In this document: piece by piece, positions 1 through 64,000 of the stretch
Position numbering within the stretch: the first letter of the stretch is position 1
Layout of the letters: the number at the start of each line of letters is the position of its first letter
Notes under the pieces: generated by a model
Told to the model about the DNA's origin: nothing
Databases searched by the model: none
The model's input: the letters and a program-made list of their open reading frames with translations, nothing else
Translations under genes and position numbers: made by a program
Assembly (NCBI RefSeq): GCF_030410135.1
Contig: NZ_JAUGQQ010000002.1
Span: 186,001 to 250,000, forward strand
Direction: 5' to 3'
Length of the DNA stretch: 64,000 nt
From: Aequorivita aurantiaca
GTDB taxonomy: Bacteria; Bacteroidota; Bacteroidia; Flavobacteriales; Flavobacteriaceae

Positions 1-724
1 CGCTTTCATTTTGAAGCAGATATTTTAGCAGGTTCGCTTTTGTGTAAAAATTGGGAACCGAGTAGGCAAATTGTTTAATGGTTTCCAAGGGGGTTCCGCT
101 AACCGCCACCGAGACGGTTGTTGGGGCAATAAAAAAATCGTGTATAAAAACATTCACATCGTCTGTCATGGTAGCGGAAAACATGATGTTTTGACGTTTG
201 TTCGGGAGCAGTTCCAAAATATTGGTAAGCTGAAATCGGAATCCGAGATCCAGCATTACGTCTACTTCATCTATCACCACTTTTTTAATAGCCTTCAGTT
301 GCAGTGCCCGACTTACAACCAAATCATATAATCTTCCGGGAGTGGCCACTATAATATCGGAACCTTGGGCAACATCTTCCTTTTGTCGGTTAATGTTGGT
401 GCCTCCAAATACGCCTTTAACTCTTATTGAAGCATATTTTCCGAATTTTTCAATTTCCTCCACCACCTGGATAACTAATTCTCGCGTGGGCACGAGAACT
501 AACACTCTTGGATTTATCTCTTTCGAAAATTTTAGGTCCTGCAAAATTGGAAGCATATATGCAAGTGTTTTTCCGGTTCCCGTTTGCGCTATCCCAACCA
601 TATCAGTCCCAGACATAATTACCGAAAATGATTGTGCTTGAATGGGCGTGGGTTTTTCAAAACCCAAATCGGACATGGCATATTGCAGCTGGTTGGAAAT
701 GTTGAAATCAGTAAATGTTTCCAT
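1..724 (-). CDS. DEAD-box RNA helicase, N-terminal part (runs off the left edge)
   Basis: ATP-dependent RNA helicase of superfamily 2, cytosolic; the family acts in ribosome assembly and RNA turnover. I translated the minus strand from an ATG at 724. About 241 residues are visible, covering the Q-motif (PTPIQ near residue 26), Walker A AQTGTGKT (46-53), PTREL, TPGR, motif II and SAT (SATMT). The C-terminal RecA domain lies outside the window. Motif II reads DEVD (152-155) where the family normally has DEAD. The last Asp-Glu pair needed for ATP hydrolysis is kept in part, so activity is likely. The family call is firm; which cellular helicase it corresponds to cannot be said. Confidence 0.9.
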   Translation of the reverse strand, partial: METFTDFNISNQLQYAMSDLGFEKPTPIQAQSFSVIMSGTDMVGIAQTGTGKTLAYMLPILQDLKFSKEINPRVLVLVPTRELVIQVVEEIEKFGKYASIRVKGVFGGTNINRQKEDVAQGSDIIVATPGRLYDLVVSRALQLKAIKKVVIDEVDVMLDLGFRFQLTNILELLPNKRQNIMFSATMTDDVNVFIHDFFIAPTTVSVAVSGTPLETIKQFAYSVPNFYTKANLLKYLLQNES

Positions 725-837
725 TCTTGTTTATTTCCTGCAAAAATAGCGTTTCACGCACGAATTTTGACCATTTTTGAATTTAATGACCTCTATTTTA
801 AAATATAAATAAATTTATTGATTTATAAGATTAATCG

Positions 838-2076
838 TTAATCGGCATTTGGGTTCATCTTTTTTAGAGCGTTGGTTGCATAATCTGCGCCGAAGTTAGC
901 ATTCAAATTCAATGATTCTGCGCGTCCCAAAGAGTACAAAACATAATCAACGCCCGGTTTGGAATAGCAAACAATCAAATCTGCCAAAACATTGTATGCG
1001 CCTTTTGTTTTTTTGGAAGTTGCATTCAAATCACCATAAGCCGCAGATGCAAAGGCCGAACAGTCCACCAATTTGTTTTGGTTATTGATGTAATTTTTCC
1101 CAGCGATAACTTGGCATCCTGCGGACCAATTGGAAGATCCAATTCCCGACCAGTGAATATTGATGCTGTTGTTCACCTCCAGACTGTTACTTCCTTTTAA
1201 TGCAAGATCCTGAGGTGTAAGCGCATTATTTCTATCAAGGTCGCGAAGAATTATAACTCCCGCCGGGTCATAAGGCTTTAGTGCGCGATAGATTTTTTGT
1301 TCCTCGGAAATTTTATGCCATCCAAACCTATATTTATGCTGTCCTTCAACGAGTGAAGGCGGAATATTTTTCGAAACCATACCTTTACTCGGATCCGTGG
1401 AACCCCAGAATTTGAAAACCATACCGTTAACGAGCAATACAAAAAGATCGTCATTTGCCCGTTTAACTGCTTCAGCTTTTTCTTGATTTCGCCGTATTCC
1501 AATTAAATGGATTTCATCGGGGGAAAAGTTCCAATCCTTCACTTTTAGGGTTGAATATGTTTTAGATAGCTCGTTCACCGCTTTCATAATTGGTCCGGAA
1601 TTTCTCTGATAATGTTCTTTCGAAGTATTCAACAATTTTATCCAATCACTGAATTCCTTGGATGGTTTCTCCGAAGACACACTGCCCCACTCTGCTGTTA
1701 TTCCATTGTTTTTCCAACGCTGTATGTGCTTCATAGTTCCATTTCCCACTATGCCATCGGGCACCATCTGTGGGTCACCTTCTGGATCGATGGTTCGAAT
1801 ATATTCTTGAAATAGCCGTGCGGCAGATTGCGTAACATAATCAAAAACACCATCCACAACTCCCCGAGGCATGAAGCCTGCTTTATATAGAAATTGTTGC
1901 AGTTGGAAAACATCATTACCATTTTCTTGGCGAAAGGAGCGCCAACTGGTACGATCATCATCCCGAAAGGAAACGGCTGACGTTGTTAGCCCATCTTTAT
2001 GGTAGGGCGCAAGATATTTTTTACGATCTATTGGGGTTTTGCCCAAATCACAGCTGCCAAGAAATAGTGTTCCCAT
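838..2076 (-). CDS. Peptidoglycan-binding-domain protein with C-terminal SxGC cysteine motif, no signal peptide
   Basis: Protein of 412 residues. I start it at the ATG at 2076 rather than the in-frame TTG nine bases upstream. Around residues 55-125 there is a peptidoglycan-binding domain: QLQQFLYKAGF, then GVVDGVFDYVTQSAARLFQ, then a DGIVGNGTMKHIQ repeat. Near residue 320 lies IHWSGIGSSNWSAGCQVI, a His followed by S-x-G-C as in L,D-transpeptidase-like (YkuD) or related cysteine hydrolases. The last 80 residues are unassigned. There is no clear signal peptide, which is odd for a cell-wall enzyme. It may be a lysin, bacteriocin or secretion-system cargo. The peptidoglycan-binding call is fairly sure; the catalytic call is tentative. 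Confidence 0.6.
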   Translation of the reverse strand: MGTLFLGSCDLGKTPIDRKKYLAPYHKDGLTTSAVSFRDDDRTSWRSFRQENGNDVFQLQQFLYKAGFMPRGVVDGVFDYVTQSAARLFQEYIRTIDPEGDPQMVPDGIVGNGTMKHIQRWKNNGITAEWGSVSSEKPSKEFSDWIKLLNTSKEHYQRNSGPIMKAVNELSKTYSTLKVKDWNFSPDEIHLIGIRRNQEKAEAVKRANDDLFVLLVNGMVFKFWGSTDPSKGMVSKNIPPSLVEGQHKYRFGWHKISEEQKIYRALKPYDPAGVIILRDLDRNNALTPQDLALKGSNSLEVNNSINIHWSGIGSSNWSAGCQVIAGKNYINNQNKLVDCSAFASAAYGDLNATSKKTKGAYNVLADLIVCYSKPGVDYVLYSLGRAESLNLNANFGADYATNALKKMNPNAD

Positions 2077-2321
2077 AACATTCAATTTTAATTAGGATAT
2101 AAGCACCGCAAAACCCATTATAGCTTCGCGATTGTTGGTGTAATCTCAATTATAAAAATGCTGAGGAGTGACTTGTTTTGAAAATTAAATTACATTTAAA
2201 CCTAAATGATATTACTAATTGTAAATCATCTGGTTAGCATTTCAATTTTCACTTTTAAATGTATGAAATTAGCGCGAGAAAATCGCACTATCTTTAAAAT
2301 TGGATAGAATAAAATAATAAT

Positions 2322-3875
2322 TTAATCTTGGGGCGGATAGCCATGGATTTCTTCGAAAACAGCATCAAAATTATCGCGAAGATAACTTCGCAATTTTAGC
2401 CGATAATCTTCCTTTAGCCAAGTAATAAAATTATGTGTACTCTTGCTGATGCATTGCGAATATTTTTCGATACGATGATCAATATCATCCCCCAACATTT
2501 TGGCAAGACCAAGTGCATCATAAACATCTTCACTGTTTTCAATGCAAATGTGCGCATGCTGCTCAATGGAGCGTTCTAAAACCACTTTGGAGGATTCACC
2601 TTTAAATGTAGCCTCTTGGTACGTTGCTTTTATATCGAAATAAACCTCTTTGCTCTTACTGAATTCTGCTCTAAGCTTGTCAGGCATTTCATATCTGAAA
2701 TGGCTTTCCAACTCATCGTCACTCAAAAGCCGATCCATATAATAATCCGGCGACCGAAAGATTGCATGCCAGTCCAGCGGCGCTTCCCAGGGTCCAAAAC
2801 GTTGATAGTTGTTACCTAAATCAATAACAGAGAATTTTGACTTATTGTTCAGAATTCGCGAGCCGCGACCAATCATTTGAAAATAGAGCGTTAAGGAACG
2901 GGTCGCACGATTAAGAATAATTGTGTCTATGGTGGGCTCATCAAAACCAGTGGTCAAAATACTCACGGAAGTTAAAATGGCATCCGGGGTTTCCCGGAAC
3001 CAGTTCAAAATTTGTTTCCGCTGTTTTTTTGTGGCTGTATTATCCAAATGCATAATGGGCAACCCTTCAGCCTTCAAATGATAATATACTTGAACGGAAG
3101 TATTTATCCCATTATTAAAAATCAAAGTTTTTTTGCCCTTGGAATGGTTTAGATAAGCCTGGTACAATTGGTCCAACATTCCCACTGCAGAATAAAGATC
3201 ATCCGAGGACTTCACGGTGTAATCGCCATTGGAGCCAATCTCAAGCGAAGTTAAACCCATATTATATTGGAAAACCTCCACCTCGGCCAAAAATTCATTT
3301 TCTATTAACGATTGAATACTTTCACCCACAATCAGTTCCTGATAATTATCCTTCATAGGCAAATTTCTGTTCGAACTTAACGGCGTTGCGGTGACCCCGA
3401 GAATAAAGGATTTTTCAAAAAATTTGAAAAGTTTGGTAAAGGAATTATAGTGCGCCTCATCAATTATAACCAGTCCAATGTCTGAAATATCAAGTTTGTT
3501 ATCGGTCAAACGGTTATTCAAAGTTTCGACCATTGCCACAAAACAACTGTATTTTTCTTGGTCGTCCAGGTTGGCGGTACTATTTACGACCTTGTTCACC
3601 ACGCCGAAACTGGTTAACATTTCAGAAGTCTGCTTACAGAGCTCCAAACGATGGGTCATTACAAGCACTTTTTTGTTGTGGTTTTTTAGATATTGACGGA
3701 CAATTTCAGAAAAAATCACCGTCTTTCCGCCGCCAGTCGGTAATTGATAAAGTAAATGGTAGTCGTCCGGCGCCGTTTCGAACTTATCAAAAATTTTATC
3801 TATTGCTCCTTTTTGATAGCTGTATAACTCCTTGTCTGTTTTCTTTTCTTGGATTGCTTCCTTCGCCTCGATCAT
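2322..3875 (-). CDS. DEAD/DEAH-box superfamily 2 helicase (UvrB/Res-III type)
   Basis: ATP-dependent DNA or RNA helicase of about 517 residues, cytosolic. The ATG at 3875 is preferred to an upstream TTG at 3902. The order is: SYQKGAID (Q-like), Walker A QLPTGGGKT near residue 45, DEAH (VIIDEAHYNSF) near 140, motif III GVTATPL, then a C-terminal helicase domain with TTGFDEPTID and the arginine-finger motif QMIGRGSR near 345. The last 150 residues are family specific. This is the SSL2/type III restriction-like helicase core, but no methylase or nuclease partner is adjacent, so I would not call it a restriction subunit. The role is probably repair or RNA related. Confidence 0.85.
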   Translation of the reverse strand: MIEAKEAIQEKKTDKELYSYQKGAIDKIFDKFETAPDDYHLLYQLPTGGGKTVIFSEIVRQYLKNHNKKVLVMTHRLELCKQTSEMLTSFGVVNKVVNSTANLDDQEKYSCFVAMVETLNNRLTDNKLDISDIGLVIIDEAHYNSFTKLFKFFEKSFILGVTATPLSSNRNLPMKDNYQELIVGESIQSLIENEFLAEVEVFQYNMGLTSLEIGSNGDYTVKSSDDLYSAVGMLDQLYQAYLNHSKGKKTLIFNNGINTSVQVYYHLKAEGLPIMHLDNTATKKQRKQILNWFRETPDAILTSVSILTTGFDEPTIDTIILNRATRSLTLYFQMIGRGSRILNNKSKFSVIDLGNNYQRFGPWEAPLDWHAIFRSPDYYMDRLLSDDELESHFRYEMPDKLRAEFSKSKEVYFDIKATYQEATFKGESSKVVLERSIEQHAHICIENSEDVYDALGLAKMLGDDIDHRIEKYSQCISKSTHNFITWLKEDYRLKLRSYLRDNFDAVFEEIHGYPPQD

Positions 3876-3971
3876 AAATGGCCAGTTTTTTTTGGATTGC
3901 AAAAATACGTCCTTTTAAAGGTTTTGGACGAAGAAATAAAGGAATAATTCCCAAATGAATTTTAGCAATTG

Positions 3972-4199
3972 CTATTTCTGCTTCGTTTTTAAATAAAGCT
4001 GTTCCACTTTTTCTCGGGCCCAAGGTGTTTTCCGAAGAAAAGTTAAACTGGATTTTATAGAAGGGTTACTGTTGAATGAATTGATCCTTATTTTCTCACC
4101 CAGAATATCCCATCCATAATAATTGACAAGAAACTCAAGCATTTCCACGAGTTTAATTCCGTGCAGTGGGTTATTGGGCTGTTCCTTATCCATTTTCAT
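3972..4199 (-). CDS. VF530-type (DUF2132) small DNA-binding protein
   Basis: Small protein of 75 residues with the signature of the VF530 family: NNPLHGIKL near the N-terminus, [10 protein letters not shown] in the middle, then [22 protein letters not shown]. The family is named after a Vibrio fischeri structure and is thought to bind DNA through a compact helical fold; its cellular role is not established. The ATG at 4199 is followed by a second in-frame ATG two codons later. It lies between the SDR-like gene and the helicase, on the same strand with short gaps, so co-transcription is plausible. Confidence 0.85.
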
Positions 4200-4222
4200 T
4201 CATAATCCGTTTTATGTAGAAA

Positions 4223-5827
4223 TTACCAATCTATGGGCCTATAATCCTTTAAAAATTTACCGCTCCAGTGTTTGCCAGTGTTTATCCCGTCAAATAGTGG
4301 ATCCATTACACGGGCAGCACCGTCAACAATATCCAGCGGGGGTTGAAAATCGTGAAGTTCCATTTTTCGTTGTGCAAGTTCCACGGGATCCTCATCGGTT
4401 ACCCAGCCCGTATCCACTGCATTGATATAGATTCCTTCTTTGGCAAAACCTCCTGCCGCAGTATGCGTTAACATATTCAGCGCCGCTTTTGCCATATTGG
4501 TATGTGGATGACGATCTTCCTTAAAAAACCGATGGAATTTTCCTTCCATGGCTGAAACGTTGATTATATGTTTTTTCCCTGTATTTTTCTTTTTCATTAT
4601 TTCTCCCAAACGATTGCACAGTACGAAAGGTGCAATTGAGTTTACCAATTGAACCTCAATCATTTCTGTGGTTTCAATTTCACCAAGCCTTAAACGCCAA
4701 CTATTTGTTTTTCGAAGATCCACTTGTTGCAAATCAGCATCCAATTTGCCTTCAGGAAAAACTTCTTTTGAACTTAAAGAATTGTCAAAGCTATAGGGAA
4801 TTTGTGAAAGTTTTGCGGAAGCACGAATTCCTATTCCTGGCTCCGCGCCGTGCCAAGTTACCGGAATGTTTTTATTTGAATTTGTGCCTATATCTGCGGT
4901 TAGGGTTTTCAACTCCTGAAGGCAATTCATATGGTCTTGCAGCAGGTGCTTCACAAATTGAGGGTGTTCATCAAAAGGCATTTCTTCCTTAGCCATCAAA
5001 TGTTGATAAAATCCGGCTGGCCGTCGCACCGTTTGGGCAGCATTATTTATTAGAATATCTAGGTTTTCATGTTTCTGCTCAATGTAATTGCAGAAAATTT
5101 CCACACTCGGAATATGTCGCAAATCCAGTCCATGGATCTTCAATCTATCTGCCCATTGATGGAAATCGTCCTCCTGCGCAAAACGGTAGGCCGAATCCGC
5201 CGGAAATCTAGTAGTTGCCACCACTGTAGCACCGGCGCGCAAGAGCATTAACGTGATATGATATCCTATTTTTAATCGGGAGCCGGTAATTATGGCTAGT
5301 TGTCCGGTTAAATCTGCAGTTTGAAACCGCTTGGCATAATTGAAATCTCCACAATCGGTACACATGGTATCGTAAAAGTGATGCAGCTTTGTATAAAGCG
5401 TTTTACATACGTAGCAGTTTCGCGGGGTTTTCAGTTCCAGTTGCTTTTTGGAAGATAGCTCCGAGGTTTGTAATAATTTTGGAGCCACAAAAATTACGTT
5501 TTCACGAGCGCTTCGTATTCCCGTTTCTTTACGCGCGGTTCTATCTTTATTGGCTTGTTTTCGTTTTTCGGCTTTTTTGGCGTCCTTTTTTCTTCGGGAA
5601 AATTCATCGCGATCGGGACGGGAAAGTTGCCCCGAAGCCTTTATTAATGCCGTACGTTGATCTTTGGAAATTTCGAATATTTGATCGGTATTTTTATTTA
5701 GATGCTCAAGAATGGAGATGCATCTTGCAATTTCTTCGGCGCTGATTTCTCCGTTGGAAGTATTTCTATCACTATTCTTAAAATTTTCATTTTCGCAAAC
5801 TTCCATATCAGAAACCGGGTGTGCCAT
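4223..5827 (-). CDS. SDR-like protein with N-terminal zinc-knuckle extension
   Basis: Protein of 534 residues from an ATG at 5827. Residues 1-130 are charged, with a Lys/Arg-rich stretch near 75-105. A four-cysteine motif follows (C138, C141, C156, C159; CYVC and CTDC), likely a zinc knuckle. The rest is a Rossmann short-chain dehydrogenase fold: TGSRLKIG near 181, NNAAQT near 265, and a serine-bearing strand NVSAMEG near 445. The usual YxxxK catalytic pair reads T-N-M-A-K (HTNMAKAAL), so the catalytic Tyr seems to be Thr. Cofactor binding is likely; classical SDR catalysis is doubtful. Similar zinc-plus-SDR proteins exist in other bacteria and eukaryotes, without a firmly known substrate that I can name. 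Confidence 0.75.
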
Positions 5828-5888
5828 ATTAAATTTTCGGCAAATATAGTCACAGTTTGAATGTGCACAATTAAAATTTTATAAAGCC

Positions 5889-7991
5889 TTAATGGCCTAC
5901 TAACTCCTTCTGAACGTTGGTGGGTACGGGTTGGTAGGATGAAAAGGAGGATTTGAAGGTTGCCCTTCCTTGGGTTAAGGACCGTAAATCCGTGGAGAAA
6001 CCATATAATTCCGCTTCGGGAGTTAGGCATTTTAACACCTGATAACTATTGTTGCTTTCTATTCCCTGTATCATGGAGCGTCTAGCTTGCAGATCTGTCA
6101 TAACATTTCCAACCATTTCCTCGGGAACTTTTACGGTCAATTCCAAAACAGGTTCCAAAAGCTTCGGATTTGCATTTAGAAATGCATCCTTAAAGGCATG
6201 TGCCCCCGCTATTTTAAATGAGATGTCATTTGAATCTACGGAATGCATTTTTCCATCGTAAACCATCACGCGCACATCACGAATATATGAATTTACCAAA
6301 GGGCCGTTTTCCATTACCTCCAAAATGCCTTTCATTATTGAGGGTAAATAGCGCTGATCTATCACTCCGCCCACTATGCAATTATAGAATAAAAGTTTTC
6401 CGCCCCAGGATAGATCAATTTCCTCTTTTCCGCGAATGTTGAAACCTTGTGGTTCTTCCATATTTTGGGTCCAGGGTTCTATTTTTAAGTGAACTTCTGC
6501 GAACTGTCCCGAACCACCCGACTGCTTTTTATGGCGATAATTAGATGTAGAAGACCGCTGGATTGTTTCGCGGAAAGCAATTTTCGGTTTTTCAAATCTT
6601 GCTTCCACGCCATAAATGTGTTTTAATGCCCATTCAATGGTAGCTAAATGAAGATCGCCTTGGCAGGACAGAACTAGTTGTTTTCCTTCTTTTGAAAAGG
6701 ATATTGCAACAGTAGGGTCCTGACTGTGAATTTTTTTCAAGGATTCGCTAAGCTTTTCTTCATCTTTAGTATTTACTGCAAAAATCGCCTTTCTTACCCT
6801 TGGATGCGGAAACTTAATGGACTTCATTTGAATTGAATGATTTGGTGCCGCCAAGGTATCATTGGTCTCAGTGAATTTTAATTTTAAGGTTGCACCAATG
6901 TCGCCCACAGTTAGCTTAGTTACGGGGTGTCGTTCCTTCCCATCCATAATAAACAACTGGTTTATGGTTTCGGTTTCGTCATTTCTGAAATTGGTTAGTT
7001 TATCGTTTAATCGCACTTCACCACTCATAACCTTAAAAAAAGTAATTTGACCTAAGTTGGGTTGATATACTGTCTTAAAAATGAAAAGAATAGTGGGTCC
7101 TTCCTTGTGGGCGTTGATTTCTTTTCCCTCCACACTTTGCTCGGGCTTCATATCTGCAGCGGCGGGAGCAACATTGTCTATAAAACCCATCAATCTTCCC
7201 GTTCCCATATCCTTTAGGGCAGAAACGCAAAAAATAGGAAACAGCTCGTGATTCAGCATTCCAGCCTTAATGCCTTGGCGCATTTCATCTTCGTTCAACG
7301 TACCCTTATCAAAAAAAAGCTCCATCAATGTTTCATCATTTTCTGCAGCCTTTTCTATTAATTCGTTGTGAAGCCGGTTGGCCAATTCCTTTTGTTCATC
7401 CGGGATTTCAAGTTTTTCGGGTTTTCCTCCTTCTGGTGAAAATCTGTACATTTTCATTTTAAGCACATCTATAATGCACTGCGCTCCCTCTAGAGTTAAT
7501 GGATACTGAATTTTAATGGCGTTGTTACCCACCAAACTTTTTATGCTTTGAAAACTTTCGTCAAATTTGGCATTGAGGTGGTCAATTTGATTGATCACAA
7601 ATATGGTTGGCTTGTGATATTTATCGATATAATTCCAAATTATTTCGGTTCCAACCTCCACACCATGCTGCGCGTTTAGAACAGTTAGGATTGTATCAGA
7701 AACGCGAATTGAGGAAATTATTTCCCCAATAAAATCATCAAGGCCGGGCGTATCAATAATATTTATTTTATAATTACGCCATTCTGTGTGAAGTGGGGTT
7801 GCGAAAATTGAATTTCCCCTTTCGTGTTCCACTTCGTGATGATCAGAAACAGTATTTTTATTTTCAACGCTACCACGGCGATTTATTAGGCCGGCCTCAA
7901 AGAGCATTGTTTCCGCAAGTGTGGTTTTGCCACTATTGTGGGCACCAACAAAAACTACGTTTTTGATGTGTTTGTCGTCATATATTTTCAT
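5889..7991 (-). CDS. EF-G-like translational GTPase (FusA paralogue)
   Basis: Translational GTPase of 700 residues, the usual length for EF-G, starting at ATG 7991. G1 is GAHNSGKTT (16-24), G3 is DTPGLDD near 81, and G4 is NQID rather than NKxD near 135. Domain II, domain IV (HKKQSGGSGQFAEV) and the C-terminal EF-G fold follow. The switch I region (HERGNSIFATPL) lacks the canonical RGITI. Together these deviations suggest a second EF-G class rather than the housekeeping factor, which in Bacteroidota normally sits in the str ribosomal operon. Possible roles are ribosome recycling or rescue, but none is shown here. Confidence 0.85.
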   Translation of the reverse strand: MKIYDDKHIKNVVFVGAHNSGKTTLAETMLFEAGLINRRGSVENKNTVSDHHEVEHERGNSIFATPLHTEWRNYKINIIDTPGLDDFIGEIISSIRVSDTILTVLNAQHGVEVGTEIIWNYIDKYHKPTIFVINQIDHLNAKFDESFQSIKSLVGNNAIKIQYPLTLEGAQCIIDVLKMKMYRFSPEGGKPEKLEIPDEQKELANRLHNELIEKAAENDETLMELFFDKGTLNEDEMRQGIKAGMLNHELFPIFCVSALKDMGTGRLMGFIDNVAPAAADMKPEQSVEGKEINAHKEGPTILFIFKTVYQPNLGQITFFKVMSGEVRLNDKLTNFRNDETETINQLFIMDGKERHPVTKLTVGDIGATLKLKFTETNDTLAAPNHSIQMKSIKFPHPRVRKAIFAVNTKDEEKLSESLKKIHSQDPTVAISFSKEGKQLVLSCQGDLHLATIEWALKHIYGVEARFEKPKIAFRETIQRSSTSNYRHKKQSGGSGQFAEVHLKIEPWTQNMEEPQGFNIRGKEEIDLSWGGKLLFYNCIVGGVIDQRYLPSIMKGILEVMENGPLVNSYIRDVRVMVYDGKMHSVDSNDISFKIAGAHAFKDAFLNANPKLLEPVLELTVKVPEEMVGNVMTDLQARRSMIQGIESNNSYQVLKCLTPEAELYGFSTDLRSLTQGRATFKSSFSSYQPVPTNVQKELVGH

Positions 7992-8186
7992 CTGTCAGGA
8001 TTTTTTGTTTAGTATTTTCAGATGCAATGCGCCAAACATTTATTGTGCAGTTTGGACTTGCGGTTAACTGTGAATCATAAGGTTATATAAGATTTGATTC
8101 TTAAAGATAGGAAATCTAATTCTGTAAATATATTCTTCATTTAAGATAATGTAAGTAAAATTGACAACGATTCGTGGTATTATCTA

Positions 8187-8288
8187 AAAGGATTTTATGA
8201 ATCCTTTATATAATTTAAAGTTTTAGTATTAAATAAATACTAAAGTGTTTGAAAACCACGCGCGTGGTGATGCAAAGCACTATCTTTA
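8187..8288 (+). promoter_or_regulatory. Three inverted repeats and a -7-like box upstream of the YtxH-like gene
   Basis: The 319-base gap between the EF-G gene and the YtxH-like gene holds three perfect inverted repeats in a row. They are AAAGGATT/AATCCTTT (8187-8207, 5-base loop), TTTAGTATT/AATACTAAA (8222-8244, 5-base loop) and the unbroken 14-base palindrome ACCACGCGCGTGGT (8255-8268). A -7-like TATCTTTA follows at 8281-8288, 22 bases before the ATG. The GC-rich palindrome falls where the -33 element would lie, so it is a candidate operator. No other gene is visible in this gap. Confidence 0.5.
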
Positions 8289-8310
8289 AATAAATTTTAA
8301 AAAAAACAAC

Positions 8311-8544
8311 ATGAACAATAAAGGAAAAGGATTATTGGCATTGCTGGGAGTAGCTGCCGGTGCATTTGCGTTTTGGAAATATAAAAACATGACGCCACAG
8401 GAAAAACAAAATCTTAAGGCTAAAGCAACCGAAACGGGCAATAGAATTAAGGAGAAGGCAGGTGAAGTTCAGGACACCCTTTCAGAAAAATATGACCAAC
8501 TTAAGAATGCCTCGAAGAGAGAAGCTAATGACATTACCCCATAA
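8311..8544 (+). CDS. Small YtxH-like membrane-anchored protein
   Basis: Protein of 77 residues. A short glycine/alanine hydrophobic segment (residues 6-22, LLALLGVAAGAFAFW) is followed by a strongly charged amphipathic helix (MTPQEKQNLKAKATETGNRI onward). This is the pattern of YtxH-like and general-stress proteins in flavobacteria. The ATG at 8311 is the only sensible start. A terminator follows the stop codon, so it is probably monocistronic. The inverted repeats upstream suggest specific regulation. No molecular function can be assigned. Confidence 0.75.
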   Translation: MNNKGKGLLALLGVAAGAFAFWKYKNMTPQEKQNLKAKATETGNRIKEKAGEVQDTLSEKYDQLKNASKREANDITP

Positions 8545-8566
8545 ATATTTGGTTATTTAAAAAGGA

Positions 8567-8593
8567 AAATCCCGCCATTGGCGGGATTTTTTT
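8567..8593 (+). terminator. Rho-independent terminator, probably bidirectional
   Basis: Stem AAATCCCGCC (8567-8576), loop ATT, stem GGCGGGATTT (8580-8589), then a T run. The opposite strand also reads into a T-rich tail, so it can serve both the YtxH-like gene and the convergent cold-shock gene that ends at 8605. Confidence 0.9.
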
Positions 8594-8604
8594 GTGGTTT
8601 ATAG

Positions 8605-9051
8605 TTAAACCTTCGTAACCTTTACGGCGTTCATGCCACGTTGGCCTTTTTCGAGTTCAAAGGAAACTGCGTCATTTTCAGAGATTTCATCAATAATACC
8701 GCTAACGTGGGTGAAATATTTTTCGTTGTTTTCATTATCAATAATAAATCCAAATCCTTTAGAAGAATCGTAAAATGAGACAGTTCCCTTTCTAACGGGA
8801 TTGAAGGCTTCGCGATCGCTTTCATCCTTCGGGGGGATTCCCAAGACAATATCTTCCGCATCAATTTCAACTTTCATTGATGGATCTGGCGGCGTATCCA
8901 CCAAGTTTCCGTCAAAGTCCACATAAACAAAATCGCTGCCCTGCGTTTTATCTGCTTTTCGGGCCTCTTTTTTCTTTTGCTTCTCCTCGCGTTTTTTTTG
9001 CTTTGCTTTTTCCTTTTCTTTCTTGTTATATGTTTGCTGGGATTTTGCCAT
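8605..9051 (-). CDS. Cold-shock-domain protein with Lys-rich N-terminal extension
   Basis: Protein of 148 residues; a bare cold-shock protein has about 65-70. Residues 1-40 are almost entirely Lys, Glu, Gln and Arg and look like a disordered or coiled extension. The cold-shock OB fold occupies residues 85-148: KGTVSFYDSSKGFGFI carries RNP1 and KYFTHVSGI carries RNP2. Cold-shock proteins bind single-stranded RNA and DNA and can act as RNA chaperones or antiterminators. The ATG is at 9051. The leader, about 115 bases from a -7 box at 9175-9182, contains a terminator-like hairpin, which points to control of transcription within the leader. Confidence 0.88.
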   Translation of the reverse strand: MAKSQQTYNKKEKEKAKQKKREEKQKKKEARKADKTQGSDFVYVDFDGNLVDTPPDPSMKVEIDAEDIVLGIPPKDESDREAFNPVRKGTVSFYDSSKGFGFIIDNENNEKYFTHVSGIIDEISENDAVSFELEKGQRGMNAVKVTKV

Positions 9052-9066
9052 AAATAATTTTGTAAA

Positions 9067-9097
9067 ATAAAAAAGTCATCTCCAAAAAGCAGATGAC
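9067..9097 (-). terminator. Terminator-like hairpin inside the cold-shock gene leader
   Basis: Read on the minus strand: GTCATCT, a nine-base loop, AGATGAC, then six T and TATTTT. It sits between the putative transcription start (about 9168) and the ATG at 9051, so it is a candidate attenuator rather than an end-of-gene terminator. Confidence 0.55.
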
Positions 9098-9174
9098 CTT
9101 AACTTAGTTCTATGCGTTATGCTTTTTTATCGGTTTATCTACTGGTTTTTTTGTTAATTACCACTGGAAGAGTA

Positions 9175-9182
9175 CAAAGATA
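9175..9182 (-). promoter_or_regulatory. -7 promoter box (TATCTTTG) of the cold-shock gene
   Basis: A perfect TAnnTTTG box on the minus strand. It implies a leader of about 115 bases, long for this genome but normal for cold-shock genes. No convincing TTG is seen at the -33 position, where the sequence is T-rich. Confidence 0.6.
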
Positions 9183-9313
9183 CAGTAAATTAAGACTTTA
9201 AAAAACTAAAAGATGAAAGTATTATTCTAAGTTTTAAGCGAAGTGTCAATTAATGGCAGTTTAGGTTGAGAAGTTTAATTGTATTTCGAAAATATCAAAT
9301 TTAAAATTTTCCA

Positions 9314-9859
9314 TTACAAAGATTTTAATTTATCCGAATGCATTTTCCGCAATCGCGCCAATTTGGGTGAAATAACGGCGCTACAATAACCTTGGTTTTG
9401 ATTATTTGCATAATAATTTTGATGATTATCTTCTGCAGCATGAAAGTTTTGTAATGGACTTATTTCAGTAACTATAGGGTTCTCATAATACGGCGCCATA
9501 TCGGCAAATACGGTTTCGGCAGTTTGTTTCTGATTTTTATCGTGAAAAAATATTACCGAGCGATATTGAGTGCCAATATCCGCACCTTGTTTGTTCAACG
9601 TGGTGGGATCGTGCGTGGTCATAAAAACAATCAAAAGATCATCGAAAGAAATTATTGAAGGATCAAATGTAATTTGCACCACTTCAGCATGGCCCGTGAG
9701 GCCTGAACAAACTTCACGATATGAGGGTGTTCCCGGAACGGTGCCTCCGGAATAGCCGGAAACTACTTTTTTAACGCCATTAATCTCATTAAAAATTGCT
9801 TCGGTGCACCAAAAACAGCCACCTCCAACAGTCATTTTTTCGTATTCTTTACTTTCCAT
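9314..9859 (-). CDS. msrA: Peptide-methionine (S)-S-oxide reductase MsrA
   Basis: Reduces the S-epimer of methionine sulfoxide in oxidised proteins, using thioredoxin. The catalytic cysteine is in GGGCFWC, near residue 13 of the 181-residue product. Downstream motifs are GYSGG, HAEVVQITFDP, TTHDPTTLNKQGADIGTQYRS and NHQNYY, in the normal order. A longer reading frame extends to a TTG at 9913. However, a good -7 box lies inside that extension at 9880-9887, so the ATG at 9859 is the likely start. It is divergent from an exported-protein gene and is probably transcribed alone. Confidence 0.95.
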   Translation of the reverse strand: MESKEYEKMTVGGGCFWCTEAIFNEINGVKKVVSGYSGGTVPGTPSYREVCSGLTGHAEVVQITFDPSIISFDDLLIVFMTTHDPTTLNKQGADIGTQYRSVIFFHDKNQKQTAETVFADMAPYYENPIVTEISPLQNFHAAEDNHQNYYANNQNQGYCSAVISPKLARLRKMHSDKLKSL

Positions 9860-9879
9860 GTTTTTGAAATTTTTGCTAT

Positions 9880-9887
9880 CAAAGATA
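9880..9887 (-). promoter_or_regulatory. -7 promoter box (TATCTTTG) of msrA
   Basis: A perfect TAnnTTTG box on the minus strand with a TTG 23 bases upstream, ending 21 bases before the msrA ATG. This placement rules out the longer TTG-initiated reading frame. Confidence 0.7.
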
Positions 9888-9977
9888 CTTACTGTATTTT
9901 CGACGCGATTCAAATTAATGTTAAACCTAAAATTTTTCGGGAGTGCTTTATTTTTTTTGGAATATTAATGAAATTTA

Positions 9978-9985
9978 TATCTTCG
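9978..9985 (+). promoter_or_regulatory. Probable -7 box (TATCTTCG) of the exported protein gene
   Basis: One mismatch to TAnnTTTG. It lies inside the longer possible reading frame (ATG at 9968) and 22 bases before the ATG at 10007, which begins a clean signal peptide. Confidence 0.45.
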
Positions 9986-10006
9986 GCAAATCTTAATGCT
10001 AACCAT

Positions 10007-10618
10007 ATGTTTACAAGACTATTTCTTCTTTTTACCATTCTCTTTTCTTATTCTGCTCTATTTTCCCAAGAAAGACCCATTGAAATAATTGAAGAAACTA
10101 AAGCCAACAGGCTATTTTTATATGCGTTAAACAAAAATGAACGCGATTTGGATGTTTCCATAACCATTGAAGGTAAAAATTTTAGGCAAAGCAAAAGTGT
10201 GCCGAGGGCTGTGAGAGTTCCTGCAGCCTCAAAAGTTATGGTGGCAAATTTAATTGTGGAAAGGGACAAAAAGGCGCAGTATACATATAAGCTAAATGTT
10301 AGCGATAGCCTTTCCCCCCGAGCTTTGCGGAAGGATTTCGAACCAATTAAAATTGAACCGCGAAAAAAAATTGTTATTTATATGCCGGAACAGTGCAAAA
10401 GTTGTGACAGTATTGTGAACAGTTTAAACAACAGTCATTATCTATACACTACCTATAGTTTTGCGGAGAAGCCAGAACTGAAATCACAATTGGCCCCCGC
10501 CTTTTCCAATGCCACGGTGAAGATTGATTCAATCACTTCGCCTATTGTAAGTTTAGGGGGTGTACTGCACGTTAAAATTGAGGACTATGATCAATTGTTG
10601 GCGGAGCTGAACAAATAG
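10007..10618 (+). CDS. Exported protein of unknown function with CxxC
   Basis: Protein of 203 residues from the ATG at 10007. The first 21 residues form a signal peptide (MFTRLFLLFTILFSYSALFS, then Q). An upstream in-frame ATG at 9968 would put 13 polar residues before it and overlaps a -7-like box, so it is less likely. The middle is beta-rich. A CKSC motif near residue 130 is followed by spacing that recalls thioredoxin-like domains, but I cannot establish that fold. It faces msrA divergently and converges on tamL. A periplasmic redox role is only suggested by context. Confidence 0.65.
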   Translation: MFTRLFLLFTILFSYSALFSQERPIEIIEETKANRLFLYALNKNERDLDVSITIEGKNFRQSKSVPRAVRVPAASKVMVANLIVERDKKAQYTYKLNVSDSLSPRALRKDFEPIKIEPRKKIVIYMPEQCKSCDSIVNSLNNSHYLYTTYSFAEKPELKSQLAPAFSNATVKIDSITSPIVSLGGVLHVKIEDYDQLLAELNK

Positions 10619-10630
10619 TAAGTTTAAATT

Positions 10631-12898
10631 TTAGAATGGATAGCCAATTCCAAAATTGAACACTGTTTCCTTTACGTTGAAATTATAACTTTTTGGTTCT
10701 GCGGGATCGTGAAATGGCGCCGCAAAATCAAACCGAAGCACAAATCCCTGCACATCAACCCGTAGGCCCACACCTGCACCCATTCCCAATTCATTAATAA
10801 AATTGGAGGTAAACTTGTCCTGGCTATCATATTCCGGATTTGCTTTTGAATTCCAGATATTTCCGGCATCAGCAAAGACCGCACCCTTTAGGAATGAAAT
10901 TATGGGAAATCGGTACTCAATGTTTGCCTCCAAACGAATATTTCCTGTTTGGTCATAAAAATTGTTCTGCGGATTGTCCTCATCATTATAAGTGCCCGGC
11001 CCCAAGGAACGAATTCGGAAAGCACGTACGCTATACGGCCCACCGGAATAGTACTGTTTTACATACGGCATTACATCGGAATTTCCGTACGGAAGGCCAT
11101 AACCGCCGAATAATCGCATGGCTATTACCTGCTCTTTCCCAAAATTAAAATGATACCTCAAATCCGCATCTGCTTTGGCATATTGTGCATATTCCAATTT
11201 CAAGAAAGATTTTGAGCCCATCTCATTCTCTTTCCCAAACAGACTGATACTATTTCCGGCTACGTCCAATGTGGCGTTCACAAAAAACTGGTTCTTTTTG
11301 GCAGTATCAATCATCCCATTATAAGTGAATGAATAATTGAGGCCGGAAATAAATTGTTGTTCGAAACTTCTTTTCAGAAATGGATTCTCCTCCAGTATTT
11401 CCTCAAATTCGGGTGTGGTGTTTGAAAGATTTGTATAGTTGATGGAAATAGGAATAATTTCGTGCGTAACATATCGATTGGCCTGCCATATATAGCCAAA
11501 CTGCGCCGTGGCGGAAAGCAACGCATAAAGCTTAGTACGGCTTAAATAATCAATACCCAGACTTGTTTTCGTTTTTGGAATGTCATACTCAAAAAAATCG
11601 GTATTGATTTTTATGGGAAACAGTACACGCGGAAAAATCAGCTCAGTTTTAAAGCCCAAATCCAGACTTGTTTTGCCGCTATTGCTTTCGGTACTGCCGC
11701 CAGCCTGCACTTCGTAACCAACATTAGCTGAAATATTCAATGTTTCGCCGCCCAGAAATAAATTTCTATTGCTATAGGTAAGGGCCAAACCGGGACCGGC
11801 AAAATTGTTGGATTTTGAAACCGCCTGCAACTCTGCTCTAATAGCGCGTTTATTTAAAGGAGAAAGAAAAATGTTTGCTTCCAAAATACCCAGGGTGTCA
11901 TTGCGCAAGGAATCTATTTCCGAATATTGAATATTTACAAATTTATAAGCACCAATGGATGAAAGGCGCCGGGCCGTATTCCTGGAGGTTTCAGGATTGT
12001 AATATTGGTCTTCTTCCAAAGTGATATAAGGATCAAGATATTTCGGTTTAAAAAAATGGTCACTGTTCACGAAATTTTTTTCATTGAAGCGAACCACATC
12101 TGTAATTGTTGAATCCTGGGCGTCATATTTGGCGTACACATTTATTTTTTTTATTTGATAGGGAACCTTGGATTTCGCGGGAGTTTCATTCTTAAGGCGC
12201 AGAAATAAATCAAACCTTCTTTTATCATATTGATTGGTATCTGCCTCAAAAAGTAAAAATCCGGAATTGAAATTATAATAACCTATTTTCTTTAAATCGT
12301 TATCAATGCGTTCGCGCTCCAATTTCATGTTTGAAAGGTCAAAGCGCATTCCTTTAGTCAGTTTTGTGTTGGCAACACTTTGTTGGATTGCTGTGAAAAT
12401 TGGCTCCTGAAGCGTGTCCACCTGATAACTGGCAATGGTATACGGGGAGGGCGCGGTAACGGAGTATTTTACAGAGGCTTCCTGTTCCTTCTCCTCAAAT
12501 TCCGAAGTGGCCTCGCTATAGAAAAATCCGCGGTTTTCCATACGATTTACTAAAATTTCTTCCACTTCATACGGTTTAACATCACTTTGATAAACCGGTT
12601 CCTCCCCTATTCTTTTATATAAAAAACGGTTAATGAATCCCGGTTTCTCCTGTTGCATTTTGTAATAATAATAAAGGCCGGGGCGCATTCCCAGAAATTT
12701 TGAATTAGGCTCTGGCCGTAACGCCTCCTCCAATACGGATTTTAGCTGCGCCTCATTTTTGATTACCGAATCAGCTTTTATTTCAACTTCGGCTCCTGTG
12801 TAAAGCCGTTCTCCTTCAGGAATGAACTTTTTCACCGAGCAGGCCTGCAGTGTTAGCAAAACTGCGGAAATAACCATTATATTAAAATTTCCTTTCAT
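10631..12898 (-). CDS. tamL: TamL: lipoprotein-type BamA/TamA family outer-membrane protein
   Basis: Outer-membrane 16-strand barrel protein of the Omp85 family, 755 residues. The N-terminus is a lipoprotein signal with lipobox LQAC, the hallmark of the Bacteroidota TamL class; classical TamA is not lipidated. POTRA-like repeats follow over roughly residues 30-330. The barrel half contains the conserved loop 6 region (GGPYSVRAFRIRSLGPG near 620) and ends in a terminal aromatic (YPF), as expected for insertion by BamA. The ATG at 12898 follows an in-frame TTG. It starts 26 bases after tamB ends, so the two are very likely one operon acting in lipid or protein transport to the outer membrane. 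Confidence 0.92.
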   Translation of the reverse strand: MKGNFNIMVISAVLLTLQACSVKKFIPEGERLYTGAEVEIKADSVIKNEAQLKSVLEEALRPEPNSKFLGMRPGLYYYYKMQQEKPGFINRFLYKRIGEEPVYQSDVKPYEVEEILVNRMENRGFFYSEATSEFEEKEQEASVKYSVTAPSPYTIASYQVDTLQEPIFTAIQQSVANTKLTKGMRFDLSNMKLERERIDNDLKKIGYYNFNSGFLLFEADTNQYDKRRFDLFLRLKNETPAKSKVPYQIKKINVYAKYDAQDSTITDVVRFNEKNFVNSDHFFKPKYLDPYITLEEDQYYNPETSRNTARRLSSIGAYKFVNIQYSEIDSLRNDTLGILEANIFLSPLNKRAIRAELQAVSKSNNFAGPGLALTYSNRNLFLGGETLNISANVGYEVQAGGSTESNSGKTSLDLGFKTELIFPRVLFPIKINTDFFEYDIPKTKTSLGIDYLSRTKLYALLSATAQFGYIWQANRYVTHEIIPISINYTNLSNTTPEFEEILEENPFLKRSFEQQFISGLNYSFTYNGMIDTAKKNQFFVNATLDVAGNSISLFGKENEMGSKSFLKLEYAQYAKADADLRYHFNFGKEQVIAMRLFGGYGLPYGNSDVMPYVKQYYSGGPYSVRAFRIRSLGPGTYNDEDNPQNNFYDQTGNIRLEANIEYRFPIISFLKGAVFADAGNIWNSKANPEYDSQDKFTSNFINELGMGAGVGLRVDVQGFVLRFDFAAPFHDPAEPKSYNFNVKETVFNFGIGYPF

Positions 12899-12923
12899 CA
12901 ATCTTTACTATTTTTTACCGTAA

Positions 12924-15900
12924 TCACTCAGAAATTTTCTGTTTTTCAGGTTGTAGCTCCTTCATTTTATCGGCTTCCTTTTCACGTTTGTCCTCTTCTT
13001 CCTTCGCTTTCTTTTTTTCCCTTGCGGCCTTGCGATCAGCCTTTTCCTTTTCCGTTTCACCGCGAAGAATGGCCTGCCAAAGCTCATCGAATTTGTTGAA
13101 TTCTTGTGTAAAAATTAGTGCAATACCGCTTACAATGGTCTGTCCGTCAATTACAGATTCGAACTCATTTCTTCTGAAGCCAACAATTCTGTACCGACCG
13201 TTCTCCGTAAGCAAATATTCGAGACTTACATTGCCAATTATAGGAACCGGTTCGTTGGTAGAGCTGCTTCCCTGTAAATCTACTTCACTGCCCACGCGGA
13301 CTATTACGCGATCATCAAAAAGTTTTTTCTGTGCGGCAATGTCCAATTGGGTGCGCTCATGAGGTGTTTCGCCTTGATAATCGGTATAACTATCCAAACC
13401 GAAATCTAGCTCCACGCCCGTGTCGCCCAAAAGTTTGTTGGAAAAAGTGTTTAATTGGTCTGAAAGTGCGTCGTTCAAGTTATCACGTGCCACCGTTGCA
13501 AAACCTCCGCGGCTACCGTCGCTTCCCGGTTCAGGATAAAATCTGTTCAGAACCAAAAGTGAAAAAACCTGTCGGTTCAATTCCCCTTCCTGTTTTGTTA
13601 CCTGTTGCAATCTTCCATAAACCTGGCCGCCTATTGCGCCCTGTTCTTCCTCGGGCATATCAAGATCAAAGGAAATTATAGGTTTTGTTAATTCGCCATC
13701 CACATTTAAATACACAAAGAATGGCAGAACCTGCCGATATTTATTTTTGACCGCAGGATCCGAACCGGAAATAACCGGTGCCATTAAAGGCGAAGCTGAT
13801 GCTTCCACTTCGTAAATAGCCTTCACGTCGAGCTTTGCGTCGAAGGGATCCCCGGACCAACTTACACGGCTTCCATTCGCCAATTCAAACCTACGATTTA
13901 CGAGATTATATAAGTTCATTTCAAAATGGCCCCCTGCAATTTCATATACACCGCTCAAGGCCATGCTTCCGTTTGGATTCATGGAAAAATCAAAATCGCC
14001 ATCACCGTAAACTTCAAAATTATCTCCCGTTTCCTGATCTATTATTATAGTAACCTTTGCTTCATTGCCAATTTTTAAGAGGGCACCAATATCGAATCCA
14101 CTAAGCCTCGTAGTTTCTTGTTTGGTGCGGGTTAAAATAGCATCAGGGTTTTCCCGGTTTACGAAAATTACCACTCCATCCCGTTCTTCTATGGCAACTG
14201 TGGAAGATGGTAGCACATAAGTTACATCCGTCCCGTCATTTACGGTTATGCTTGCATCCAGTTTCGGAATTTGCAAATCGCCGGTCAGGGTCGCGTTTGC
14301 ATCAAAAGAAGCCGTTCCATATAAAAATTCATTGTCTTCCTCAGTTGCGTTTAGCACTTGGAAATTCTCTGCATAAAGCCTAAGATCGAAGGTTGGGTTT
14401 ATAAAACTCTCGGTGCCCACTTTTCCGCTTATTACCAATTCATTTCGGTTTTCGTCACGAACAGTGAAGTTATCCATATACAAACCTTGGTTATCAATTC
14501 GTAAATTTTCACTGGCCAGCGTGAATGGGGCATTCAATTTTGTTACAGTGAAAGATGCATTGTTAAATCGCAGATTGCCTTCGTATTTGGGTTGGGTCGT
14601 ACTGCCGGAAACCGTAAACTTTCCCGAAAAACTGCCATTGCCATTTTTTACTTCCCCTAATGAAAAACCTTCGAGGGCGCGCATTTTGAACTCATTTATG
14701 TTCAAATCCAAATTTAATTTTGCTTCGGTTGGGGTGGCCACATAATCGCCGGTTAAATCCATATCCACCTCCCCTTCCTTCAAGGCCAAATTGAAATCAT
14801 AACTATTGCCACCGAGCGATTCGGCATCAACTGTGAGAATTCCCAAATCCACATCCAAAAGATTCAAATTTTCCACCGAAAGATCTGCAACGAGACCGGA
14901 ATTGCCCAATGGCTCCACCACCACAAGATTTCCATTTAAGTTGCCTTGGGCCAATTCCTCTTCGGGATTTAAATAATTTAGAATTTCGCTTAAATCGAAA
15001 TTTTTAAAGTCGATGGCAACGTGATCTTTTGCAACCGATTCGAGTTTATCGGTAAATTCCACGGATTGATTGTTCCGCGTAAAGCGGAAATTATTGAATT
15101 TTAGTTTTGCGTCGGTAATAATAATTTCATTTTCCGAAGGAGTTTCCCACGGATTTCTATTAAAAATTAAATCCTCGGGAAATACGTGAAATCGAAGTCG
15201 CTCTCGCGAACCCGTAATTTCGGATTGAATATTTATGAGCGTGCTATCTTTATGCGTGGCGTTAAAATTAAGCGCCAACCGTTCATTTTGTTGATTACCC
15301 GTAATTTTCGTTTTCGGAATTTCCAAAGGCCCAGCTTTTAGGCTATTAAACCCTAAATCGAATATAAATTTTTCCCTATCGGTGTCCATAGTAAATGCGA
15401 GGCTATCCAATTCATTTCCGGCGTACACAATTTCTGGAGCTGTGATATCTGCACTTAACTTTCGTGCAGCTTGGTCAAAATTAACATCAATTTTTACCGT
15501 ATCGAGTTTTTGCACGTTAACCAAAAATACTTCATTTAACACAGCAGACTCCACAATTTGGCCCTTCACATCAAGCTTTACCGGATTTTGGATGGTATCG
15601 GACAACGCCGTTGTTTTGGAAAAATAACTTGAAATATGTTTTTGAACCGCAGTGCTGAATGTGCCGGGGTCAGTATTGCTTTCCAAACTTAGCTGCACAA
15701 TTTTATTGTCAAGCCAAATGGATGTTGTATCGCTACGAACGTGCGCCGTTGCAAGCACATCGCCCAGTAAATAGGTTTTGTCGTCATACACCACTACCCC
15801 TTCACCGATGGTTGAAATTACATCGTATCCATCTTTGTTTCCCTCAAAATCCGCATCCAATTTAAAGGCGGTACGAACATCGCGGGAAATCAGCCCCAAG

Positions 15901-18056
15901 GATTGAAGGTTTGCGCCAATTAGATTTAAATGCGCGCTGGCCGTGGGCGAGACGGAATCCAAAACTACTTCGGCGGTCAAATCTAAATTCAAATTTTCAT
16001 CTTTATATTTTGAAACCACATCACCTTCGCCATTTTTGATTTTTCCCGTGATTGCCAAATCTTTTATGGCATAATTATTAAATTGAAAACTAGAAATATT
16101 CGCATCCAAAGTTGCGTCAAGTGTATTGATGGTGCTGCCGGAACCGTTTGTTTTTAAGGTAAGACTGAGCGCTCCCAATTGCTCATTTTGCAGCAATTCA
16201 TTCAATTGATATTCCTTTATTTCGATTTCCGCATCGAAGGCAATTTGCGTATCATTCTTGAAATGGCCGTCAATTGTGGCGATACCTTGCGAGGTAGTTA
16301 AAGTGGTGTTGGTATAAATATCTTTTATATCGCCTTTTGCGCTTCCTTTTAACATAACATTTTCGGGCAGATTTACGCCTAAATCTTTTTCGCTTACAAA
16401 TTGTGTCAAATCACTGCGTCTGGTTTGTGCCGAAAACCGAGGAATATTAAATTTTAGATTATCGGGTTTGGTAGCATTTTGGATAAAGCCGTTGGCCGAA
16501 ATTCGTGTGGTGTTTCCCCAGCGAACGTTCATATTTGGAATTTGAATTGCCGATAGATAGCCCGATGCATCCACATTTCCAGTTACATTTTTTTTGCTCA
16601 GCGTACGCAGATATTCATTCTTTTTAAGTTCCGGCTGAAATTTAAAGACTTCCTTTAAATCCACTTGAAACGTGGGAAAATCTACTGCAATTTTTGATTG
16701 GTCCGGCGCCTCGATTAAAGCAGATAATGCCGGATATTCCAAACGAATTTCTCCATTGAGCTTATTATTGTTCAGCACAAATTTCAAATCATTTACTTCG
16801 AGGAAATTATCGGTCGCTTCCATATTTAGCGCCATTTCCTTTAGGTCTAAACCTGAACCCTCCTCAAAAGTCAATGACTCAAGTTGAAGCCCTGCCTTTT
16901 TATCTTTCAGAAAAACATTGTTTGCTTTAAGCGTAAAATTTTGAAGGGCGATTGCATTTGGATTGAAAACATCCTTTTTCACTTCCCCTTTCCCCACAAA
17001 ATAGCTGATGTTATTTCTTTCCAAATTAATATCGGCAATGGCTATTTTGAAATCCGGCCATTCAAATTTTTGAATGTCTTCCACAATTTCTTCGGCCACT
17101 TCTTCCGCTTGTTCCGTAATTACGTTGGTTTCCGTTTGTGTATTCAATTTAATAATGGAATTACTCAATTGAAAATCGCCGATTTCAATATCATTTTTAG
17201 CCAAATCGGCTTTCGGCAATTCGAGATATAATTCGGAAACTTCTAAGTTTGCGGCAATTCTATCCCCGTAAGATTGGTAGTCCACAAATACATTTTTCAA
17301 GCTTAATTCTTCCAATTCCAAAAAAGGCAAAGGTGAATCTTCTTGCGGTGTGGGCGGCACTGGGGATTGAATGTATTTAATTCTGGAGTTGGAAATAGAA
17401 GCTTCGGAAGCGCGGAAATCCATGTTTTCCAAATCAGTTTTTTTCATTTGGAGATTCAGTTTTCCAATTTTGAAATGACTGTCAATGCCCAAAACCGCAT
17501 CGTCAAAAACAATGTTGAAATCTGAAAAATTGATTTCGCCCAAAATAATTTTCATCGGCGCCGCAGTAGTATCTGCCGCAACCTCGGTGGTATCCGCGGA
17601 AGCGAAGGCATCAATTAAAAATTGGAAATTGTAACCACTCACGGAATCCTTCCGAATAATATTCGCGCGCAATCCTTCCCAATCCAAATATTCTACGCCA
17701 ATACCGTTGCCGCGAATGATGGGCAGCAGCGGAACATCAGCTTCCAACGATTCGGAATAAACGAGCGTATCACCTTTTTTGTCTTCCAAATAAAGCCCTT
17801 TCAACATAATATTTCCGCCAAAAGTGATAAAGAGTTTTTTTATTTCTACTTTAGTATTCGTTTTTTCGGAAACGTAATTGGTGGCGTAATCCACGATTAC
17901 TCCCTGTCCCCAAGGACTGCGAATAAAGAGGACTAGCAAAATGAACAGGATTATAAGAACCGCGAAAATGCGCGCAATGATTCTTAAAAATCTGTATTTT
18001 CTGGGCTTTTTATTTTTTTTCTTTTTCTTTTCCAAAGCAATTTTGGTAGATTTCAA
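12924..18056 (-). CDS. tamB: TamB: inner-membrane-anchored AsmA-like translocation protein
   Basis: Protein of 1710 residues, longer than the Escherichia coli homologue (about 1260). A Lys-rich start is followed by one transmembrane helix (residues 23-46, up to FIRSPWG). Then comes a very long run of repeating beta segments, as in the lipid-channel proteins TamB, YhdP and AsmA. A C-terminal DUF490/TamB domain follows (GGQVYGRLQQVTKQEGELNR region, LDFGLDSYTDYQG), then a charged Lys/Glu tail. The start is a TTG at 18056: an in-frame stop lies five codons upstream, and the first ATG comes after the membrane helix. It bridges the periplasm and probably partners TamL. Confidence 0.93.
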   Translation of the reverse strand: MKSTKIALEKKKKKNKKPRKYRFLRIIARIFAVLIILFILLVLFIRSPWGQGVIVDYATNYVSEKTNTKVEIKKLFITFGGNIMLKGLYLEDKKGDTLVYSESLEADVPLLPIIRGNGIGVEYLDWEGLRANIIRKDSVSGYNFQFLIDAFASADTTEVAADTTAAPMKIILGEINFSDFNIVFDDAVLGIDSHFKIGKLNLQMKKTDLENMDFRASEASISNSRIKYIQSPVPPTPQEDSPLPFLELEELSLKNVFVDYQSYGDRIAANLEVSELYLELPKADLAKNDIEIGDFQLSNSIIKLNTQTETNVITEQAEEVAEEIVEDIQKFEWPDFKIAIADINLERNNISYFVGKGEVKKDVFNPNAIALQNFTLKANNVFLKDKKAGLQLESLTFEEGSGLDLKEMALNMEATDNFLEVNDLKFVLNNNKLNGEIRLEYPALSALIEAPDQSKIAVDFPTFQVDLKEVFKFQPELKKNEYLRTLSKKNVTGNVDASGYLSAIQIPNMNVRWGNTTRISANGFIQNATKPDNLKFNIPRFSAQTRRSDLTQFVSEKDLGVNLPENVMLKGSAKGDIKDIYTNTTLTTSQGIATIDGHFKNDTQIAFDAEIEIKEYQLNELLQNEQLGALSLTLKTNGSGSTINTLDATLDANISSFQFNNYAIKDLAITGKIKNGEGDVVSKYKDENLNLDLTAEVVLDSVSPTASAHLNLIGANLQSLGLISRDVRTAFKLDADFEGNKDGYDVISTIGEGVVVYDDKTYLLGDVLATAHVRSDTTSIWLDNKIVQLSLESNTDPGTFSTAVQKHISSYFSKTTALSDTIQNPVKLDVKGQIVESAVLNEVFLVNVQKLDTVKIDVNFDQAARKLSADITAPEIVYAGNELDSLAFTMDTDREKFIFDLGFNSLKAGPLEIPKTKITGNQQNERLALNFNATHKDSTLINIQSEITGSRERLRFHVFPEDLIFNRNPWETPSENEIIITDAKLKFNNFRFTRNNQSVEFTDKLESVAKDHVAIDFKNFDLSEILNYLNPEEELAQGNLNGNLVVVEPLGNSGLVADLSVENLNLLDVDLGILTVDAESLGGNSYDFNLALKEGEVDMDLTGDYVATPTEAKLNLDLNINEFKMRALEGFSLGEVKNGNGSFSGKFTVSGSTTQPKYEGNLRFNNASFTVTKLNAPFTLASENLRIDNQGLYMDNFTVRDENRNELVISGKVGTESFINPTFDLRLYAENFQVLNATEEDNEFLYGTASFDANATLTGDLQIPKLDASITVNDGTDVTYVLPSSTVAIEERDGVVIFVNRENPDAILTRTKQETTRLSGFDIGALLKIGNEAKVTIIIDQETGDNFEVYGDGDFDFSMNPNGSMALSGVYEIAGGHFEMNLYNLVNRRFELANGSRVSWSGDPFDAKLDVKAIYEVEASASPLMAPVISGSDPAVKNKYRQVLPFFVYLNVDGELTKPIISFDLDMPEEEQGAIGGQVYGRLQQVTKQEGELNRQVFSLLVLNRFYPEPGSDGSRGGFATVARDNLNDALSDQLNTFSNKLLGDTGVELDFGLDSYTDYQGETPHERTQLDIAAQKKLFDDRVIVRVGSEVDLQGSSSTNEPVPIIGNVSLEYLLTENGRYRIVGFRRNEFESVIDGQTIVSGIALIFTQEFNKFDELWQAILRGETEKEKADRKAAREKKKAKEEEDKREKEADKMKELQPEKQKISE

Positions 18057-18188
18057 AAGTATGAAAATTCAGCATCAATACTATAACTAACGTAGTTTTG
18101 AAGTCTGCAATTTGCGCCAAATTTCTGTTAAAAGTTCAAATACTTCCCTTTCTTACCATACATCAATGCACACGCTTTGTTTAAGCCA

Positions 18189-18196
18189 TAGTTTTG
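18189..18196 (+). promoter_or_regulatory. Possible -7 box (TAGTTTTG) upstream of the YceI gene
   Basis: Matches TAnnTTTG, 37 bases before the ATG at 18233. The upstream TTTG (18176-18179) is too close to be the -33 element, so this is only a candidate. Confidence 0.4.
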
Positions 18197-18232
18197 CCTT
18201 GTAAATAAGTATTAATTTAAAAAATATAAAAT

Positions 18233-18757
18233 ATGGAAAATTCAGCAAAAACAATTTGGAAAATTGACACATCGCATTCAGAAATAAATTTTAAGGTGAA
18301 ACATATGATGATTTCTACCGTTTCTGGAAGTTTTGAAAATTTTGACGGAAAAGCCGAAACCGAAAATGAAAACTTTAAAAACGCAGATTTTACTTTTTCG
18401 GCTAAGATTGATTCCATAAACACCAATAACAAAGACCGCGACAATCATTTAAAGAGTGATGATTTCTTTGGAAGCGAAAAATTTCCGGAACTTACTTTTA
18501 AATCGAAATCTTTTGACGGCAATAGCGTTACGGGAGATTTAAGTATAAAAGGCGTCACTAAAGAGGTAACCTTGGATGCAGAATTTAACGGCACTGCCGT
18601 GGACCCTTACGGGCAAACTAAAGCAGGTTTTGAATTTGAAGGGCAGATAAACCGAAAAGATTTTGGTCTAACTTGGAACGCAGTTACCGAAGCCGGAAGT
18701 GTGGTAGTGAGCGATAAAGTGAAATTGATTGCGTCCCTTCAATTTATAAAACAATAA
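18233..18757 (+). CDS. YceI family protein (lipocalin-like)
   Basis: Protein of 174 residues covering the whole YceI domain. It has the opening W-x-I-D-x-x-H-S-E-I-N-F pattern, KVKHMMISTVSGSF, DNHLKSDDFF, and the closing NRKDFGLTWN. The fold is a beta barrel that binds long-chain isoprenoids in characterised members. There is no signal peptide, so this copy appears cytoplasmic, whereas many YceI proteins are periplasmic. It precedes two pirins and a Crp/Fnr regulator, a grouping that fits redox or stress functions. The family call is firm; the ligand is unknown. Confidence 0.93.
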   Translation: MENSAKTIWKIDTSHSEINFKVKHMMISTVSGSFENFDGKAETENENFKNADFTFSAKIDSINTNNKDRDNHLKSDDFFGSEKFPELTFKSKSFDGNSVTGDLSIKGVTKEVTLDAEFNGTAVDPYGQTKAGFEFEGQINRKDFGLTWNAVTEAGSVVVSDKVKLIASLQFIKQ

Positions 18758-18773
18758 TTTTTCACTGTCCGAT

Positions 18774-18836
18774 CAAGCGCAGTACAGAACTTCCATTTTA
18801 AGCAGAAAGTCTCGACTGCGCTCGACAAGACAGACT
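18774..18836. repeat. REP-like imperfect inverted repeat
   Basis: A 21-base unit at 18816-18836 (AAAGTCTCGACTGCGCTCGAC) recurs identically at 19763-19783. Within it CTCGAC is repeated directly around TGCG. A degenerate inverted partner (CAAGCGCAGTACAGAACTT, from 18774) precedes it, so the pair can fold into a hairpin in RNA or single-stranded DNA. This resembles dispersed REP/BIME elements. Confidence 0.65.
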
Positions 18837-18856
18837 AATTTTAAATATTCGATAAA

Positions 18857-19732
18857 ATGAAAACAAAAAAAATTGAACGCATATTAACCCCCCCAAGGCC
18901 TCATATGGTCGGCGATGGTTTTCGGGTGCATCAATATATTCCTTCGGGAATTAATGAAGGTTTTGAGCGGATGGATCCTTTTATAATGATGGACTATAAC
19001 AGTAAATTTTACTTCCCTCCCACTACGCAGCCGCGCGGCGTGGGCGTGCATCCGCACCGTGGTTTTGAAACGGTGACTATTGCTTATAAAGGTAGCGTTG
19101 CCCATCACGACAGCGCTGGCAATAGCGGCATAATTGGAGAAGGCGATGTGCAATGGATGACGGCCGCTTCGGGGATTCTTCATAAGGAATACCACGAGGA
19201 AAATTTCAGCAAGGCGGGCGGTTATTTTCAAATGGTGCAATTGTGGGTAAATCTTCCGGCGAAGGACAAAATGAGCCCTCCAAAATATCAGGGAATTACA
19301 AATGCCGAAATGAAAAAGGTAGAATTGCCCGACAATGCAGGCGTCGTAGAAGTAATTGCCGGTGAATACAACGGAGAAAAAGGACCCGCAGCCACCTTTA
19401 CGCCCGTGCATATGCTGAATGCAAAATTGAATAAAGATGGAAAAGCCACCTTCAGTTTTCCCGAAAACTACAACACTGTAATTTTGGTGGTTGAAGGCAA
19501 CATTAAAGTGAACGATTCCGAAGAAGTCAAAACTGATAGTTTGGCCTTGTTTGCGAATGAGGGTGAAGAATTCACGATCGAAGCTACGGACGAGTCAGTA
19601 GTTTTGGTACTTAGCGGCGAACCCATAAATGAACCCATTGCCGCCCAAGGCCCATTTGTAATGAATACACAAGGCGAACTTGTGCAAGCCATTAGTGATT
19701 TCAATATGGGAAAATTCGGGTATTTGGAATAA
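18857..19732 (+). CDS. Pirin family protein (first of two)
   Basis: Protein of 291 residues with two cupin barrels. The metal ligands of pirin are recognisable as HPHRGFETVT (two His) and a later HKEYHEE (His and Glu) in the N-terminal barrel. Some bacterial pirins have quercetinase activity and others bind regulatory partners; which applies here is unknown. The ATG at 18857 follows the REP-like repeat by 20 bases. It probably shares a transcript with YceI or has its own start. A terminator with a repeat in its loop separates it from the second pirin. Confidence 0.93.
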   Translation: MKTKKIERILTPPRPHMVGDGFRVHQYIPSGINEGFERMDPFIMMDYNSKFYFPPTTQPRGVGVHPHRGFETVTIAYKGSVAHHDSAGNSGIIGEGDVQWMTAASGILHKEYHEENFSKAGGYFQMVQLWVNLPAKDKMSPPKYQGITNAEMKKVELPDNAGVVEVIAGEYNGEKGPAATFTPVHMLNAKLNKDGKATFSFPENYNTVILVVEGNIKVNDSEEVKTDSLALFANEGEEFTIEATDESVVLVLSGEPINEPIAAQGPFVMNTQGELVQAISDFNMGKFGYLE

Positions 19733-19750
19733 TAAAATTAAGTAACTTAG

Positions 19751-19806
19751 AGGATGCAAAAAAAAGTCTCGACTGCGCTCGACCCGTCATTTTGCATCCT
19801 TTTTTA
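19751..19806 (+). terminator. Terminator hairpin carrying a REP-like element in its loop
   Basis: Stem AGGATGCAAAA (19751-19761) pairs with TTTTGCATCCT (19790-19800), followed by a T run. The 28-base loop contains the 21-base repeat also found at 18816-18836. It looks as if the repeat was inserted into the loop of an existing terminator between the two pirin genes. Confidence 0.75.
19763..19783. repeat. Second copy of the REP-like 21-base repeat
   Basis: Identical over 21 bases to 18816-18836, in the same orientation. It lies wholly in a terminator loop between the two pirin genes. Confidence 0.75.
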
Positions 19807-19817
19807 ATTTAGAAATT

Positions 19818-20687
19818 ATGTCAAACCTTAAAACAATAATTCCCGAACGTGCCGCCAATATTGGCAATTTTATGGTGGGCCGGTTGTTACCTTTTCGCGA
19901 AAAGAGAATGGTGGGGCCATTCGCATTTATTGACCATATGGGCCCCGTGAAAATGGACGAAACCCAAAATTTGGATGTGCCGCCGCATCCGCATATTGGG
20001 CTTTCCACGCTCACCTATCTTTTTGAGGGAAGCATAATGCACCGCGACAGTTTGGGTTCAGAAATCGAAATTACACCCGGTGCAGTAAATTGGATGACGG
20101 CCGGAAAGGGAGTGGTTCATTCCGAACGAACACCGGAAAGTTTGCGCAATGCACAAAAAACCTTGCACGGTTTGCAAATTTGGGTGGCGCTTCCAAAGCA
20201 TTTGGAAAATATGGAACCATCATTTCATCATACCGAAAAACAGGAAATTCCACATTTAGAAAAAGATGGCGTTTCCATTAAAGTTATTGCCGGGGAAGTT
20301 TTTGGCCAAAAATCGCCCGTTCCCGTGCACAGCAATCTTTATTTTTTAGAATTGAAAAGCGGCAAAAAGCGCAAAGTAAAACTCGGCGATTACCTTTTTG
20401 GAGAAAGCGGACTTTATATTTTGGAAGGAAACATTTTAAGCGAGGGAAATGTTTACGAACCAAAACAAATTCTTGTGGCGAACGACAGCAAACTTTGTGA
20501 ATTTGAAATGGCCGATAATTCCACCGTTTATATTTTTGGAGGTGAACCCTTTCCCGAAGAACGACACATTCATTGGAATTTTGTTGCTTCCGAAAAAGAA
20601 ACTATTGAAAAGGCTCGCGAAGATTGGAAAGCACAACGCTTCCCGAAAGTTCCGGGCGAAACGGAATTTGTTCCGCTGCCAAACTAA
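19818..20687 (+). CDS. Pirin family protein (second of two)
   Basis: Protein of 289 residues with two cupin domains and the pirin metal signature: PHPHIGLSTLTY and, downstream, KGVVHSERTPE. It diverges substantially from the first pirin, so it is not a recent tandem duplicate. The ATG at 19818 follows the terminator. Its stop overlaps the stop of the convergent Crp/Fnr gene by four bases, leaving no room for a terminator between them. Its activity (quercetin dioxygenase or regulatory) cannot be read from sequence. Confidence 0.93.
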   Translation: MSNLKTIIPERAANIGNFMVGRLLPFREKRMVGPFAFIDHMGPVKMDETQNLDVPPHPHIGLSTLTYLFEGSIMHRDSLGSEIEITPGAVNWMTAGKGVVHSERTPESLRNAQKTLHGLQIWVALPKHLENMEPSFHHTEKQEIPHLEKDGVSIKVIAGEVFGQKSPVPVHSNLYFLELKSGKKRKVKLGDYLFGESGLYILEGNILSEGNVYEPKQILVANDSKLCEFEMADNSTVYIFGGEPFPEERHIHWNFVASEKETIEKAREDWKAQRFPKVPGETEFVPLPN

Positions 20688-21319
20688 TTAGTTTTAAAAT
20701 TTTTTTGCGCCAATTCCTTTCGCACCCGGCTTAAGCTTTCGGGCGTAATTCCCAAATAGGAGGCAATCATCCATTGCGGTACGCGAAGCAATAAATCTGG
20801 GTACATTTCTATAAAACTTAAGTAGCGCTTTTCGGCGGTGGCCCCAAGCAATAAGTTAATTCGCTTCTGCATTTGACGAATGTGGTTGTGCAGCAATTTG
20901 TCATTAAATTTCCCAAAAACCGGACTTACTGCTGCCGCATGGCACATAAAATCTTCTGCTATAAAAACAGTTTCGGAATCTTCGATTGCTTCGATATAAC
21001 TCTCAGATGGATCATTGAAATAAACACTGCTTCTATCAACAATAAACCAATTTTCCGGTGCAAACTGTATCACGTGTTCCTTCCCATCTTCATCCAGCAT
21101 ATACGAGCGCAACAAACCTTTTTGAACAAAGAATGAATGTTTGCAAATATCGCCTTCCCTCAAAAGTATATCTCCTTTTTTAAAATTTTTATGCTGAAGT
21201 TGCGACGTAAGCAATTCGGCATCCGCTTCGGCAATTCCGACCGTTTCAGTCAAATATGCTTTAAAACCACTGTGGTTTTGGATTTTTTCTTCCGAAGAAT
21301 GAATGGGAATTTTTTGCAT
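20684..21319 (-). CDS. Crp/Fnr family transcriptional regulator
   Basis: Protein of 211 residues: an N-terminal cyclic-nucleotide-binding-like beta roll (KKGDILLREGD, FFVQKGLLRSY, EHVIQFAPENW) and a C-terminal winged helix (VPQWMIASYLGITPESLSRVRKEL). Cysteine clusters for an iron-sulfur Fnr are absent, so it is neither a classical oxygen sensor nor clearly cAMP binding. This type is common in Bacteroidota, with unknown effectors. The ATG at 21319 leaves a 150-base upstream region. It converges tail to tail with the second pirin; control of the pirins is possible but not shown. Confidence 0.9.
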   Translation of the reverse strand: MQKIPIHSSEEKIQNHSGFKAYLTETVGIAEADAELLTSQLQHKNFKKGDILLREGDICKHSFFVQKGLLRSYMLDEDGKEHVIQFAPENWFIVDRSSVYFNDPSESYIEAIEDSETVFIAEDFMCHAAAVSPVFGKFNDKLLHNHIRQMQKRINLLLGATAEKRYLSFIEMYPDLLLRVPQWMIASYLGITPESLSRVRKELAQKNFKTN

Positions 21320-21467
21320 TTGAGAATATTTTCTATAAAAATAAACAATTCCTAATCATATGTTGTTTTGTCATTTCGCATAAAAATTAGAATTAAATTT
21401 TATCAAATTTTTATATACCTCTCAGGTTGATAATTGCTACATTGAACAATAATCCAAACAAACCAGA

Positions 21468-21599
21468 ATGGAATCGGCCCAGGTATTCCAAGAATATGCA
21501 CATCCTTTAAAAGGCGACTGGCCAGATTGTGTGGAAATCAACAATTGGATAAAAGAGGATTCCCACACGGAAAATGTTCGGAATTACGAAAAATCGTGA
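21468..21599 (+). CDS. Possible small protein, 43 residues
   Basis: A reading frame from ATG 21468 encodes 43 residues starting MESAQVFQEYAHPLKGDWPD. The composition is acidic and the codons look normal for this genome. It precedes another small gene on the same strand by 56 bases, and together they may be one transcript. I do not recognise it. No signal peptide or membrane segment is visible. Whether it is translated is uncertain. Confidence 0.4.
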   Translation: MESAQVFQEYAHPLKGDWPDCVEINNWIKEDSHTENVRNYEKS

Positions 21600-21655
21600 C
21601 GCTAATTAACGAACAATAACTTCTTAAAGAAAGTCTCAATTTTATAAAAAATAAT

Positions 21656-21832
21656 ATGGATTGGATGTTTAAAAATTTCAAACCGAAGTTGGAGCATTTA
21701 ACGCCCGAAGTGCGCAAAAAGGCATTGGAGATTGCGCAACAACTTATGAAACGAGGAGGCATTTCCGAAGATAAAGCTATAGATCAAGCAATTGTGCAGG
21801 CCGAGCAATGGTTTTTTGATATGAAAGGTTGA
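21656..21832 (+). CDS. Small helical protein, 58 residues, unknown function
   Basis: A reading frame from ATG 21656 encodes 58 residues, beginning MDWMFKNFKPKLEHLTPEVR. The sequence is highly helical (RKKALEIAQQLMKRGG, SEDKAIDQAIVQAEQWFFD), and such short proteins are widespread in bacteria. The clear helix pattern and the natural start, after an AT-rich leader, support a real gene. No domain is recognised. It may be co-transcribed with the 43-residue frame upstream. Confidence 0.6.
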   Translation: MDWMFKNFKPKLEHLTPEVRKKALEIAQQLMKRGGISEDKAIDQAIVQAEQWFFDMKG

Positions 21833-21900
21833 TGGGTGATTTTCAAAATCAATACATTAGTTTTAAAAACAACACGAGAAACTATGAATGATTTTTAAAT

Positions 21901-23166
21901 TTATAGTCGTTCGTGCTCTTCCAAATCCTTTCTCAAATCTAATTTACGAAGCTTCGGAAAAAATGCGCCGGTACCAATTACTGTTATTATGGTCATTCCT
22001 CCGCCAAAGACTACCGCGTTAACGGTGCCCATCAATTTAGCGGTTAATCCGCTTTCAAAAGCGCCCAATTCATTGGAAGATCCTACGAACATTGAATTTA
22101 CTGAGGCAACGCGACCACGCATGTGGTCCGGCGTTCGAAGTTGTAGAATTGTAGAACGAATAACCATTGAAATGCCATCCGTAGCGCCACTGAGGAAAAG
22201 TGCTATAACAGACACCCAAAACCAGGTGGAAACTCCAAAAACGATAATACAAATACCAAAACCAAAAATGGCAGCGAGAAGTTTCATTCCCGCATTTTTG
22301 TTTAGCGGGAAATGCGCAGAAGTAAACATGATTAGCAATGCGCCCACCGCAGGCGCGGCTCGCAAAATACCAAAACCTTCCGGCCCTACTTTCAAAATAT
22401 CCTGGGCATAAATGGGAAGTAATGCCACTGCCCCCCCAAAAAGCACTGCAAACATATCTAAGGTTAAGGCGCCCAGAATTACCCTTGTGTTCATTACGAA
22501 TTTAATTCCTTCCCGTAGGCTTTTCATTACTGGTTCGCCGATATTTGGATTCAAAATCGGTTTCTTCGGAATTTGTAACAGGAGCAACAAAGCCATCAAT
22601 GAAAAAGCAAAAACGAAGCACATAGACCAGTGAACGCCAATCCAATGAATAAAAAATCCACCGGCTGCTGGACCCAATACTGCGCCCATTTGCCAAACGG
22701 AGCTACTCCATGTTGCGGCATTTGGATATACTTTTTTGGGCACCAACAATGAGAAAAGCGAAAAAATAGTGGGACCAAGAAATGCACGAACCAGACCTCC
22801 TAGAAAAACCAGGAAATAAACCGAGTATAGTATGGTATTGGAAGAAAGATCGCCGACCACTCTAGGCCAAGTAAGCAAAAATAATCCGAGACTTACCACG
22901 GAAAATCCAAAGATGCATTTAATTAAAAGGCTTCGTTTTTCGCGCTGATCTACAATATGTCCAGCAAAAAGCGCCATGGAAACCGCCGGAATAACTTCCA
23001 TTAAACCAATAATTCCCAAGGAAAGAGGATTTTTAGTGATACTGTATACTTCCCATTCAATCACAATAAATTGCATGCTCCACGCAAAAACCATTGCGAA
23101 ACGCACCAAAAGAAATATATTGAATTCCCGAAATCGTAACGCGGCGTAGGGATCATTTTTCCTCAT
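21901..23166 (-). CDS. MFS transporter (EntS/DHA3-like)
   Basis: Inner-membrane transporter of 421 residues with about 12 predicted helices. The loop between helices 2 and 3 has GHIVDQREKRSLL, the MFS motif A pattern with conserved acidic and basic residues. MRGRVASVNSMFVGSSNELGAFESG is typical of the DHA3 (EntS/MefA-like) branch, whose members export siderophores or macrolides. The ATG at 23166 sits about 50 bases after a good promoter at 23224-23254. The substrate is unknown. It follows the VTT-domain gene on the same strand but seems to have its own promoter. Confidence 0.9.
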   Translation of the reverse strand: MRKNDPYAALRFREFNIFLLVRFAMVFAWSMQFIVIEWEVYSITKNPLSLGIIGLMEVIPAVSMALFAGHIVDQREKRSLLIKCIFGFSVVSLGLFLLTWPRVVGDLSSNTILYSVYFLVFLGGLVRAFLGPTIFSLFSLLVPKKVYPNAATWSSSVWQMGAVLGPAAGGFFIHWIGVHWSMCFVFAFSLMALLLLLQIPKKPILNPNIGEPVMKSLREGIKFVMNTRVILGALTLDMFAVLFGGAVALLPIYAQDILKVGPEGFGILRAAPAVGALLIMFTSAHFPLNKNAGMKLLAAIFGFGICIIVFGVSTWFWVSVIALFLSGATDGISMVIRSTILQLRTPDHMRGRVASVNSMFVGSSNELGAFESGLTAKLMGTVNAVVFGGGMTIITVIGTGAFFPKLRKLDLRKDLEEHERL

Positions 23167-23223
23167 AGGAAACTAGCTGGCTTTTATAAAAAATGGATTA
23201 TTTCTTCCGAAAAAACTATTCAG

Positions 23224-23254
23224 CAAATGTACTATACCAAACTAAATATGGCAA
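23224..23254 (-). promoter_or_regulatory. Promoter of the MFS gene: TTG-N20-TACATTTG
   Basis: On the minus strand a TTG (23252-23254) lies 20 bases upstream of TACATTTG (23224-23231), the optimum for the Bacteroidota primary sigma factor. It overlaps the 3' end of the VTT-domain gene and gives a leader of about 50 bases. Confidence 0.7.
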
Positions 23255-23846
23255 TGGCATAAAGATAAAACCTTACGAAGCGAAGCAGTCCAAAAAGCAA
23301 GTAATGGCTAAATTTATAATGGATCATTCCCGCAGCCATACTGGTCATGGAGTATGGAATTGGCAACAATGCACCAACCACAATCAAGAATCCGCCCCAT
23401 TTACGGATTTGTTTTAGATGCTTTTTCATTGTTCCTTCCATATAGGCAAAAACGCGGGGGATCGTGAAAATCCATTTACCAATGAAATATGAGAATATGC
23501 CGCCGAGATAGGATAATGCTGCTAAAATCGTAAGATACAGTATGGGTTGTGGCATTTTATCGCTCCACGCAATAAAAATTTCTGGCGGGACAAGCCCCAA
23601 CAAAGATTCCGAAGTAAGAAAAACAAGCAGAATATTTAAGGGCGCATAGGTTTCCGTAATATAGGTGAAAAGATTGCTGAAATCTACGACATAGAGATCC
23701 AAAACTATAAGACCTACAATGACCAAAAGAATTGGAATAATGGCTTTTTTTAAGCTTTGCCCCACAAAGGAATAGAACCCGGTATATTTATAATATAAAT
23801 GCGCACGTTTGAATTTACTTGTTTCAGATTTTTTTGCTGTATGCAT
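23232..23846 (-). CDS. VTT/DedA-like (YqaA-type) membrane protein
   Basis: Inner-membrane protein of 204 residues with about five hydrophobic segments. Around residues 90-160 it has the VTT (SNARE-associated) pattern: SESLLGLVPPEIFIAWS, a glycine-rich GGIFSYFIGKW, then GGFLIVVGALLPIPYSMTSMAAG, matching the G-x-P-x-P re-entrant loop of DedA-like proteins. Members are implicated in lipid flipping and membrane homeostasis. The N-terminus is basic and cytoplasmic. The ATG at 23846 lies 26 bases downstream of a strong promoter (23873-23903). The specific substrate is unknown. Confidence 0.85.
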   Translation of the reverse strand: MHTAKKSETSKFKRAHLYYKYTGFYSFVGQSLKKAIIPILLVIVGLIVLDLYVVDFSNLFTYITETYAPLNILLVFLTSESLLGLVPPEIFIAWSDKMPQPILYLTILAALSYLGGIFSYFIGKWIFTIPRVFAYMEGTMKKHLKQIRKWGGFLIVVGALLPIPYSMTSMAAGMIHYKFSHYLLFGLLRFVRFYLYAIAIFSLV

Positions 23847-23872
23847 AATTTCCCTATGAATTTTAAAGGATG

Positions 23873-23903
23873 CAAATATACAGGGAATGCGCCTACCCTA
23901 CAA
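23873..23903 (-). promoter_or_regulatory. Promoter of the VTT-domain gene: TTG-N20-TATATTTG
   Basis: TATATTTG (23873-23880) with a TTG 20 bases upstream (23901-23903), both on the minus strand. The layout is identical to the promoter at 23224-23254. Confidence 0.75.
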
Positions 23904-24080
23904 CCAATTGACAATGTTTCAAGCGAGTTGGAGGGTCTAATTTTTAAAGTGGTTTGTCGTTTATCTATATTTCCACGAAAGTTAATATTTCGTTAAAACA
24001 TTACTTTGTAATGCATAGTACTGTAACAAAGGTAACAGTCTGGCGTCTTTTAATTATAAACCACATAAAACATTTTAATT

Positions 24081-24167
24081 ATGAGAACATTTAATAGCAA
24101 TCAAATGACAGAAAAAATGAAAACATCCAAAGCATATGCCTGGAATATGAAGAGAAGATTTAAATAA
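24081..24167 (+). CDS. Micro-ORF 1 of a tandem family (28 residues, AYAWN motif)
   Basis: ATG 24081 to stop 24167, encoding 28 residues. It begins MRTFNSNQ and ends KAYAWNMKRRFK. The next frame starts MRTLDSN and ends RAYAWNSKRRHK, so the two share both ends and an identical AYAWNxKRR core. The product is very basic. The tract from 23904 to 24489 contains no larger gene. A terminator oriented for this strand follows at 24472-24507. I do not recognise the peptide; shared ends, spacing and terminator argue for a real transcription unit. Confidence 0.6.
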   Translation: MRTFNSNQMTEKMKTSKAYAWNMKRRFK

Positions 24168-24194
24168 AATATTAATTCCTTAAAATCAAATACA

Positions 24195-24281
24195 ATGAGA
24201 ACACTAGACAGCAACTTGCACCTTCACCGACCCTTAGATTCCAGAGCCTATGCTTGGAATTCAAAAAGACGCCATAAATAA
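24195..24281 (+). CDS. Micro-ORF 2 of the tandem family (28 residues, AYAWN motif)
   Basis: ATG 24195 to stop 24281, encoding 28 residues, the same length as micro-ORF 1. Conserved positions are MRT, then SN, then AYAWN, K, R, R, K at the end. The middle (LHLHRPLDSR) differs, so selection seems to act on the ends. The gap to ORF 1 is 27 bases, with a T/A-rich leader before the ATG. The His-rich middle could bind metal, but this is guesswork. Confidence 0.6.
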   Translation: MRTLDSNLHLHRPLDSRAYAWNSKRRHK

Positions 24282-24311
24282 ATGTCGTTAACCAAACCAA
24301 ATTTATTGATC

Positions 24312-24446
24312 ATGAAAACTTTAAGAAACATTCAAAATCGAATTAAATGCGGATCACAAAAGCAGCATACTTTGTTTTTTCTTCACGGAAATCAACATCT
24401 GTTCGAGGATCCCACATTCAGAAAAACATGCAGAAATATGTATTAA
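24312..24446 (+). CDS. Micro-ORF 3 in the same unit (44 residues)
   Basis: ATG 24312 to stop 24446, encoding 44 residues. The start MKTLRN resembles MRTL/MRTF of the two upstream frames, but the AYAWN core is absent; it ends in FRKTCRNMY. It has two cysteines and several His residues. The gap to ORF 2 is 30 bases. It lies 25 bases before the terminator, so it would be the last gene of the unit. It may be a diverged member or chance. Confidence 0.4.
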   Translation: MKTLRNIQNRIKCGSQKQHTLFFLHGNQHLFEDPTFRKTCRNMY

Positions 24447-24471
24447 AATATAGAAATCCCGTTACTTGCTG

Positions 24472-24507
24472 AAGCTGAATTGAAGAAATTTAATTCAGCT
24501 TTTTTTT
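24472..24507 (+). terminator. Strong Rho-independent terminator of the micro-ORF unit
   Basis: Stem AAGCTGAATT (24472-24481) pairs with AATTCAGCTT (24492-24501), followed directly by a T run on the plus strand. The minus strand lacks a T run, so it serves plus-strand transcription, and the only plus-strand candidates upstream are the micro-ORFs. It overlaps the 3' end of the DUF1456 gene. Confidence 0.8.
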
Positions 24508-24801
24508 GGCGCCTAAATTTGATTGCATTTTTTGATCTGACTTTTGAATTACCTTTGCTGTCGATTGTTTTTTCTCGGGCATCGGACCTCTTAGATGGAT
24601 TATTAGGCCGTTGAGAAAATTTCTCAAAAACTGGTCGCCACATTCCATATATTTTTCGTGGTTTTCATTTCTGAAAATTGCCCCAAGTTCACTTTTCGTT
24701 ACTGCAAAATCCACCAACGCACAAATTTTTACAATATCCTCATCACGCAGTTTGTGGGCAACGCGAAGTTTCTTCATTATATCATTATTTGTCAGGGCCA
24801 T
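24490..24801 (-). CDS. DUF1456 (YehS-like) protein
   Basis: Protein of 103 residues matching DUF1456: it opens with NDIMKKLRVAHKLRDEDIVKIC, followed by FAVTKSELGAIFRNENHEKYMECGDQFLRNFLNGLI. Members usually carry two copies of this motif (E. coli YehS, about 155 residues). This one has a single recognisable unit with a Lys-rich tail, so it is short. Its function is unknown. The ATG at 24801 is preceded by a near -7 box TACCTTCG (24819-24826). Its last codons are shared with the terminator of the convergent micro-ORF unit. Confidence 0.85.
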   Translation of the reverse strand: MALTNNDIMKKLRVAHKLRDEDIVKICALVDFAVTKSELGAIFRNENHEKYMECGDQFLRNFLNGLIIHLRGPMPEKKQSTAKVIQKSDQKMQSNLGAKKKLN

Positions 24802-25096
24802 GTTTTTTTCTTTTTTACGAAGGTATCAAATTATGCCTTAAACCTTAAATGCTTGTTATATTTTATTCAAGTCAAGTTAAATGAAATGGCCATTGTACTT
24901 TTTAAAATTTCTTTCAAACAAATGAGAAATAAGCAGTAAACACCACCTAGCCACAATTCTTCAGAATGATCAACAATTGAAGGATAGATATAAAATGTAG
25001 ATTTTGAGGAAAGGGTTTGTACCGAAATAAACGGGCTTTATGATGAAAATAAACTTTTTAGAAAAGGCCGTGAGATAAACGAAAATTTGTATCAGT

Positions 25097-25552
25097 CTAA
25101 TTTTCTGTGGGAACCATATAAACCGGAATATTGGTACGCTCCAAAACACTTGATGCCACGGTGCCTAAAAATAGTTTCTCCAACGTTCCGTGACTATGGG
25201 TCCCCATAACAATTAAATCGGCATTCCACTCCTTGGAATATTCTAAAATATTCTTGGCCGTGTCGCCTTCTGCCAAGTGGGTAGAAATATTATCTCCTTT
25301 CAAGTGATTTTTTGTATGCTCCATATAGTCCTGTGCAACTTTCACGAATTCCTCTTGAATTTTATAGTCCACAGGAAAGGCATATCCTTCATAACCCATA
25401 AAAGGTTCATATTGCATCCCATAATATCGCACTTCGGAAAGCACATGAAATAGGCATATTTCAGCTTGCATGAGTTGTGCAATTTCATAACCCATTTTCA
25501 CTACTTTCTCGGAATTGGGATTATAGTCAAGAGTAATCAGGACTTTTTTCAT
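25097..25552 (-). CDS. Universal stress protein (UspA family)
   Basis: Protein of 151 residues, one UspA domain. The N-terminal strand is KKVLITLDYNPNSEKVV. The C-terminal nucleotide-binding signature G-x2-G-x9-G-(S/T) is seen in MGTHSHGTLEKLFLGTVASSV, so ATP binding is likely. Such proteins help survival under starvation, oxidative or membrane stress. The ATG is at 25552. The 295 bases between this gene and the DUF1456 gene hold no feature I can support. It is followed on the same strand by the secreted-protein genes but is probably a separate unit. Confidence 0.93.
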   Translation of the reverse strand: MKKVLITLDYNPNSEKVVKMGYEIAQLMQAEICLFHVLSEVRYYGMQYEPFMGYEGYAFPVDYKIQEEFVKVAQDYMEHTKNHLKGDNISTHLAEGDTAKNILEYSKEWNADLIVMGTHSHGTLEKLFLGTVASSVLERTNIPVYMVPTEN

Positions 25553-25652
25553 AATAGTTCAGTTTCCTGTAAAGTTAAAACACACTGATGAGAAAAAGAA
25601 TTCTAATAAACTTTTTATTTTTTTGAGAATCCAAATAACTGAACATCTGGAA

Positions 25653-26306
25653 TTACTGTTTCACTAAAATGGCGGTGGCTTTGTTACCCGTGAGGAGGTT
25701 CCATTCATAGGTTGCCAATAAATTTCCTATTTCATCATAAATAGTTAACTGTGCAGTATTTGGTCCGGAAGAGCCCTGGTTAAGCGCTTCGAAATCTATT
25801 TTATTGAAACCCGATTGTAGAGGCAGGTCAAAACCTCGAAAACTGCCTTCCAATCGGACATGTGGAATAATGACATCACCATTTACATATACACGAATCA
25901 TATCTCCATCCACAAATTCATGATCACGGTACATAAAAGTGGCGGTTTTTGCTGTTGTTTTAAAGTCGCCCAAGTATTGATCCTTTCCAAATTCGGGTTT
26001 TTCTTCTTTATCTTTTGAAAAATATTTTGGAGCTTTATTTGTTCCCGTATACTCCAATAAGCCATCTCCATTTTGCATATTTATTTGATTTTCCTTTTCT
26101 ATTCCAAGATCAGAATTATTTGGAGTATTAGGGTTTTTGGTGTTGGAAAGCGTGGGGGCCTTTATTGCAGGAATTTCAAAGCCGGTGGGGCTATCCAAAT
26201 CGGATTGGGGAGCATCAAAACGCACCGAGTTATTGGGAAGGTCTATTTGCGCCATAACATTTCCGGCGCTTAGAACAAAAATAATTATAAAATATATCTT
26301 CAACAT
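25653..26306 (-). CDS. Secreted flavobacterial protein of unknown function
   Basis: Protein of 217 residues. A signal peptide covers residues 1-19 (MLKIYFIIIFVLSAGNVMA, cleavage before Q). A Pro/Asn/Asp-rich linker follows, then a beta-sandwich-like C-terminal domain (residues 110-217: FMYRDHEFVDGDMIRVYVNGD to the end). The pattern is found in many flavobacteria, but no function is recorded that I know. The ATG is at 26306. A 69-residue membrane-anchored protein lies just upstream on the same strand, and they could be co-transcribed. Confidence 0.75.
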   Translation of the reverse strand: MLKIYFIIIFVLSAGNVMAQIDLPNNSVRFDAPQSDLDSPTGFEIPAIKAPTLSNTKNPNTPNNSDLGIEKENQINMQNGDGLLEYTGTNKAPKYFSKDKEEKPEFGKDQYLGDFKTTAKTATFMYRDHEFVDGDMIRVYVNGDVIIPHVRLEGSFRGFDLPLQSGFNKIDFEALNQGSSGPNTAQLTIYDEIGNLLATYEWNLLTGNKATAILVKQ

Positions 26307-26373
26307 TCTAATACTTTATACTTCCCTAACAACTATTACACCAAAAATAATATAAAATCATTTCCTTGGGAGG

Positions 26374-26583
26374 CTATTTGTTTTTTCTTTTACCTCTCCA
26401 AACAAAAAATAACAGCACTGCGAACAATGGGAGAATAATATAAATAATAATATCTGCGGGATTGGAGATATCAATAGGCTTATCGCTTGGTTTTGGAACT
26501 TCCGTTGGTTTTTGTCCGTAAACAATTGAAATTAGAAGCATCATCACGGGCAGAAGAAATTTGTTAAACTTTTTCATTTTCAT
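26374..26583 (-). CDS. Small membrane protein with signal peptide and C-terminal helix
   Basis: Protein of 69 residues with a signal peptide (to about residue 23, cut before Q), a proline-rich polar stretch (QKPTEVPKPSDKPIDI), one transmembrane helix (residues 41-60) and a basic tail WRGKRKNK. This is a periplasm-facing, single-span layout. Two in-frame ATG codons at 26583 and 26577 are both possible starts. It lies upstream of the secreted-protein gene on the same strand. No family is recognised. Confidence 0.6.
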   Translation of the reverse strand: MKMKKFNKFLLPVMMLLISIVYGQKPTEVPKPSDKPIDISNPADIIIYIILPLFAVLLFFVWRGKRKNK

Positions 26584-26703
26584 TTTTCTTCAAAATAACT
26601 AAAAAAAAGCGAATCGTGAAATTTTAACAACATATGTTAACTATTTGGAAAATACCACAAATTGTCTTACTATGCCGTGTTATAATAAAAAACAGGAGAA
26701 TAT

Positions 26704-27570
26704 ATGAGACAACTTAAAATCACGAAGCAAGTAACCAACAGAGAAACGAAATCCTTAAACAGTTATTTACAGGATGTTAGTAAAATAGACTTGATAACTG
26801 CTGAAGAAGAGGTAGAGTTGGCACAGCGCATTCGTGAAGGAGATCAAGCTGCGTTAAACAAATTGAGCAGGGCAAATTTAAGATTTGTGATTTCCGTGGC
26901 AAAACAATACCAAAACCAAGGATTAAGTCTACCGGATCTTATTAATGAAGGGAACGTAGGTTTGGTAAAAGCGGCAAAACGATTTGATGAAACGCGAGGG
27001 TTTAAGTTTATATCCTATGCGGTATGGTGGATTCGGCAAGCAATTTTGCAAGCCATTGCAGAGCAATCGAGAGTGGTACGTTTACCATTGAACAAAATTG
27101 GCGATATTAATAAAATTAAAAAGGCATCCATCCACTTGGAACAAAAGTTCCAACGTATCCCGACGGCAGCCGAAATAGCCAGTGAACTGGATTTTAGCGA
27201 AGCAAAAGTGAAGAGCTCGCTGAAGAATTCAACGCGCAGTCTGTCCATGGACGCTCCTTTTCAAGAAGGAGAAAACGACAATAATCTATACGACGTTCTG
27301 AGCTCAGGCGAAAGCCCCAATCCAGATAAGAATCTTATGCACGAATCCCTTCGAATAGAAATTAACCGTGCTTTGGAAACATTGGCACCGCGCGAGGCAG
27401 ACGTGGTAAAATTAAATTTTGGCCTTTGTGGACAACCCCCGATGACTCTTCAGGAAATTGGTGACACCTTTGATTTGAGCAGGGAACGCGTCCGTCAGAT
27501 TCGAGAGAAGGCAATACGGAGGCTCCGCCAAACCTCTAAAAGTCATATTTTAAAGAAGTATTTGGGATAA
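26704..27570 (+). CDS. rpoD: Primary sigma factor RpoD/SigA (short Bacteroidota type)
   Basis: RNA polymerase sigma-70 factor of 288 residues. Region 1.1 is lacking, as usual in Bacteroidota. Region 1.2 ([24 protein letters not shown]), region 2 ([28 protein letters not shown] and [11 protein letters not shown]), region 3 and region 4.2 ([28 protein letters not shown]) are complete. It directs transcription from TAnnTTTG promoters such as those listed here. Unlike its neighbours, it has a good ribosome-binding site (AGGAG at 26692-26696, seven bases before the ATG). A palindrome follows its stop. Confidence 0.97.
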
Positions 27571-27582
27571 ATCCCTGTGTTA

Positions 27583-27606
27583 AAAATATTGATGCATCAA
27601 TATTTT
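27583..27606. promoter_or_regulatory. 24-base perfect palindrome between rpoD and the SLC13 permease
   Basis: AAAATATTGATGCATCAATATTTT is its own reverse complement. It lies 12 bases after the rpoD stop and 65 bases before the next ATG. It could be a weak terminator hairpin (few T follow) or a binding site for a dimeric regulator of the permease gene. Confidence 0.55.
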
Positions 27607-27670
27607 ATGAATTTCTTAGGAACGAGTTTTATTTCTGCGGTTATCTTTATAAAACCAACCATCAAAACCG

Positions 27671-29497
27671 ATGACAACAGAAATAATCCTCGTTTTTTCT
27701 ATTCTGTTCTGTACCATACTTCTTTTCGCTTTTGAGGTTTTCTCCGTTGATAAGATTGCAATGTTCGTTATTGCATCACTAGCATTAACAGGTTTGGTTG
27801 AACCTGAACAGGCCATCGCCGGTTTTTCAAACACCGCCACCATTACCGTACTTTCGCTTATGATTATTGCCCTAGCCCTGGAAGACAATGGGGTTATTGC
27901 ATCACTGGCGCGTTTTTTGAAAAATCTTCACATACTGCCCCTCTTTCTGTTACTGCCTATTTTCATGTTTATAACGGGAGGCATTTCAGCTTTTATCAAT
28001 ACAACGGCTGTTGTGATTGTATTTATAAAAATCATTTCTGAATTAGCAAAACGTTTCAAGGTTTCACAATCAAAATTATTGCTGCCCATTTCCTTTGCCG
28101 GTATTTTGGGTGGTAGTTGCACGCTAATGGGCACATCAACCAATTTAATCGTGAACTCCGTTGCACGCGATTTGGGAGCCGAAAGATTTAGTTTTTTTGA
28201 ATTTTCAGGTTTTGGCCTAATTTTCCTAATTGTCGGAATTATTGTGGTTACTATTGCCTCACGATGGCTTCCAAAAGATTCCACGGAAAATTTGAAAGTA
28301 ATGTACGATCTCGAAAATTACGTCACCACCGTTGTCATTAACAAAGATTCCAACTTAATAGACAAAAAAATTGAAGATACTTTTCTTTATAAAAGCAACG
28401 AAATTTCAATATTGAAACTTACGCGTCGGAAACAAATAACTAATGCTCCCGGCAGATACATTACCTTAAAAGCTAAAGACAAATTGCTGCTTATGTGCGA
28501 TTTGGAAAATTTAGCGAAAATTAGCGAGGCCGAAGGTTTAAGTGTACACAAAACCCAGGACAGAAACAAAAAAACGGTTCAAGATGAAAATGATGATACT
28601 ATAGTTTCTGGCAAAAAACAAGATAATGTAGGTTATGTGGAATTACTGATTTTACCCGGATCTATTTTAATTGGCAAAACTTTGAAACAATTACGAAAAC
28701 AGACTTTCCAAAGTGCATTGCCCATTGCAATAAAAAAACGAAAAAATATTAGAAATACCCAAGAGCGGCTGGTCCGTAAAAATATTGAACAAATAACCTT
28801 AAAATCTGGCGACAGATTGCTGTTTGAAATTCCCAAAGATCAAATTAGCCAGCTTTACGAAATAGAAAATGTTGCAGTGCTTCGCGAGCACAAAACAAAA
28901 CCAGCCGTAAATGTGAAAAAACGAACACTATCCTTCGCAATATTATTATTGGTTATAGGCTTGGCAGCCAGTGGAATATTATCAATTTTAATCAGTGCTA
29001 TTACAGGAGTAAGTTTATTGTTGCTCTCCCGGTGTCTAAATTTAAATGATGTTTACCATCGCATTAATTGGCAAGTAATATTTTTATTGGCCGGCATGAT
29101 TCCTTTGGGAATTGCAATGAACAATACGGGTGCAGATACGTGGATTTCAGACCATTTGCTTATCATTTTAAGTGGGCAGGCCAATATAGTAGTGATAGGT
29201 TTAATATTTTTGATAACTATGTTAATGAGCAGTGTGGTTAGCAACAATGCAACTGCCATTATAATGACTCCCATTGCAATTGCAGTGGCCGTTGGGCTCG
29301 AACTTTCCATGAAACCATTTTTGCTTTCCGTTTTGTTTGGAGCTAACTTTAGTTTTTTCACCCCAATGGGCTATCAAACCAATACATTGATCTATGGAAT
29401 GGGCATTTATAAATTCAAACATTTTTTTATAATAGGAGGAATTTTATCCATAATTCTTTGGGTTTTAGGTACATTTATGCTTTCCACACTTTTTTAA
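27671..29497 (+). CDS. SLC13/CitT-type permease with two RCK_C (TrkA-C) domains
   Basis: Inner-membrane ion-coupled transporter of 608 residues. Half of the membrane domain (residues 1-200) carries NTTAVVIVFIKII and GSCTLMGTSTNLIVNS, the SNT motif region. Two RCK_C-like regulatory domains (about 205-290 and 310-400) are inserted, and the second half of the membrane domain ends with SNNATAIIMTPIAIAVA and a TNTLIYG signature. The substrate is not determined; relatives take sulfate, dicarboxylates or unknown anions. The stop codon is followed directly by the ATG of an MscS channel gene (TAAATG), so the two are translationally coupled. Confidence 0.9.
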   Translation: MTTEIILVFSILFCTILLFAFEVFSVDKIAMFVIASLALTGLVEPEQAIAGFSNTATITVLSLMIIALALEDNGVIASLARFLKNLHILPLFLLLPIFMFITGGISAFINTTAVVIVFIKIISELAKRFKVSQSKLLLPISFAGILGGSCTLMGTSTNLIVNSVARDLGAERFSFFEFSGFGLIFLIVGIIVVTIASRWLPKDSTENLKVMYDLENYVTTVVINKDSNLIDKKIEDTFLYKSNEISILKLTRRKQITNAPGRYITLKAKDKLLLMCDLENLAKISEAEGLSVHKTQDRNKKTVQDENDDTIVSGKKQDNVGYVELLILPGSILIGKTLKQLRKQTFQSALPIAIKKRKNIRNTQERLVRKNIEQITLKSGDRLLFEIPKDQISQLYEIENVAVLREHKTKPAVNVKKRTLSFAILLLVIGLAASGILSILISAITGVSLLLLSRCLNLNDVYHRINWQVIFLLAGMIPLGIAMNNTGADTWISDHLLIILSGQANIVVIGLIFLITMLMSSVVSNNATAIIMTPIAIAVAVGLELSMKPFLLSVLFGANFSFFTPMGYQTNTLIYGMGIYKFKHFFIIGGILSIILWVLGTFMLSTLF

Positions 29498-30424
29498 ATG
29501 AATACACTCATGTCAGAAAAATTTTCGATACATAATTCGATTTCAAATTTATGGGACAAACTGGACGGGTGGTTTGATGCCATTATATTGAAACTTCCGA
29601 ATTTTGCAGTTGCCATTTTGGTGATGGTATTTTTTTATTTTTTGGCAAAAGGAATTCAAAGACTTTCCCGAAAAATTCTTTTTAAAAAAATTGGCGACGA
29701 ATCCATAAAGCAGATACTTTCCAAGTTAATATATGCCGTGGTTTTGCTGGTAGGTTTTTTTATTGCACTTGGCGTATTACAGCTAGACAAGGTTTTGACA
29801 TCCATTTTGGCAGGTGCTGGGGTTATGGGTTTGGCAATCGGCTTTGCATTGCAAGGAACCTTGAGCAACACAGTTTCCGGCTTTATGCTTTCGTTTCAGC
29901 CAAAAGTTCGCATTGGCGATTTTATTGAGGCCCAAGGAAAAAGCGGTTATGTGGAAGAAATAGATTTAAGGGCTGTTTCCATTCGCCAAACAGATAATGA
30001 TTACGTTATTATTCCCAATAAAATATTTGTGGACAATCCCTTTACGAATTATTCATGGACGGAGCGCGCCAGAATTACCGTAGGTTGCGGAGTAGGTTAC
30101 GAAAGTGACCTTCAAAAAGTGGAAACCCTTGTCACTAAAATAATTTCAGAAAATTTTGAGCAGCTTGAAAGCGAAAGCGTGGAATTCTATTTCACAGAAT
30201 TCGGGGACAGTTCCATTAACTTTATTACCCGATTCTGGATAAAAAGTCAACAACCCCGACCTAAATTTGAGGCGACGCACAAAGCCATAAAACTTATTAA
30301 GAAGAATTTCGATGAGGCCGGCATAAACATTCCATTTCCAATCCGCACGTTGGATTTTGGCAAAAACAAGTTGCAAGTGGCGCCGAATAAAGACATTTCA
30401 GAAGATTCAGAACAAAATAACTAA
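29498..30424 (+). CDS. MscS-family mechanosensitive channel (first of three)
   Basis: Protein of 308 residues with three transmembrane helices. The pore-lining helix 3 is recognisable (GAGVMGLAIGFALQGTLSNTVSGFML), followed by the beta domain (KVRIGDFIEAQGKSGYVEEI and RQTDNDYVIIPNKIF). It releases solutes when turgor rises. The ATG at 29498 touches the stop of the SLC13 permease. A tiny membrane-protein gene follows. The pairing with a permease suggests linked ion and volume control, an inference from position only. Confidence 0.95.
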   Translation: MNTLMSEKFSIHNSISNLWDKLDGWFDAIILKLPNFAVAILVMVFFYFLAKGIQRLSRKILFKKIGDESIKQILSKLIYAVVLLVGFFIALGVLQLDKVLTSILAGAGVMGLAIGFALQGTLSNTVSGFMLSFQPKVRIGDFIEAQGKSGYVEEIDLRAVSIRQTDNDYVIIPNKIFVDNPFTNYSWTERARITVGCGVGYESDLQKVETLVTKIISENFEQLESESVEFYFTEFGDSSINFITRFWIKSQQPRPKFEATHKAIKLIKKNFDEAGINIPFPIRTLDFGKNKLQVAPNKDISEDSEQNN

Positions 30425-30449
30425 TCATTAATTCAAAAAATAAAAAAAT

Positions 30450-30587
30450 ATGAAAAAACTATTTAGAGTTTTATTAGCAGGCTGGGGAGCCAAAAAAATT
30501 GGTGGCGGAAAGTGTGGCTGCATCGGGACTATTGTGGTCTTCATAATATTATATTGGCTGTTGGGTTATGTTTTTGAACTATTCTGA
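30450..30587 (+). CDS. Small membrane protein, 45 residues
   Basis: ATG 30450 to stop 30587. It encodes 45 residues: a basic start (MKKLFRVLLAG), a glycine-rich turn with two cysteines (KKIGGGKCGCIG) and one transmembrane helix (TIVVFIILYWLLGYVFELF). The frame lies 25 bases after the MscS gene and is likely co-transcribed. Similar short proteins occur in flavobacteria, but I know no function. Confidence 0.6.
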   Translation: MKKLFRVLLAGWGAKKIGGGKCGCIGTIVVFIILYWLLGYVFELF

Positions 30588-30647
30588 TTTAGTTGAATTA
30601 ACAAAACAATAGCATCCGTTAACTAATTTTTTGGTGAGGCGTGCGGT

Positions 30648-30655
30648 TATATTTG
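30648..30655 (+). promoter_or_regulatory. -7 box (TATATTTG) of the OmpA-family gene
   Basis: A perfect TAnnTTTG box 28 bases before the ATG at 30684. A TTTG at 30630-30633 is somewhat close (14 bases), so the -33 element is suboptimal. Confidence 0.6.
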
Positions 30656-30683
30656 CATAACAAACCTTTAAAAACTAAGTATT

Positions 30684-31526
30684 ATGAAAAAAGCTATTGC
30701 ACTAACCATGATGGCGACAGCCATTTTTGCTACCTCCTGCGTATCAAAAAAGAAGTATGTAGAACTGGAAAACCAATATAACGATACCCGCTCTACCTTG
30801 GCTAAGACCCAACTCGAAAAAGAAGAAATTGAAGCAAAATACGCCAAAATTGAGGAGCGTGTGGCAAGCTACAATTCCAAAATTCAATCGCTAACGGATA
30901 GCAACAATTCCCGCTTGCAGCAAATAGAAGGAATTGTGGTATCGGAAAATGATAAAGAAAAAATGCGACAAGCCCTTGCCAATGTAGATCCCCAAGAATT
31001 GGCACAGGCTAAAACGCTGAAAGATTCCATGAATCTGATAGTGTCTTATAACCTAAAAAAGAATCTTGACAGCAGTTTGGTTGGTCAAGGCGAAGAAGAC
31101 GATATTAAAATTGATATAGACGAAACAGTGGTAATGATTACCATTTCGGACAAATTATTGTTCAACTCCGGAAGTGCCAGAGTGAACAACAAAGCAAATC
31201 CACTTTTGGAGCGCCTTGCAAGCGTAATTAATAGCGAGCCCGCATTGGAAGTTATGGTTGAAGGCCATACTGACAGTCAAACCGTGAAACCGGGCGCATA
31301 TGTTAAAGATAATTGGGAACTAAGTGTTGAACGGTCAACCGCGGTAATCCGTAAATTACAGGATGACTATGGAGTAGCGCCGGAAAAATTGATTGCAGCG
31401 GGACGTAGCAGCTATCATCCGCTAACAGAAAACGAAACCAAGGAAGGACGCGCCACCAATAGAAGAACGCGTATAGTAATATTACCAAACCTTGATAAAT
31501 TTTTGGCCTTGCTTTCTGCCAATTAA
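30684..31526 (+). CDS. OmpA-family peptidoglycan-associated lipoprotein
   Basis: Outer-membrane lipoprotein of 280 residues. The signal peptide ends in lipobox ATSC near residue 19. Residues 25-95 form a predicted coiled coil (YVELENQYNDTRSTLAKTQ onward). The C-terminal OmpA domain (about 150-265) has DKLLFNSGSARVNNKA, the peptidoglycan-binding VEGHTDSQ and RATNRRTRIVI. It tethers outer membrane to peptidoglycan. The ATG at 30684 follows a -7 box, and a strong terminator closes the unit, so it is monocistronic. Confidence 0.95.
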   Translation: MKKAIALTMMATAIFATSCVSKKKYVELENQYNDTRSTLAKTQLEKEEIEAKYAKIEERVASYNSKIQSLTDSNNSRLQQIEGIVVSENDKEKMRQALANVDPQELAQAKTLKDSMNLIVSYNLKKNLDSSLVGQGEEDDIKIDIDETVVMITISDKLLFNSGSARVNNKANPLLERLASVINSEPALEVMVEGHTDSQTVKPGAYVKDNWELSVERSTAVIRKLQDDYGVAPEKLIAAGRSSYHPLTENETKEGRATNRRTRIVILPNLDKFLALLSAN

Positions 31527-31550
31527 TAAAGAAGGTAAATAACTATGGTA

Positions 31551-31584
31551 AAGAGCGACCTATAAAAATAGGTCGCTCTTTTTT
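31551..31584 (+). terminator. Rho-independent terminator after the OmpA-family gene
   Basis: Stem AAGAGCGACCTA, six-base loop, TAGGTCGCTCTT, then a T run. The twelve base pairs make it strong. Confidence 0.92.
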
Positions 31585-31698
31585 GTAAAATATTAAAGGG
31601 CTTAAATTGAGTAAAAGCCATAAAGGCGAAAAGAAAAAGTTTCGTTAAAATTTAAAAAAATAAATTATCTTTAAAACTAAAATAGCCCTTTATAAAAA

Positions 31699-32064
31699 AT
31701 GGAGAAAAAATTACTATCGGACTTTTGTGAACTATACTTATATGATTCCTATTCCCTGCTTCGTGTTTTTGAAAACCAACATCTCGATCTCAAAAAAAAC
31801 GATTGGATTAGAGAAAGTTATAAAGAACATTTTGGAAATAAACCTTTCGTGGTTATTGCAGACAGAAGATATCCGCATACCATAGATCTGGACATTTATA
31901 AAAATGGGAAAATGAAAAACAAGATAGGACTGGCCATTGTATCTTCATTAGAAGAAGAAAGGGAAAGAGCAATTGTTGAGCAAAAGCTGTTTCCCTATAG
32001 TTTTGCATTTTTTGATAATATGGAAAACGCCCGCGCCTGGGCGGAAGGTTTTTTCTTCAAATAA
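31699..32064 (+). CDS. STAS-like single-domain protein (paralogue of the gene at 49244)
   Basis: Protein of 121 residues with an alternating strand-helix pattern like a STAS/SpoIIAA fold. It contains HFGNKPFVVIADRR, DIYKNGKMKNKIGLAIV, and ends FFDNMENARAWAEGFF. The protein at 49244 aligns over the last 75 residues (HFPNKNFGYISNR, EFYKKPFAVFRKYDDAVAWLEEF). Neither has the phosphorylatable serine context I would expect of an anti-sigma antagonist. A candidate -7 box TATCTTTA lies at 31666-31673. Its function is unknown. Confidence 0.65.
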   Translation: MEKKLLSDFCELYLYDSYSLLRVFENQHLDLKKNDWIRESYKEHFGNKPFVVIADRRYPHTIDLDIYKNGKMKNKIGLAIVSSLEEERERAIVEQKLFPYSFAFFDNMENARAWAEGFFFK

Positions 32065-32065
32065 A

Positions 32066-32791
32066 TTATTTGGAGGGAGGCATAGAGGGCCTTACTTCTA
32101 TTTTACTGGGCAACGTGCGTGGGTTCATTTTTAATAAGTCCACAATCAATTTTCCAATATCCTCAATTTGAATTTTCCATGCGTCGTCAGCGTCAGGTTC
32201 ATTTCCGTTGAAATAAGTTGAAACCGAACCGGGCATTATGGTGCTAACTTTCACCCCGTGGTCGCGTAAATCAAGCATTGCCGCCTGCGTAAATCCTGTG
32301 AGTCCGAATTTACTGGCATTGTATGCGCTGCCTCCTTTAAAAAAATTTGTTCCCGCCAAACTTGAAATGCTTATAAAATATCCACTGTTCTTTTTTAAAT
32401 GCTCGACACTCGATTTCAAAGAATAAAAAGGGCCGGATAAATTCGTGTCAATCGTTTCCTGCCATTGTTCAATGGAGATGTCTTCAACAGGGCCGAAATG
32501 TCCGAGACCGGCATTTGCAATTACAATATGAAGTCCACCGAATCGTGCAACAGTCTCCTCAACAGCTTTTTGTTGGCTTTCAAAACTTCGCACATCGGCT
32601 TCTAAACCCATAGCCTCTGCCCTATCATTTCCCAATGAATTCAATTTTTTTGCGGCCTCTTGCGCAGTTTTTTTATTTCTTCCCGTAATGGCCACATGAA
32701 TTCCTTCCTTCAATAAAGCTTGGGCAATTCCGTAACCTATTCCTTTCGTGCCGCCAGTTATCAATGCGGTTTTGTTTGCTAAATTGTTCAT
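32066..32791 (-). CDS. Short-chain dehydrogenase/reductase (SDR)
   Basis: Classical SDR of 241 residues: cofactor motif TGGTKGIGYG near residue 10, NAG near 84, catalytic Ser (SISSLAG) and Tyr-Lys (YNASK). The conserved Asn and an N-terminal strand are also present. The likely cofactor is NADP(H) or NAD(H); the substrate is unknown. I use the ATG at 32791, since a longer reading frame to a GTG at 32887 adds 32 residues of non-SDR sequence and runs into the promoter of the divergent dipeptidase gene. It converges on the STAS-like gene with one base between their stops. Confidence 0.92.
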   Translation of the reverse strand: MNNLANKTALITGGTKGIGYGIAQALLKEGIHVAITGRNKKTAQEAAKKLNSLGNDRAEAMGLEADVRSFESQQKAVEETVARFGGLHIVIANAGLGHFGPVEDISIEQWQETIDTNLSGPFYSLKSSVEHLKKNSGYFISISSLAGTNFFKGGSAYNASKFGLTGFTQAAMLDLRDHGVKVSTIMPGSVSTYFNGNEPDADDAWKIQIEDIGKLIVDLLKMNPRTLPSKIEVRPSMPPSK

Positions 32792-32850
32792 TATTTTTTC
32801 GTTTTTTCCAAAGTTACGAATAGCCAATGCGAATGTTATTAATTTCTGCT

Positions 32851-32858
32851 TAAATTTG
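32851..32858 (+). promoter_or_regulatory. -7-like box (TAAATTTG) next to the dipeptidase start
   Basis: A perfect TAnnTTTG match ending only four bases before the ATG at 32863. If used, the transcript would be leaderless or nearly so. Confidence 0.35.
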
Positions 32859-32862
32859 AAAA

Positions 32863-33477
32863 ATGAAGTTGCTATACATACTTTCACTTACCATACTTTT
32901 TATAAGTTTTTCTTCCGAAAAGGAAATCCAGGAGCCATTGGTAAACCTCCGAAATATCTCCACCGAATTTGTTTATGAAATCAGGTACGCCACGCCCAAT
33001 AATTTTATTGGCGAAACTTTATATGATTGTGCGGAATGCCTGCTTCGGCCCGAAGTAGCTCAGGCGCTTTTAGAGGCCAATCAATATTTCTGTGAAAAAG
33101 GATATAGAATTAAAATCTATGACTGCTACCGGCCATTGGATGTACAGAAAAAAATGTGGGCAAAGGTGCCGCGGCCAACCTATGTTGGCAATCCCTATGG
33201 CAATGGTTCAGTGCACAACAAAGGTGCAGCTGTGGATATCACCTTGGAAACTTTGGACGGCTGCTTTGTGGAAATGGGCAGCGATTACGACTATTTTGGC
33301 AGAGAAGCGCATATTGATAACTATAATTTTTCAGACGAAATTCTCGCCAATCGAAAACTGCTTTTTGAGGGTATGCGGAAATTTGGATTCAACACAATTC
33401 GCACGGAGTGGTGGCATTTCAGCTATAAAAAAAATTGGAGCTATAAAACGATGAATGTCCCATTGCCCTGTGAGTGA
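32863..33477 (+). CDS. VanX-like D-alanyl-D-alanine dipeptidase (M15D)
   Basis: Zinc D,D-dipeptidase of 204 residues with a signal peptide (residues 1-17), so it is exported to the periplasm. Zinc-binding S-x-H-x-x-G-x-A-x-D is present as SVHNKGAAVD near residue 110. The catalytic Glu and third zinc ligand are in EWWHF near 185, and the conserved RP of YDCYRPL is also seen. Such enzymes cleave D-Ala-D-Ala for recycling of cell-wall peptides. A vancomycin-resistance role is unlikely here: there are no vanHA genes. The ATG at 32863 is divergent from the SDR gene. Confidence 0.92.
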   Translation: MKLLYILSLTILFISFSSEKEIQEPLVNLRNISTEFVYEIRYATPNNFIGETLYDCAECLLRPEVAQALLEANQYFCEKGYRIKIYDCYRPLDVQKKMWAKVPRPTYVGNPYGNGSVHNKGAAVDITLETLDGCFVEMGSDYDYFGREAHIDNYNFSDEILANRKLLFEGMRKFGFNTIRTEWWHFSYKKNWSYKTMNVPLPCE

Positions 33478-33479
33478 TG

Positions 33480-34406
33480 TTATTCCTCCTTTCGCGGAAA
33501 GTTATGCCTGTCCTTATCAGTTATTTTAAAGGGAATTTCCGGCGTATTCTTGTAAAGCTTCAATTCAATTACATCCGATGGTAAGTTGAAATCCTTTGCA
33601 GCCAAGGCTTCTTTTACTTCCTTTATTAGTAGACCCCGTAAAACCCGCGATGCCCTTCGATAATCCACCGTGTCCACCCAAAAAAATACTTTTAGGTTCA
33701 CCGTGCTTGATGCCAGTTCATCCTCAATAACAAAATTTTCGTGAAATTCGTCCCTCACAATTTCTTTGTTGTTATCCAAAATTTCCTGAATTACCATTTT
33801 GGCCGCATGAATATCGTCTTCATAACCAATACCCACAGTGAAATCCACCCGATAGAAACCATCGGCGGTATAGTTTTCAACCGGTTTTGTTAGCACGTCA
33901 CTGTTCGGAATATAGATATCACGGCCATCAAATGTCTTTATATGGGAATAACGAAAGCTCAAAGCCTTAACCCTTCCGAATATATCATCAATCTTAATTG
34001 TATCGTTAATTTTAAAGGGCCGGTTGAATGCCAAAATTACTCCCGCCAGAAAATTTTTACCAATATCCTGAAAAGCGAAACCCAAAATAATTGCGCCCCC
34101 GCCCACGGCTGTCAGCAGACCGGTTGCAATTCCGTCCAATCCGGCAACCCGCAAGGAGATCATAATAGCTATAATAATTAAAACAATTTTTACTGCCTGG
34201 GCCAAAAATTTGGCCATTAACGGATCTTGTGATTTTCGCTGAAACCTTTGCTTGTAGAAATTGGTCAATATTTGAGCAAGCAGCACTCCTAAGATTATAA
34301 CCAAAATTGCCAAGGCGATGCGCGGCAACACGGTCAGGAATTCTTTATAATATCTTTCTATGGAATTTTGGATGGTTTCGCTGGGCGATTGTAACAGTGG
34401 GAGCAT
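33480..34406 (-). CDS. MscS-family mechanosensitive channel (second of three)
   Basis: Protein of 308 residues with N-terminal helices and a pore helix rich in Ala/Gly (GIATGLLTAVGGGAIILGFAFQDIGKNFLAG), then the beta domain (PFKINDTIKIDDIFGRVKALSFRYSHIKTFDGRDIYIPNSD). The start is ATG 34406; an in-frame TTG lies just upstream. It is divergent from the DUF3817-MscS pair. The pore sequence differs from the other two copies, so they are not recent duplicates. Confidence 0.95.
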   Translation of the reverse strand: MLPLLQSPSETIQNSIERYYKEFLTVLPRIALAILVIILGVLLAQILTNFYKQRFQRKSQDPLMAKFLAQAVKIVLIIIAIMISLRVAGLDGIATGLLTAVGGGAIILGFAFQDIGKNFLAGVILAFNRPFKINDTIKIDDIFGRVKALSFRYSHIKTFDGRDIYIPNSDVLTKPVENYTADGFYRVDFTVGIGYEDDIHAAKMVIQEILDNNKEIVRDEFHENFVIEDELASSTVNLKVFFWVDTVDYRRASRVLRGLLIKEVKEALAAKDFNLPSDVIELKLYKNTPEIPFKITDKDRHNFPRKEE

Positions 34407-34495
34407 CAATTTTTTCTTTTAAAGATAATAATTCTTACACAAAGATTTCTTCCCTTAAAATAATCTAAAAGTATAGCGGAACGAACTGCAACATG

Positions 34496-34503
34496 TATCT
34501 TTG
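34496..34503 (+). promoter_or_regulatory. -7 box (TATCTTTG) that decides the DUF3817 start
   Basis: This perfect TAnnTTTG box overlaps an in-frame ATG at 34493, so that ATG cannot head the transcript; the GTG at 34520 is then the first suitable start. Confidence 0.6.
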
Positions 34504-34519
34504 CCAAAAATTTAAGTCA

Positions 34520-34798
34520 GTGGAATTTTCAGTAAAAACTTTTCGAATAATTAGCACTTTGGAAGCTATTTCATTTTTGGTGCTTTTAGGAATTGCAATG
34601 CCATTAAAATATATTTGGCACATGCCACAAATGGTCCAAATTGTAGGAATGGCACATGGAGTTCTATTTGTGCTATATGTTATGGGGGCGCTGTATATGT
34701 ACCGAAAAATGCAATGGTCAATAACAGATCTTTTTGTGATTATCATGTGTTCTATAATTCCCTTCGGCCCTTTTTATGTGGAACGTAAATATTTATAA
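34520..34798 (+). CDS. DUF3817 membrane protein
   Basis: Protein of 92 residues from GTG 34520, or 101 from the ATG at 34493. It has the DUF3817 pattern: R-x-I-S-x-L-E-A-I-S-F near the N-terminus, a polar AMPLKYIWHMPQMVQIVGMAHG segment with the conserved His and Gly, and YMYRKMQW. Three hydrophobic segments are predicted, so it sits in the inner membrane. Its function is unknown. The stop is followed directly by the ATG of the third MscS gene (TAAATG), giving a coupled pair. Confidence 0.85.
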   Translation: MEFSVKTFRIISTLEAISFLVLLGIAMPLKYIWHMPQMVQIVGMAHGVLFVLYVMGALYMYRKMQWSITDLFVIIMCSIIPFGPFYVERKYL

Positions 34799-36061
34799 AT
34801 GAACCGGGAAACGATTCAGGATTTTAGTTGTATACTTCAAAATTACCTCGTTAACGAAGGCATGGCCATAGATTGGGCCATTTTTTTGAACGTACTTCTA
34901 AATTGTATTATCGTTTTTACGGGAGTACTTATTCTAGAGGTTATTTTTAGAAAATTTATTATTGAAGCTTTTAGGGCATTCAGCAATAAAACGAAAACCA
35001 CTTTTGATGATTATCTAGTTAAAAGTAACTTTCCAAAATACATTGCGCACGGCATATTGCTCGGGATAATTTGGTATCTCCTTCCAATCATTTTTATTGA
35101 ATCTCCTTTGATGACCGGAATGATGATGGTTGTTGCGCAAGTTTATTTGGTGATACTCTGTGTATATATTTTCAGAAGTATTCTGCGCACTACCCGAAAT
35201 TATCTTGTTGAAAATGATAGATATCGGGACAAGCCGATGGAAAGTTATGTGCAGGTAATGATGATTTTTGCCTGGGGGGTCGGCATTTTCTGGATTATTC
35301 AATTGCTTACTGGGTTTTCGCTTGTAAGTCTAACCACACTTGGTGCGGCTTCTGCGGTAATCCTTTTAATTTTTAAGGATACAATTCTTGGCTTTGTTGC
35401 AAGCATTCAAGTTTCAGTTAATGACATTGTTCGGATTGGCGACTGGATCACCTTCAGTAAATATGGCGCAGATGGATACGTTACCGAAATCAATCTTGCC
35501 ACTGTTCGCGTTCAAAACTGGGACAATACCTATACAACCATACCTACCTATAGTTTAATTGCCGATTCCTTCCAAAATTGGCGAGGCATGCAGGAAAGTG
35601 ATGGAAGAAGAATAAAACGGTCTATTTTTATAAAACAATCCTCCATTAGATTTCTTTCTGTGGATGACGTGGAACGACTGAAGAAAATACAACTGATTAA
35701 GCCTTATTTGGAACATCGCCAAAAAGATGTTGACAGATACAATGAGAAAAATGAAATTGACAAAGAGTTATTGATAAACGGCCGGAACCAAACCAATCTC
35801 GGGGTTTTTCGATATTATGCTGATGCCCTGCTGAATGAAAATTCTGCCATCAATAAGGATTTGTTTTTAATGGTCCGCCATTTAGCACCCACCGATAAAG
35901 GAATTCCAATTGAAATTTTCTGTTTCAGCAAAGACAAACGGTGGGTAAATTATGAACATATTCAGGCTGATATTTTTGACCATCTTTTGGCGGCCATCCC
36001 CTATTTTGACCTTGAAATTTTTGAACTTCCCACGGGCAAGGATTTGCAGGCATTGGCATAA
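34799..36061 (+). CDS. MscS-family channel, YbdG/MscM-like (third of three)
   Basis: Protein of 420 residues with about five hydrophobic segments, longer than the small MscS channels. The pore region is LTTLGAASAVILLIFKDTILGFVASIQ and the beta domain begins DIVRIGDWITFSKYGADGYVTEI. A C-terminal soluble domain follows. The length and sequence fit the YbdG-like subgroup, thought to respond to mild osmotic stress. It starts at the stop of the DUF3817 gene, hence translational coupling. No terminator is clear after it. Confidence 0.93.
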   Translation: MNRETIQDFSCILQNYLVNEGMAIDWAIFLNVLLNCIIVFTGVLILEVIFRKFIIEAFRAFSNKTKTTFDDYLVKSNFPKYIAHGILLGIIWYLLPIIFIESPLMTGMMMVVAQVYLVILCVYIFRSILRTTRNYLVENDRYRDKPMESYVQVMMIFAWGVGIFWIIQLLTGFSLVSLTTLGAASAVILLIFKDTILGFVASIQVSVNDIVRIGDWITFSKYGADGYVTEINLATVRVQNWDNTYTTIPTYSLIADSFQNWRGMQESDGRRIKRSIFIKQSSIRFLSVDDVERLKKIQLIKPYLEHRQKDVDRYNEKNEIDKELLINGRNQTNLGVFRYYADALLNENSAINKDLFLMVRHLAPTDKGIPIEIFCFSKDKRWVNYEHIQADIFDHLLAAIPYFDLEIFELPTGKDLQALA

Positions 36062-36110
36062 TTTTCTGGGCCTTACCAATCCGTAACACCTTTAAATTTT
36101 CGATTCTTCA

Positions 36111-36749
36111 TTAATTGCACTCAACATTATTTATATAATTTACCATTTCACCTTCTTCAATATGGTATAGGATTGAATACGTTTTCATCATTCCTCTTTT
36201 ACTCGGATTTGCTAGATTTACTTCCAATTCATTTATTAAATCTGCACAGTCCCCGAAATATTCCTTCACTTTTCTAATGGCTTTTTCTGAAACGCTTTTA
36301 GCTGCGGAATGGGCAATCCTACGCTCAACAAGATTTTTTTCACTGTCAAAAATATAGAAGAAATGAACCCCTTGCCCAATATAATCTCCAAGAATATATT
36401 TATCGCTTTTCGCAATAATTCGATGCACGCGAAGGCCGCTACCGTCTTTGCTGTGCGGAAGAGGCATAAAAACAACCTCTCCATTTCCAAGTTTTGCCTC
36501 GGAGTATTCGGTGTTTTTTATATCCTGAATGTTTCCATCGAAATCAAAATAATATAACAATTTCTCATTAAATGCTATTGGACCATAACTTCCCGCGGCC
36601 ATCCCCCCGATGGATTTTTTCTTATCGGAATTTGAACCGTCGTAAATAGTAATCAATTCACCCGAATTTTTTAGAATCGTGCCCCTCTCCTTTTGTGCAT
36701 AGGTAGTGAGAGTTAAAAATAAGGTAAGCATACAGATAATATTTTTCAT
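36111..36749 (-). CDS. Secreted protein of unknown function
   Basis: Protein of 212 residues with a signal peptide (MKNIICMLTLFLTLTTYA, then Q). The body is beta-rich (GTILKNSGELITIYDGS, EVVFMPLPHSKDGSGLRVHRIIA, KYILGDYIGQGVHFFYIFDS) with a helical C-terminus holding two cysteines. The repeated GxGE and D/N-G turns suggest a small propeller or beta barrel, not assigned. The ATG is at 36749. It has no obvious partners: the MscS gene converges on it and an aldehyde dehydrogenase gene lies upstream. Confidence 0.65.
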   Translation of the reverse strand: MKNIICMLTLFLTLTTYAQKERGTILKNSGELITIYDGSNSDKKKSIGGMAAGSYGPIAFNEKLLYYFDFDGNIQDIKNTEYSEAKLGNGEVVFMPLPHSKDGSGLRVHRIIAKSDKYILGDYIGQGVHFFYIFDSEKNLVERRIAHSAAKSVSEKAIRKVKEYFGDCADLINELEVNLANPSKRGMMKTYSILYHIEEGEMVNYINNVECN

Positions 36750-36819
36750 ATATACAGATTTTAATCTGCAATATAACTTTTATACATCCTTTTGATAAAA
36801 AAAACTATGAGAATTATTA

Positions 36820-38181
36820 TTATTTATTAATAAAAATAGTTTTTCGATTTACGAATTCCCGAATTCCATGTTCGCTCAACTCCCGTCCGTAGCCACTTTG
36901 CTTTATTCCGCCGAAAGGAAGTCGTGGGTCACTTTTTACCAGTTCGTTTATAAAAACGGCACCTTCGTCAAACTGAAATGCGAGCTTTTCGGCTTCGGCA
37001 ATATTTTTTGTGAAAATGGAAGCTCCCAACCCAAATTTTGAATAGTTTGATAGTTCAATCGCCTCTTCAATGGTTTTAAAAGTAGTGACTGAAAGTACTG
37101 GTCCAAAGGTTTCTTCATTGAAAACAGCCATTTTTTCAGTTACGCTGGTTAGCACCGTTGGCTCAAAATATGCATTTTGCCGCTTGCCGCCTATTGCCAA
37201 TTTTGCACCAGCTTTAATGGAAGCATTTACCTGTTTTTCCAAATCCTTCGCTAAATCTTCGCGCGCCAAAGTTCCCACAAAAGTTTCTTCATCCATGGGG
37301 TCACCACATTTCAGTTCGCGGATTTTTACGAGCATTTTTTCAACGAATTCTTCCGAAATTGATTCGTCAATTATCAATCGCTTTCCGGCAATACAACTTT
37401 GTCCCGTATTCTGAAAGCGCGCCATAACGCAGGTTTCAATGGTCTTTCCAATATCGCAATCCTTCAAAACCACAAGCGCGTTGCTTCCGCCCAATTCCAA
37501 AACCGTTTTTTTTATATTTTTCCCAGCAATGGAAGCCACGGAAGAACCGGCTGGGCCACTGCCCGTTAGCGTTACGGCTTTCACCTTTTCATTCTCAATT
37601 ATATCCTCAATAACATCACTTCCGACCAGTAATGTTGTAAAACAATTTTCCGGAAATCCCGCACGTTTGAATATTTTTTCAATATTCATAGCGCTTCCGA
37701 AAACATTTGAAGCATGTTTCAAAATAGCTACATTTCCTGCCATAAGTGCGGGCGCAGCAAACCGGAACACTTGCCAATATGGATAATTCCACGGCATAAT
37801 TGCTAACACCACTCCCAACGGCTCATAACTCACGTAACTTTTGTCCGCATCGGTTTTTATCACTTCATTTTGAAGATGCTTTTCGGCATTCTCGGCATAA
37901 TATTCACAGCCCCAGGCGCATTTTTCAATTTCGGCAATAGCTTGCGAAATGGGTTTTCCCATTTCCAAAACAATGGTCTCGGCATATTCCTTTTTGTTTT
38001 TTTTCAACTCTGAAGCGGCGGCGAGCATCAATTTTTTTCTTTCCGAAAAAGAAGTTTCGCGCCAACTATAAAATCGTTTGTCGGCTTTGTCGATTATTTC
38101 GGAAACTTCCTTTTTTGTGTGGTTTTTATATGATTTCAATTCCTTTCCGTTATAAGGATTGATTGAAAGTGTAGTGGCCAT
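36820..38181 (-). CDS. NAD(P)-dependent aldehyde dehydrogenase (succinate-semialdehyde type)
   Basis: Aldehyde dehydrogenase of 453 residues. The active-site Glu is in LELGGSN and the catalytic Cys in FQNTGQSCIAGKR. MPWNYPYWQVFRFAAPALMAGN and the C-terminal PFGGIKQSGYGREL are conserved. The closest subgroup by sequence flavour is the NAD-dependent succinate-semialdehyde dehydrogenase (GabD/Sad-like) class, but the substrate is not proven. An upstream in-frame extension to 38271 adds 30 residues of non-family sequence, so the ATG at 38181 is preferred. It is divergent from gcvT. Confidence 0.92.
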   Translation of the reverse strand: MATTLSINPYNGKELKSYKNHTKKEVSEIIDKADKRFYSWRETSFSERKKLMLAAASELKKNKKEYAETIVLEMGKPISQAIAEIEKCAWGCEYYAENAEKHLQNEVIKTDADKSYVSYEPLGVVLAIMPWNYPYWQVFRFAAPALMAGNVAILKHASNVFGSAMNIEKIFKRAGFPENCFTTLLVGSDVIEDIIENEKVKAVTLTGSGPAGSSVASIAGKNIKKTVLELGGSNALVVLKDCDIGKTIETCVMARFQNTGQSCIAGKRLIIDESISEEFVEKMLVKIRELKCGDPMDEETFVGTLAREDLAKDLEKQVNASIKAGAKLAIGGKRQNAYFEPTVLTSVTEKMAVFNEETFGPVLSVTTFKTIEEAIELSNYSKFGLGASIFTKNIAEAEKLAFQFDEGAVFINELVKSDPRLPFGGIKQSGYGRELSEHGIREFVNRKTIFINK

Positions 38182-38301
38182 GGTTTTTCTTTTAAAAGTA
38201 TTGAAAACAAAAGGAAGGTTACAACCGATTATGATGATTTTAACGAGTTTTCGATTGAAAATAAACCTCAAAAACCCTCGTTAACTTTATAAGTATTGTG
38301 A

Positions 38302-38309
38302 TACATTTG
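38302..38309 (+). promoter_or_regulatory. -7 promoter box (TACATTTG) of gcvT
   Basis: A perfect TAnnTTTG box 24 bases before the ATG at 38334. It lies inside a longer possible reading frame that starts at 38298, which it therefore excludes. Confidence 0.65.
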
Positions 38310-38333
38310 CCAAAAATCAGAACAAAAATTAAG

Positions 38334-39416
38334 ATGAAAAATACAGCTCTTTCCCACATTCACGAACAATTGGGTGCCAAAATGGTGCCGTTTGCAGGAT
38401 ACAATATGCCCGTTTCCTACGAGGGCGTCAACGCCGAACACGAAACCGTCCGTAATGGCGTGGGCGTTTTTGACGTTTCGCATATGGGCGAGTTTTTAAT
38501 TACTGGACCAAATGCGCTGGATTTAATTCAAAAAGTATGTAGCAACGATGTGTCAAAAATTGAGGACGGACAAGCGCAGTATAACTGTTTGCCGAATGAA
38601 ACCGGCGGAATTGTTGATGATTTGATCGTTTATAAAATTGCAGATGAAAAATATTTGTTGGTGGTGAACGCTTCAAATATTGATAAAGACTGGGATTGGA
38701 TTTCAAAATACAACACTTTCGGCGCGGACATGCGCAATCTTTCCGAAGATTATTCGCTATTGGCAATACAAGGTCCGAAAGCTATTGAAGCTATGCAATC
38801 ATTAACTTCGGAAGATTTAAGTGCCATAAAATTCTATCATTTTAAAGTTGCTGATTTTGCGGGAATTCAGCACGTAATAATCAGCGCCACAGGATATACC
38901 GGAAGCGGCGGATTTGAGATCTATTGCAAAAACAATGAAGTGGAACAGGTTTGGAACAAAGTGATGGAAGCCGGAAAGGAATATGGGATAAAACCAATCG
39001 GACTTGCCGCACGCGACACGCTTCGACTGGAAATGGGGTTCTGCCTTTACGGAAATGATATAAATGATACTACTTCACCATTGGAAGCTGGGTTGGGTTG
39101 GATTACGAAATTCACAAAAGATTTTGTCAATTCCGAAAATCTGAAAAAACAAAAAGAAGAAGGCATTACAAGAAAATTAATCGGATTCGAACTGAATGAA
39201 CGCGGCATTCCGCGCCACGACTATGAAATTGTGGACAAGGATGGTAAAAATATTGGAATCGTTACCAGCGGCACCATGGCCCCCTCGTTAAACAAAGGCA
39301 TTGGACTTGGCTATGTTTCCGTAGAGCACAGTACCACCGGAACGGAAATTTTTGTTCAAATAAGAAATAAGCCCGTTAGCGCAACAATCATTAAAACCCC
39401 GTTCTATAAAAATTAA
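38334..39416 (+). CDS. gcvT: Aminomethyltransferase GcvT (glycine cleavage T-protein)
   Basis: T-protein of the glycine cleavage system, 360 residues. It moves the methylene group from the aminomethyl-lipoyl H-protein to tetrahydrofolate. Recognised parts are [45 protein letters not shown] and the conserved C-terminal segment around [16 protein letters not shown]. The ATG at 38334 is used, since the -7 box lies upstream of it. gcvP and gcvH are not in the window. The stop overlaps the ATG of the next gene (TAATG), indicating coupling. Confidence 0.96.
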
Positions 39417-40258
39417 TGGCCAACCGCATTCTCATACTTGGCGGCAGCGGTTTTATTGGCAATGCGCTTTACAGGGAATTTCATTCATACTTTGAAGTTC
39501 AGGCAACCTATTGCCACCAGCACGGCGCTTTTTCGGAAAATCAGGTTTTTCATAATTATTGCGTGGAAGAGGATTCGCTTTTCCTATTGTTGAATAAAAT
39601 AAGGCCAACAACTATTATTTCCGTACTTAATGGGGATTTCAAATGTCAATTGGAGGCGCACCAACAGCTCGTGAATTATGTATTGATTAATCCAAAATGT
39701 TCCGTATTGTACGTTTCTTCGGCAGCGGTTTTTGATGCAAAGCATAGGCATCCGTCTTTTGAAAATGACGTTCCTGTTTCGGAAACAAAATTGGGAAAAT
39801 ATAAAATTGCCGCTGAAAATTTATTGCTCGGCAACATTCCTTCGCAAACCTCGATTTTAAGATTACCGCTGGTTTTGGGAATAAATTCCCCCGAAATTGT
39901 CCATTTGCGCCAATGCATGAGACATCACGCCACTTTCGAAGTTTTCCCCAATTTAGTAATAAGTGCCACGACCATAAATAAAGTTTGCCAGCAGGTTCAC
40001 TACATTATCAATAAAGCATTGCGTGGAATTTTCCATTTGGCCAGCAATGATATGATTCATCACGACGAACTTTTCAAAGAAATAGCCTCAAAAATGGGCG
40101 ATAAAATGCCTATCTTTAAAAATGTCTTCAATAGCAATGAGGACCGTTATAATGCCATTCTTCCAAAAATAAACAAATTGCCAAATCCGCACCAAATAAC
40201 TGTGCAGCAAGTAATTGAGGAATGCAGTTTAAACGAAGAAATTATATCAATTAAATAA
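39416..40258 (+). CDS. NAD(P)-dependent epimerase/dehydratase-like protein
   Basis: Extended SDR of 280 residues. The Rossmann motif GGSGFIG near residue 8 starts the fold. A SSAAVFD strand and a Y-x-x-x-K (KYKIAAENLL, near 125) are consistent with a dTDP-4-dehydrorhamnose-reductase or nucleotide-sugar-epimerase relationship. The substrate is unknown. Its ATG overlaps the gcvT stop, so it is translated from the same mRNA, an unusual partner for gcvT. Confidence 0.8.
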   Translation: MANRILILGGSGFIGNALYREFHSYFEVQATYCHQHGAFSENQVFHNYCVEEDSLFLLLNKIRPTTIISVLNGDFKCQLEAHQQLVNYVLINPKCSVLYVSSAAVFDAKHRHPSFENDVPVSETKLGKYKIAAENLLLGNIPSQTSILRLPLVLGINSPEIVHLRQCMRHHATFEVFPNLVISATTINKVCQQVHYIINKALRGIFHLASNDMIHHDELFKEIASKMGDKMPIFKNVFNSNEDRYNAILPKINKLPNPHQITVQQVIEECSLNEEIISIK

Positions 40259-40267
40259 AAGAAAAAT

Positions 40268-40549
40268 ATGAAAGCCTTATCGGAAAAAGAAATTACTACC
40301 AACTTAAAAGAATTTGAAGGTTGGGATTATGTTGATGGCGCTCTGCACACCATTTTTGAATTTGAGGATTTTAAAGAGGCGTTCTCGGCGATGACCAGAA
40401 TAGCTTTTGAAGCCGAAAAACTGCAACATCACCCGGAATGGAGTAATGTCTACAATTCATTGGAAATATATCTTTCCACCCACGATGCCAACGGTGTTAC
40501 CGAAAAGGATTTTGAATTGGCGAAAATTATTGATGAATTGATTGGGTAA
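40268..40549 (+). CDS. phhB: 4a-hydroxytetrahydrobiopterin dehydratase (PhhB/PCD)
   Basis: Protein of 93 residues, the usual length. It dehydrates 4a-hydroxytetrahydrobiopterin to quinonoid dihydrobiopterin, regenerating the cofactor of phenylalanine hydroxylase. The motif is EKLQHHPEWSNVYNSLEIYL, with the paired His and the Trp, followed by THDANGVTEKDF. The ATG lies 10 bases after the epimerase gene, so it probably belongs to the gcvT transcript. No phenylalanine hydroxylase is seen here. Confidence 0.93.
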   Translation: MKALSEKEITTNLKEFEGWDYVDGALHTIFEFEDFKEAFSAMTRIAFEAEKLQHHPEWSNVYNSLEIYLSTHDANGVTEKDFELAKIIDELIG

Positions 40550-40596
40550 AATTTCCGAATTATAAGAGCCTATTATAAACATTCACTTTTTTGAAA

Positions 40597-40630
40597 TTTG
40601 GTGCTCGGTTTTTGGAATTTTTTATATTTG
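40597..40630 (+). promoter_or_regulatory. Promoter of yebC: TTTG-N22-TATATTTG
   Basis: TTTG (40597-40600) and TATATTTG (40623-40630) with 22 bases between them, 40 bases before the yebC ATG. Both elements match the Bacteroidota consensus. Confidence 0.65.
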
Positions 40631-40670
40631 CCCTTTCTTTACGATAAAAAATAACAATAGAAAATAATTT

Positions 40671-41384
40671 ATGGGAAGAGCTTTTGAATTCAGAAAAGCA
40701 AGAAAAATGAAGCGTTGGTCCGCAATGTCCAAAGCTTTTACGCGAATCGGGAAAGATATTGTAATGGCCGTGAAGGAAGGCGGTCCGGATCCCGACGCCA
40801 ATTCCAGATTGCGGGCGGTTATCCAAAACGCCAAGGCCGTGAATATGCCCAAGGAAAATGTGGAGCGCGCCATAAAACGGGCAAGTGATAAAAGTTTGGG
40901 CGATTTTAAGGAAGTGCTTTTTGAAGGCTACGCGCCGCACGGAATAGCAATTTTGATTGAAACCGCTACTGATAATAACACTCGGACCGTTGCCAATATT
41001 CGTAGTTATTTCAACAAATGTGATGGCAGTCTCGGCACTTCCGGTTCTGTTTCATTTATGTTTGACCACACTTGTAATTTCAGAATAAATCCCGAAGGAT
41101 TGGATATTGAGGAACTTGAACTTGAACTGATTGATCACGGCGTTGATGAAATTTTTGAGGATGAAGATGGTATAATGATCTACGCTCCTTTTGAAAGTTT
41201 CGGCGCGATACAAACTTATTTGGAAGAAAATAAAATTGAAATTTTATCTTCCGGTTTTGAGCGTATTCCTCAGGTAACGAAAAAATTATCGGAAGATCAA
41301 GTGGGAGATGTTGAAAAACTTCTCGAAAAAATTGAGGAGGATGATGACGTGCAAAATGTGTACCACACGATGGAAGAATCATAA
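40671..41384 (+). CDS. YebC/PmpR family protein (TACO1-like)
   Basis: Protein of 237 residues with the three-domain YebC layout. The N-terminal signature is MGRAFEFRKARKMKRWSAMS, and GKDIVMAVKEGGPDPDANSRL and ENVERAIKRA are also conserved. Members were long called transcriptional regulators but act at the ribosome, relieving stalling at polyproline or similar motifs. It has its own promoter (40597-40630) and a terminator (41405-41435), so it is monocistronic. Confidence 0.95.
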   Translation: MGRAFEFRKARKMKRWSAMSKAFTRIGKDIVMAVKEGGPDPDANSRLRAVIQNAKAVNMPKENVERAIKRASDKSLGDFKEVLFEGYAPHGIAILIETATDNNTRTVANIRSYFNKCDGSLGTSGSVSFMFDHTCNFRINPEGLDIEELELELIDHGVDEIFEDEDGIMIYAPFESFGAIQTYLEENKIEILSSGFERIPQVTKKLSEDQVGDVEKLLEKIEEDDDVQNVYHTMEES

Positions 41385-41404
41385 AAAGATTTATTAGAGC
41401 ATAA

Positions 41405-41435
41405 AAAAAGCCACCAAAAATAGGGTGGCTTTTTT
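41405..41435 (+). terminator. Rho-independent terminator after yebC, probably bidirectional
   Basis: Stem AAGCCACC (41408-41415) pairs with GGTGGCTT (41424-41431). It is flanked by A and T runs, so it can serve yebC and the convergent lipoprotein gene that ends at 41452. Confidence 0.9.
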
Positions 41436-41451
41436 AATGGAATTATTTCTT

Positions 41452-42480
41452 TTATCTGTCAACAAAAGTTAAGGACGATGCGCCAGCAAAAGGAAATGAG
41501 AATGAGGGTTGTAAATTTCCACCGGGACCAATTTCGCTGAAGAAGAGAACCTTACCTCCTTCATTTGCGCGCTCGGCAACGAAAATGGTTTGACTGATGC
41601 TTTCATAATCTACAGCAACAGGATTTCCAAGTTGCGTGAAATTACCCGAAACTCTAACTTGATTTCCGGCTACCGGCAATGTTTCACCGTTGGGCGTAGC
41701 TTCAAATTTTGATACAAATCCGCTTATAAAATGAATTGCTCCATCATTTTCATTGGATGCATCGCCAATATCAGTCAAGATCACTACTCCCCCATCTTCG
41801 GCAATACCGTGGGTGCGGGTTATGCCCTCAATAGTAATTTGTTTATCGGGCGAGGCGGTTATATCGGTAGTATAGGTCGCGACGAAATTTTTCAATACTG
41901 CAACATCAGAAGTTTTGTCAACCACTGTGTATAAATCATTACCAATAAACTCGATTCCCCAAAGGGCGTAATTCACAAACACGGTATTTCTTAGTGTATA
42001 TCCGGACGCATCCCGGGTGAATACAAACAATCTGCCATCATCAGTATTTGGATTTCCATCCGTATCTGCATTATCTGCAACAACGTAAACATCATTATTT
42101 ACTGCAATATCGCGGGGACTTTCTAAAACCGGATTACTTGAAAGCAAAAAATTTAATGGATTTCCACTTTCGGTATTTTCAACATTTGAATATGTGTTTA
42201 TTGATCGTTGGCTCCGTGAGTTTATAATAAGTTCATCTGCATCGTCGTCATAGTAAATGCCTTCATTATCATCGGAACTGGTTGCAAAGGAACGAAAGGC
42301 AATCCCGTTGGGTGTAAAATCAAATACTCCAACTGCATTATTTGTATTGCTTGTGGCATAAACATTGGCCAAGATGGGGTTTGGTGGCGGATCTCCAGCT
42401 CCATCCTCATCATCAGCATCACAAGAAATCAGGGATACTGATAATGCAAAAATTGGTAATAGATATTTAATATTTTTCAT
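41452..42480 (-). CDS. Lipoprotein with NHL/beta-propeller-like repeats, unknown function
   Basis: Protein of 342 residues with a lipoprotein signal peptide (LISC lipobox, then DADDEDGAGD). The body has repeated beta strands with Asp/Asn-rich turns (FATSSDDNEGIYYDDDADELIINS, GNDLYTVVDKTSDVAVLKNF), a propeller-like layout. A Ca-binding-like Asp-rich stretch also occurs (NADTDGNPNTDDGRLFVF). It is probably at the outer membrane. A candidate -7 box TATTTTTG lies at 42533-42540, on the minus strand. No substrate is recognised. Confidence 0.7.
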   Translation of the reverse strand: MKNIKYLLPIFALSVSLISCDADDEDGAGDPPPNPILANVYATSNTNNAVGVFDFTPNGIAFRSFATSSDDNEGIYYDDDADELIINSRSQRSINTYSNVENTESGNPLNFLLSSNPVLESPRDIAVNNDVYVVADNADTDGNPNTDDGRLFVFTRDASGYTLRNTVFVNYALWGIEFIGNDLYTVVDKTSDVAVLKNFVATYTTDITASPDKQITIEGITRTHGIAEDGGVVILTDIGDASNENDGAIHFISGFVSKFEATPNGETLPVAGNQVRVSGNFTQLGNPVAVDYESISQTIFVAERANEGGKVLFFSEIGPGGNLQPSFSFPFAGASSLTFVDR

Positions 42481-42637
42481 AGCATTTAAGTGTTTAATTG
42501 TTTTTTACAGTGCATATTTAAACATAACAAACCAAAAATAAGATAAGAGGAAGTAATGCTTAACTAATATTTAACAACAGTCACTGATAATCAGTTAATT
42601 ATAATGAATACCCGTAGTTCTATTAACACGTTTTTGG

Positions 42638-43174
42638 CTAGGAAAATTTTCTGTTTTTGCCAATTATGGTTTTGTAATAGGAGCGTATTACGAGCGAATC
42701 TTTATGATAATCACCCGAAGGATAGAATGGTTTGTTTACAATCACTTTTTTGGTAGCGTAATCAAATCCTACACAAATGATTGGAACATTTGCCAATAAC
42801 GCAATGTAATAATATCCCGTTTTCCAGGATTCCACTTTTTTTCGTGTTCCTTCAGGAGATAATGCCAAACGGAATTCCTTCTTTTCATCAAAAAGCTGCG
42901 CGATTGCTTCCACCTTGTTTTGCCCTGGAGTTCTGTCCAAAGGCGCACCTCCCATCCATTTAAAATACCAACCAAAGGGCCATAGGAACAGTTCCTTCTT
43001 AGCTATATAATTAATCTCTGTCCGTAATATTTTTCGGGCGAATGCGCCAATGTAGAAATCATGCCAACTAGTGTGCGGGACAACAATAACCACGGCTTTT
43101 TTAATAGCTGGATTGAAAGAACCTTCTATTTTCCAGCCCATCAAATTGTAGAATATGAATTTGATAATTCCCAT
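42638..43174 (-). CDS. 1-acyl-glycerol-3-phosphate acyltransferase-like (PlsC) protein
   Basis: Acyltransferase of 178 residues. It shows the H-x4-D motif (HTSWHDF near residue 34) and the second conserved block LSPEGTRKK near 107. No large transmembrane anchor is seen, so it is a compact variant of the family (E. coli PlsC has 245 residues). Fatty-acyl transfer to a lysophospholipid or lipid-A-like acceptor is likely. It begins 16 bases after the KdsB-KdnB fusion gene, so the two are probably co-transcribed. The ATG is at 43174. Confidence 0.85.
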   Translation of the reverse strand: MGIIKFIFYNLMGWKIEGSFNPAIKKAVVIVVPHTSWHDFYIGAFARKILRTEINYIAKKELFLWPFGWYFKWMGGAPLDRTPGQNKVEAIAQLFDEKKEFRLALSPEGTRKKVESWKTGYYYIALLANVPIICVGFDYATKKVIVNKPFYPSGDYHKDSLVIRSYYKTIIGKNRKFS

Positions 43175-43190
43175 TGAAAAAATTAAGAAT

Positions 43191-45020
43191 CTACATTTTT
43201 GAATACAGTTCTCTTAATTTATCTCGGTTAATTCTGTCCTTCCAATTGCTTCCTAAAGCATTTTCCCAAAGAGGCACCATCCCCAGAGCCACAGTAATCA
43301 TGGTTTCCATTTTTTCTTCCGAAAGGTTTTTGCAGACTTCTTGGGGAATTTCCACTTCGTGCTTTGCAACCATCTTTTTAAAAAGTGCTACATCCTTGTT
43401 ATAGAATTCTTCCAGAAACTGAAATACAATACAATTGCCAACCCCATGCTTCGTTCCTAAAACGTAGCCGAGGCCATAGCTCATGGCATGTGCCACCCCA
43501 ACTTGGGAATAGGCAATACTCATTCCGCCGTGCCATGAAGCCATCATTAATTTTGCGCGCATTTCATCATCTGAAAGTGTGTCGCCAAGAAAAATTTCCA
43601 TACATAAATCGTATGCCTTTTCGCCATAACTCTGGCTAAATGCATTCAGAAATGTTCCATTTAAGGATTCAACACAGTGGATAAAACAATCCATCCCGGT
43701 AAAAAACCATTGATTTTTTGAAACACCTTTTGTCAAGTCTGGATCTAAGATTACTTGATCAAATGGAGTAAAGTCACTGTTGATCCCCAATTTGCGCACC
43801 GGCCCCGTTAAAACTGTAGTGCGGGAAACTTCGGCTCCAGTTCCGGAAATTGTGGGAATACCTACGTGATAAACGGCTTTATTTTTAACAAGGTCCCAGC
43901 CTTGATACTGCTCGGCACTTCCCTGATTGACCAACATAATCGATACTGCCTTTGCCAAATCCATCACGCTGCCCCCACCGATACCGATAATTCCGGAAGG
44001 TGTGTTAGTAAATTCAGTTTTAATGTCTTTCACCAAAGTGTCAACTTGTGAAGTTTTTGGCTCTTCATCGGCAGAAATATATATCAGTTTATCATTGAAG
44101 CGAAGATTTATTCTATTTAAGAAAGCTATGTTGCCTTCAAAAACATCATCAACTAAAAAAATAAACGGAGCTTTTTCTTTGGTTTGGGATGATAATATGG
44201 TTGAAAGTTGATCAAAACAGCCCTCCCCAAAAACCACTTTGGGCACCATGGGAAAGTTTCTGAATTTATTGTTTACCGTAGGCACACTTGACTCACGAAG
44301 AAGTTCATTGGCTTTTTCGAGATCCTCTGGAGTATCTATTTCTACCCCTGTGGTATTTGAAATTGCCATTTTTATATTTTTTCCATATTCCAAGTAGCGT
44401 ATACATTCTATTTTTTCAACGGCTTCCAGCGTTCGCATTGGCAAACGATAAAAATCCATAAGGGCCTGCTTCCGGAAGGCATAGATACCTTTGTGCTTAT
44501 AGTACTGCATTGCCACATTTTTATCGCGCGGATATGGAATGGGTGAACGGGAAAAGTAGAGGGCAAAATTATCTTTATCCACAATTACCTTTACGCAATT
44601 GGGATCGCTTATTTCCTTCCAGTCGTGAATTTCGGTCATTAACGAGGCAAGATCAATTTTATGTGCATCGGGTTCTTTAAAGACAGCAAGAACCTTTTCT
44701 AAACCTTCACGATTGGTGAAAGGTTCATCGCCCTGCACATTCACCACAATATCAATGTCCATATTTTCAACTGCCTCTGCAATACGGTCGCTGCCGCAAT
44801 CGTGCTCCGTTTGGCTCATAATGGCTTTGCCTCCGCTCAATTCAATTTCTTTAAAAATTACCTCGCTATCTGTCACCACATATACTTCATCGAATAGATT
44901 CGTGGCCTTGGCAGCTTCATACGTTCTAACTATCACTGGCTTCCCGCCTAGATCCTGCATTAATTTTCCTGGAAATCGGGATGCGCCGTAACGCGCGGGA
45001 ATCATTGCTATTATTTTCAA
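43191..45020 (-). CDS. KdsB-KdnB fusion: CMP-Kdo synthetase plus Kdo 8-oxidase-like dehydrogenase
   Basis: Protein of 609 residues in two halves. Residues 1 to about 245 are KdsB (CTP:Kdo cytidylyltransferase): [44 protein letters not shown]. Residues about 255-609 are an iron-containing alcohol dehydrogenase like KdnB, which oxidises Kdo at C8 in Shewanella: [29 protein letters not shown], with metal ligands in [18 protein letters not shown] and TKHGVGN. Together they would make CMP-Kdo8N with an aminotransferase (KdnA), which is not in this window. The start is a TTG at 45020; the first ATG would cut the first beta strand. The arrangement is unusual. Confidence 0.85.
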
Positions 45021-45057
45021 TACAGAGTTTTTAAAAATGAATTCAAAAATAAGAAGA

Positions 45058-45636
45058 TTAAATTCTTGGCGAACTTTTTTTCCGATGCTTTTTATAAATC
45101 CGAAAAATTATGAAGAATAGAAAAGGAACGAACAAAAATGCTATAACAGGAACCAGTATGGAGGCGACCGCCATGGCGATGGAAGTGCCTGTTTCAATGG
45201 TGGCTATAACCGGATTTGCAAGCCCGCCAGTAGTTGTACTAGAGGTTATCCGCGCGACGGCCGTGGTGCCTTTTATTGCGGCCGCAGTACCGCCTCCTGC
45301 AATAATGGCCAAGGCCCACGTTACCAATGGATTTAAATCCGCCATTGTTGCCACCATCACAAAAGTTCCTGCTAAAGTTGCAACGGGTAAAGCTATGGCA
45401 TCCAACAGATTATCTACCCAAGGAATATAATAACCGAACAACTCTATTAGAGTAGCAACGCCAATTGTGATTACCGCGGCAAGGCTGCCCATCCATTCCC
45501 AATCTTCATTAAGAGGGATAACTTCCGAAAAACCTGCCAAACTTAGAATCAGCAATGGCAGAAACACACGAAAACCAACAGCTGCAGCGAGCCCAATACC
45601 CAGAAAAATGCTCGTGGTTATCTCTAGAATTTCCAT
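45058..45636 (-). CDS. DUF4126 integral membrane protein
   Basis: Protein of 192 residues, Gly/Ala/Ile/Val-rich, with about five hydrophobic segments. The pattern ([22 protein letters not shown] near the start, [26 protein letters not shown] in the middle) is that of DUF4126, found in Bacteroidota and others with unknown function. The ATG is at 45636 and the C-terminus is basic ([11 protein letters not shown]). It lies 37 bases upstream of the KdsB-KdnB fusion on the same strand, so co-transcription is possible. Confidence 0.85.
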
Positions 45637-45691
45637 ATTTATACAAGAGAATTTAGTAGTAGCCGAGAATAAAATTATCAGCCTTTAGAAA

Positions 45692-47113
45692 CTAATCTAC
45701 GAAAAAATCGTCCTTAAATCCTATTAAGTACAGTTTTTTCTGCGCACGTGTAACCGCTGTGTAAAGCCATCTAAGATATTCTTTATCAATCCCATTGGGA
45801 AGATAGGGTTGCTCCACGAATACGGTATTCCACTGTCCACCTTGGCTTTTATGGCAGGTTATTGCATAACTGAACTTGACCTGTAATGCGTTAAAAAATT
45901 TATTGTTTTTTACCGCCAAAAACTTTTTGTATTTCGATTTTTCTGAGGCGTAATCCTTCATTACTTCCTGATAAAGCTTGTTGGCTTCATCATATGTAAG
46001 CGATGGGCTTTCTGACGTTATTGTGTCTAAAAGCAAAACCGTTTCCAGGGGCTTCATATTTGGGTAATCCACCATTCGTATTTTTACTTCGGCGAAGCGG
46101 AAACCGTAGAGATTCTTAAAAGCAAAAATCTCCAAAACTTCAATAATATCACCATTGGCTATAAAGCCGGCTTCGCTTGCATTGTCTACCCAGAAATAGT
46201 TGTTTTTTACAACCATCAAATAATCGCCGGCGGAAAGTTCTGCTTCCTGAAACAATATCCGTTCACGAATGCTTTGGTTGTAAAGATTAGCCCGTTTGTT
46301 TGAACGTACAATTATAACAGTATCTTCATTTCCCAAGGCAGCATAACTATCATTTATAGCATCCATAATTTCTTGCCCATCCACGGGTCTAATTATATCG
46401 GGAAAATGGATTCCGGAGAATTTGAAAGCTTCATAAAGCTCATCGTCAAGACGTTCACGAATTCGGGTTGCATTCTCCAAAATGCCGCTATCTTTTTGCT
46501 GCCTTACCACTTCATTTAATTCAAGCGATATAACCTCTTTATTATATTGGTTCTGCAGTACTTTTGCATCCAAAGCGGGACTAATGGCCAAATGCACTGG
46601 GGGTAATTGTGCGGAATCACCTATCAACAATAGTTTGCAATTATTTCCGCTGTAAACGAATTGCATCAAATCATCCAATAATGAGCCATTTCCGAAGAGT
46701 TTCGCCTCCGTGTTAACATCGGGAATCATCGAGGCTTCATCAACGATAAAAAGCGTGTTACGGTGTTTATTATCCTGAAGAGTAAATGATACAGAACCTT
46801 TTTCAGCTTTCGGAAAGTATATTTTTTTATGAATGGTGAAGGCTTGTGTGTTTGAATAATTGCTGATAACCTTCGCAGCTCTTCCGGTTGGCGCCAAAAG
46901 AACGGCGCGTTTTTTGGCCCGTGCCAGGTTTTTTACTAAAGACCCTACGATTGTTGTCTTTCCGGTTCCGGCATATCCTTTCAGCAAAAAAGTTTCATTT
47001 TTGTTTGGGCTCAGCACAAATTTCGCCAACAATTGAAGTGCAATATCCTGTTTTAGGGTTGTGTTATGTGGAAAATCGGTTTTCAAAAAACCGTAAAATT
47101 CTGATTCATTCAT
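45692..47113 (-). CDS. RecD/Pif1-like ATP-dependent DNA helicase
   Basis: Superfamily 1B DNA helicase of 473 residues. Walker A LKGYAGTGKTT near residue 44, Walker B/DEAS (IVDEASMI) near 130, LIGDSAQLPPV near 180 and the UvrD_C_2-like C-terminal block (ITCHKSQGGQWNTVFV, then YTAVTRAQKKLYLIG). The layout matches the stand-alone RecD-like helicases of Bacteroidota. It lacks the N-terminal region of exodeoxyribonuclease V alpha, so a repair or replication role is likely. The ATG at 47113 has a GAAGG ribosome-binding-like sequence just upstream. It is divergent from the pilin-like gene. Confidence 0.9.
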   Translation of the reverse strand: MNESEFYGFLKTDFPHNTTLKQDIALQLLAKFVLSPNKNETFLLKGYAGTGKTTIVGSLVKNLARAKKRAVLLAPTGRAAKVISNYSNTQAFTIHKKIYFPKAEKGSVSFTLQDNKHRNTLFIVDEASMIPDVNTEAKLFGNGSLLDDLMQFVYSGNNCKLLLIGDSAQLPPVHLAISPALDAKVLQNQYNKEVISLELNEVVRQQKDSGILENATRIRERLDDELYEAFKFSGIHFPDIIRPVDGQEIMDAINDSYAALGNEDTVIIVRSNKRANLYNQSIRERILFQEAELSAGDYLMVVKNNYFWVDNASEAGFIANGDIIEVLEIFAFKNLYGFRFAEVKIRMVDYPNMKPLETVLLLDTITSESPSLTYDEANKLYQEVMKDYASEKSKYKKFLAVKNNKFFNALQVKFSYAITCHKSQGGQWNTVFVEQPYLPNGIDKEYLRWLYTAVTRAQKKLYLIGFKDDFFVD

Positions 47114-47190
47114 CCTTCGCTGCTATCAATGAGGGATTAAAGATAGGTATGATTTTTTCGGAATATACTTTTACGAACAAAAAAAAATTG

Positions 47191-47198
47191 TAGATTTG
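47191..47198 (+). promoter_or_regulatory. -7 promoter box (TAGATTTG) for the 47240 gene group
   Basis: A perfect TAnnTTTG box 41 bases before the ATG at 47240, with a TTTT (47169-47172) 18 bases upstream in the -33 position. Confidence 0.6.
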
Positions 47199-47239
47199 CG
47201 AGAGACCTATTAGTAAATCACCTTAAATAAAAATCAATA

Positions 47240-47902
47240 ATGAAATTAGTAATTCAGATTGTTCTTTGGATTGTCATCATCTTTTTGGGCTGGAAATTAT
47301 GGAGCTCCATTATGGGGCCCGTAGAATTCAATAAAGTTAAAGAAGCCCGTTACGTTAAAGTAATCCAAAATCTAAAGGATATTCAAGCTGCTGAACTTGC
47401 GCACAAAGAGATAACAGGAAGTTTTACAGGAGACTGGGACAGTTTGATTAATTTTATTGAGACTGCAAAATTCGCAATTACCCAAAGAAGGGATACAAGT
47501 TTTGCCGATGTAGCCAAAAATAAGGCTTTCGGAATCAGTGAGGGTTACTTTATCGAAGAATCATTAATTGATACACTAGGCTTTACACCAGTAAAAGATT
47601 CGCTTTTTGGAAATTCAGGCAGATATAAAACAATGATGAATGTGCCAGTGGAAGGCGTGAATGCCAAATTTGACCTAAAAGCTGGAAAAATTGTAAAGAA
47701 TGACGCCACCTATTCCGTGTTTGAAGCAAAAGTTTCCAAAAAAACGGTATTGGGTGATCTTGACAAAGATCTTTTAATGCAAGAAATGCAGGTGCAGTCT
47801 GTTGATGGGGTAAATGGTCCTGATATTAAAGTGGGCTCACTGGAAGAAGTAAACACTTCTGGAAACTGGCCAAAAATTTATGACACAGCAAGAGGAAACT
47901 AA
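47240..47902 (+). CDS. Pilin-like single-span membrane protein, unknown function
   Basis: Protein of 220 residues. It has one N-terminal transmembrane helix (MKLVIQIVLWIVIIFLGWKLW) and a polar helix with VKVIQNLKDIQAAELAHKEITGSFTGDWDSL, recalling the N-terminal helix and loop of type IV pilin-like proteins. There is no prepilin peptidase site, so it is not a true pilin. The rest is a soluble beta-rich domain. It is conserved in Bacteroidota. Its stop lies 22 bases inside the next gene, so the two are translationally coupled. Confidence 0.7.
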   Translation: MKLVIQIVLWIVIIFLGWKLWSSIMGPVEFNKVKEARYVKVIQNLKDIQAAELAHKEITGSFTGDWDSLINFIETAKFAITQRRDTSFADVAKNKAFGISEGYFIEESLIDTLGFTPVKDSLFGNSGRYKTMMNVPVEGVNAKFDLKAGKIVKNDATYSVFEAKVSKKTVLGDLDKDLLMQEMQVQSVDGVNGPDIKVGSLEEVNTSGNWPKIYDTARGN

Positions 47903-48701
47903 CATACAAAATAGCTCAAAAAACAGACTGTCCGTTCAAGTTTCTTTGAACGGGCTTTCTTTTTTGGTATCACACCCCGATCTAAAGTCGCCTGTTTTAT
48001 TCGTGGATAAAATTCTGGACCACAGCACCACACCCGAGGAATTGTTGATGGACATTGAATCAATAATCTTTAAAAACGAAATTTTAAATTCAAGTTTTTC
48101 CGAAGTTTCCGTTATTTATTCCACGCCAGTTTACAGTCTTGTGCCCTCCCCTCTTTTCGATGAAACAAAGGCCAGCGAATATTTAAAATTTAATTCCAAA
48201 ATACTCGCCAATGATTATATGGCGAACGATGTTTTGGAAAACCAAGAAATCGTGGTAGTATACGTTCCTTTTATGAACATCAACAATTTCTTCTTTGAGA
48301 AATATGGCGCCTTTAACTACTTCCATTCAACCACTGTATTTTTGAAGACGATATTTGCCATTGAAAAGTATTCGCTCCCGAAAATGTACCTTCATTTTCA
48401 AAAGAATAATTTTGATTGTATAGTTCTCAATAACGGGGAATTGCAACTGTGCAATAGCTATTCCTTCAAAACACCCGAAGATTTTATTTATTATACCCTT
48501 TTCTGTATGGAGCAATTGAATCTGAATCCCGACAACTGCACTGTAATACTTTGTGGGGAAATTGAAAAGGATGACGCAAATTATAAATTGGCCTATACCT
48601 ATATTCGAAATTTGGAATTTTTGAACATAAATTCATCCATAAATTTGAGCAGTGATAAGTATCTGCCACACAACCAATTCATTTTAAAAAACGCACTTTA
48701 A
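47880..48701 (+). CDS. DUF3822 family protein
   Basis: Protein of 273 residues matching the Bacteroidota DUF3822 family (SVQVSLNGLSFLVSHP near the start; YLKFNSKILANDYMANDVLENQEIVVVYV; VFLKTIFAIEKY). The alternating strand-helix pattern is suggestive of an actin-like ATPase core, but I see no clear phosphate-binding loop, so this is only a fold impression. The ATG at 47880 lies within the end of the preceding gene, and the stop TAA overlaps the rsmD ATG (TAATG). All three are co-translated. Confidence 0.85.
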   Translation: MTQQEETNIQNSSKNRLSVQVSLNGLSFLVSHPDLKSPVLFVDKILDHSTTPEELLMDIESIIFKNEILNSSFSEVSVIYSTPVYSLVPSPLFDETKASEYLKFNSKILANDYMANDVLENQEIVVVYVPFMNINNFFFEKYGAFNYFHSTTVFLKTIFAIEKYSLPKMYLHFQKNNFDCIVLNNGELQLCNSYSFKTPEDFIYYTLFCMEQLNLNPDNCTVILCGEIEKDDANYKLAYTYIRNLEFLNINSSINLSSDKYLPHNQFILKNAL

Positions 48702-49234
48702 TGCGCATAATTTCCGGTACATACAAAGGAAGACGATTAACCGCACCAAAAAACCTACCCGTGCGCCCTACTACTGATTTCGCAAAGGAAGCTCTTTTCA
48801 ACATTTTAAGGGTTCGCTATGCATTTGAGGAAATCGCCGTGCTGGATCTTTTCAGTGGCACCGGCAACATCAGTTTTGAATTTGCATCGCGTGGGGTTCC
48901 AAACATCACCTCGGTTGATGTCCACCTTGGCTGTATTCAATATATAAATAAGGTGTCGGAAGAATTCGACTTTCCAATTCACACCATAAAAACAGATGTT
49001 TTTAAATATCTCGAAAAAGCAGCCGGTAAATTCGACGTGATCTTTGCCGACCCACCCTATGATTTTGATATTTCACAATTTTCAATTATATTAAAAAATA
49101 TTTTTGAAAAAAAGCTTTTGGGCGAAGATGGAATATTAATAATTGAACATTCAAAAATGAATGACCTTTCCAAAAATGAACATTTCACCGAGGCCCGAAA
49201 ATATGGAGGAAATGTTTTTAGTTTTTTTAATTAA
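48701..49234 (+). CDS. rsmD: 16S rRNA (guanine966-N2)-methyltransferase RsmD
   Basis: S-adenosylmethionine-dependent methyltransferase of 177 residues, acting on 16S rRNA G966 in assembled small subunits. The N-terminal start MRIISGTYKGRRL, the AdoMet-binding LDLFSGTGNISFEFASRG near residue 50, and the catalytic FADPPYDF (DPPY motif) near 113 are all present. The ATG at 48701 overlaps the DUF3822 stop. It is followed by a STAS-like gene. The neighbour rnpB, on the opposite strand, also processes stable RNA, which is likely coincidence. Confidence 0.95.
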   Translation: MRIISGTYKGRRLTAPKNLPVRPTTDFAKEALFNILRVRYAFEEIAVLDLFSGTGNISFEFASRGVPNITSVDVHLGCIQYINKVSEEFDFPIHTIKTDVFKYLEKAAGKFDVIFADPPYDFDISQFSIILKNIFEKKLLGEDGILIIEHSKMNDLSKNEHFTEARKYGGNVFSFFN

Positions 49235-49243
49235 AAAGTAGCT

Positions 49244-49609
49244 ATGGAGAGTCTGGCATTAGATACCACTTTTGGTACCGTAACCGTTTTTGACAATATA
49301 ATTTCAATAGTTGTTGATGAAGGCGCAACCTTCAAGGCAGATGATTTAGCCGAACTTTTTGAGCTATATGACACCCATTTTCCGAATAAAAATTTCGGCT
49401 ATATTTCAAATAGAATCAATGATTATTCCATAGAACTCAGTCCAAAATTGTACCGATCGGTCCATTCAAATTTAGTGGCGATTGCAGCGGTCTGTTATAC
49501 TGATGCTTCGTACAGGAATGCGCAATTCGAAAAGGAATTTTACAAAAAGCCTTTTGCAGTTTTCAGAAAATATGATGACGCAGTGGCCTGGCTCGAAGAA
49601 TTTATATAA
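49244..49609 (+). CDS. STAS-like single-domain protein (paralogue of the gene at 31699)
   Basis: Protein of 121 residues, the same length as the protein at 31699, aligning over the last 75 residues. It begins with a beta strand (TTFGTVTVFDNIISIVVDEG), followed by helix and strand alternation and the C-terminal KKPFAVFRKYDDAVAWLEEF. The STAS/SpoIIAA fold is inferred from the pattern only. The ATG lies 10 bases after rsmD, so it is probably in the same operon. The stop is immediately followed by the T run (on the opposite strand) of rnpB. Confidence 0.65.
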   Translation: MESLALDTTFGTVTVFDNIISIVVDEGATFKADDLAELFELYDTHFPNKNFGYISNRINDYSIELSPKLYRSVHSNLVAIAAVCYTDASYRNAQFEKEFYKKPFAVFRKYDDAVAWLEEFI

Positions 49610-49616
49610 AAAAAAA

Positions 49617-49930
49617 GCAGGTCTATAAGCCGGATTCTGTCCACCGATTTTTAACATCGGGGCCCTATCATTTATCTAGGCGTTCCGTTGCCGAAACGCT
49701 CCATCTGCCTACCCTCCTGCTCGGGCGGGAACCCTCGAGCGCAGGTTTACGTGGCATTTCACCGCATAGAGTTTACATGATTTCACTACAGCATTACCTG
49801 TACATCCTTTCTGTTGCACTTGTCCTAATCCCGAAACGAATTCGGGACCGACGGCCGTTAGCCGCTATGCTTCCCTATGGTGTCCGGACTTTCCTCCTCG
49901 AAACAAGCTCGAGGCGATAAGGCGACCTGC
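49617..49930 (-). ncRNA. rnpB: RNase P RNA (bacterial type A)
   Basis: Catalytic RNA of RNase P, which cuts the 5' leader off precursor tRNAs. On the minus strand the universal GAGGAAAGTCCGGAC block lies near the 5' end, and ACAGAATCCGGCTTA near the 3' end. GCAGGTC at the 5' end pairs with GACCTGC at the 3' end to make stem P1. The length of about 314 bases is normal. A T run follows directly. A -7 box sits just upstream. This supports full-length expression. Confidence 0.96.
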
Positions 49931-49934
49931 GGTG

Positions 49935-49942
49935 CAAAAATA
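49935..49942 (-). promoter_or_regulatory. -7 promoter box (TATTTTTG) of rnpB
   Basis: A perfect TAnnTTTG box on the minus strand, ending five bases before the P1 stem of rnpB, in agreement with transcription starting at or near base 49930. Confidence 0.7.
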
Positions 49943-50004
49943 CTAATGTTAATAAATATGGTAAAATACAAACAGCTATTTTTTTAAAAGCCGCCGCACA
50001 TCTT

Positions 50005-50012
50005 TATATTTG
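50005..50012 (+). promoter_or_regulatory. Probable -7 box (TATATTTG) of dnaX
   Basis: A perfect TAnnTTTG box 126 bases before the dnaX ATG. It would give a leader of about 120 bases that includes the 7-base tandem repeat. Confidence 0.45.
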
Positions 50013-50112
50013 CTAGCAAGTCAATATTACTCTTTGAGGTGTTAAAATAAGACAGCCAAAAATAAGATCGGTCGCAATTTTTTTTAAATTTTCACTGCCC
50101 ATTGCCACTAAA

Positions 50113-50132
50113 TACTGACTACTGACTACTGA
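50113..50132. repeat. 7-base tandem repeat just upstream of dnaX
   Basis: TACTGAC is repeated 2.9 times, ending six bases before the dnaX ATG. Slippage in such a unit could alter the leader, but it does not overlap the reading frame. Confidence 0.8.
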
Positions 50133-50138
50133 AAAAAT

Positions 50139-51959
50139 ATGGAACACTTCATTGTATCAGCCCGCAAGTATCGCCCCGCCGTTTTTAAAGATGTCGTTGG
50201 GCAGCAGGCCATTACCAATACTTTGGAAAACGCTATAGAAAATAACCACTTGGCGCAGGCGCTTCTTTTTACGGGGCCGCGTGGGGTTGGGAAAACCACC
50301 TGTGCAAGAATTCTTGCCAAGAAAATAAATTCTGATGGAACCGAAAAGGAAGGCGAGGATTTCGCGTTCAATATTTTTGAATTGGATGCCGCTTCAAACA
50401 ACTCGGTGGACGATATCAGGAATTTGATTGACCAAGTGCGGATTCCGCCGCAGGTTGGAAAATATAAGGTTTATATTATTGACGAGGTGCATATGCTTTC
50501 CGCCTCGGCTTTCAATGCATTTTTGAAAACTTTGGAAGAACCCCCGAAGCACGCAATCTTCATATTAGCTACCACTGAAAAACATAAGATAATCCCAACC
50601 ATTCTATCGCGATGCCAGATTTTCGATTTCCGAAGAATAGGCGTTCGTGATATAAAGGAACATTTAGCCGACGTTGCAAAGGCTGAAAACATTGATGCCG
50701 AAGACGACGCACTACACATTATTGCTCAAAAAGCAGATGGCGCCTTGCGCGATGCACTTTCTATTTTTGACCGCGTGGTTAGTTTCGCCGGCAAAAATCT
50801 TACGCGCGATGCCGTAACCGAAAACCTCAACGTACTCGATTATACTTGGTATTTTCAGATAACAGATTTGCTTTTGGAAAACAACATTCCGCAGGTTTTA
50901 ATTACTTATAACGATATTCTTTCCAAAGGCTTTGACGGACATCATTTTATTATGGGTCTTGCCTCCCATTTCCGCGACCTTTTGGTTTGCAAAAATCAGG
51001 AAACGATTACGCTTTTGGAAGTTGGCGAACAGGTGAAGACAATGTATTTTGAACAGTCACAAAAAACTACAACCCAATTTTTGATTGAAGGAATTGACAT
51101 TGCAAATACTTGCGACCTTAAATACAAAAACAGTCAAAACCAACGGCTTTTGGTGGAGCTTTGTTTGCTTCAACTTGCTTCCCTGACTTTTCAGGGCGAA
51201 AAAAAAAAATTCACTAGCGGCGAGCGTTTCGTAATACCTCCCTCCCATTTTAAGAATGAAAAGCTGGCTTCAGATAAAATAACTTCTGCCGGAAGTATTG
51301 TTCCAAAAGCGTATAAAAAGGTTGAAGTTTCAAATGATGCTGTTGAAAATTTAAAGGACGCTGATTCCCACGAAAAAGTTTCCGATGAAAATTATGCTTC
51401 GGAAAACATCACTTCCGAAGAAAAAATCTACGAAAAGCCAGACAGCGGTGAACCACAAAAAGTAATCGAGCGACCACAAATTCTCGCCGAGCGCAATGCT
51501 AAAAAAGTTTCTGCGCTTTCATTAAAAAGCATTCAAAAAAAACAGGAGATAAAGCAGGAATTATTCGCCAACCAACCCGATGCGGAAAATCTTCCCGTGA
51601 ATGATTTCTCCGAAGAGGAAATGCAGGCCGCATGGACGGAATATACCGCAAACGTTGAAAGCGATGGAAAATACAACCTTCTTTCGCACTTAACGATGGG
51701 CATTCCAAAGTTAGAGGGCGCAATTATCCATCTGGAATTTCCGAATCAAACCATAAAAACGGAAGTGGAGCGTGCAAAATTTGAACTGCTCGGTTTCCTG
51801 CGGGAAAAACTTCAGAATTACGAAATTGACCTGGATATAACGGTAAATGAAACCTCCGAAAAACGGTACGCTTACACAACGCGGGAGAAATTCGAAAAAA
51901 TGAAGGAGAAAAATCCGCTGATAGAAAAATTACGAAGGGAATTTGATTTGGATATATAG
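50139..51959 (+). CDS. dnaX: DNA polymerase III subunit gamma/tau (DnaX)
   Basis: Clamp-loader ATPase of 606 residues. It opens and loads the sliding clamp and coordinates the replicase. The AAA+ core is clear: Walker A TGPRGVGKTT (45-54), DEVH (YIIDEVHML near 113), sensor 1 and SRC (LSRCQ near 165). Between Walker A and the DAASNNSVDDIR segment, the usual zinc-binding cysteine cluster is missing (62-82 has no Cys). The C-terminal third is a charged tau-like tail. The ATG at 50139 follows a 7-base tandem repeat. Transcription probably starts near 50020. Confidence 0.96.
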   Translation: MEHFIVSARKYRPAVFKDVVGQQAITNTLENAIENNHLAQALLFTGPRGVGKTTCARILAKKINSDGTEKEGEDFAFNIFELDAASNNSVDDIRNLIDQVRIPPQVGKYKVYIIDEVHMLSASAFNAFLKTLEEPPKHAIFILATTEKHKIIPTILSRCQIFDFRRIGVRDIKEHLADVAKAENIDAEDDALHIIAQKADGALRDALSIFDRVVSFAGKNLTRDAVTENLNVLDYTWYFQITDLLLENNIPQVLITYNDILSKGFDGHHFIMGLASHFRDLLVCKNQETITLLEVGEQVKTMYFEQSQKTTTQFLIEGIDIANTCDLKYKNSQNQRLLVELCLLQLASLTFQGEKKKFTSGERFVIPPSHFKNEKLASDKITSAGSIVPKAYKKVEVSNDAVENLKDADSHEKVSDENYASENITSEEKIYEKPDSGEPQKVIERPQILAERNAKKVSALSLKSIQKKQEIKQELFANQPDAENLPVNDFSEEEMQAAWTEYTANVESDGKYNLLSHLTMGIPKLEGAIIHLEFPNQTIKTEVERAKFELLGFLREKLQNYEIDLDITVNETSEKRYAYTTREKFEKMKEKNPLIEKLRREFDLDI

Positions 51960-52055
51960 TCGCTGTAAATTCCAAATTGTAAACGGCAAATTCCCATAAG
52001 TACCAAAAAAAATCAATCATCAACAATTGGCAATCGTAAATCGTAAATTTTAATA
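51960..52055. repeat. Low-complexity AT-rich spacer with repeated AAATTCCAAATTG-like words
   Basis: Short, imperfect words such as TAAATTCCAAATTGTAAACGGCAAATTC and CGTAAATCGTAAATT are repeated. Similar spacers occur at 59395-59490 and 61130-61235. Probably a dispersed low-complexity element of the genome rather than a functional site. Confidence 0.45.
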
Positions 52056-52637
52056 ATGTTAGGTTTAAAACTTCCCACAGACCCACGCTGGGTAAATATA
52101 GTTGAAAAAAATATTGAGGACATCCTTACCGATCATGCTTGGTGCGAGCAAAAGGCAGCATCCACCGCGGTGTCGCTAATTGTTGGTTTTCCTGAATATA
52201 CTGAATTGGTGCAGGAAATGATTGCTCTGGTAAAGGAGGAAATCAGCCATTTTAAAATGGTGCACGATAAAATTTTGGAAAATGGCTGGGTATTGGGCCG
52301 CGACCGAAAGGATGAATATGTGCTGCAAATTGTGCAATTTTTTCCAAAAGGTGGAAGCCGTACCACACAACTTGTACACAGATTGCTTTATGCGGCTTTA
52401 ATTGAAGCCCGAAGTTGTGAACGTTTCCGTCTTTTGAGTGAACAGCTTGAAGATAAAGAGCTGGCAGAATTTTACCGAAAATTGATGGTGAGCGAGGCTA
52501 ATCATTATACTATGTTTTTAGGTTTCGCCCGGCAATACGGGAACCGAAAGGAAGTGGACCAAAAGTGGAATGATCTATTAATATTTGAAGCCGAAGTAAT
52601 GAAGGATTTGGGAAAACATCACTCCATTCACGGATAA
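52056..52637 (+). CDS. miaE: tRNA 2-methylthio-N6-isopentenyladenosine-37 hydroxylase MiaE
   Basis: Non-haem di-iron monooxygenase of 193 residues that hydroxylates ms2i6A37 in tRNA. It shows a four-helix ferritin-like bundle with ligand clusters DHAWCEQKAAS, KEEISHFKMVHDK, EARSCERF and SEANHYTMF, which supply the paired E-x-x-H. The ATG is at 52056. It lies 96 bases after dnaX and 21 bases before the ClC gene. An operon with the ClC gene is likely. Confidence 0.92.
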   Translation: MLGLKLPTDPRWVNIVEKNIEDILTDHAWCEQKAASTAVSLIVGFPEYTELVQEMIALVKEEISHFKMVHDKILENGWVLGRDRKDEYVLQIVQFFPKGGSRTTQLVHRLLYAALIEARSCERFRLLSEQLEDKELAEFYRKLMVSEANHYTMFLGFARQYGNRKEVDQKWNDLLIFEAEVMKDLGKHHSIHG

Positions 52638-52658
52638 AAAAAACTACAGTTCTTTCAA

Positions 52659-53960
52659 ATGAAACTGAAAAGACGAAGAAAATTAGTTAAGTATATAGAT
52701 ATTTTAGATCGGCCTATCCGGTTCAACCCTTTTGTATTTAGCCGAATGTTTTTTCTCTGGGCGCTTCTGGGTTTAATTGGGGGTGTAATTTCTGGGAGTT
52801 ATTGGGTAGTCCTTATGTTTCTTACGGATTTCTTGGCAGTATATCAGGGTTGGCTTGTTATTCCAGTTATGGCTGTTTGTGGGCTTCTGGCAGGGTTAAT
52901 AATTTTCTTCATTGGTGATCCGGGAGAAATGCAGTTAATAGTAAACAACATTCGCTTCAACAAAGGGAAACTTGATCCAAAAAATAATCCTTCCATGGTA
53001 CTTTCCTCATTGCTCTGTGTAGCTTCCGGCGGAAGTTTGGGCCCCGAAGCACCATTGGTTCAAGTAACGGGATCCACCGGAAGTTGGATTGGAAAAATAT
53101 TTCGTTTAAAGGGCGAAGAATTGCGCTCACTAAGTATTGCGGGAATGGCTTCGGGGTTTACGGCTCTTTTTGGTGCACCGTTGGGAGGAAGCCTCTTTTC
53201 ATTGGAAATACTTCATCATAAACACGCTGTTGAATATTATCAAGCCATAATACCCGCTTTAGTGGCAAGTGGCTTCAGTTATGTGGTATTCGCGATCATT
53301 GTACATTTGGGCCTTGGGCCAACCTGGCACCTTCCCGCTTATGAAATGGCTACGGTTTTCGATTTTGGATGGGCGGTATTGTTTGGGATTATTGCAACTT
53401 TTGTGGGTTGGTGCTTTATTTTCTGTACCAAATTTTTCAAAAAAATGTTCGGAAAACTCAAGGCGCCAATATACATTAAAACGTTGATTGGCGGTGTTTT
53501 GCTCGGCACAATAGCTTTTTATATTCCACTCACACGATATTTTAGCCATTTCGAAATAGAACATTTACTTACGGACAACTTCACTATGGAATTTTTGTTG
53601 GCGGTGCTTGTTTTCAAAATTATCGCCATCGCCATTACCGTAACCTCTGGCTGGCGCGGAGGCTTTATAATCCCTCTGTTTTTCTGTGGGACAGCATTGG
53701 GTTTATTATTGCATACTATTTTTCCCGCCATTAGTCTTTCGCTAACCATTGTAAGTTGTATGGCGGCCATCAATGCCTGTGTTACGCGCACCCCAATGAG
53801 CACGACCATTCTTTTGGCAACGCTCACAGGTTTCACCTATTTTATTCCAATTCTTTTTGCCAGTTTAACAGGCTACTTTCTTGCACCGCGCATTCCCTTT
53901 ATAGGAGCACAGATGGAGGAAAAGGAAAAAAAGGCCATTAAAAATAAATATATCAAGTAG
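52659..53960 (+). CDS. ClC-family chloride channel/transporter
   Basis: Membrane protein of 433 residues with many helices. The gating-glutamate motif is present as GGSLGPEAPLVQ near residue 125. A second conserved helix is GWRGGFIIPLFFCGTALG. The usual N-terminal GSGIP serine motif is not obvious, which places it in the less-studied GPEAP subgroup. It conducts or exchanges chloride or another anion. The Lys/Arg-rich start (MKLKRRRKL) is cytoplasmic. It probably shares an mRNA with miaE. Confidence 0.92.
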   Translation: MKLKRRRKLVKYIDILDRPIRFNPFVFSRMFFLWALLGLIGGVISGSYWVVLMFLTDFLAVYQGWLVIPVMAVCGLLAGLIIFFIGDPGEMQLIVNNIRFNKGKLDPKNNPSMVLSSLLCVASGGSLGPEAPLVQVTGSTGSWIGKIFRLKGEELRSLSIAGMASGFTALFGAPLGGSLFSLEILHHKHAVEYYQAIIPALVASGFSYVVFAIIVHLGLGPTWHLPAYEMATVFDFGWAVLFGIIATFVGWCFIFCTKFFKKMFGKLKAPIYIKTLIGGVLLGTIAFYIPLTRYFSHFEIEHLLTDNFTMEFLLAVLVFKIIAIAITVTSGWRGGFIIPLFFCGTALGLLLHTIFPAISLSLTIVSCMAAINACVTRTPMSTTILLATLTGFTYFIPILFASLTGYFLAPRIPFIGAQMEEKEKKAIKNKYIK

Positions 53961-53975
53961 AAAAAAGCTAAGTGT

Positions 53976-54557
53976 ATGAGAACTATATTTTACATTATAA
54001 TTTTTTTCTTTACTTTTTTCAGCTATTCACAATCTACTCAAGTTGATGATACCTTCAAAATTGAAGTGAAAAAAGTGGACCAACGGTCCCGGCTTTTTCA
54101 AATGCATTTCAAAGGATATTATATCAGAATTCCCGCAGACAGCAAGAAAATACAGTTTAAGCTGAAGGCAACTTCAATTAACAATGAAAAGGAAACATTT
54201 AATCCCAATTATCTTTATGTTGTTTTGCGGGATTTAAAAGTAAGACTTCGCCCGTTTGATGGCGATTTCATCCAATTGGTTAATGCGAAACCGGACGAAA
54301 AAACACCCTATTACGGTTACCAATACCGCCCTGAAGTTCTGGATACTTTCAAAGATTATCAAATGGAAGGCTATAAAGATATTGAAACCTGTATTAACTA
54401 TGGTACAGAGCGGAAGCCCCACGAAAAACCCATCTATTTCAATACGCGGGAAATGAAATCGGAAACCTTCAACATTTATTTTGCAATGCCGAAGAACCAA
54501 ACCTCCGGAGAATTGTTTTATGGCGATGTGAAACTGATGGATTTTACCTTGGAATAA
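53976..54557 (+). CDS. Secreted protein of unknown function
   Basis: Protein of 193 residues with a signal peptide (residues 1-18, cut before the QST stretch). The rest is predicted beta sheet: KIEVKKVDQRSRLFQMHFKGYYIRIPADSKKIQ, then NYLYVVLRDLKVRLRP. A CINYG turn holds the only internal cysteine. I do not recognise a family. The ATG at 53976 is 15 bases after the ClC gene stop, so it could be the last gene of that unit. No terminator is clear after it. Confidence 0.6.
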   Translation: MRTIFYIIIFFFTFFSYSQSTQVDDTFKIEVKKVDQRSRLFQMHFKGYYIRIPADSKKIQFKLKATSINNEKETFNPNYLYVVLRDLKVRLRPFDGDFIQLVNAKPDEKTPYYGYQYRPEVLDTFKDYQMEGYKDIETCINYGTERKPHEKPIYFNTREMKSETFNIYFAMPKNQTSGELFYGDVKLMDFTLE

Positions 54558-54666
54558 TGCTCTTTTTATCAACTTGAATAATTTACGATAGCGTTTCATT
54601 TCTTTATAACATAAAGACTTCTTTCCAAAATTCCACGTATTGTATTCATAAACTATTGATATTGTG

Positions 54667-54674
54667 TATATTTG
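54667..54674 (+). promoter_or_regulatory. -7 promoter box (TATATTTG) of the LysM-lysozyme-like gene
   Basis: A perfect TAnnTTTG box, 60 bases before the ATG at 54735, with a TTG 24 bases upstream (54640-54642). Confidence 0.55.
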
Positions 54675-54734
54675 ATAGAAATCCCCACACGAATTGATTG
54701 TTTTTCAGTCTTTGATTTATATCTATAATTTATT

Positions 54735-55835
54735 ATGAAAACATACACAATAAAAAGTGGTGACTCCTTAGGATCTATTGCCTTTAAGGAATTGGGCTCA
54801 ACGGCAAAATGGCGAGAAATTGCCGCTTTAAATGATATTGTAAACCCCAATAATATTAAGGTTGGCCAATTATTGCAGTTGCCAATAGAAAGTAAGCCCG
54901 AAGCCAGCACAGAAAAAGCGGATGTTGTTATTATTGATGAGGATCCACGAGTTTATTACCAATACCAAAGCGATACAACAAAAAACTATTTGGGCAAAAA
55001 GTTCAAACTTGGAATTTCTAGGCCGGGCAGTCAAATAACCGAAAACTATATTCAGCAAAACCCCAATGTATTAACTGACTTAAAAATCAGTCAATCAGAA
55101 TTGAATGCCTTATGGGCCACATCCGAAAATGAGGGAAATTTGGATGCGGTGAATACTTGGGACAACTCCTTTATGAGTTTTGGAATGTTCCAATGGACTT
55201 TGGGTGCCGGCTCAGACCCAGGGGAATTGCCAGCGCTGATAAAATTGGTAAAGGAAAAATATCCAGATGCTTTTGAGCAGTTCTGTGGGAAGTTTGGAGT
55301 GGATGTTTCTGAGGATACTACTTCCACCTATGGTTATTTGATCCACAATTCCAAAAAGGTGAAAACTGCCGCAGACAAACAATTTTTCCGAAGCAATATG
55401 GCCGCATATCGTTTTGCTTCCGCGGGGATGGATTCCCGGATATGTGCTGTCCAAATTTTGCACGCCATAAATAGATTCAATCTTTTTTATTTCAACAAAA
55501 CGGATAAGTTGGAAGGAAATGCACTGCATGATCTGTTTTCTTCTGAATATGCTGCGGCGCTTTTTTTGGATAACCACGTTAACCGGCCTGGTTACTTATT
55601 GCCGTGTGTGGCTACCGCTATCAAAAGTTCGGGCCTTACGTTCAATCAGCTCCTAAATGGCGGGGATGCTGAGGAAATGAATGTAATTGATCAATACTTA
55701 AAAACACGTGAAACTTATGGTTCCTCCCCTATGACGCACGCAAAAAATAGGGCCGAGGTAACTAAGCGTTATTTGGATTCTGATAAGATTTCAGCATTAA
55801 AAGGAAGTTTCAAATCGAATCGGTTTTTACGATGA
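54735..55835 (+). CDS. LysM protein with C-terminal lysozyme-like domain, no signal peptide
   Basis: Protein of 366 residues. Residues 1-51 are a LysM domain (KTYTIKSGDSLGSIAFKELG, NPNNIKVGQLLQLP). The middle (125-150) contains ATSENEGNLDAVNTWDNSFMSFG and MFQWTLG; the Glu, the Asp and the later SFGMFQW pattern resemble catalytic clefts of lysozyme- or chitosanase-like glycosidases. There is no signal peptide or membrane segment, so export must occur by another route, such as a tail-like particle, lysis or a specialised system. LysM modules that begin a tail-hub or spike protein are known from contractile systems. The wall-binding call is firm; catalysis is inferred. Confidence 0.7.
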   Translation: MKTYTIKSGDSLGSIAFKELGSTAKWREIAALNDIVNPNNIKVGQLLQLPIESKPEASTEKADVVIIDEDPRVYYQYQSDTTKNYLGKKFKLGISRPGSQITENYIQQNPNVLTDLKISQSELNALWATSENEGNLDAVNTWDNSFMSFGMFQWTLGAGSDPGELPALIKLVKEKYPDAFEQFCGKFGVDVSEDTTSTYGYLIHNSKKVKTAADKQFFRSNMAAYRFASAGMDSRICAVQILHAINRFNLFYFNKTDKLEGNALHDLFSSEYAAALFLDNHVNRPGYLLPCVATAIKSSGLTFNQLLNGGDAEEMNVIDQYLKTRETYGSSPMTHAKNRAEVTKRYLDSDKISALKGSFKSNRFLR

Positions 55836-55881
55836 TGCTTTGGATGAAAATTTCAATTTTTGAATTCCAGCCATTTAAAAA

Positions 55882-56811
55882 TTAAGAATTCACCTCCATT
55901 TCCGCGGCCTTTTTTTCATTGTAAAGACTGCGGATAATGCCGTCACTAAGGCCTATTTTCGGAACAAAAACATTTTTGGCCCCACTCCATTTCATGGCAG
56001 AAAGATAAATGCGAGTAGCCGGAACCACAACATCGGCACGATCCGGATTCATATCCAATTCAGTAATGCGCTGTTCAAAAGTGAGCGATTGGATCAATTC
56101 ATAATAATTGGAAAGATAAAAATAGCTGAGAGGCTTGCCTATTTTCTTTCCACTCTTTTTAAAGATGGTGTTTATGTTTCCACCACTGCCAATCATGGAT
56201 ATTTTTTTGAATTCCTTAGTTTCATTTTTTATCCAAGTTTCCATTGCCTCCCAAATATTTTCATCCACAAGCCCTTCGAGCAACCGGACTGTTCCTACCT
56301 TAAAGCTCTTAGAGGTAACATATTTTCCAGTGGCAAAAACGGTGAGTTCCGTGCTACCGCCGCCAACATCAACATACAAAAACACTTTATCATCCTGTAT
56401 CAAGTTTTTAAGGTCTGTTGAGGCAATTATTGCGGCTTCGTCATTACCGTCAATAATATTTATAGGGATGCCAGTTTTAGCAAGGACGGTTTCTGCAAGT
56501 TGACGACCATTTGTGGCTTCCCGGATGGCAGAGGTGGCACAGGCGCGAAAGCGTTTAATATTATGGGTTTTCATCAACAGTTTAAAAGCCATCATTGCAT
56601 CCAACATTCTATTGGCGCTGTTGTCCGAAATTTTTCCAGCTAGAAAAACTTCGGCGCCCAACCTAATGGGAACACGAACCAATGATGTTTTTTTGAATAG
56701 GGTTTCCTTGCCTTGCTCTTCTATAACCGTAACTACCAGCAAACGAATGGCATTACTGCCAATATCCACGGCTCCATATTTTTCTATTTTCAACAAATCA
56801 GTTAACTTCAA
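55882..56811 (-). CDS. ppx: Ppx/GppA family exopolyphosphatase
   Basis: Hydrolyses terminal phosphates of polyphosphate, or pppGpp, by an actin-like ATPase-fold mechanism. Recognised parts: AVDIGSNAIRLL near residue 14, GNDEAAI (catalytic Glu), VDVGGGSTEL near 145, and MIGSGGNINTI. At 309 residues it is the short two-domain form. No ATG precedes the fold; the TTG at 56811 is the first start, overlapping the last 14 bases of ppk. This layout (TTG start, overlap) suggests translational coupling to ppk in the sixA-ppk-ppx operon. Confidence 0.93.
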   Translation of the reverse strand: MKLTDLLKIEKYGAVDIGSNAIRLLVVTVIEEQGKETLFKKTSLVRVPIRLGAEVFLAGKISDNSANRMLDAMMAFKLLMKTHNIKRFRACATSAIREATNGRQLAETVLAKTGIPINIIDGNDEAAIIASTDLKNLIQDDKVFLYVDVGGGSTELTVFATGKYVTSKSFKVGTVRLLEGLVDENIWEAMETWIKNETKEFKKISMIGSGGNINTIFKKSGKKIGKPLSYFYLSNYYELIQSLTFEQRITELDMNPDRADVVVPATRIYLSAMKWSGAKNVFVPKIGLSDGIIRSLYNEKKAAEMEVNS

Positions 56812-58894
56812 GTTTTTCTAAATAATAATCATACATTCTAAATTGGGAGCGAATGGGGGGCTTATTGTTTTTTAGATAAGCATTATCATTCTTAATGCTT
56901 ATAACGCGTGCCTTTACGTTATCGCTCCAACCTATTTCGAAATTTTCGAGAATTTCTTTTTTAATGTCTTTGTCATAAATGGGACAGGAAATTTCAACTC
57001 TATTATCGAGGTTTCTTCCCATAAAATCGGCGGAGGAAATATAAACCTTGGTCTCGCCTCCATTTTCGAAGATGAAGAGCCGCGGATGTTCCAAAAACTT
57101 CCCAACAATACTGATGGCTTCAATATTTTCGCTCATTCCCTTTACGCCGGGAATCAAACAACATATTCCGCGCACAATCATTTTTATTTTCACCCCTGCC
57201 CTGCTTGCCTCATATAGTTTATCGATCATTTTATAATCTGAAAGGCTATTGAGTTTCAGCTTTATACCGCTTGGCCGACCTGCTTTCTTATTTCGGATTT
57301 CAACGTCTATCAAATGGCAGAGCGCGGAGCGCGTGTAATGTGGGGATACGATCAAATGCTTGTATTTTCGCACTCGATAGTTCACTTCAAAAAATTCAAA
57401 AATTCTATTTATTTCCTTACAGATGCTTTGGTCTGCCGTAAAAAGGGTATAATCCGTGTATAAACGTGCTGTTGACTCATTGAAATTTCCGGTGCTTATA
57501 ATGCCATAGCGTACAATTTTTTGGTTTTCGAGCCTTTCAACAACGCAAACCTTAGTATGCACTTTCAATCCCTTCACGCCAAAAATTAAGCGGATATCCT
57601 CACTTTGTAATAACTCGGCATATTCAATGTTTGCTTCTTCATCAAAACGGGCCTGTAGTTCAATTTGTACGGTTACATCCTTTCCGTTTTTCTTCGCATT
57701 TATTAAGGAACTGGCAATGTGAGAAACTTCGGCGAGCCTATAAATTGTAATTTTTATAGATTTTACCTTTGGGTCCAAAGCTGCCTCCCGTAAAAACTTT
57801 ACTACATACATAAAGGTTTGGTAGGGCGTGTGGAGCAGATAATCCTTCTCCAGAATTTTGTCGAAAAGACTTCCCTGTAAACTCAATCCGGGAATTGGCA
57901 ACGGTTCCTTGGGCTCATACTGAAGATCTGACCTTCCGAGACGCGGAAAGTTCATATAATCGCGACGGTTGTGGTAGCGGCCACCTGGAATAATACTGTC
58001 GGTTTTATCTATTCCCATTTTCTCCAACAAAAACTGCAGTGTTCTTTTATCGATACTCGCGTCATACACGAAACGAACTGGGTCGCCCGTGCTTCTGTCC
58101 CTCACGCTTTTGGAAATTTTATCGATAAAACTTTTGCTCAGGTCACTATCAATATCCAACTCGGCATCACGGGTTATTTTAATCATGTGGGCCGAAATGG
58201 TTTCATACTTAAAAATGCTGAAAATATTGTGCAAACAATGGCGAATCAGATCGTCCAAGATGATAACATATTGTTTTTCCCCTTCCTTGGGCAAAACCAC
58301 AAACCGGTTAATGGTTCGTGGGATTTCAATGAGCGCATAATTATGTTTTGCTTCAAAGGTATCGTCCTCTTTGCTCATCACCATTGTTACTGCCAAATAT
58401 GCCGCACTATCGCGTAAACTCGGAAATTCATCTAATTCTCCAATCATAATGGTCATCATGGCTGGGCTTACCTGCCTTACAAAATATTCTGAAATAAATT
58501 TGCTTTGTGCAGGGTTGATCTCCGTTTCATTTATAATGAAGATATTTTCCTTTTGAAGTTCATTTTGAATATTACTCAATATTTTTAGACTGTGCGCCTG
58601 TTGATCAATTACGGTATGGGTTATTTCCTCTAAAAGATCTTTGGCGGAAATACCTCCCAAAAAACTACGCCCGGTTCGCCCGGCCTCGACAATGCGACGA
58701 ATGGTTGCATAACGAACTTTAAAAAATTCATCGAGATTGTTTGAGAAAATTCCTAAAAAACGGAGTCTTTCCAAAAGTGGAATTTTTTCATCGTTCGCTT
58801 CCTGCAAAACCCTCGCGTTAAACTGAAGCCAGCTTAACTCCCTATTGTTGTATAGATTGCGAACGTTTTTATTTGTGTCAACTCTTTCAGTCAT
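56798..58894 (-). CDS. ppk: Polyphosphate kinase PPK1
   Basis: Makes inorganic polyphosphate from ATP by a phosphohistidine intermediate. The protein has 698 residues, the normal length. The start region NRELSWLQFNARVLQEA is characteristic. The autophosphorylated His lies in KGLKVHTKVCVVE, and the second His in FLEHPRLFIFENGGETKVY, next to the conserved SADFMGRN. The PLD-like catalytic domains carry further motifs. The ATG at 58894 overlaps the stop of sixA (TAATG). The ppx start overlaps its own 3' end, so synthesis and hydrolysis genes are co-translated. Confidence 0.97.
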   Translation of the reverse strand: MTERVDTNKNVRNLYNNRELSWLQFNARVLQEANDEKIPLLERLRFLGIFSNNLDEFFKVRYATIRRIVEAGRTGRSFLGGISAKDLLEEITHTVIDQQAHSLKILSNIQNELQKENIFIINETEINPAQSKFISEYFVRQVSPAMMTIMIGELDEFPSLRDSAAYLAVTMVMSKEDDTFEAKHNYALIEIPRTINRFVVLPKEGEKQYVIILDDLIRHCLHNIFSIFKYETISAHMIKITRDAELDIDSDLSKSFIDKISKSVRDRSTGDPVRFVYDASIDKRTLQFLLEKMGIDKTDSIIPGGRYHNRRDYMNFPRLGRSDLQYEPKEPLPIPGLSLQGSLFDKILEKDYLLHTPYQTFMYVVKFLREAALDPKVKSIKITIYRLAEVSHIASSLINAKKNGKDVTVQIELQARFDEEANIEYAELLQSEDIRLIFGVKGLKVHTKVCVVERLENQKIVRYGIISTGNFNESTARLYTDYTLFTADQSICKEINRIFEFFEVNYRVRKYKHLIVSPHYTRSALCHLIDVEIRNKKAGRPSGIKLKLNSLSDYKMIDKLYEASRAGVKIKMIVRGICCLIPGVKGMSENIEAISIVGKFLEHPRLFIFENGGETKVYISSADFMGRNLDNRVEISCPIYDKDIKKEILENFEIGWSDNVKARVISIKNDNAYLKNNKPPIRSQFRMYDYYLEKLEVN

Positions 58895-59379
58895 TATTTA
58901 AGATCCCGCGGGAAAATTGTTTTTACGGTTACACCTGTGGTTATGTTGCTCCATTTTTTGTCGTTGAATTGAAGCATCACAAAACCACATGTGGGCACAT
59001 TGTCAATAAATCGGTTTCCCAACATATTTACAATGGAGGTCAATGCATGGTTGTGACCCACTATCATTACGCTGTTCAAATTATCACTCAAGGATTTTAT
59101 GATGCGCATCACGTTTTGCCCACTAAAATCATACAACTCGTGATTTGTTTCCATGTCTGATTCTGGTATGTTTAAGGCTTCCTTAAAAAATTGTGCGGTT
59201 GAAAATGCCCGAGTGGCATCACTACTTATTATTTTTTGAGGCGGCTCAATTTCGTCCGCAACCTTTTTTGAAACCAATATTCCATCATTCAATCCTCGTT
59301 GCTTTAAGGATCGCTTATGGTCATCAACATTAGTTTCCCACGAAGATTTGGCATGACGGACTAAGTAAAGTGTTTTCAT
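58894..59379 (-). CDS. sixA: SixA-like phosphohistidine phosphatase
   Basis: Protein of 161 residues of the histidine phosphatase superfamily. The catalytic RHG equivalent is VRHAKSSW at residue 7, followed by a second His in GHNHALT near 105, as in SixA. E. coli SixA removes phosphate from His residues of phosphotransfer proteins. The ATG is at 59379 and the stop overlaps the ppk ATG by the TAATG arrangement. Being coupled to an enzyme with a phosphohistidine intermediate is notable. Confidence 0.88.
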   Translation of the reverse strand: MKTLYLVRHAKSSWETNVDDHKRSLKQRGLNDGILVSKKVADEIEPPQKIISSDATRAFSTAQFFKEALNIPESDMETNHELYDFSGQNVMRIIKSLSDNLNSVMIVGHNHALTSIVNMLGNRFIDNVPTCGFVMLQFNDKKWSNITTGVTVKTIFPRDLK

Positions 59380-59394
59380 AAAATTGTATCAAGT

Positions 59395-59490
59395 TTCAGG
59401 TTTGAGCTTTCATTTTTTCAGAGCGGGAAAATGTTGGGATTTGGTATTTTATATTTGGATTTGAACATTTTCTATTTTGAATTTTATATT
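59395..59490. repeat. Low-complexity AT-rich spacer
   Basis: Imperfect repeats of TTTGGATTTG and ATTTTATATT words between sixA and pdxH. Of the same character as the spacers at 51960 and 61130. Confidence 0.4.
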
Positions 59491-60133
59491 ATGGCGCCAA
59501 TCTTTCAATAATCCAATCGCTGTCCTTCAAAGTATACCGAATTCTGTCGTGCAACCTATTTGGCCTACCCTGCCAAAATTCAATGGAAATAGGTTTTATT
59601 AAAAAACCGCCCCATTCCGCCGGTTTTGGAATTTCCTGTTCGCCATACTTTTTTTCCAGTTCGGTAAGGGTCTGTTCCAAAATTTCGCGCGATCTTAAAA
59701 TAGAGCTTTGCTGCGAAACTATAGCTCCCAGTTGACTTCCCTTGGGCCGGGAATGAAAATAATTAGTTGAATCTGTTTCCGATGTTTTTTCGGCAATACC
59801 TTTAATTATCACTTGTCGCTCAATGTTCGGCCAAAAAAAGGAAAGCGCGACTTTTTTATTTTTGGCAATCGCTTTGCCTTTTTCGCTGTTATAATTGGTG
59901 TAAAAATAAAAACCGTATTCATCATATTTTTTAAGAAGCACTACCCTTCCTTTGGGGAATCCATCCGTGCCGATGGTTGTTAACGTCATTGCATTTACCT
60001 CATCGATCCCGCCGTTTTCAACTACTTCAAAAAACCATTTCCGAAATTGTTGCATGGGATTTGCATCTACCGTTGTTTCGGAAAGTTCGTGCTTTTCGTA
60101 TGATTTGCGGTAATGGTGAAGCTCCTCGGCCAT
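59489..60133 (-). CDS. pdxH: Pyridoxamine 5'-phosphate oxidase PdxH
   Basis: FMN-dependent oxidase of 214 residues making pyridoxal 5'-phosphate from pyridoxine or pyridoxamine phosphate. Present are NAMTLTTIGTDGFPKGRVVLLKKYDEYGF (FMN-binding), NSEKGKAI, SRPKGSQLGA, and the C-terminal FWQGRPNRLHDRI with RLAP at the end. Length and motif order are complete. The ATG is at 60133. It is on the minus strand after rnz, with a 75-base gap. Confidence 0.96.
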   Translation of the reverse strand: MAEELHHYRKSYEKHELSETTVDANPMQQFRKWFFEVVENGGIDEVNAMTLTTIGTDGFPKGRVVLLKKYDEYGFYFYTNYNSEKGKAIAKNKKVALSFFWPNIERQVIIKGIAEKTSETDSTNYFHSRPKGSQLGAIVSQQSSILRSREILEQTLTELEKKYGEQEIPKPAEWGGFLIKPISIEFWQGRPNRLHDRIRYTLKDSDWIIERLAP

Positions 60134-60207
60134 AATTGTATTTTATTCGCAAGTTAACGGTTTTGCGGAAGCTTTGAAATAGGGCGATATTAATAATGTA
60201 TTAAATT

Positions 60208-61113
60208 TTAGAAATGGAAATGCTTTTCATCCTCCGCCAATTCTACATTTTCAAAAGCTTCCTTGGCCTCTTTTCTGAAAAGTTCCAAATTGCCGTAACG
60301 CCCGGAATAGTGACCAAGAATTAAAGTGTCAACATTTGCCATTTTTGCGATGGTGCCGGCTTCCTTTGCCGTGCTGTGCTTGGTTTTTTCGCAAAGATGT
60401 TGATGGGCTTCCAAAAAAGTAGCTTCGTGATATAGCACCGTAACGTTCTCAATTTGCGGAACCATTTCTGGATGGAAAGCCGTATCACTGCAATATGCAT
60501 ATGATTTTGGGGGTGGCGGATCAAAAGTAATTAGATGGTTGGGAATAAGCTTTCCCGCCCTATTTTCTACATCAAATCCCTTCTTTATTTTATTGTAATA
60601 ACTTAAATCGATATCGAGCGATCGTGCGGTTTCCACATTTAATTTGCGATCATCAGGCTTCTCCCGAAAGAGAAATCCGTTGGTGTAAACCCTGTGGTCA
60701 AGGGGGATTGTTTCAACCGAAACCTTTCCGTCCTCAAAAATGACTTCGGGAACTGATGCCTCCAATTCATGGAAATAAAGCGGATAATTTGTATAGGCTT
60801 TTCCCAGTTTTAAAAGGAGCAAAATAGCTTCCTTTATTCCTTTGGGCCCGTAAACGTGGAGTTCGGCCTTCCTCCCCAAAAGTAAAAACGTTGAAATAAG
60901 CCCCACCAAACCGTAAAAGTGGTCGCCGTGCAAATGTGAAATGAAGATATGCCTAATTCTAGAGAACTTTACGCTGCATTTTCGCAATTGCATTTGCGTT
61001 CCCTCACCGCAATCAATTAAAAAAAGGTGCCCTTTCATTTCCAATACCTGCGCCGTGGGGTGGGCTGAGGCGGTAGGTGTGGCGGAATGGCATCCCAGAA
61101 TAGTTAATTTCAT
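60208..61113 (-). CDS. rnz: Ribonuclease Z (tRNA 3'-endonuclease)
   Basis: Zinc metallo-beta-lactamase-fold nuclease of 301 residues that trims the 3' trailer of tRNA precursors. The zinc-binding HLHGDH motif is near residue 62, with the preceding FIS. Additional ligands appear in PLDHRVYTNGF, YCSDTAF and ILGHYSGRYG. TILGCHSATPTA at the start is typical. The ATG is at 61113. It lies 125 bases after the STAS-like gene, across a repetitive spacer, on the same strand. Confidence 0.96.
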   Translation of the reverse strand: MKLTILGCHSATPTASAHPTAQVLEMKGHLFLIDCGEGTQMQLRKCSVKFSRIRHIFISHLHGDHFYGLVGLISTFLLLGRKAELHVYGPKGIKEAILLLLKLGKAYTNYPLYFHELEASVPEVIFEDGKVSVETIPLDHRVYTNGFLFREKPDDRKLNVETARSLDIDLSYYNKIKKGFDVENRAGKLIPNHLITFDPPPPKSYAYCSDTAFHPEMVPQIENVTVLYHEATFLEAHQHLCEKTKHSTAKEAGTIAKMANVDTLILGHYSGRYGNLELFRKEAKEAFENVELAEDEKHFHF

Positions 61114-61129
61114 GGCGAATTACGAATTA

Positions 61130-61235
61130 TGGAGTATAATTTTCGATTTTCGATAGACGATTTACTTTTTACGATTTCGAATTTAGAATTGAAGATTGGA
61201 AATTTGGAATTTGGAATTGAGAATCCAAAGTCGTA
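61130..61235. repeat. Low-complexity repeat-rich spacer between rnz and the STAS-like gene
   Basis: A run of imperfect GATTTGGAATTTGGAATT-like and CGATTTTCGAT words. Such spacers recur at 51960-52055 and 59395-59490, suggesting a dispersed family. Confidence 0.5.
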
Positions 61236-61238
61236 CAT

Positions 61239-61574
61239 CTAAAACCCCAGATCTCTTTCAATCTCTTCCATTTCAATTATATCCTCGGCTTCCTGAAGTG
61301 TTGGAACCACAGTCATTTCAACCGGGATGTCGTCCACCTCCAACGCATCGTTAACAATTACAAAGGATTGTTTCGTTTTGCGATGAACATTTGAAGTCTT
61401 CAAAAATAACAACAACTGCGGCAGGTCCAATGAATCGTATTTCAACAAATTTAAAACCACATTTTGATCTTTGTATTTTGAAGGCACTTGGTTTTCAATA
61501 AAGGATGCAAAATCAATAATGTTATTCTTTTCATCCTCGAGGATCACATAATTTGGGTAGTTACTAATCTTCAT
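61239..61574 (-). CDS. STAS-like small protein adjacent to rnz and pyrB
   Basis: Protein of 111 residues with a strand-helix pattern (SNYPNYVILEDEKNNIIDFASF, KDQNVVLNLLKYDSL, KTSNVHRKTKQSFVIVNDA), typical of STAS-like folds. Its C-terminus is very acidic (LQEAEDIIEMEEIERDLGF). In flavobacterial databases proteins of this kind are often labelled ribonuclease Z by neighbourhood; here the real nuclease is the adjacent gene. The ATG at 61574 overlaps the last 11 bases of pyrB, so it is translationally coupled to it. Its function is unknown. Confidence 0.7.
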   Translation of the reverse strand: MKISNYPNYVILEDEKNNIIDFASFIENQVPSKYKDQNVVLNLLKYDSLDLPQLLLFLKTSNVHRKTKQSFVIVNDALEVDDIPVEMTVVPTLQEAEDIIEMEEIERDLGF

Positions 61575-62502
61575 GATGTTTTATTTTTGAAGCCAATAAA
61601 TATATTACCGCCATCCGAATGGCTACTCCGTTTTGCACTTGTTCTAAAATAATGGATTGTTTGCTATCGGCCACATCGCTTGTTATTTCCACTCCGCGAT
61701 TTATGGGTCCGGGGTGCATAATCACAATTTCCTTTTTCAATGAATCGAGCAGTTGTTTGGACAGTCCAAATTGTTGGGTATATTCTCGAGTAGTGGGAAA
61801 ATAACTGATGTCCATCCGTTCATTTTGCACGCGAAGCATATTTGCTACATCGCACCATTCCAACGCTTTTCGAAGGTTCGTTTCAACCCCTACATTCAAA
61901 CTTTCTATATATTTAGGAATAAGAGTTTTAGGGCCGCAAACCTTAACCGACGCTCCAAGTTTTTGAAGTGCAAAAATATTTGATAATGCCACTCTTGAAT
62001 GAAGAATATCACCCACAATTACAATCTTTTTTCCTGAAACGTCACCCAACTTTTCACGAATGGAATAGGCGTCGAGCAATGCTTGTGTGGGGTGTTCGTG
62101 AGCGCCATCACCGGCATTAATAATACTAGCGCTTACGTGTTTGGAAAGGAATACGCCTGCACCCGGATTTGGGTGGCGCATTACCACCATATCCACTTTC
62201 ATCGATAGAATATTATTTACGGTATCAATCAGCGTTTCGCCCTTTGTTACCGAAGAACTGGAGGATGCAAAATTTATAACATCTGCGGAAAGTCTTTTTT
62301 CAGCAAGCTCAAACGAAAGTTTGGTTCGGGTGCTGTTTTCAAAGAAAAGATTGGCGATGGTAATATCGCGAAGCGAGGGAACTTTTTTGATGGGTCGGTT
62401 GATAACTTCCTTAAAATGATCTGCCGTTTCGAAGATGAGATTGATATCGGCTTCGGTAATGTATTTTATTCCCAGTAAGTGGTTTACACTTAGTTCGCTC
62501 AT
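61564..62502 (-). CDS. pyrB: Aspartate carbamoyltransferase catalytic subunit PyrB
   Basis: Forms N-carbamoyl-aspartate from carbamoyl phosphate and aspartate, the committing step of pyrimidine synthesis. The protein has 312 residues. Carbamoyl-phosphate motif FFENSTRTKLSFELA is near residue 54; HEHPTQALLDA and MHPGPINRGVEI are present. The ATG is at 62502. It is downstream of pyrR on the same strand (33-base gap), so they form an operon. The stop overlaps the next gene. A regulatory subunit (PyrI) is not seen. Confidence 0.97.
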   Translation of the reverse strand: MSELSVNHLLGIKYITEADINLIFETADHFKEVINRPIKKVPSLRDITIANLFFENSTRTKLSFELAEKRLSADVINFASSSSSVTKGETLIDTVNNILSMKVDMVVMRHPNPGAGVFLSKHVSASIINAGDGAHEHPTQALLDAYSIREKLGDVSGKKIVIVGDILHSRVALSNIFALQKLGASVKVCGPKTLIPKYIESLNVGVETNLRKALEWCDVANMLRVQNERMDISYFPTTREYTQQFGLSKQLLDSLKKEIVIMHPGPINRGVEITSDVADSKQSIILEQVQNGVAIRMAVIYLLASKIKHHED

Positions 62503-62535
62503 TTTATATTTCTTTGAACTTTTAGCTTTTTACTT

Positions 62536-63075
62536 TTAACTTTTTACCAAATAAACAGCATCTTCGCCATCATTTTCCTTCCAACAAACCTTTACTTTTT
62601 CACCGTTTATGGCATCTACCTGTCTTCCGCGATAATCGGGCTGGATTGGTAAATGCCGGCTGAAACGGCGGTCTATCAATGTTAGCAATTCAATTTCCAA
62701 CGGCCTTCCGAAGGACTGCACCGCAGTCAATGCAGACCGGATGCTTCTTCCTGTGAACAGCACATCGTCAATAAAAACCACGTTTTTATCCTCAACTATA
62801 AAATTTATATTGGTTTTATTGGCTTCCAACGGCTTTTCCCCTCTTCGGAAATCGTCCCGGTAAAAAGTAATGTCCAAATACCCAAGCTTGATATTCTTGA
62901 TTTTATATTCATCCTCAAGCAGGGTTTTCAGTCTTTCGGCCAAAAAAATGCCCCGTGGCTGTATTCCGATAAGTACGGTTTTGGAAAAATCGTCGTGTTT
63001 TTCAATCAATTGGCAAGCCAAACGGTTAAGCGCAATGTTTATTTCGGTTGCGTTCAGTAACACTTTTTGGCTCAT
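62536..63075 (-). CDS. pyrR: Pyrimidine operon regulator/uracil phosphoribosyltransferase PyrR
   Basis: Protein of 179 residues, bifunctional. In Gram-positive bacteria PyrR binds mRNA to attenuate pyr genes and also has phosphoribosyltransferase activity. The PRPP-binding motif VVFIDDVLFTGRSIRSAL is near residue 103; IGIQPRGIFLAERL and LIDRRFSRHLPI are also conserved. The ATG is at 63075. The upstream leader is only about 35 bases but contains an 18-base inverted repeat. Whether the RNA-binding function is kept in Bacteroidota is not known from sequence. Confidence 0.95.
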   Translation of the reverse strand: MSQKVLLNATEINIALNRLACQLIEKHDDFSKTVLIGIQPRGIFLAERLKTLLEDEYKIKNIKLGYLDITFYRDDFRRGEKPLEANKTNINFIVEDKNVVFIDDVLFTGRSIRSALTAVQSFGRPLEIELLTLIDRRFSRHLPIQPDYRGRQVDAINGEKVKVCWKENDGEDAVYLVKS

Positions 63076-63091
63076 AGAATTTCTGAATTTT

Positions 63092-63124
63092 TTCCGACAA
63101 GTATCGGAACAGTATGCAAAAATA
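63092..63124 (-). promoter_or_regulatory. pyrR promoter -7 box with overlapping inverted repeat
   Basis: TATTTTTG at 63117-63124 (minus strand) places the transcription start near 63110. Directly at that point lies TTCCGATACTTGTCGGAA (63092-63109), a 6-base inverted repeat with a 6-base spacer. It could be a repressor operator or a short RNA hairpin at the 5' end of the transcript. Confidence 0.5.
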
Positions 63125-63186
63125 AGCTTTTTTATTTACTAATATAAAATGTTTGAAGACGATAAGTAATTCAAAATTTATAGGAT

Positions 63187-63218
63187 AAAAGCCTGTCCAT
63201 TTTATGGCGGACAGGCTT
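63187..63218 (-). terminator. Rho-independent terminator of the metalloprotease gene
   Basis: On the minus strand AAGCCTGTCC, a loop, GGACAGGCTT, then TTTATCC. It lies 23 bases after the stop of the metalloprotease gene. Confidence 0.85.
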
Positions 63219-63240
63219 GATATTTCCTAAAAATATGAAT

Positions 63241-64000
63241 TTATTTCGCGTACGGATTTAAAATAATATCAATGCGCTCTCGTAAATCCATGAGGTGGAT
63301 TTTGCTCATTTTATCGCTTGTTTTATTTAATGCACTACGAATGTCGTTGTCCAATGTTTTAAGTTCTGCCCTGGCTACCGAACGGATATCACTTTGGTTT
63401 ACGTCAACTTTAGTTCTATTTTTACCTTCCTGCTCCTTCGTCATCAAATATTGCAGCCTATCCACATATGCGCGTTGAAGGTTTCTTCTGTAAGTATCGA
63501 TAGCATTTCCGGTATTAAGTTCGCTAAATATGCCATTTCGTAAGTCTTCCATCATTTCCAGAAGGCTATAACTTTCCTTTCCATTGATGCTTTCATTTTC
63601 AATAATGCGCGCCATTCTTCCGAAATCGAGAATATTCTTCAGAGTTTTAGCCTGCAATGCACGAATGTTTTCAACGGCCCCATCAAATTGAATTTTGTTG
63701 AAAATATTCGCATCCACCAACCATTGCGGCGTATTGAAAAGCTGTTCCTGTAAAAATGCCATGCTTTCCTCCTGCTTGGCTTTTGGCACATGAGTGTAAA
63801 CGGCGCCCTCTTGATCATAAGTTTTGTAATATTGGTACACGCCACCAATGTTTGCCGTAACGTGGCCCATATATCTATTGAATTGGCCAACAATTTGATC
63901 GTACATTTTTGAAAGGTCTTCGTAATCCTTACCGTCTTCACGGGTGTATTCTATTAAATTAGGAATTACAAGTTTCAAATTTGAAATACCGTACATACTT
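63241..64000 (-). CDS. Zinc-dependent metalloprotease, C-terminal part (DUF5117 type, runs off the right edge)
   Basis: The last 253 residues are visible, on the minus strand. The sequence NLIEYTREDGKDYEDLSKMY, YMGHVTANIGGVYQYYKTYDQEG and PQWLVDANIF matches the C-terminal region of large secreted zinc metalloproteases (DUF5117/DUF5118, often above 800 residues) found in Bacteroidota. The HExxH active site would lie beyond the window edge. An ATG at 63996 is internal, so the gene is incomplete here. A terminator follows. The role of these proteases is not established. Confidence 0.8.
   Translation of the reverse strand, partial: SMYGISNLKLVIPNLIEYTREDGKDYEDLSKMYDQIVGQFNRYMGHVTANIGGVYQYYKTYDQEGAVYTHVPKAKQEESMAFLQEQLFNTPQWLVDANIFNKIQFDGAVENIRALQAKTLKNILDFGRMARIIENESINGKESYSLLEMMEDLRNGIFSELNTGNAIDTYRRNLQRAYVDRLQYLMTKEQEGKNRTKVDVNQSDIRSVARAELKTLDNDIRSALNKTSDKMSKIHLMDLRERIDIILNPYAK

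What the first reader, a model, noticed from the sequence alone, without database searches (positions are those of the whole stretch)
43191..45020. KdsB and KdnB fused into one protein
One open frame joins a CMP-Kdo synthetase (N-terminal) to an iron-type alcohol dehydrogenase resembling KdnB, the Kdo C8-oxidase used to make 8-amino-8-deoxy-Kdo (Kdo8N) in Shewanella. The order is reversed from the pathway, yet physical linkage would channel product. The acyltransferase gene follows 16 bases later. The aminotransferase KdnA is missing here, so the pathway must be split, or the oxidase has another substrate.
Basis: partly seen in the sequence, partly recalled or inferred. Interest (0 to 1): 0.72.

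Follow-up and report, generated by a model that had tools for sequence, protein, structure and literature searches.

The report
Fused enzyme for amino-Kdo endotoxin sugar
A marine bacterium makes one protein out of two enzymes, one that starts and one that finishes building an amino version of the sugar anchoring its outer-membrane lipopolysaccharide, which suggests that this sugar, known chemically from Shewanella, may also be made by many marine flavobacteria.

Summary
In detail: window 43191-45020 (minus strand) is one 609-codon frame, KdsB (residues 1-244) joined by a short linker to KdnB (252-609). It is no frameshift error: the fused frame is in 24 of 24 genomes searched of the genus (Aequorivita), in all 80 named loci kept by one scan, and in at least 33 of 299 sampled Flavobacteriaceae (24 genus codes). 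The KdnB half is closest to solved Shewanella KdnB (52-53% identity; Z 50, next enzyme 38). KdnA and KdnB are both present or both absent in 290 of 299 genomes. The fused KdsB is the genome's only one found. A new lead: KdsB residue 227, two before a metal-binding Asp, is Glu in 61 of 61 rows from loci or genomes with main-type KdnB, and Gly, Ala, Asn or Ser in 46 of 47 rows from genomes without; few independent contrasts. Best reading: a Kdo8N pathway with its first (KdnB) and last (KdsB) enzymes fused and the middle one (KdnA) separate. Kdo8N itself is not shown. New variant of a known kind.

The parts
43191..45020 (-). kdsB-kdnB fusion gene, 609 aa, TTG start, stop at 43191-43193
44289..45020 (-). 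KdsB (CMP-Kdo / CMP-Kdo8N synthetase) domain, residues 1-244
   Evidence: TIGR00466 196.7 bits over cut-off 155.2; model matches 1gqc at Z 29.0 and 3k8d at Z 27.9
44340..44342 (-). codon of Glu227, the KdsB position that separates kdn+ from kdn- rows, two residues before Asp229
44334..44336 (-). codon of Asp229, taken as the counterpart of the second Mg-A aspartate of KdsB
   Evidence: invariant in the 52 rows of A1; role by analogy with D219 of Aquifex KdsB, PMC3149649 passages
44268..44288 (-). linker between the domains, residues 245-251 (low model confidence at 243-258)
43194..44267 (-). KdnB (Kdo 8-oxidase, iron-type alcohol dehydrogenase) domain, residues 252-609
   Evidence: 5k8c E 1.1e-128, 3rf7 E 1.3e-131; Z 50.1 and 50.2
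43446..43691 (-). stretch holding the four presumed metal ligands of the KdnB domain (Asp444, His448, His511, His525)
   Evidence: invariant in the 52 rows of A1; their role as ligands is recalled from the Fe-ADH family, not from a call
42638..43174 (-). acyltransferase gene (PF01553) 16 bases downstream, conserved neighbour
   Evidence: a homologue follows KdnB in 77 of 82 fused and 12 of 18 chosen unfused loci
45058..45636 (-). DUF4126 gene upstream, part of the conserved gene order

Best explanation
The protein is a bifunctional Kdo8N-pathway enzyme. Its C-terminal KdnB domain oxidises C8 of free Kdo to the aldehyde. The separately encoded KdnA (139 kb away) puts the amino group on. The N-terminal KdsB domain then couples the product Kdo8N to CMP for the Kdo transferase. 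The fusion ties the entry and exit steps together in fixed ratio and may hold KdnA docked between them. Glu227 beside the metal site of KdsB is the likely reader of the 8-ammonium group. Shown: the fusion, its conservation, the KdnB and KdsB homologies, KdnA in the genome, the co-occurrence, and the Glu227 pattern. Inferred: the reaction order (recalled from Shewanella work), substrate preference, docking and channelling.
For: KdnB domain closest to Shewanella KdnB by sequence and fold. KdnA orthologue in the genome. Only one KdsB and one PF04413 Kdo transferase found in the genome. KdnA and KdnB concordant in 290 of 299 Flavobacteriaceae genomes (corrected by 72); in the phylum sample of 345, 21 have both, 1 KdnA only and 4 a KdnB-like only at the thresholds used. 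kdnA-kdsB-kdnB lie together in 4 of 18 chosen unfused loci, and KdnA lies downstream of the fusion in 2 of 82 fused loci. Glu227 in 61 of 61 rows with main-type KdnB (KdnA itself confirmed for 36 of them) against 1 of 47 rows without, and in 133 of 133 fused frames; it is the best separating column of the domain (overlap 0.021; next 0.19; median 0.78).
Against: The papers whose passages I saw report the sugar itself from Shewanella only. G282 (99% complete) has KdnB but no KdnA. G485 has Glu227 without kdnA or kdnB. Five genomes with a more distant KdnA/KdnB pair lack Glu227. The Glu227 pattern rests on only 3-4 independent contrasts, sign test p 0.25. A fusion of steps 1 and 3 without 2 does not by itself give channelling. 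The two-domain model is only moderately confident (pTM 0.58).
Confidence: 0.83

Rival explanations
1. The order is activation first: KdsB makes CMP-Kdo, which the tethered KdnB domain then oxidises at C8, and KdnA aminates the nucleotide sugar. The domain order in the protein would then follow the pathway.
For: KdsB and KdnB are neighbours or fused in the loci looked at, while KdnA is within the locus in only 4 of 18 unfused and 2 of 82 fused ones.
Against: Shewanella work (recalled, Gattis 2013; paper not held) puts KdnB and KdnA before KdsB. Glu227 in KdsB tracks the kdn genes, as if KdsB itself meets the amino sugar.
Confidence: 0.07
2. The KdnB domain has another substrate (another alcohol), and the link to KdsB is only by shared operon history.
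For: KdnB-like proteins without a clear KdnA exist (G191; G470, G494 and G631 with only a partial 42-43% KdnA match).
Against: Of those, the three measured (G191, G470, G494) are about 40% identical to Shewanella KdnB, the window's domain 53%. KdnA is present here, and the two genes are inherited together.
Confidence: 0.06
3. The KdnB half is a dead or structural passenger on an ordinary CMP-Kdo synthetase.
For: None found beyond the fact that activity is untested.
Against: The presumed metal ligands and three glycines of the Gly-rich motif are invariant in 52 of 52 rows, and 246 of the 609 positions of the protein are invariant over sequences down to 69% identity.
Confidence: 0.02
4. A sequencing or assembly error joined two genes.
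For: Unfused neighbours kdsB-kdnB exist in relatives.
Against: The same joined frame in 24 of 24 genomes of the genus and 80 of 80 named loci.
Confidence: 0.005

Closest known systems
KdnB of Shewanella oneidensis (PDB 5k8c) and its S. denitrificans relative (3rf7)
   Same: Whole domain, 52-53% identity over about 355 residues, same fold (Z 50)
   Different: A free-standing 358-residue enzyme there; here fused behind KdsB
KdsB, CMP-Kdo synthetase (E. coli K5 1gqc, E. coli 3k8d, Aquifex 2y6p)
   Same: Whole domain, catalytic Asp pair, Lys19, fold
   Different: Glu227 where the E. coli K5, E. coli and Haemophilus enzymes have Gly; fused to KdnB
KdnA of S. oneidensis (PDB 5k8b)
   Same: The genome's KdnA matches it over residues 1-395, E 8.8e-150
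   Different: 139 kb away from the fusion here; next to kdsB and kdnB in some relatives
Kdo8N pathway of Shewanella
   Same: The set KdnA, KdnB, KdsB and one Kdo transferase
   Different: Other phylum, enzymes 1 and 3 fused, product not yet shown

Membership tests
KdsB (3-deoxy-manno-octulosonate cytidylyltransferase) | Whole-length match to curated kdsB models over their cut-offs | tested here: met
   TIGR00466 196.7 bits against 155.2; NF003952 269.9 against 193; NF009905 257 against 255. Two sister models fall short: NF003950 230.4 against 234, NF003948 198.5 against 281
KdsB (3-deoxy-manno-octulosonate cytidylyltransferase) | Two metal-binding aspartates and Lys19 | tested here: met
   D98, D229, K19 invariant in 52 rows; roles from PMC3149649 passages, carried over by me
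KdsB (3-deoxy-manno-octulosonate cytidylyltransferase) | CTP-dependent activation of Kdo or Kdo8N | not testable with these tools
   needs enzyme assay
KdnB (Kdo 8-oxidase) | Closest solved relative is KdnB, well ahead of other iron-type alcohol dehydrogenases | tested here: met
   E 4.1e-128 to 5k8c against 5.2e-22 for the next alcohol dehydrogenase family; Z 50.1 against 37.8
KdnB (Kdo 8-oxidase) | Metal ligands of the Fe-ADH fold | tested here: met
   D444, H448, H511, H525 in 52 of 52 rows; which residues are ligands is recalled
KdnB (Kdo 8-oxidase) | Oxidises C8 of Kdo | not testable with these tools
   needs enzyme assay
Kdo8N pathway | KdnA partner in the same genome | tested here: met
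Kdo8N pathway | KdnA and KdnB inherited together | tested here: met
   290 of 299 concordant after one correction
Kdo8N pathway | kdnA next to kdnB/kdsB | tested here: not met
   139 kb apart in this genome; adjacent in some relatives. Not required by the pathway
Kdo8N pathway | KdsB prefers Kdo8N over Kdo | tested here: inconclusive
   Glu227 pattern is suggestive only
Kdo8N pathway | Kdo8N in lipopolysaccharide | not testable with these tools
   needs chemical analysis

The most novel reading that the evidence does not exclude
Kdo8N, called a hallmark of Shewanella, is the normal inner-core sugar of about two thirds of Flavobacteriaceae (193 of 299 sampled genomes have KdnA). KdsB switched specificity by placing one acidic residue near the metal site: Glu227 in the main lineage and, independently, Glu142 in a second lineage. 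In at least 24 genera the first and last enzymes are fused into one gatekeeper that keeps plain Kdo out of the envelope.
Probability: 0.45. Interest if true: 0.75.

Novelty: new variant of a known kind. Interest (0 to 1): 0.56.

Why it matters
If right, a charge-changing modification of the most conserved sugar of lipopolysaccharide is not a Shewanella oddity but common in a major group of marine bacteria, and it can be predicted from genomes by kdnA, kdnB and one KdsB residue. The window's KdnB and its genome's KdnA pass the cut-off of no NCBIfam model, so such genes are likely to carry generic names and the pathway is easily overlooked. The fusion gives a ready-made handle: one gene to express, with both activities to assay.

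Tried and rejected
Open frames of about 830-945 aa around kdnB looked like other fusions. Ten such loci (L067-L076) have separate KdsB and KdnB frames, and two of them that were read in all three frames (L068, L070), with one further locus (L078), show stops and a separate HAD gene between; dropped. G031 looked fused but has two genes. Plasmid records hold no relative of the KdnB domain at E 1e-40. A viral-contig scan with Shewanella KdnB found nothing. I wanted the Shewanella KdsB residue at position 227 as an outside test and could not get a Shewanella KdsB sequence; from memory it has an acidic residue there (recalled, untested, no weight given). Promoter-like and terminator-like sites were no more frequent than in shuffles. 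The structure model came without coordinates, so the distance between residues 142 and 227 could not be measured. Whether Arenibacter certesii, a flavobacterium with a published core structure (reference 17 of PMC3210612), has kdnA/kdnB could not be checked; a plain-Kdo core there together with kdnA/kdnB would count against the reading.

Rows dropped before counts, and limits: in the KdsB test L243 was dropped (same genome as L195), L248 left out (same as L226), and eight rows of unclear status are shown apart (G191 Gly; G282 Glu; E. coli Gly; five distant-pair genomes Cys, Cys, Cys, Ser, Pro); the KdsB copies of G470, G494 and G631 (Gly, Ala or Ser) were left out. Of the 61 positive rows, 36 are from genomes or loci in which KdnA was found; the other 25 are fused loci of named genomes that were not searched for KdnA. 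Two of the 61 are identical (L050, L130). Absence of KdnB in the 47 negative rows rests, which scored at most three candidates a genome; four (G164, G418, G632, G485) were looked at again with KdnB alone and have none. The unfused loci were chosen by me, not drawn at random. A1 holds the window's protein and 51 of the 80 named fused proteins. The tree used 54 chosen rows.

Full report
WHAT IS THERE. Window 43191-45020 on the minus strand is one uninterrupted frame of 609 codons with a TTG start. Residues 1-244 are a complete KdsB and residues 252-609 a complete iron-type alcohol dehydrogenase. The closest solved structures of the second half are KdnB of Shewanella oneidensis (5k8c, E 1.1e-128) and a Shewanella denitrificans relative (3rf7, E 1.3e-131). 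A predicted structure of the whole protein (mean pLDDT 78, pTM 0.58, low confidence at 243-258) matches these two at Z 50, against 37.8 for the next alcohol dehydrogenase, and matches the CMP-Kdo synthetases 1gqc and 3k8d with its first half (Z 29.0 and 27.9). The acyltransferase gene starts 16 bases after the stop.

NOT AN ERROR. The window lies in a 3.09-Mb genome whose genus is Aequorivita: the tool's same-genus genome G004 has the fusion at the coordinates of the named Aequorivita antarctica contig. All 24 genomes of the genus that were searched, the window's own included, have the fused frame; the other 23 are 82-90% identical. A scan of named genomes kept the best 80 of 182 relatives; all 80 are single frames, among them Aequorivita, Ulvibacter, Altibacter, Aureitalea, Aureisphaera, Cochleicola, Patiriisocius, Luteirhabdus and Aquimarina. 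In a sample of 299 Flavobacteriaceae genomes at least 33 (24 genus codes) are fused, counting one cut by a contig end (G239). G290 and G183 cover both halves but with stops, and are two genes.

HOW THE FUSION AROSE. A common gene order is helicase (AAA and UvrD-like domains) - DUF4126 - kdsB - kdnB - acyltransferase, then a gene like window 40671-41384 on the other strand (not every gene is in every locus, and some loci are cut by contig ends). In 12 of 18 chosen unfused loci a HAD hydrolase gene (one copy scanned: PF00702) lies between kdsB and kdnB; it was found in none of 82 fused loci. In 4 of 18 unfused loci the order is kdnA-kdsB-kdnB. On a tree of 54 chosen rows the 33 fused rows and one unfused locus (L079, G225) form one group, with middling support (SH-aLRT 81); two changes of state suffice, so one fusion with one later split, or two fusions, are both open. 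L079's free KdnB starts with the same Val-Asn-Asn-x-Tyr-Arg-Asn-Phe-Pro letters that form many fused linkers (the DNA read by eye). Linkers come in a short and a long form, the long one in Aquimarina and some others.

THE MISSING AMINOTRANSFERASE. The genome has five strong DegT-family proteins (E 1e-88 or better). The one at contig C22:369769-370959 matches S. oneidensis KdnA (5k8b) over residues 1-395 with E 8.8e-150, the next solved enzyme being at 5.4e-55. It is 139 kb from the fusion. 23 of the 24 Aequorivita genomes have it; the one without (G006) is 69% complete. In the 299-genome sample, with KdnB called present at E 1e-130 or better and KdnA at 1e-100, 190 have both, 3 KdnA only, 7 KdnB only, 99 neither. 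One of the three (G269) has KdnB in two pieces on two contigs, giving 191, 2, 7, 99. More distant KdnB-like proteins (such as G191's, 46%) count as absent here. Of the nine discordant genomes only G282 is at least 90% complete (completeness); it has KdnB and no KdnA. Related genomes are not independent draws, so the Fisher value should not be read as a probability. Of the 33 fused genomes, 32 have KdnA; G329 (76% complete) does not. In the phylum sample of 345, with KdnA at 1e-80, 21 have both, one has KdnA only (G457, weak, and its best KdnB match is 28%), and four have a KdnB-like only (G191, G470, G494, G631); the last three have a 42-43% KdnA match over residues 1-334 that falls just short of that threshold.

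A SPECIFICITY MARK IN KdsB. The fused KdsB is the only one found in the genome, so it should serve the essential step. I compared KdsB from 61 rows whose locus or genome has the main KdnB type (KdnA itself found for 36 of them) with 47 from genomes without either gene. Residue 227 is Glu in 61 of 61, and Gly (33), Ala (11), Asn (1), Ser (1) or Glu (1) in the others. It is by far the best separating column (overlap 0.021, next 0.19, median 0.78), and it is Glu in all 133 fused frames (the named and unnamed sets overlap). It sits two residues before Asp229, which I take as the counterpart of the metal ligand D219 described for Aquifex KdsB (PMC3149649, abstract and passages). E. coli KdsB and the K5 and Haemophilus enzymes have Gly there. 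G191, whose kdnB has diverged and in which no KdnA was found, has Gly in an otherwise close KdsB (69% identical). Five genomes with a more distant KdnA/KdnB pair (G471, G421, G514, G571, G029) have Cys, Ser or Pro at 227 but Glu at 142, which no other row compared has. Against it: G485 has Glu227 and neither gene; the kdn- rows of this family come from four genus codes, mostly one; there are only 3-4 independent contrasts, and the sign test is not significant (p 0.25). It is a lead worth a mutation test, not a proof.

HOW IT MOST LIKELY WORKS. Kdo is oxidised at C8 by the KdnB domain, aminated by KdnA, and Kdo8N is activated by the KdsB domain for the one PF04413 Kdo transferase found in the genome. 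The order is recalled from the Shewanella work of Gattis and others (seen here only as a reference title; the paper is not held). Fusing the first and third enzymes cannot by itself pass an intermediate directly, since KdnA acts between; more likely it fixes the ratio of entry and exit and may hold KdnA in place.

WHAT IS KNOWN. Papers seen in passages call Kdo8N a hallmark of Shewanella (PMC6357163) and a linking unit of Shewanella in contrast to all other LPS then known (PMC3210612, a review that also covers flavobacterial genera). PMC4052302 (passages) says that Kdo8N was confirmed in other bacterial species; two of its three references for this are Shewanella papers by the parts of the list that I saw, the third was not seen. 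A survey of the alcohol dehydrogenase family ties KdnB to Shewanella (PMC5125639, passages). The gene names have been used outside Shewanella: kdnB in a Leptospira table (PMC8510873, one passage) and the Kdo8N cytidylyltransferase name in Pseudoalteromonas (PMC9966250, passages). PMC9478572 on Bizionia, a marine Bacteroidetes, discusses Kdo and, in the passages seen, not Kdo8N. Searches for Kdo8N, KdnA, KdnB, the 8-oxidase name and the domain pair listed no paper that I recognised as reporting the fusion or Kdo8N in Bacteroidota. Not opened: PMC7281004 and PMC3946165, which hold the word Kdo8N, and PMC5036845, which holds both gene names. Most subscription papers are not held, so this is weak evidence of novelty. 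The window's KdnB and its genome's KdnA pass the cut-off of no NCBIfam model.

VERDICT. The missing KdnA is in the genome, the fusion is widespread and stable, and the gene set predicts Kdo8N in many marine flavobacteria. The chemistry remains to be shown.

Noticed in passing
L067-L080 loci between kdsB and kdnB; L199:3737-4450: A HAD hydrolase gene (PF00702 in the copy scanned) sits between kdsB and kdnB in 12 of 18 chosen unfused loci and was found in none of 82 fused ones; it may be a Kdo-8-phosphate phosphatase.
   Followed up: partly
L209, L210, L211, L212, L038 with KdsB loci L252-L256: A second, more distant KdnA/KdnB lineage (43-48% identical to the window genome's) whose KdsB has Glu142 and not Glu227.
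   Followed up: partly
L199 (G191): Same gene order as the window's locus plus the HAD gene, but a diverged KdnB (46%), no KdnA found in the genome and Gly at KdsB 227; looks like loss or change of the pathway in place.
   Followed up: partly
L213, L214 (G470, G494) and G631: KdnB-like proteins (43-45% to the window's; about 40% to Shewanella KdnB in the two measured) in genomes with two or three KdsB matches and only a partial KdnA-like match; perhaps a capsule sugar.
   Followed up: no
window 45018-45020: The fusion starts with TTG in 23 of 24 Aequorivita genomes by the mechanical first-start rule (GTG in one), odd for what should be an essential enzyme.
   Followed up: no
window 41452-42480: A 342-aa protein without any Pfam match; a homologue lies near the fusion in 19 of 82 fused loci.
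   Followed up: no
L261 and L001 (contig C50, about 20.5-22.4 kb): The genome's one PF04413 Kdo transferase match lies beside a DegT-family aminotransferase gene that is not the KdnA.
   Followed up: no
L150, L167: Two fused loci with KdnA downstream of the acyltransferase gene, linking all three activities again.
   Followed up: no
L228 (G485): KdsB with Glu227 in a complete genome in which neither kdnA nor kdnB was found, the one exception to the pattern.
   Followed up: partly
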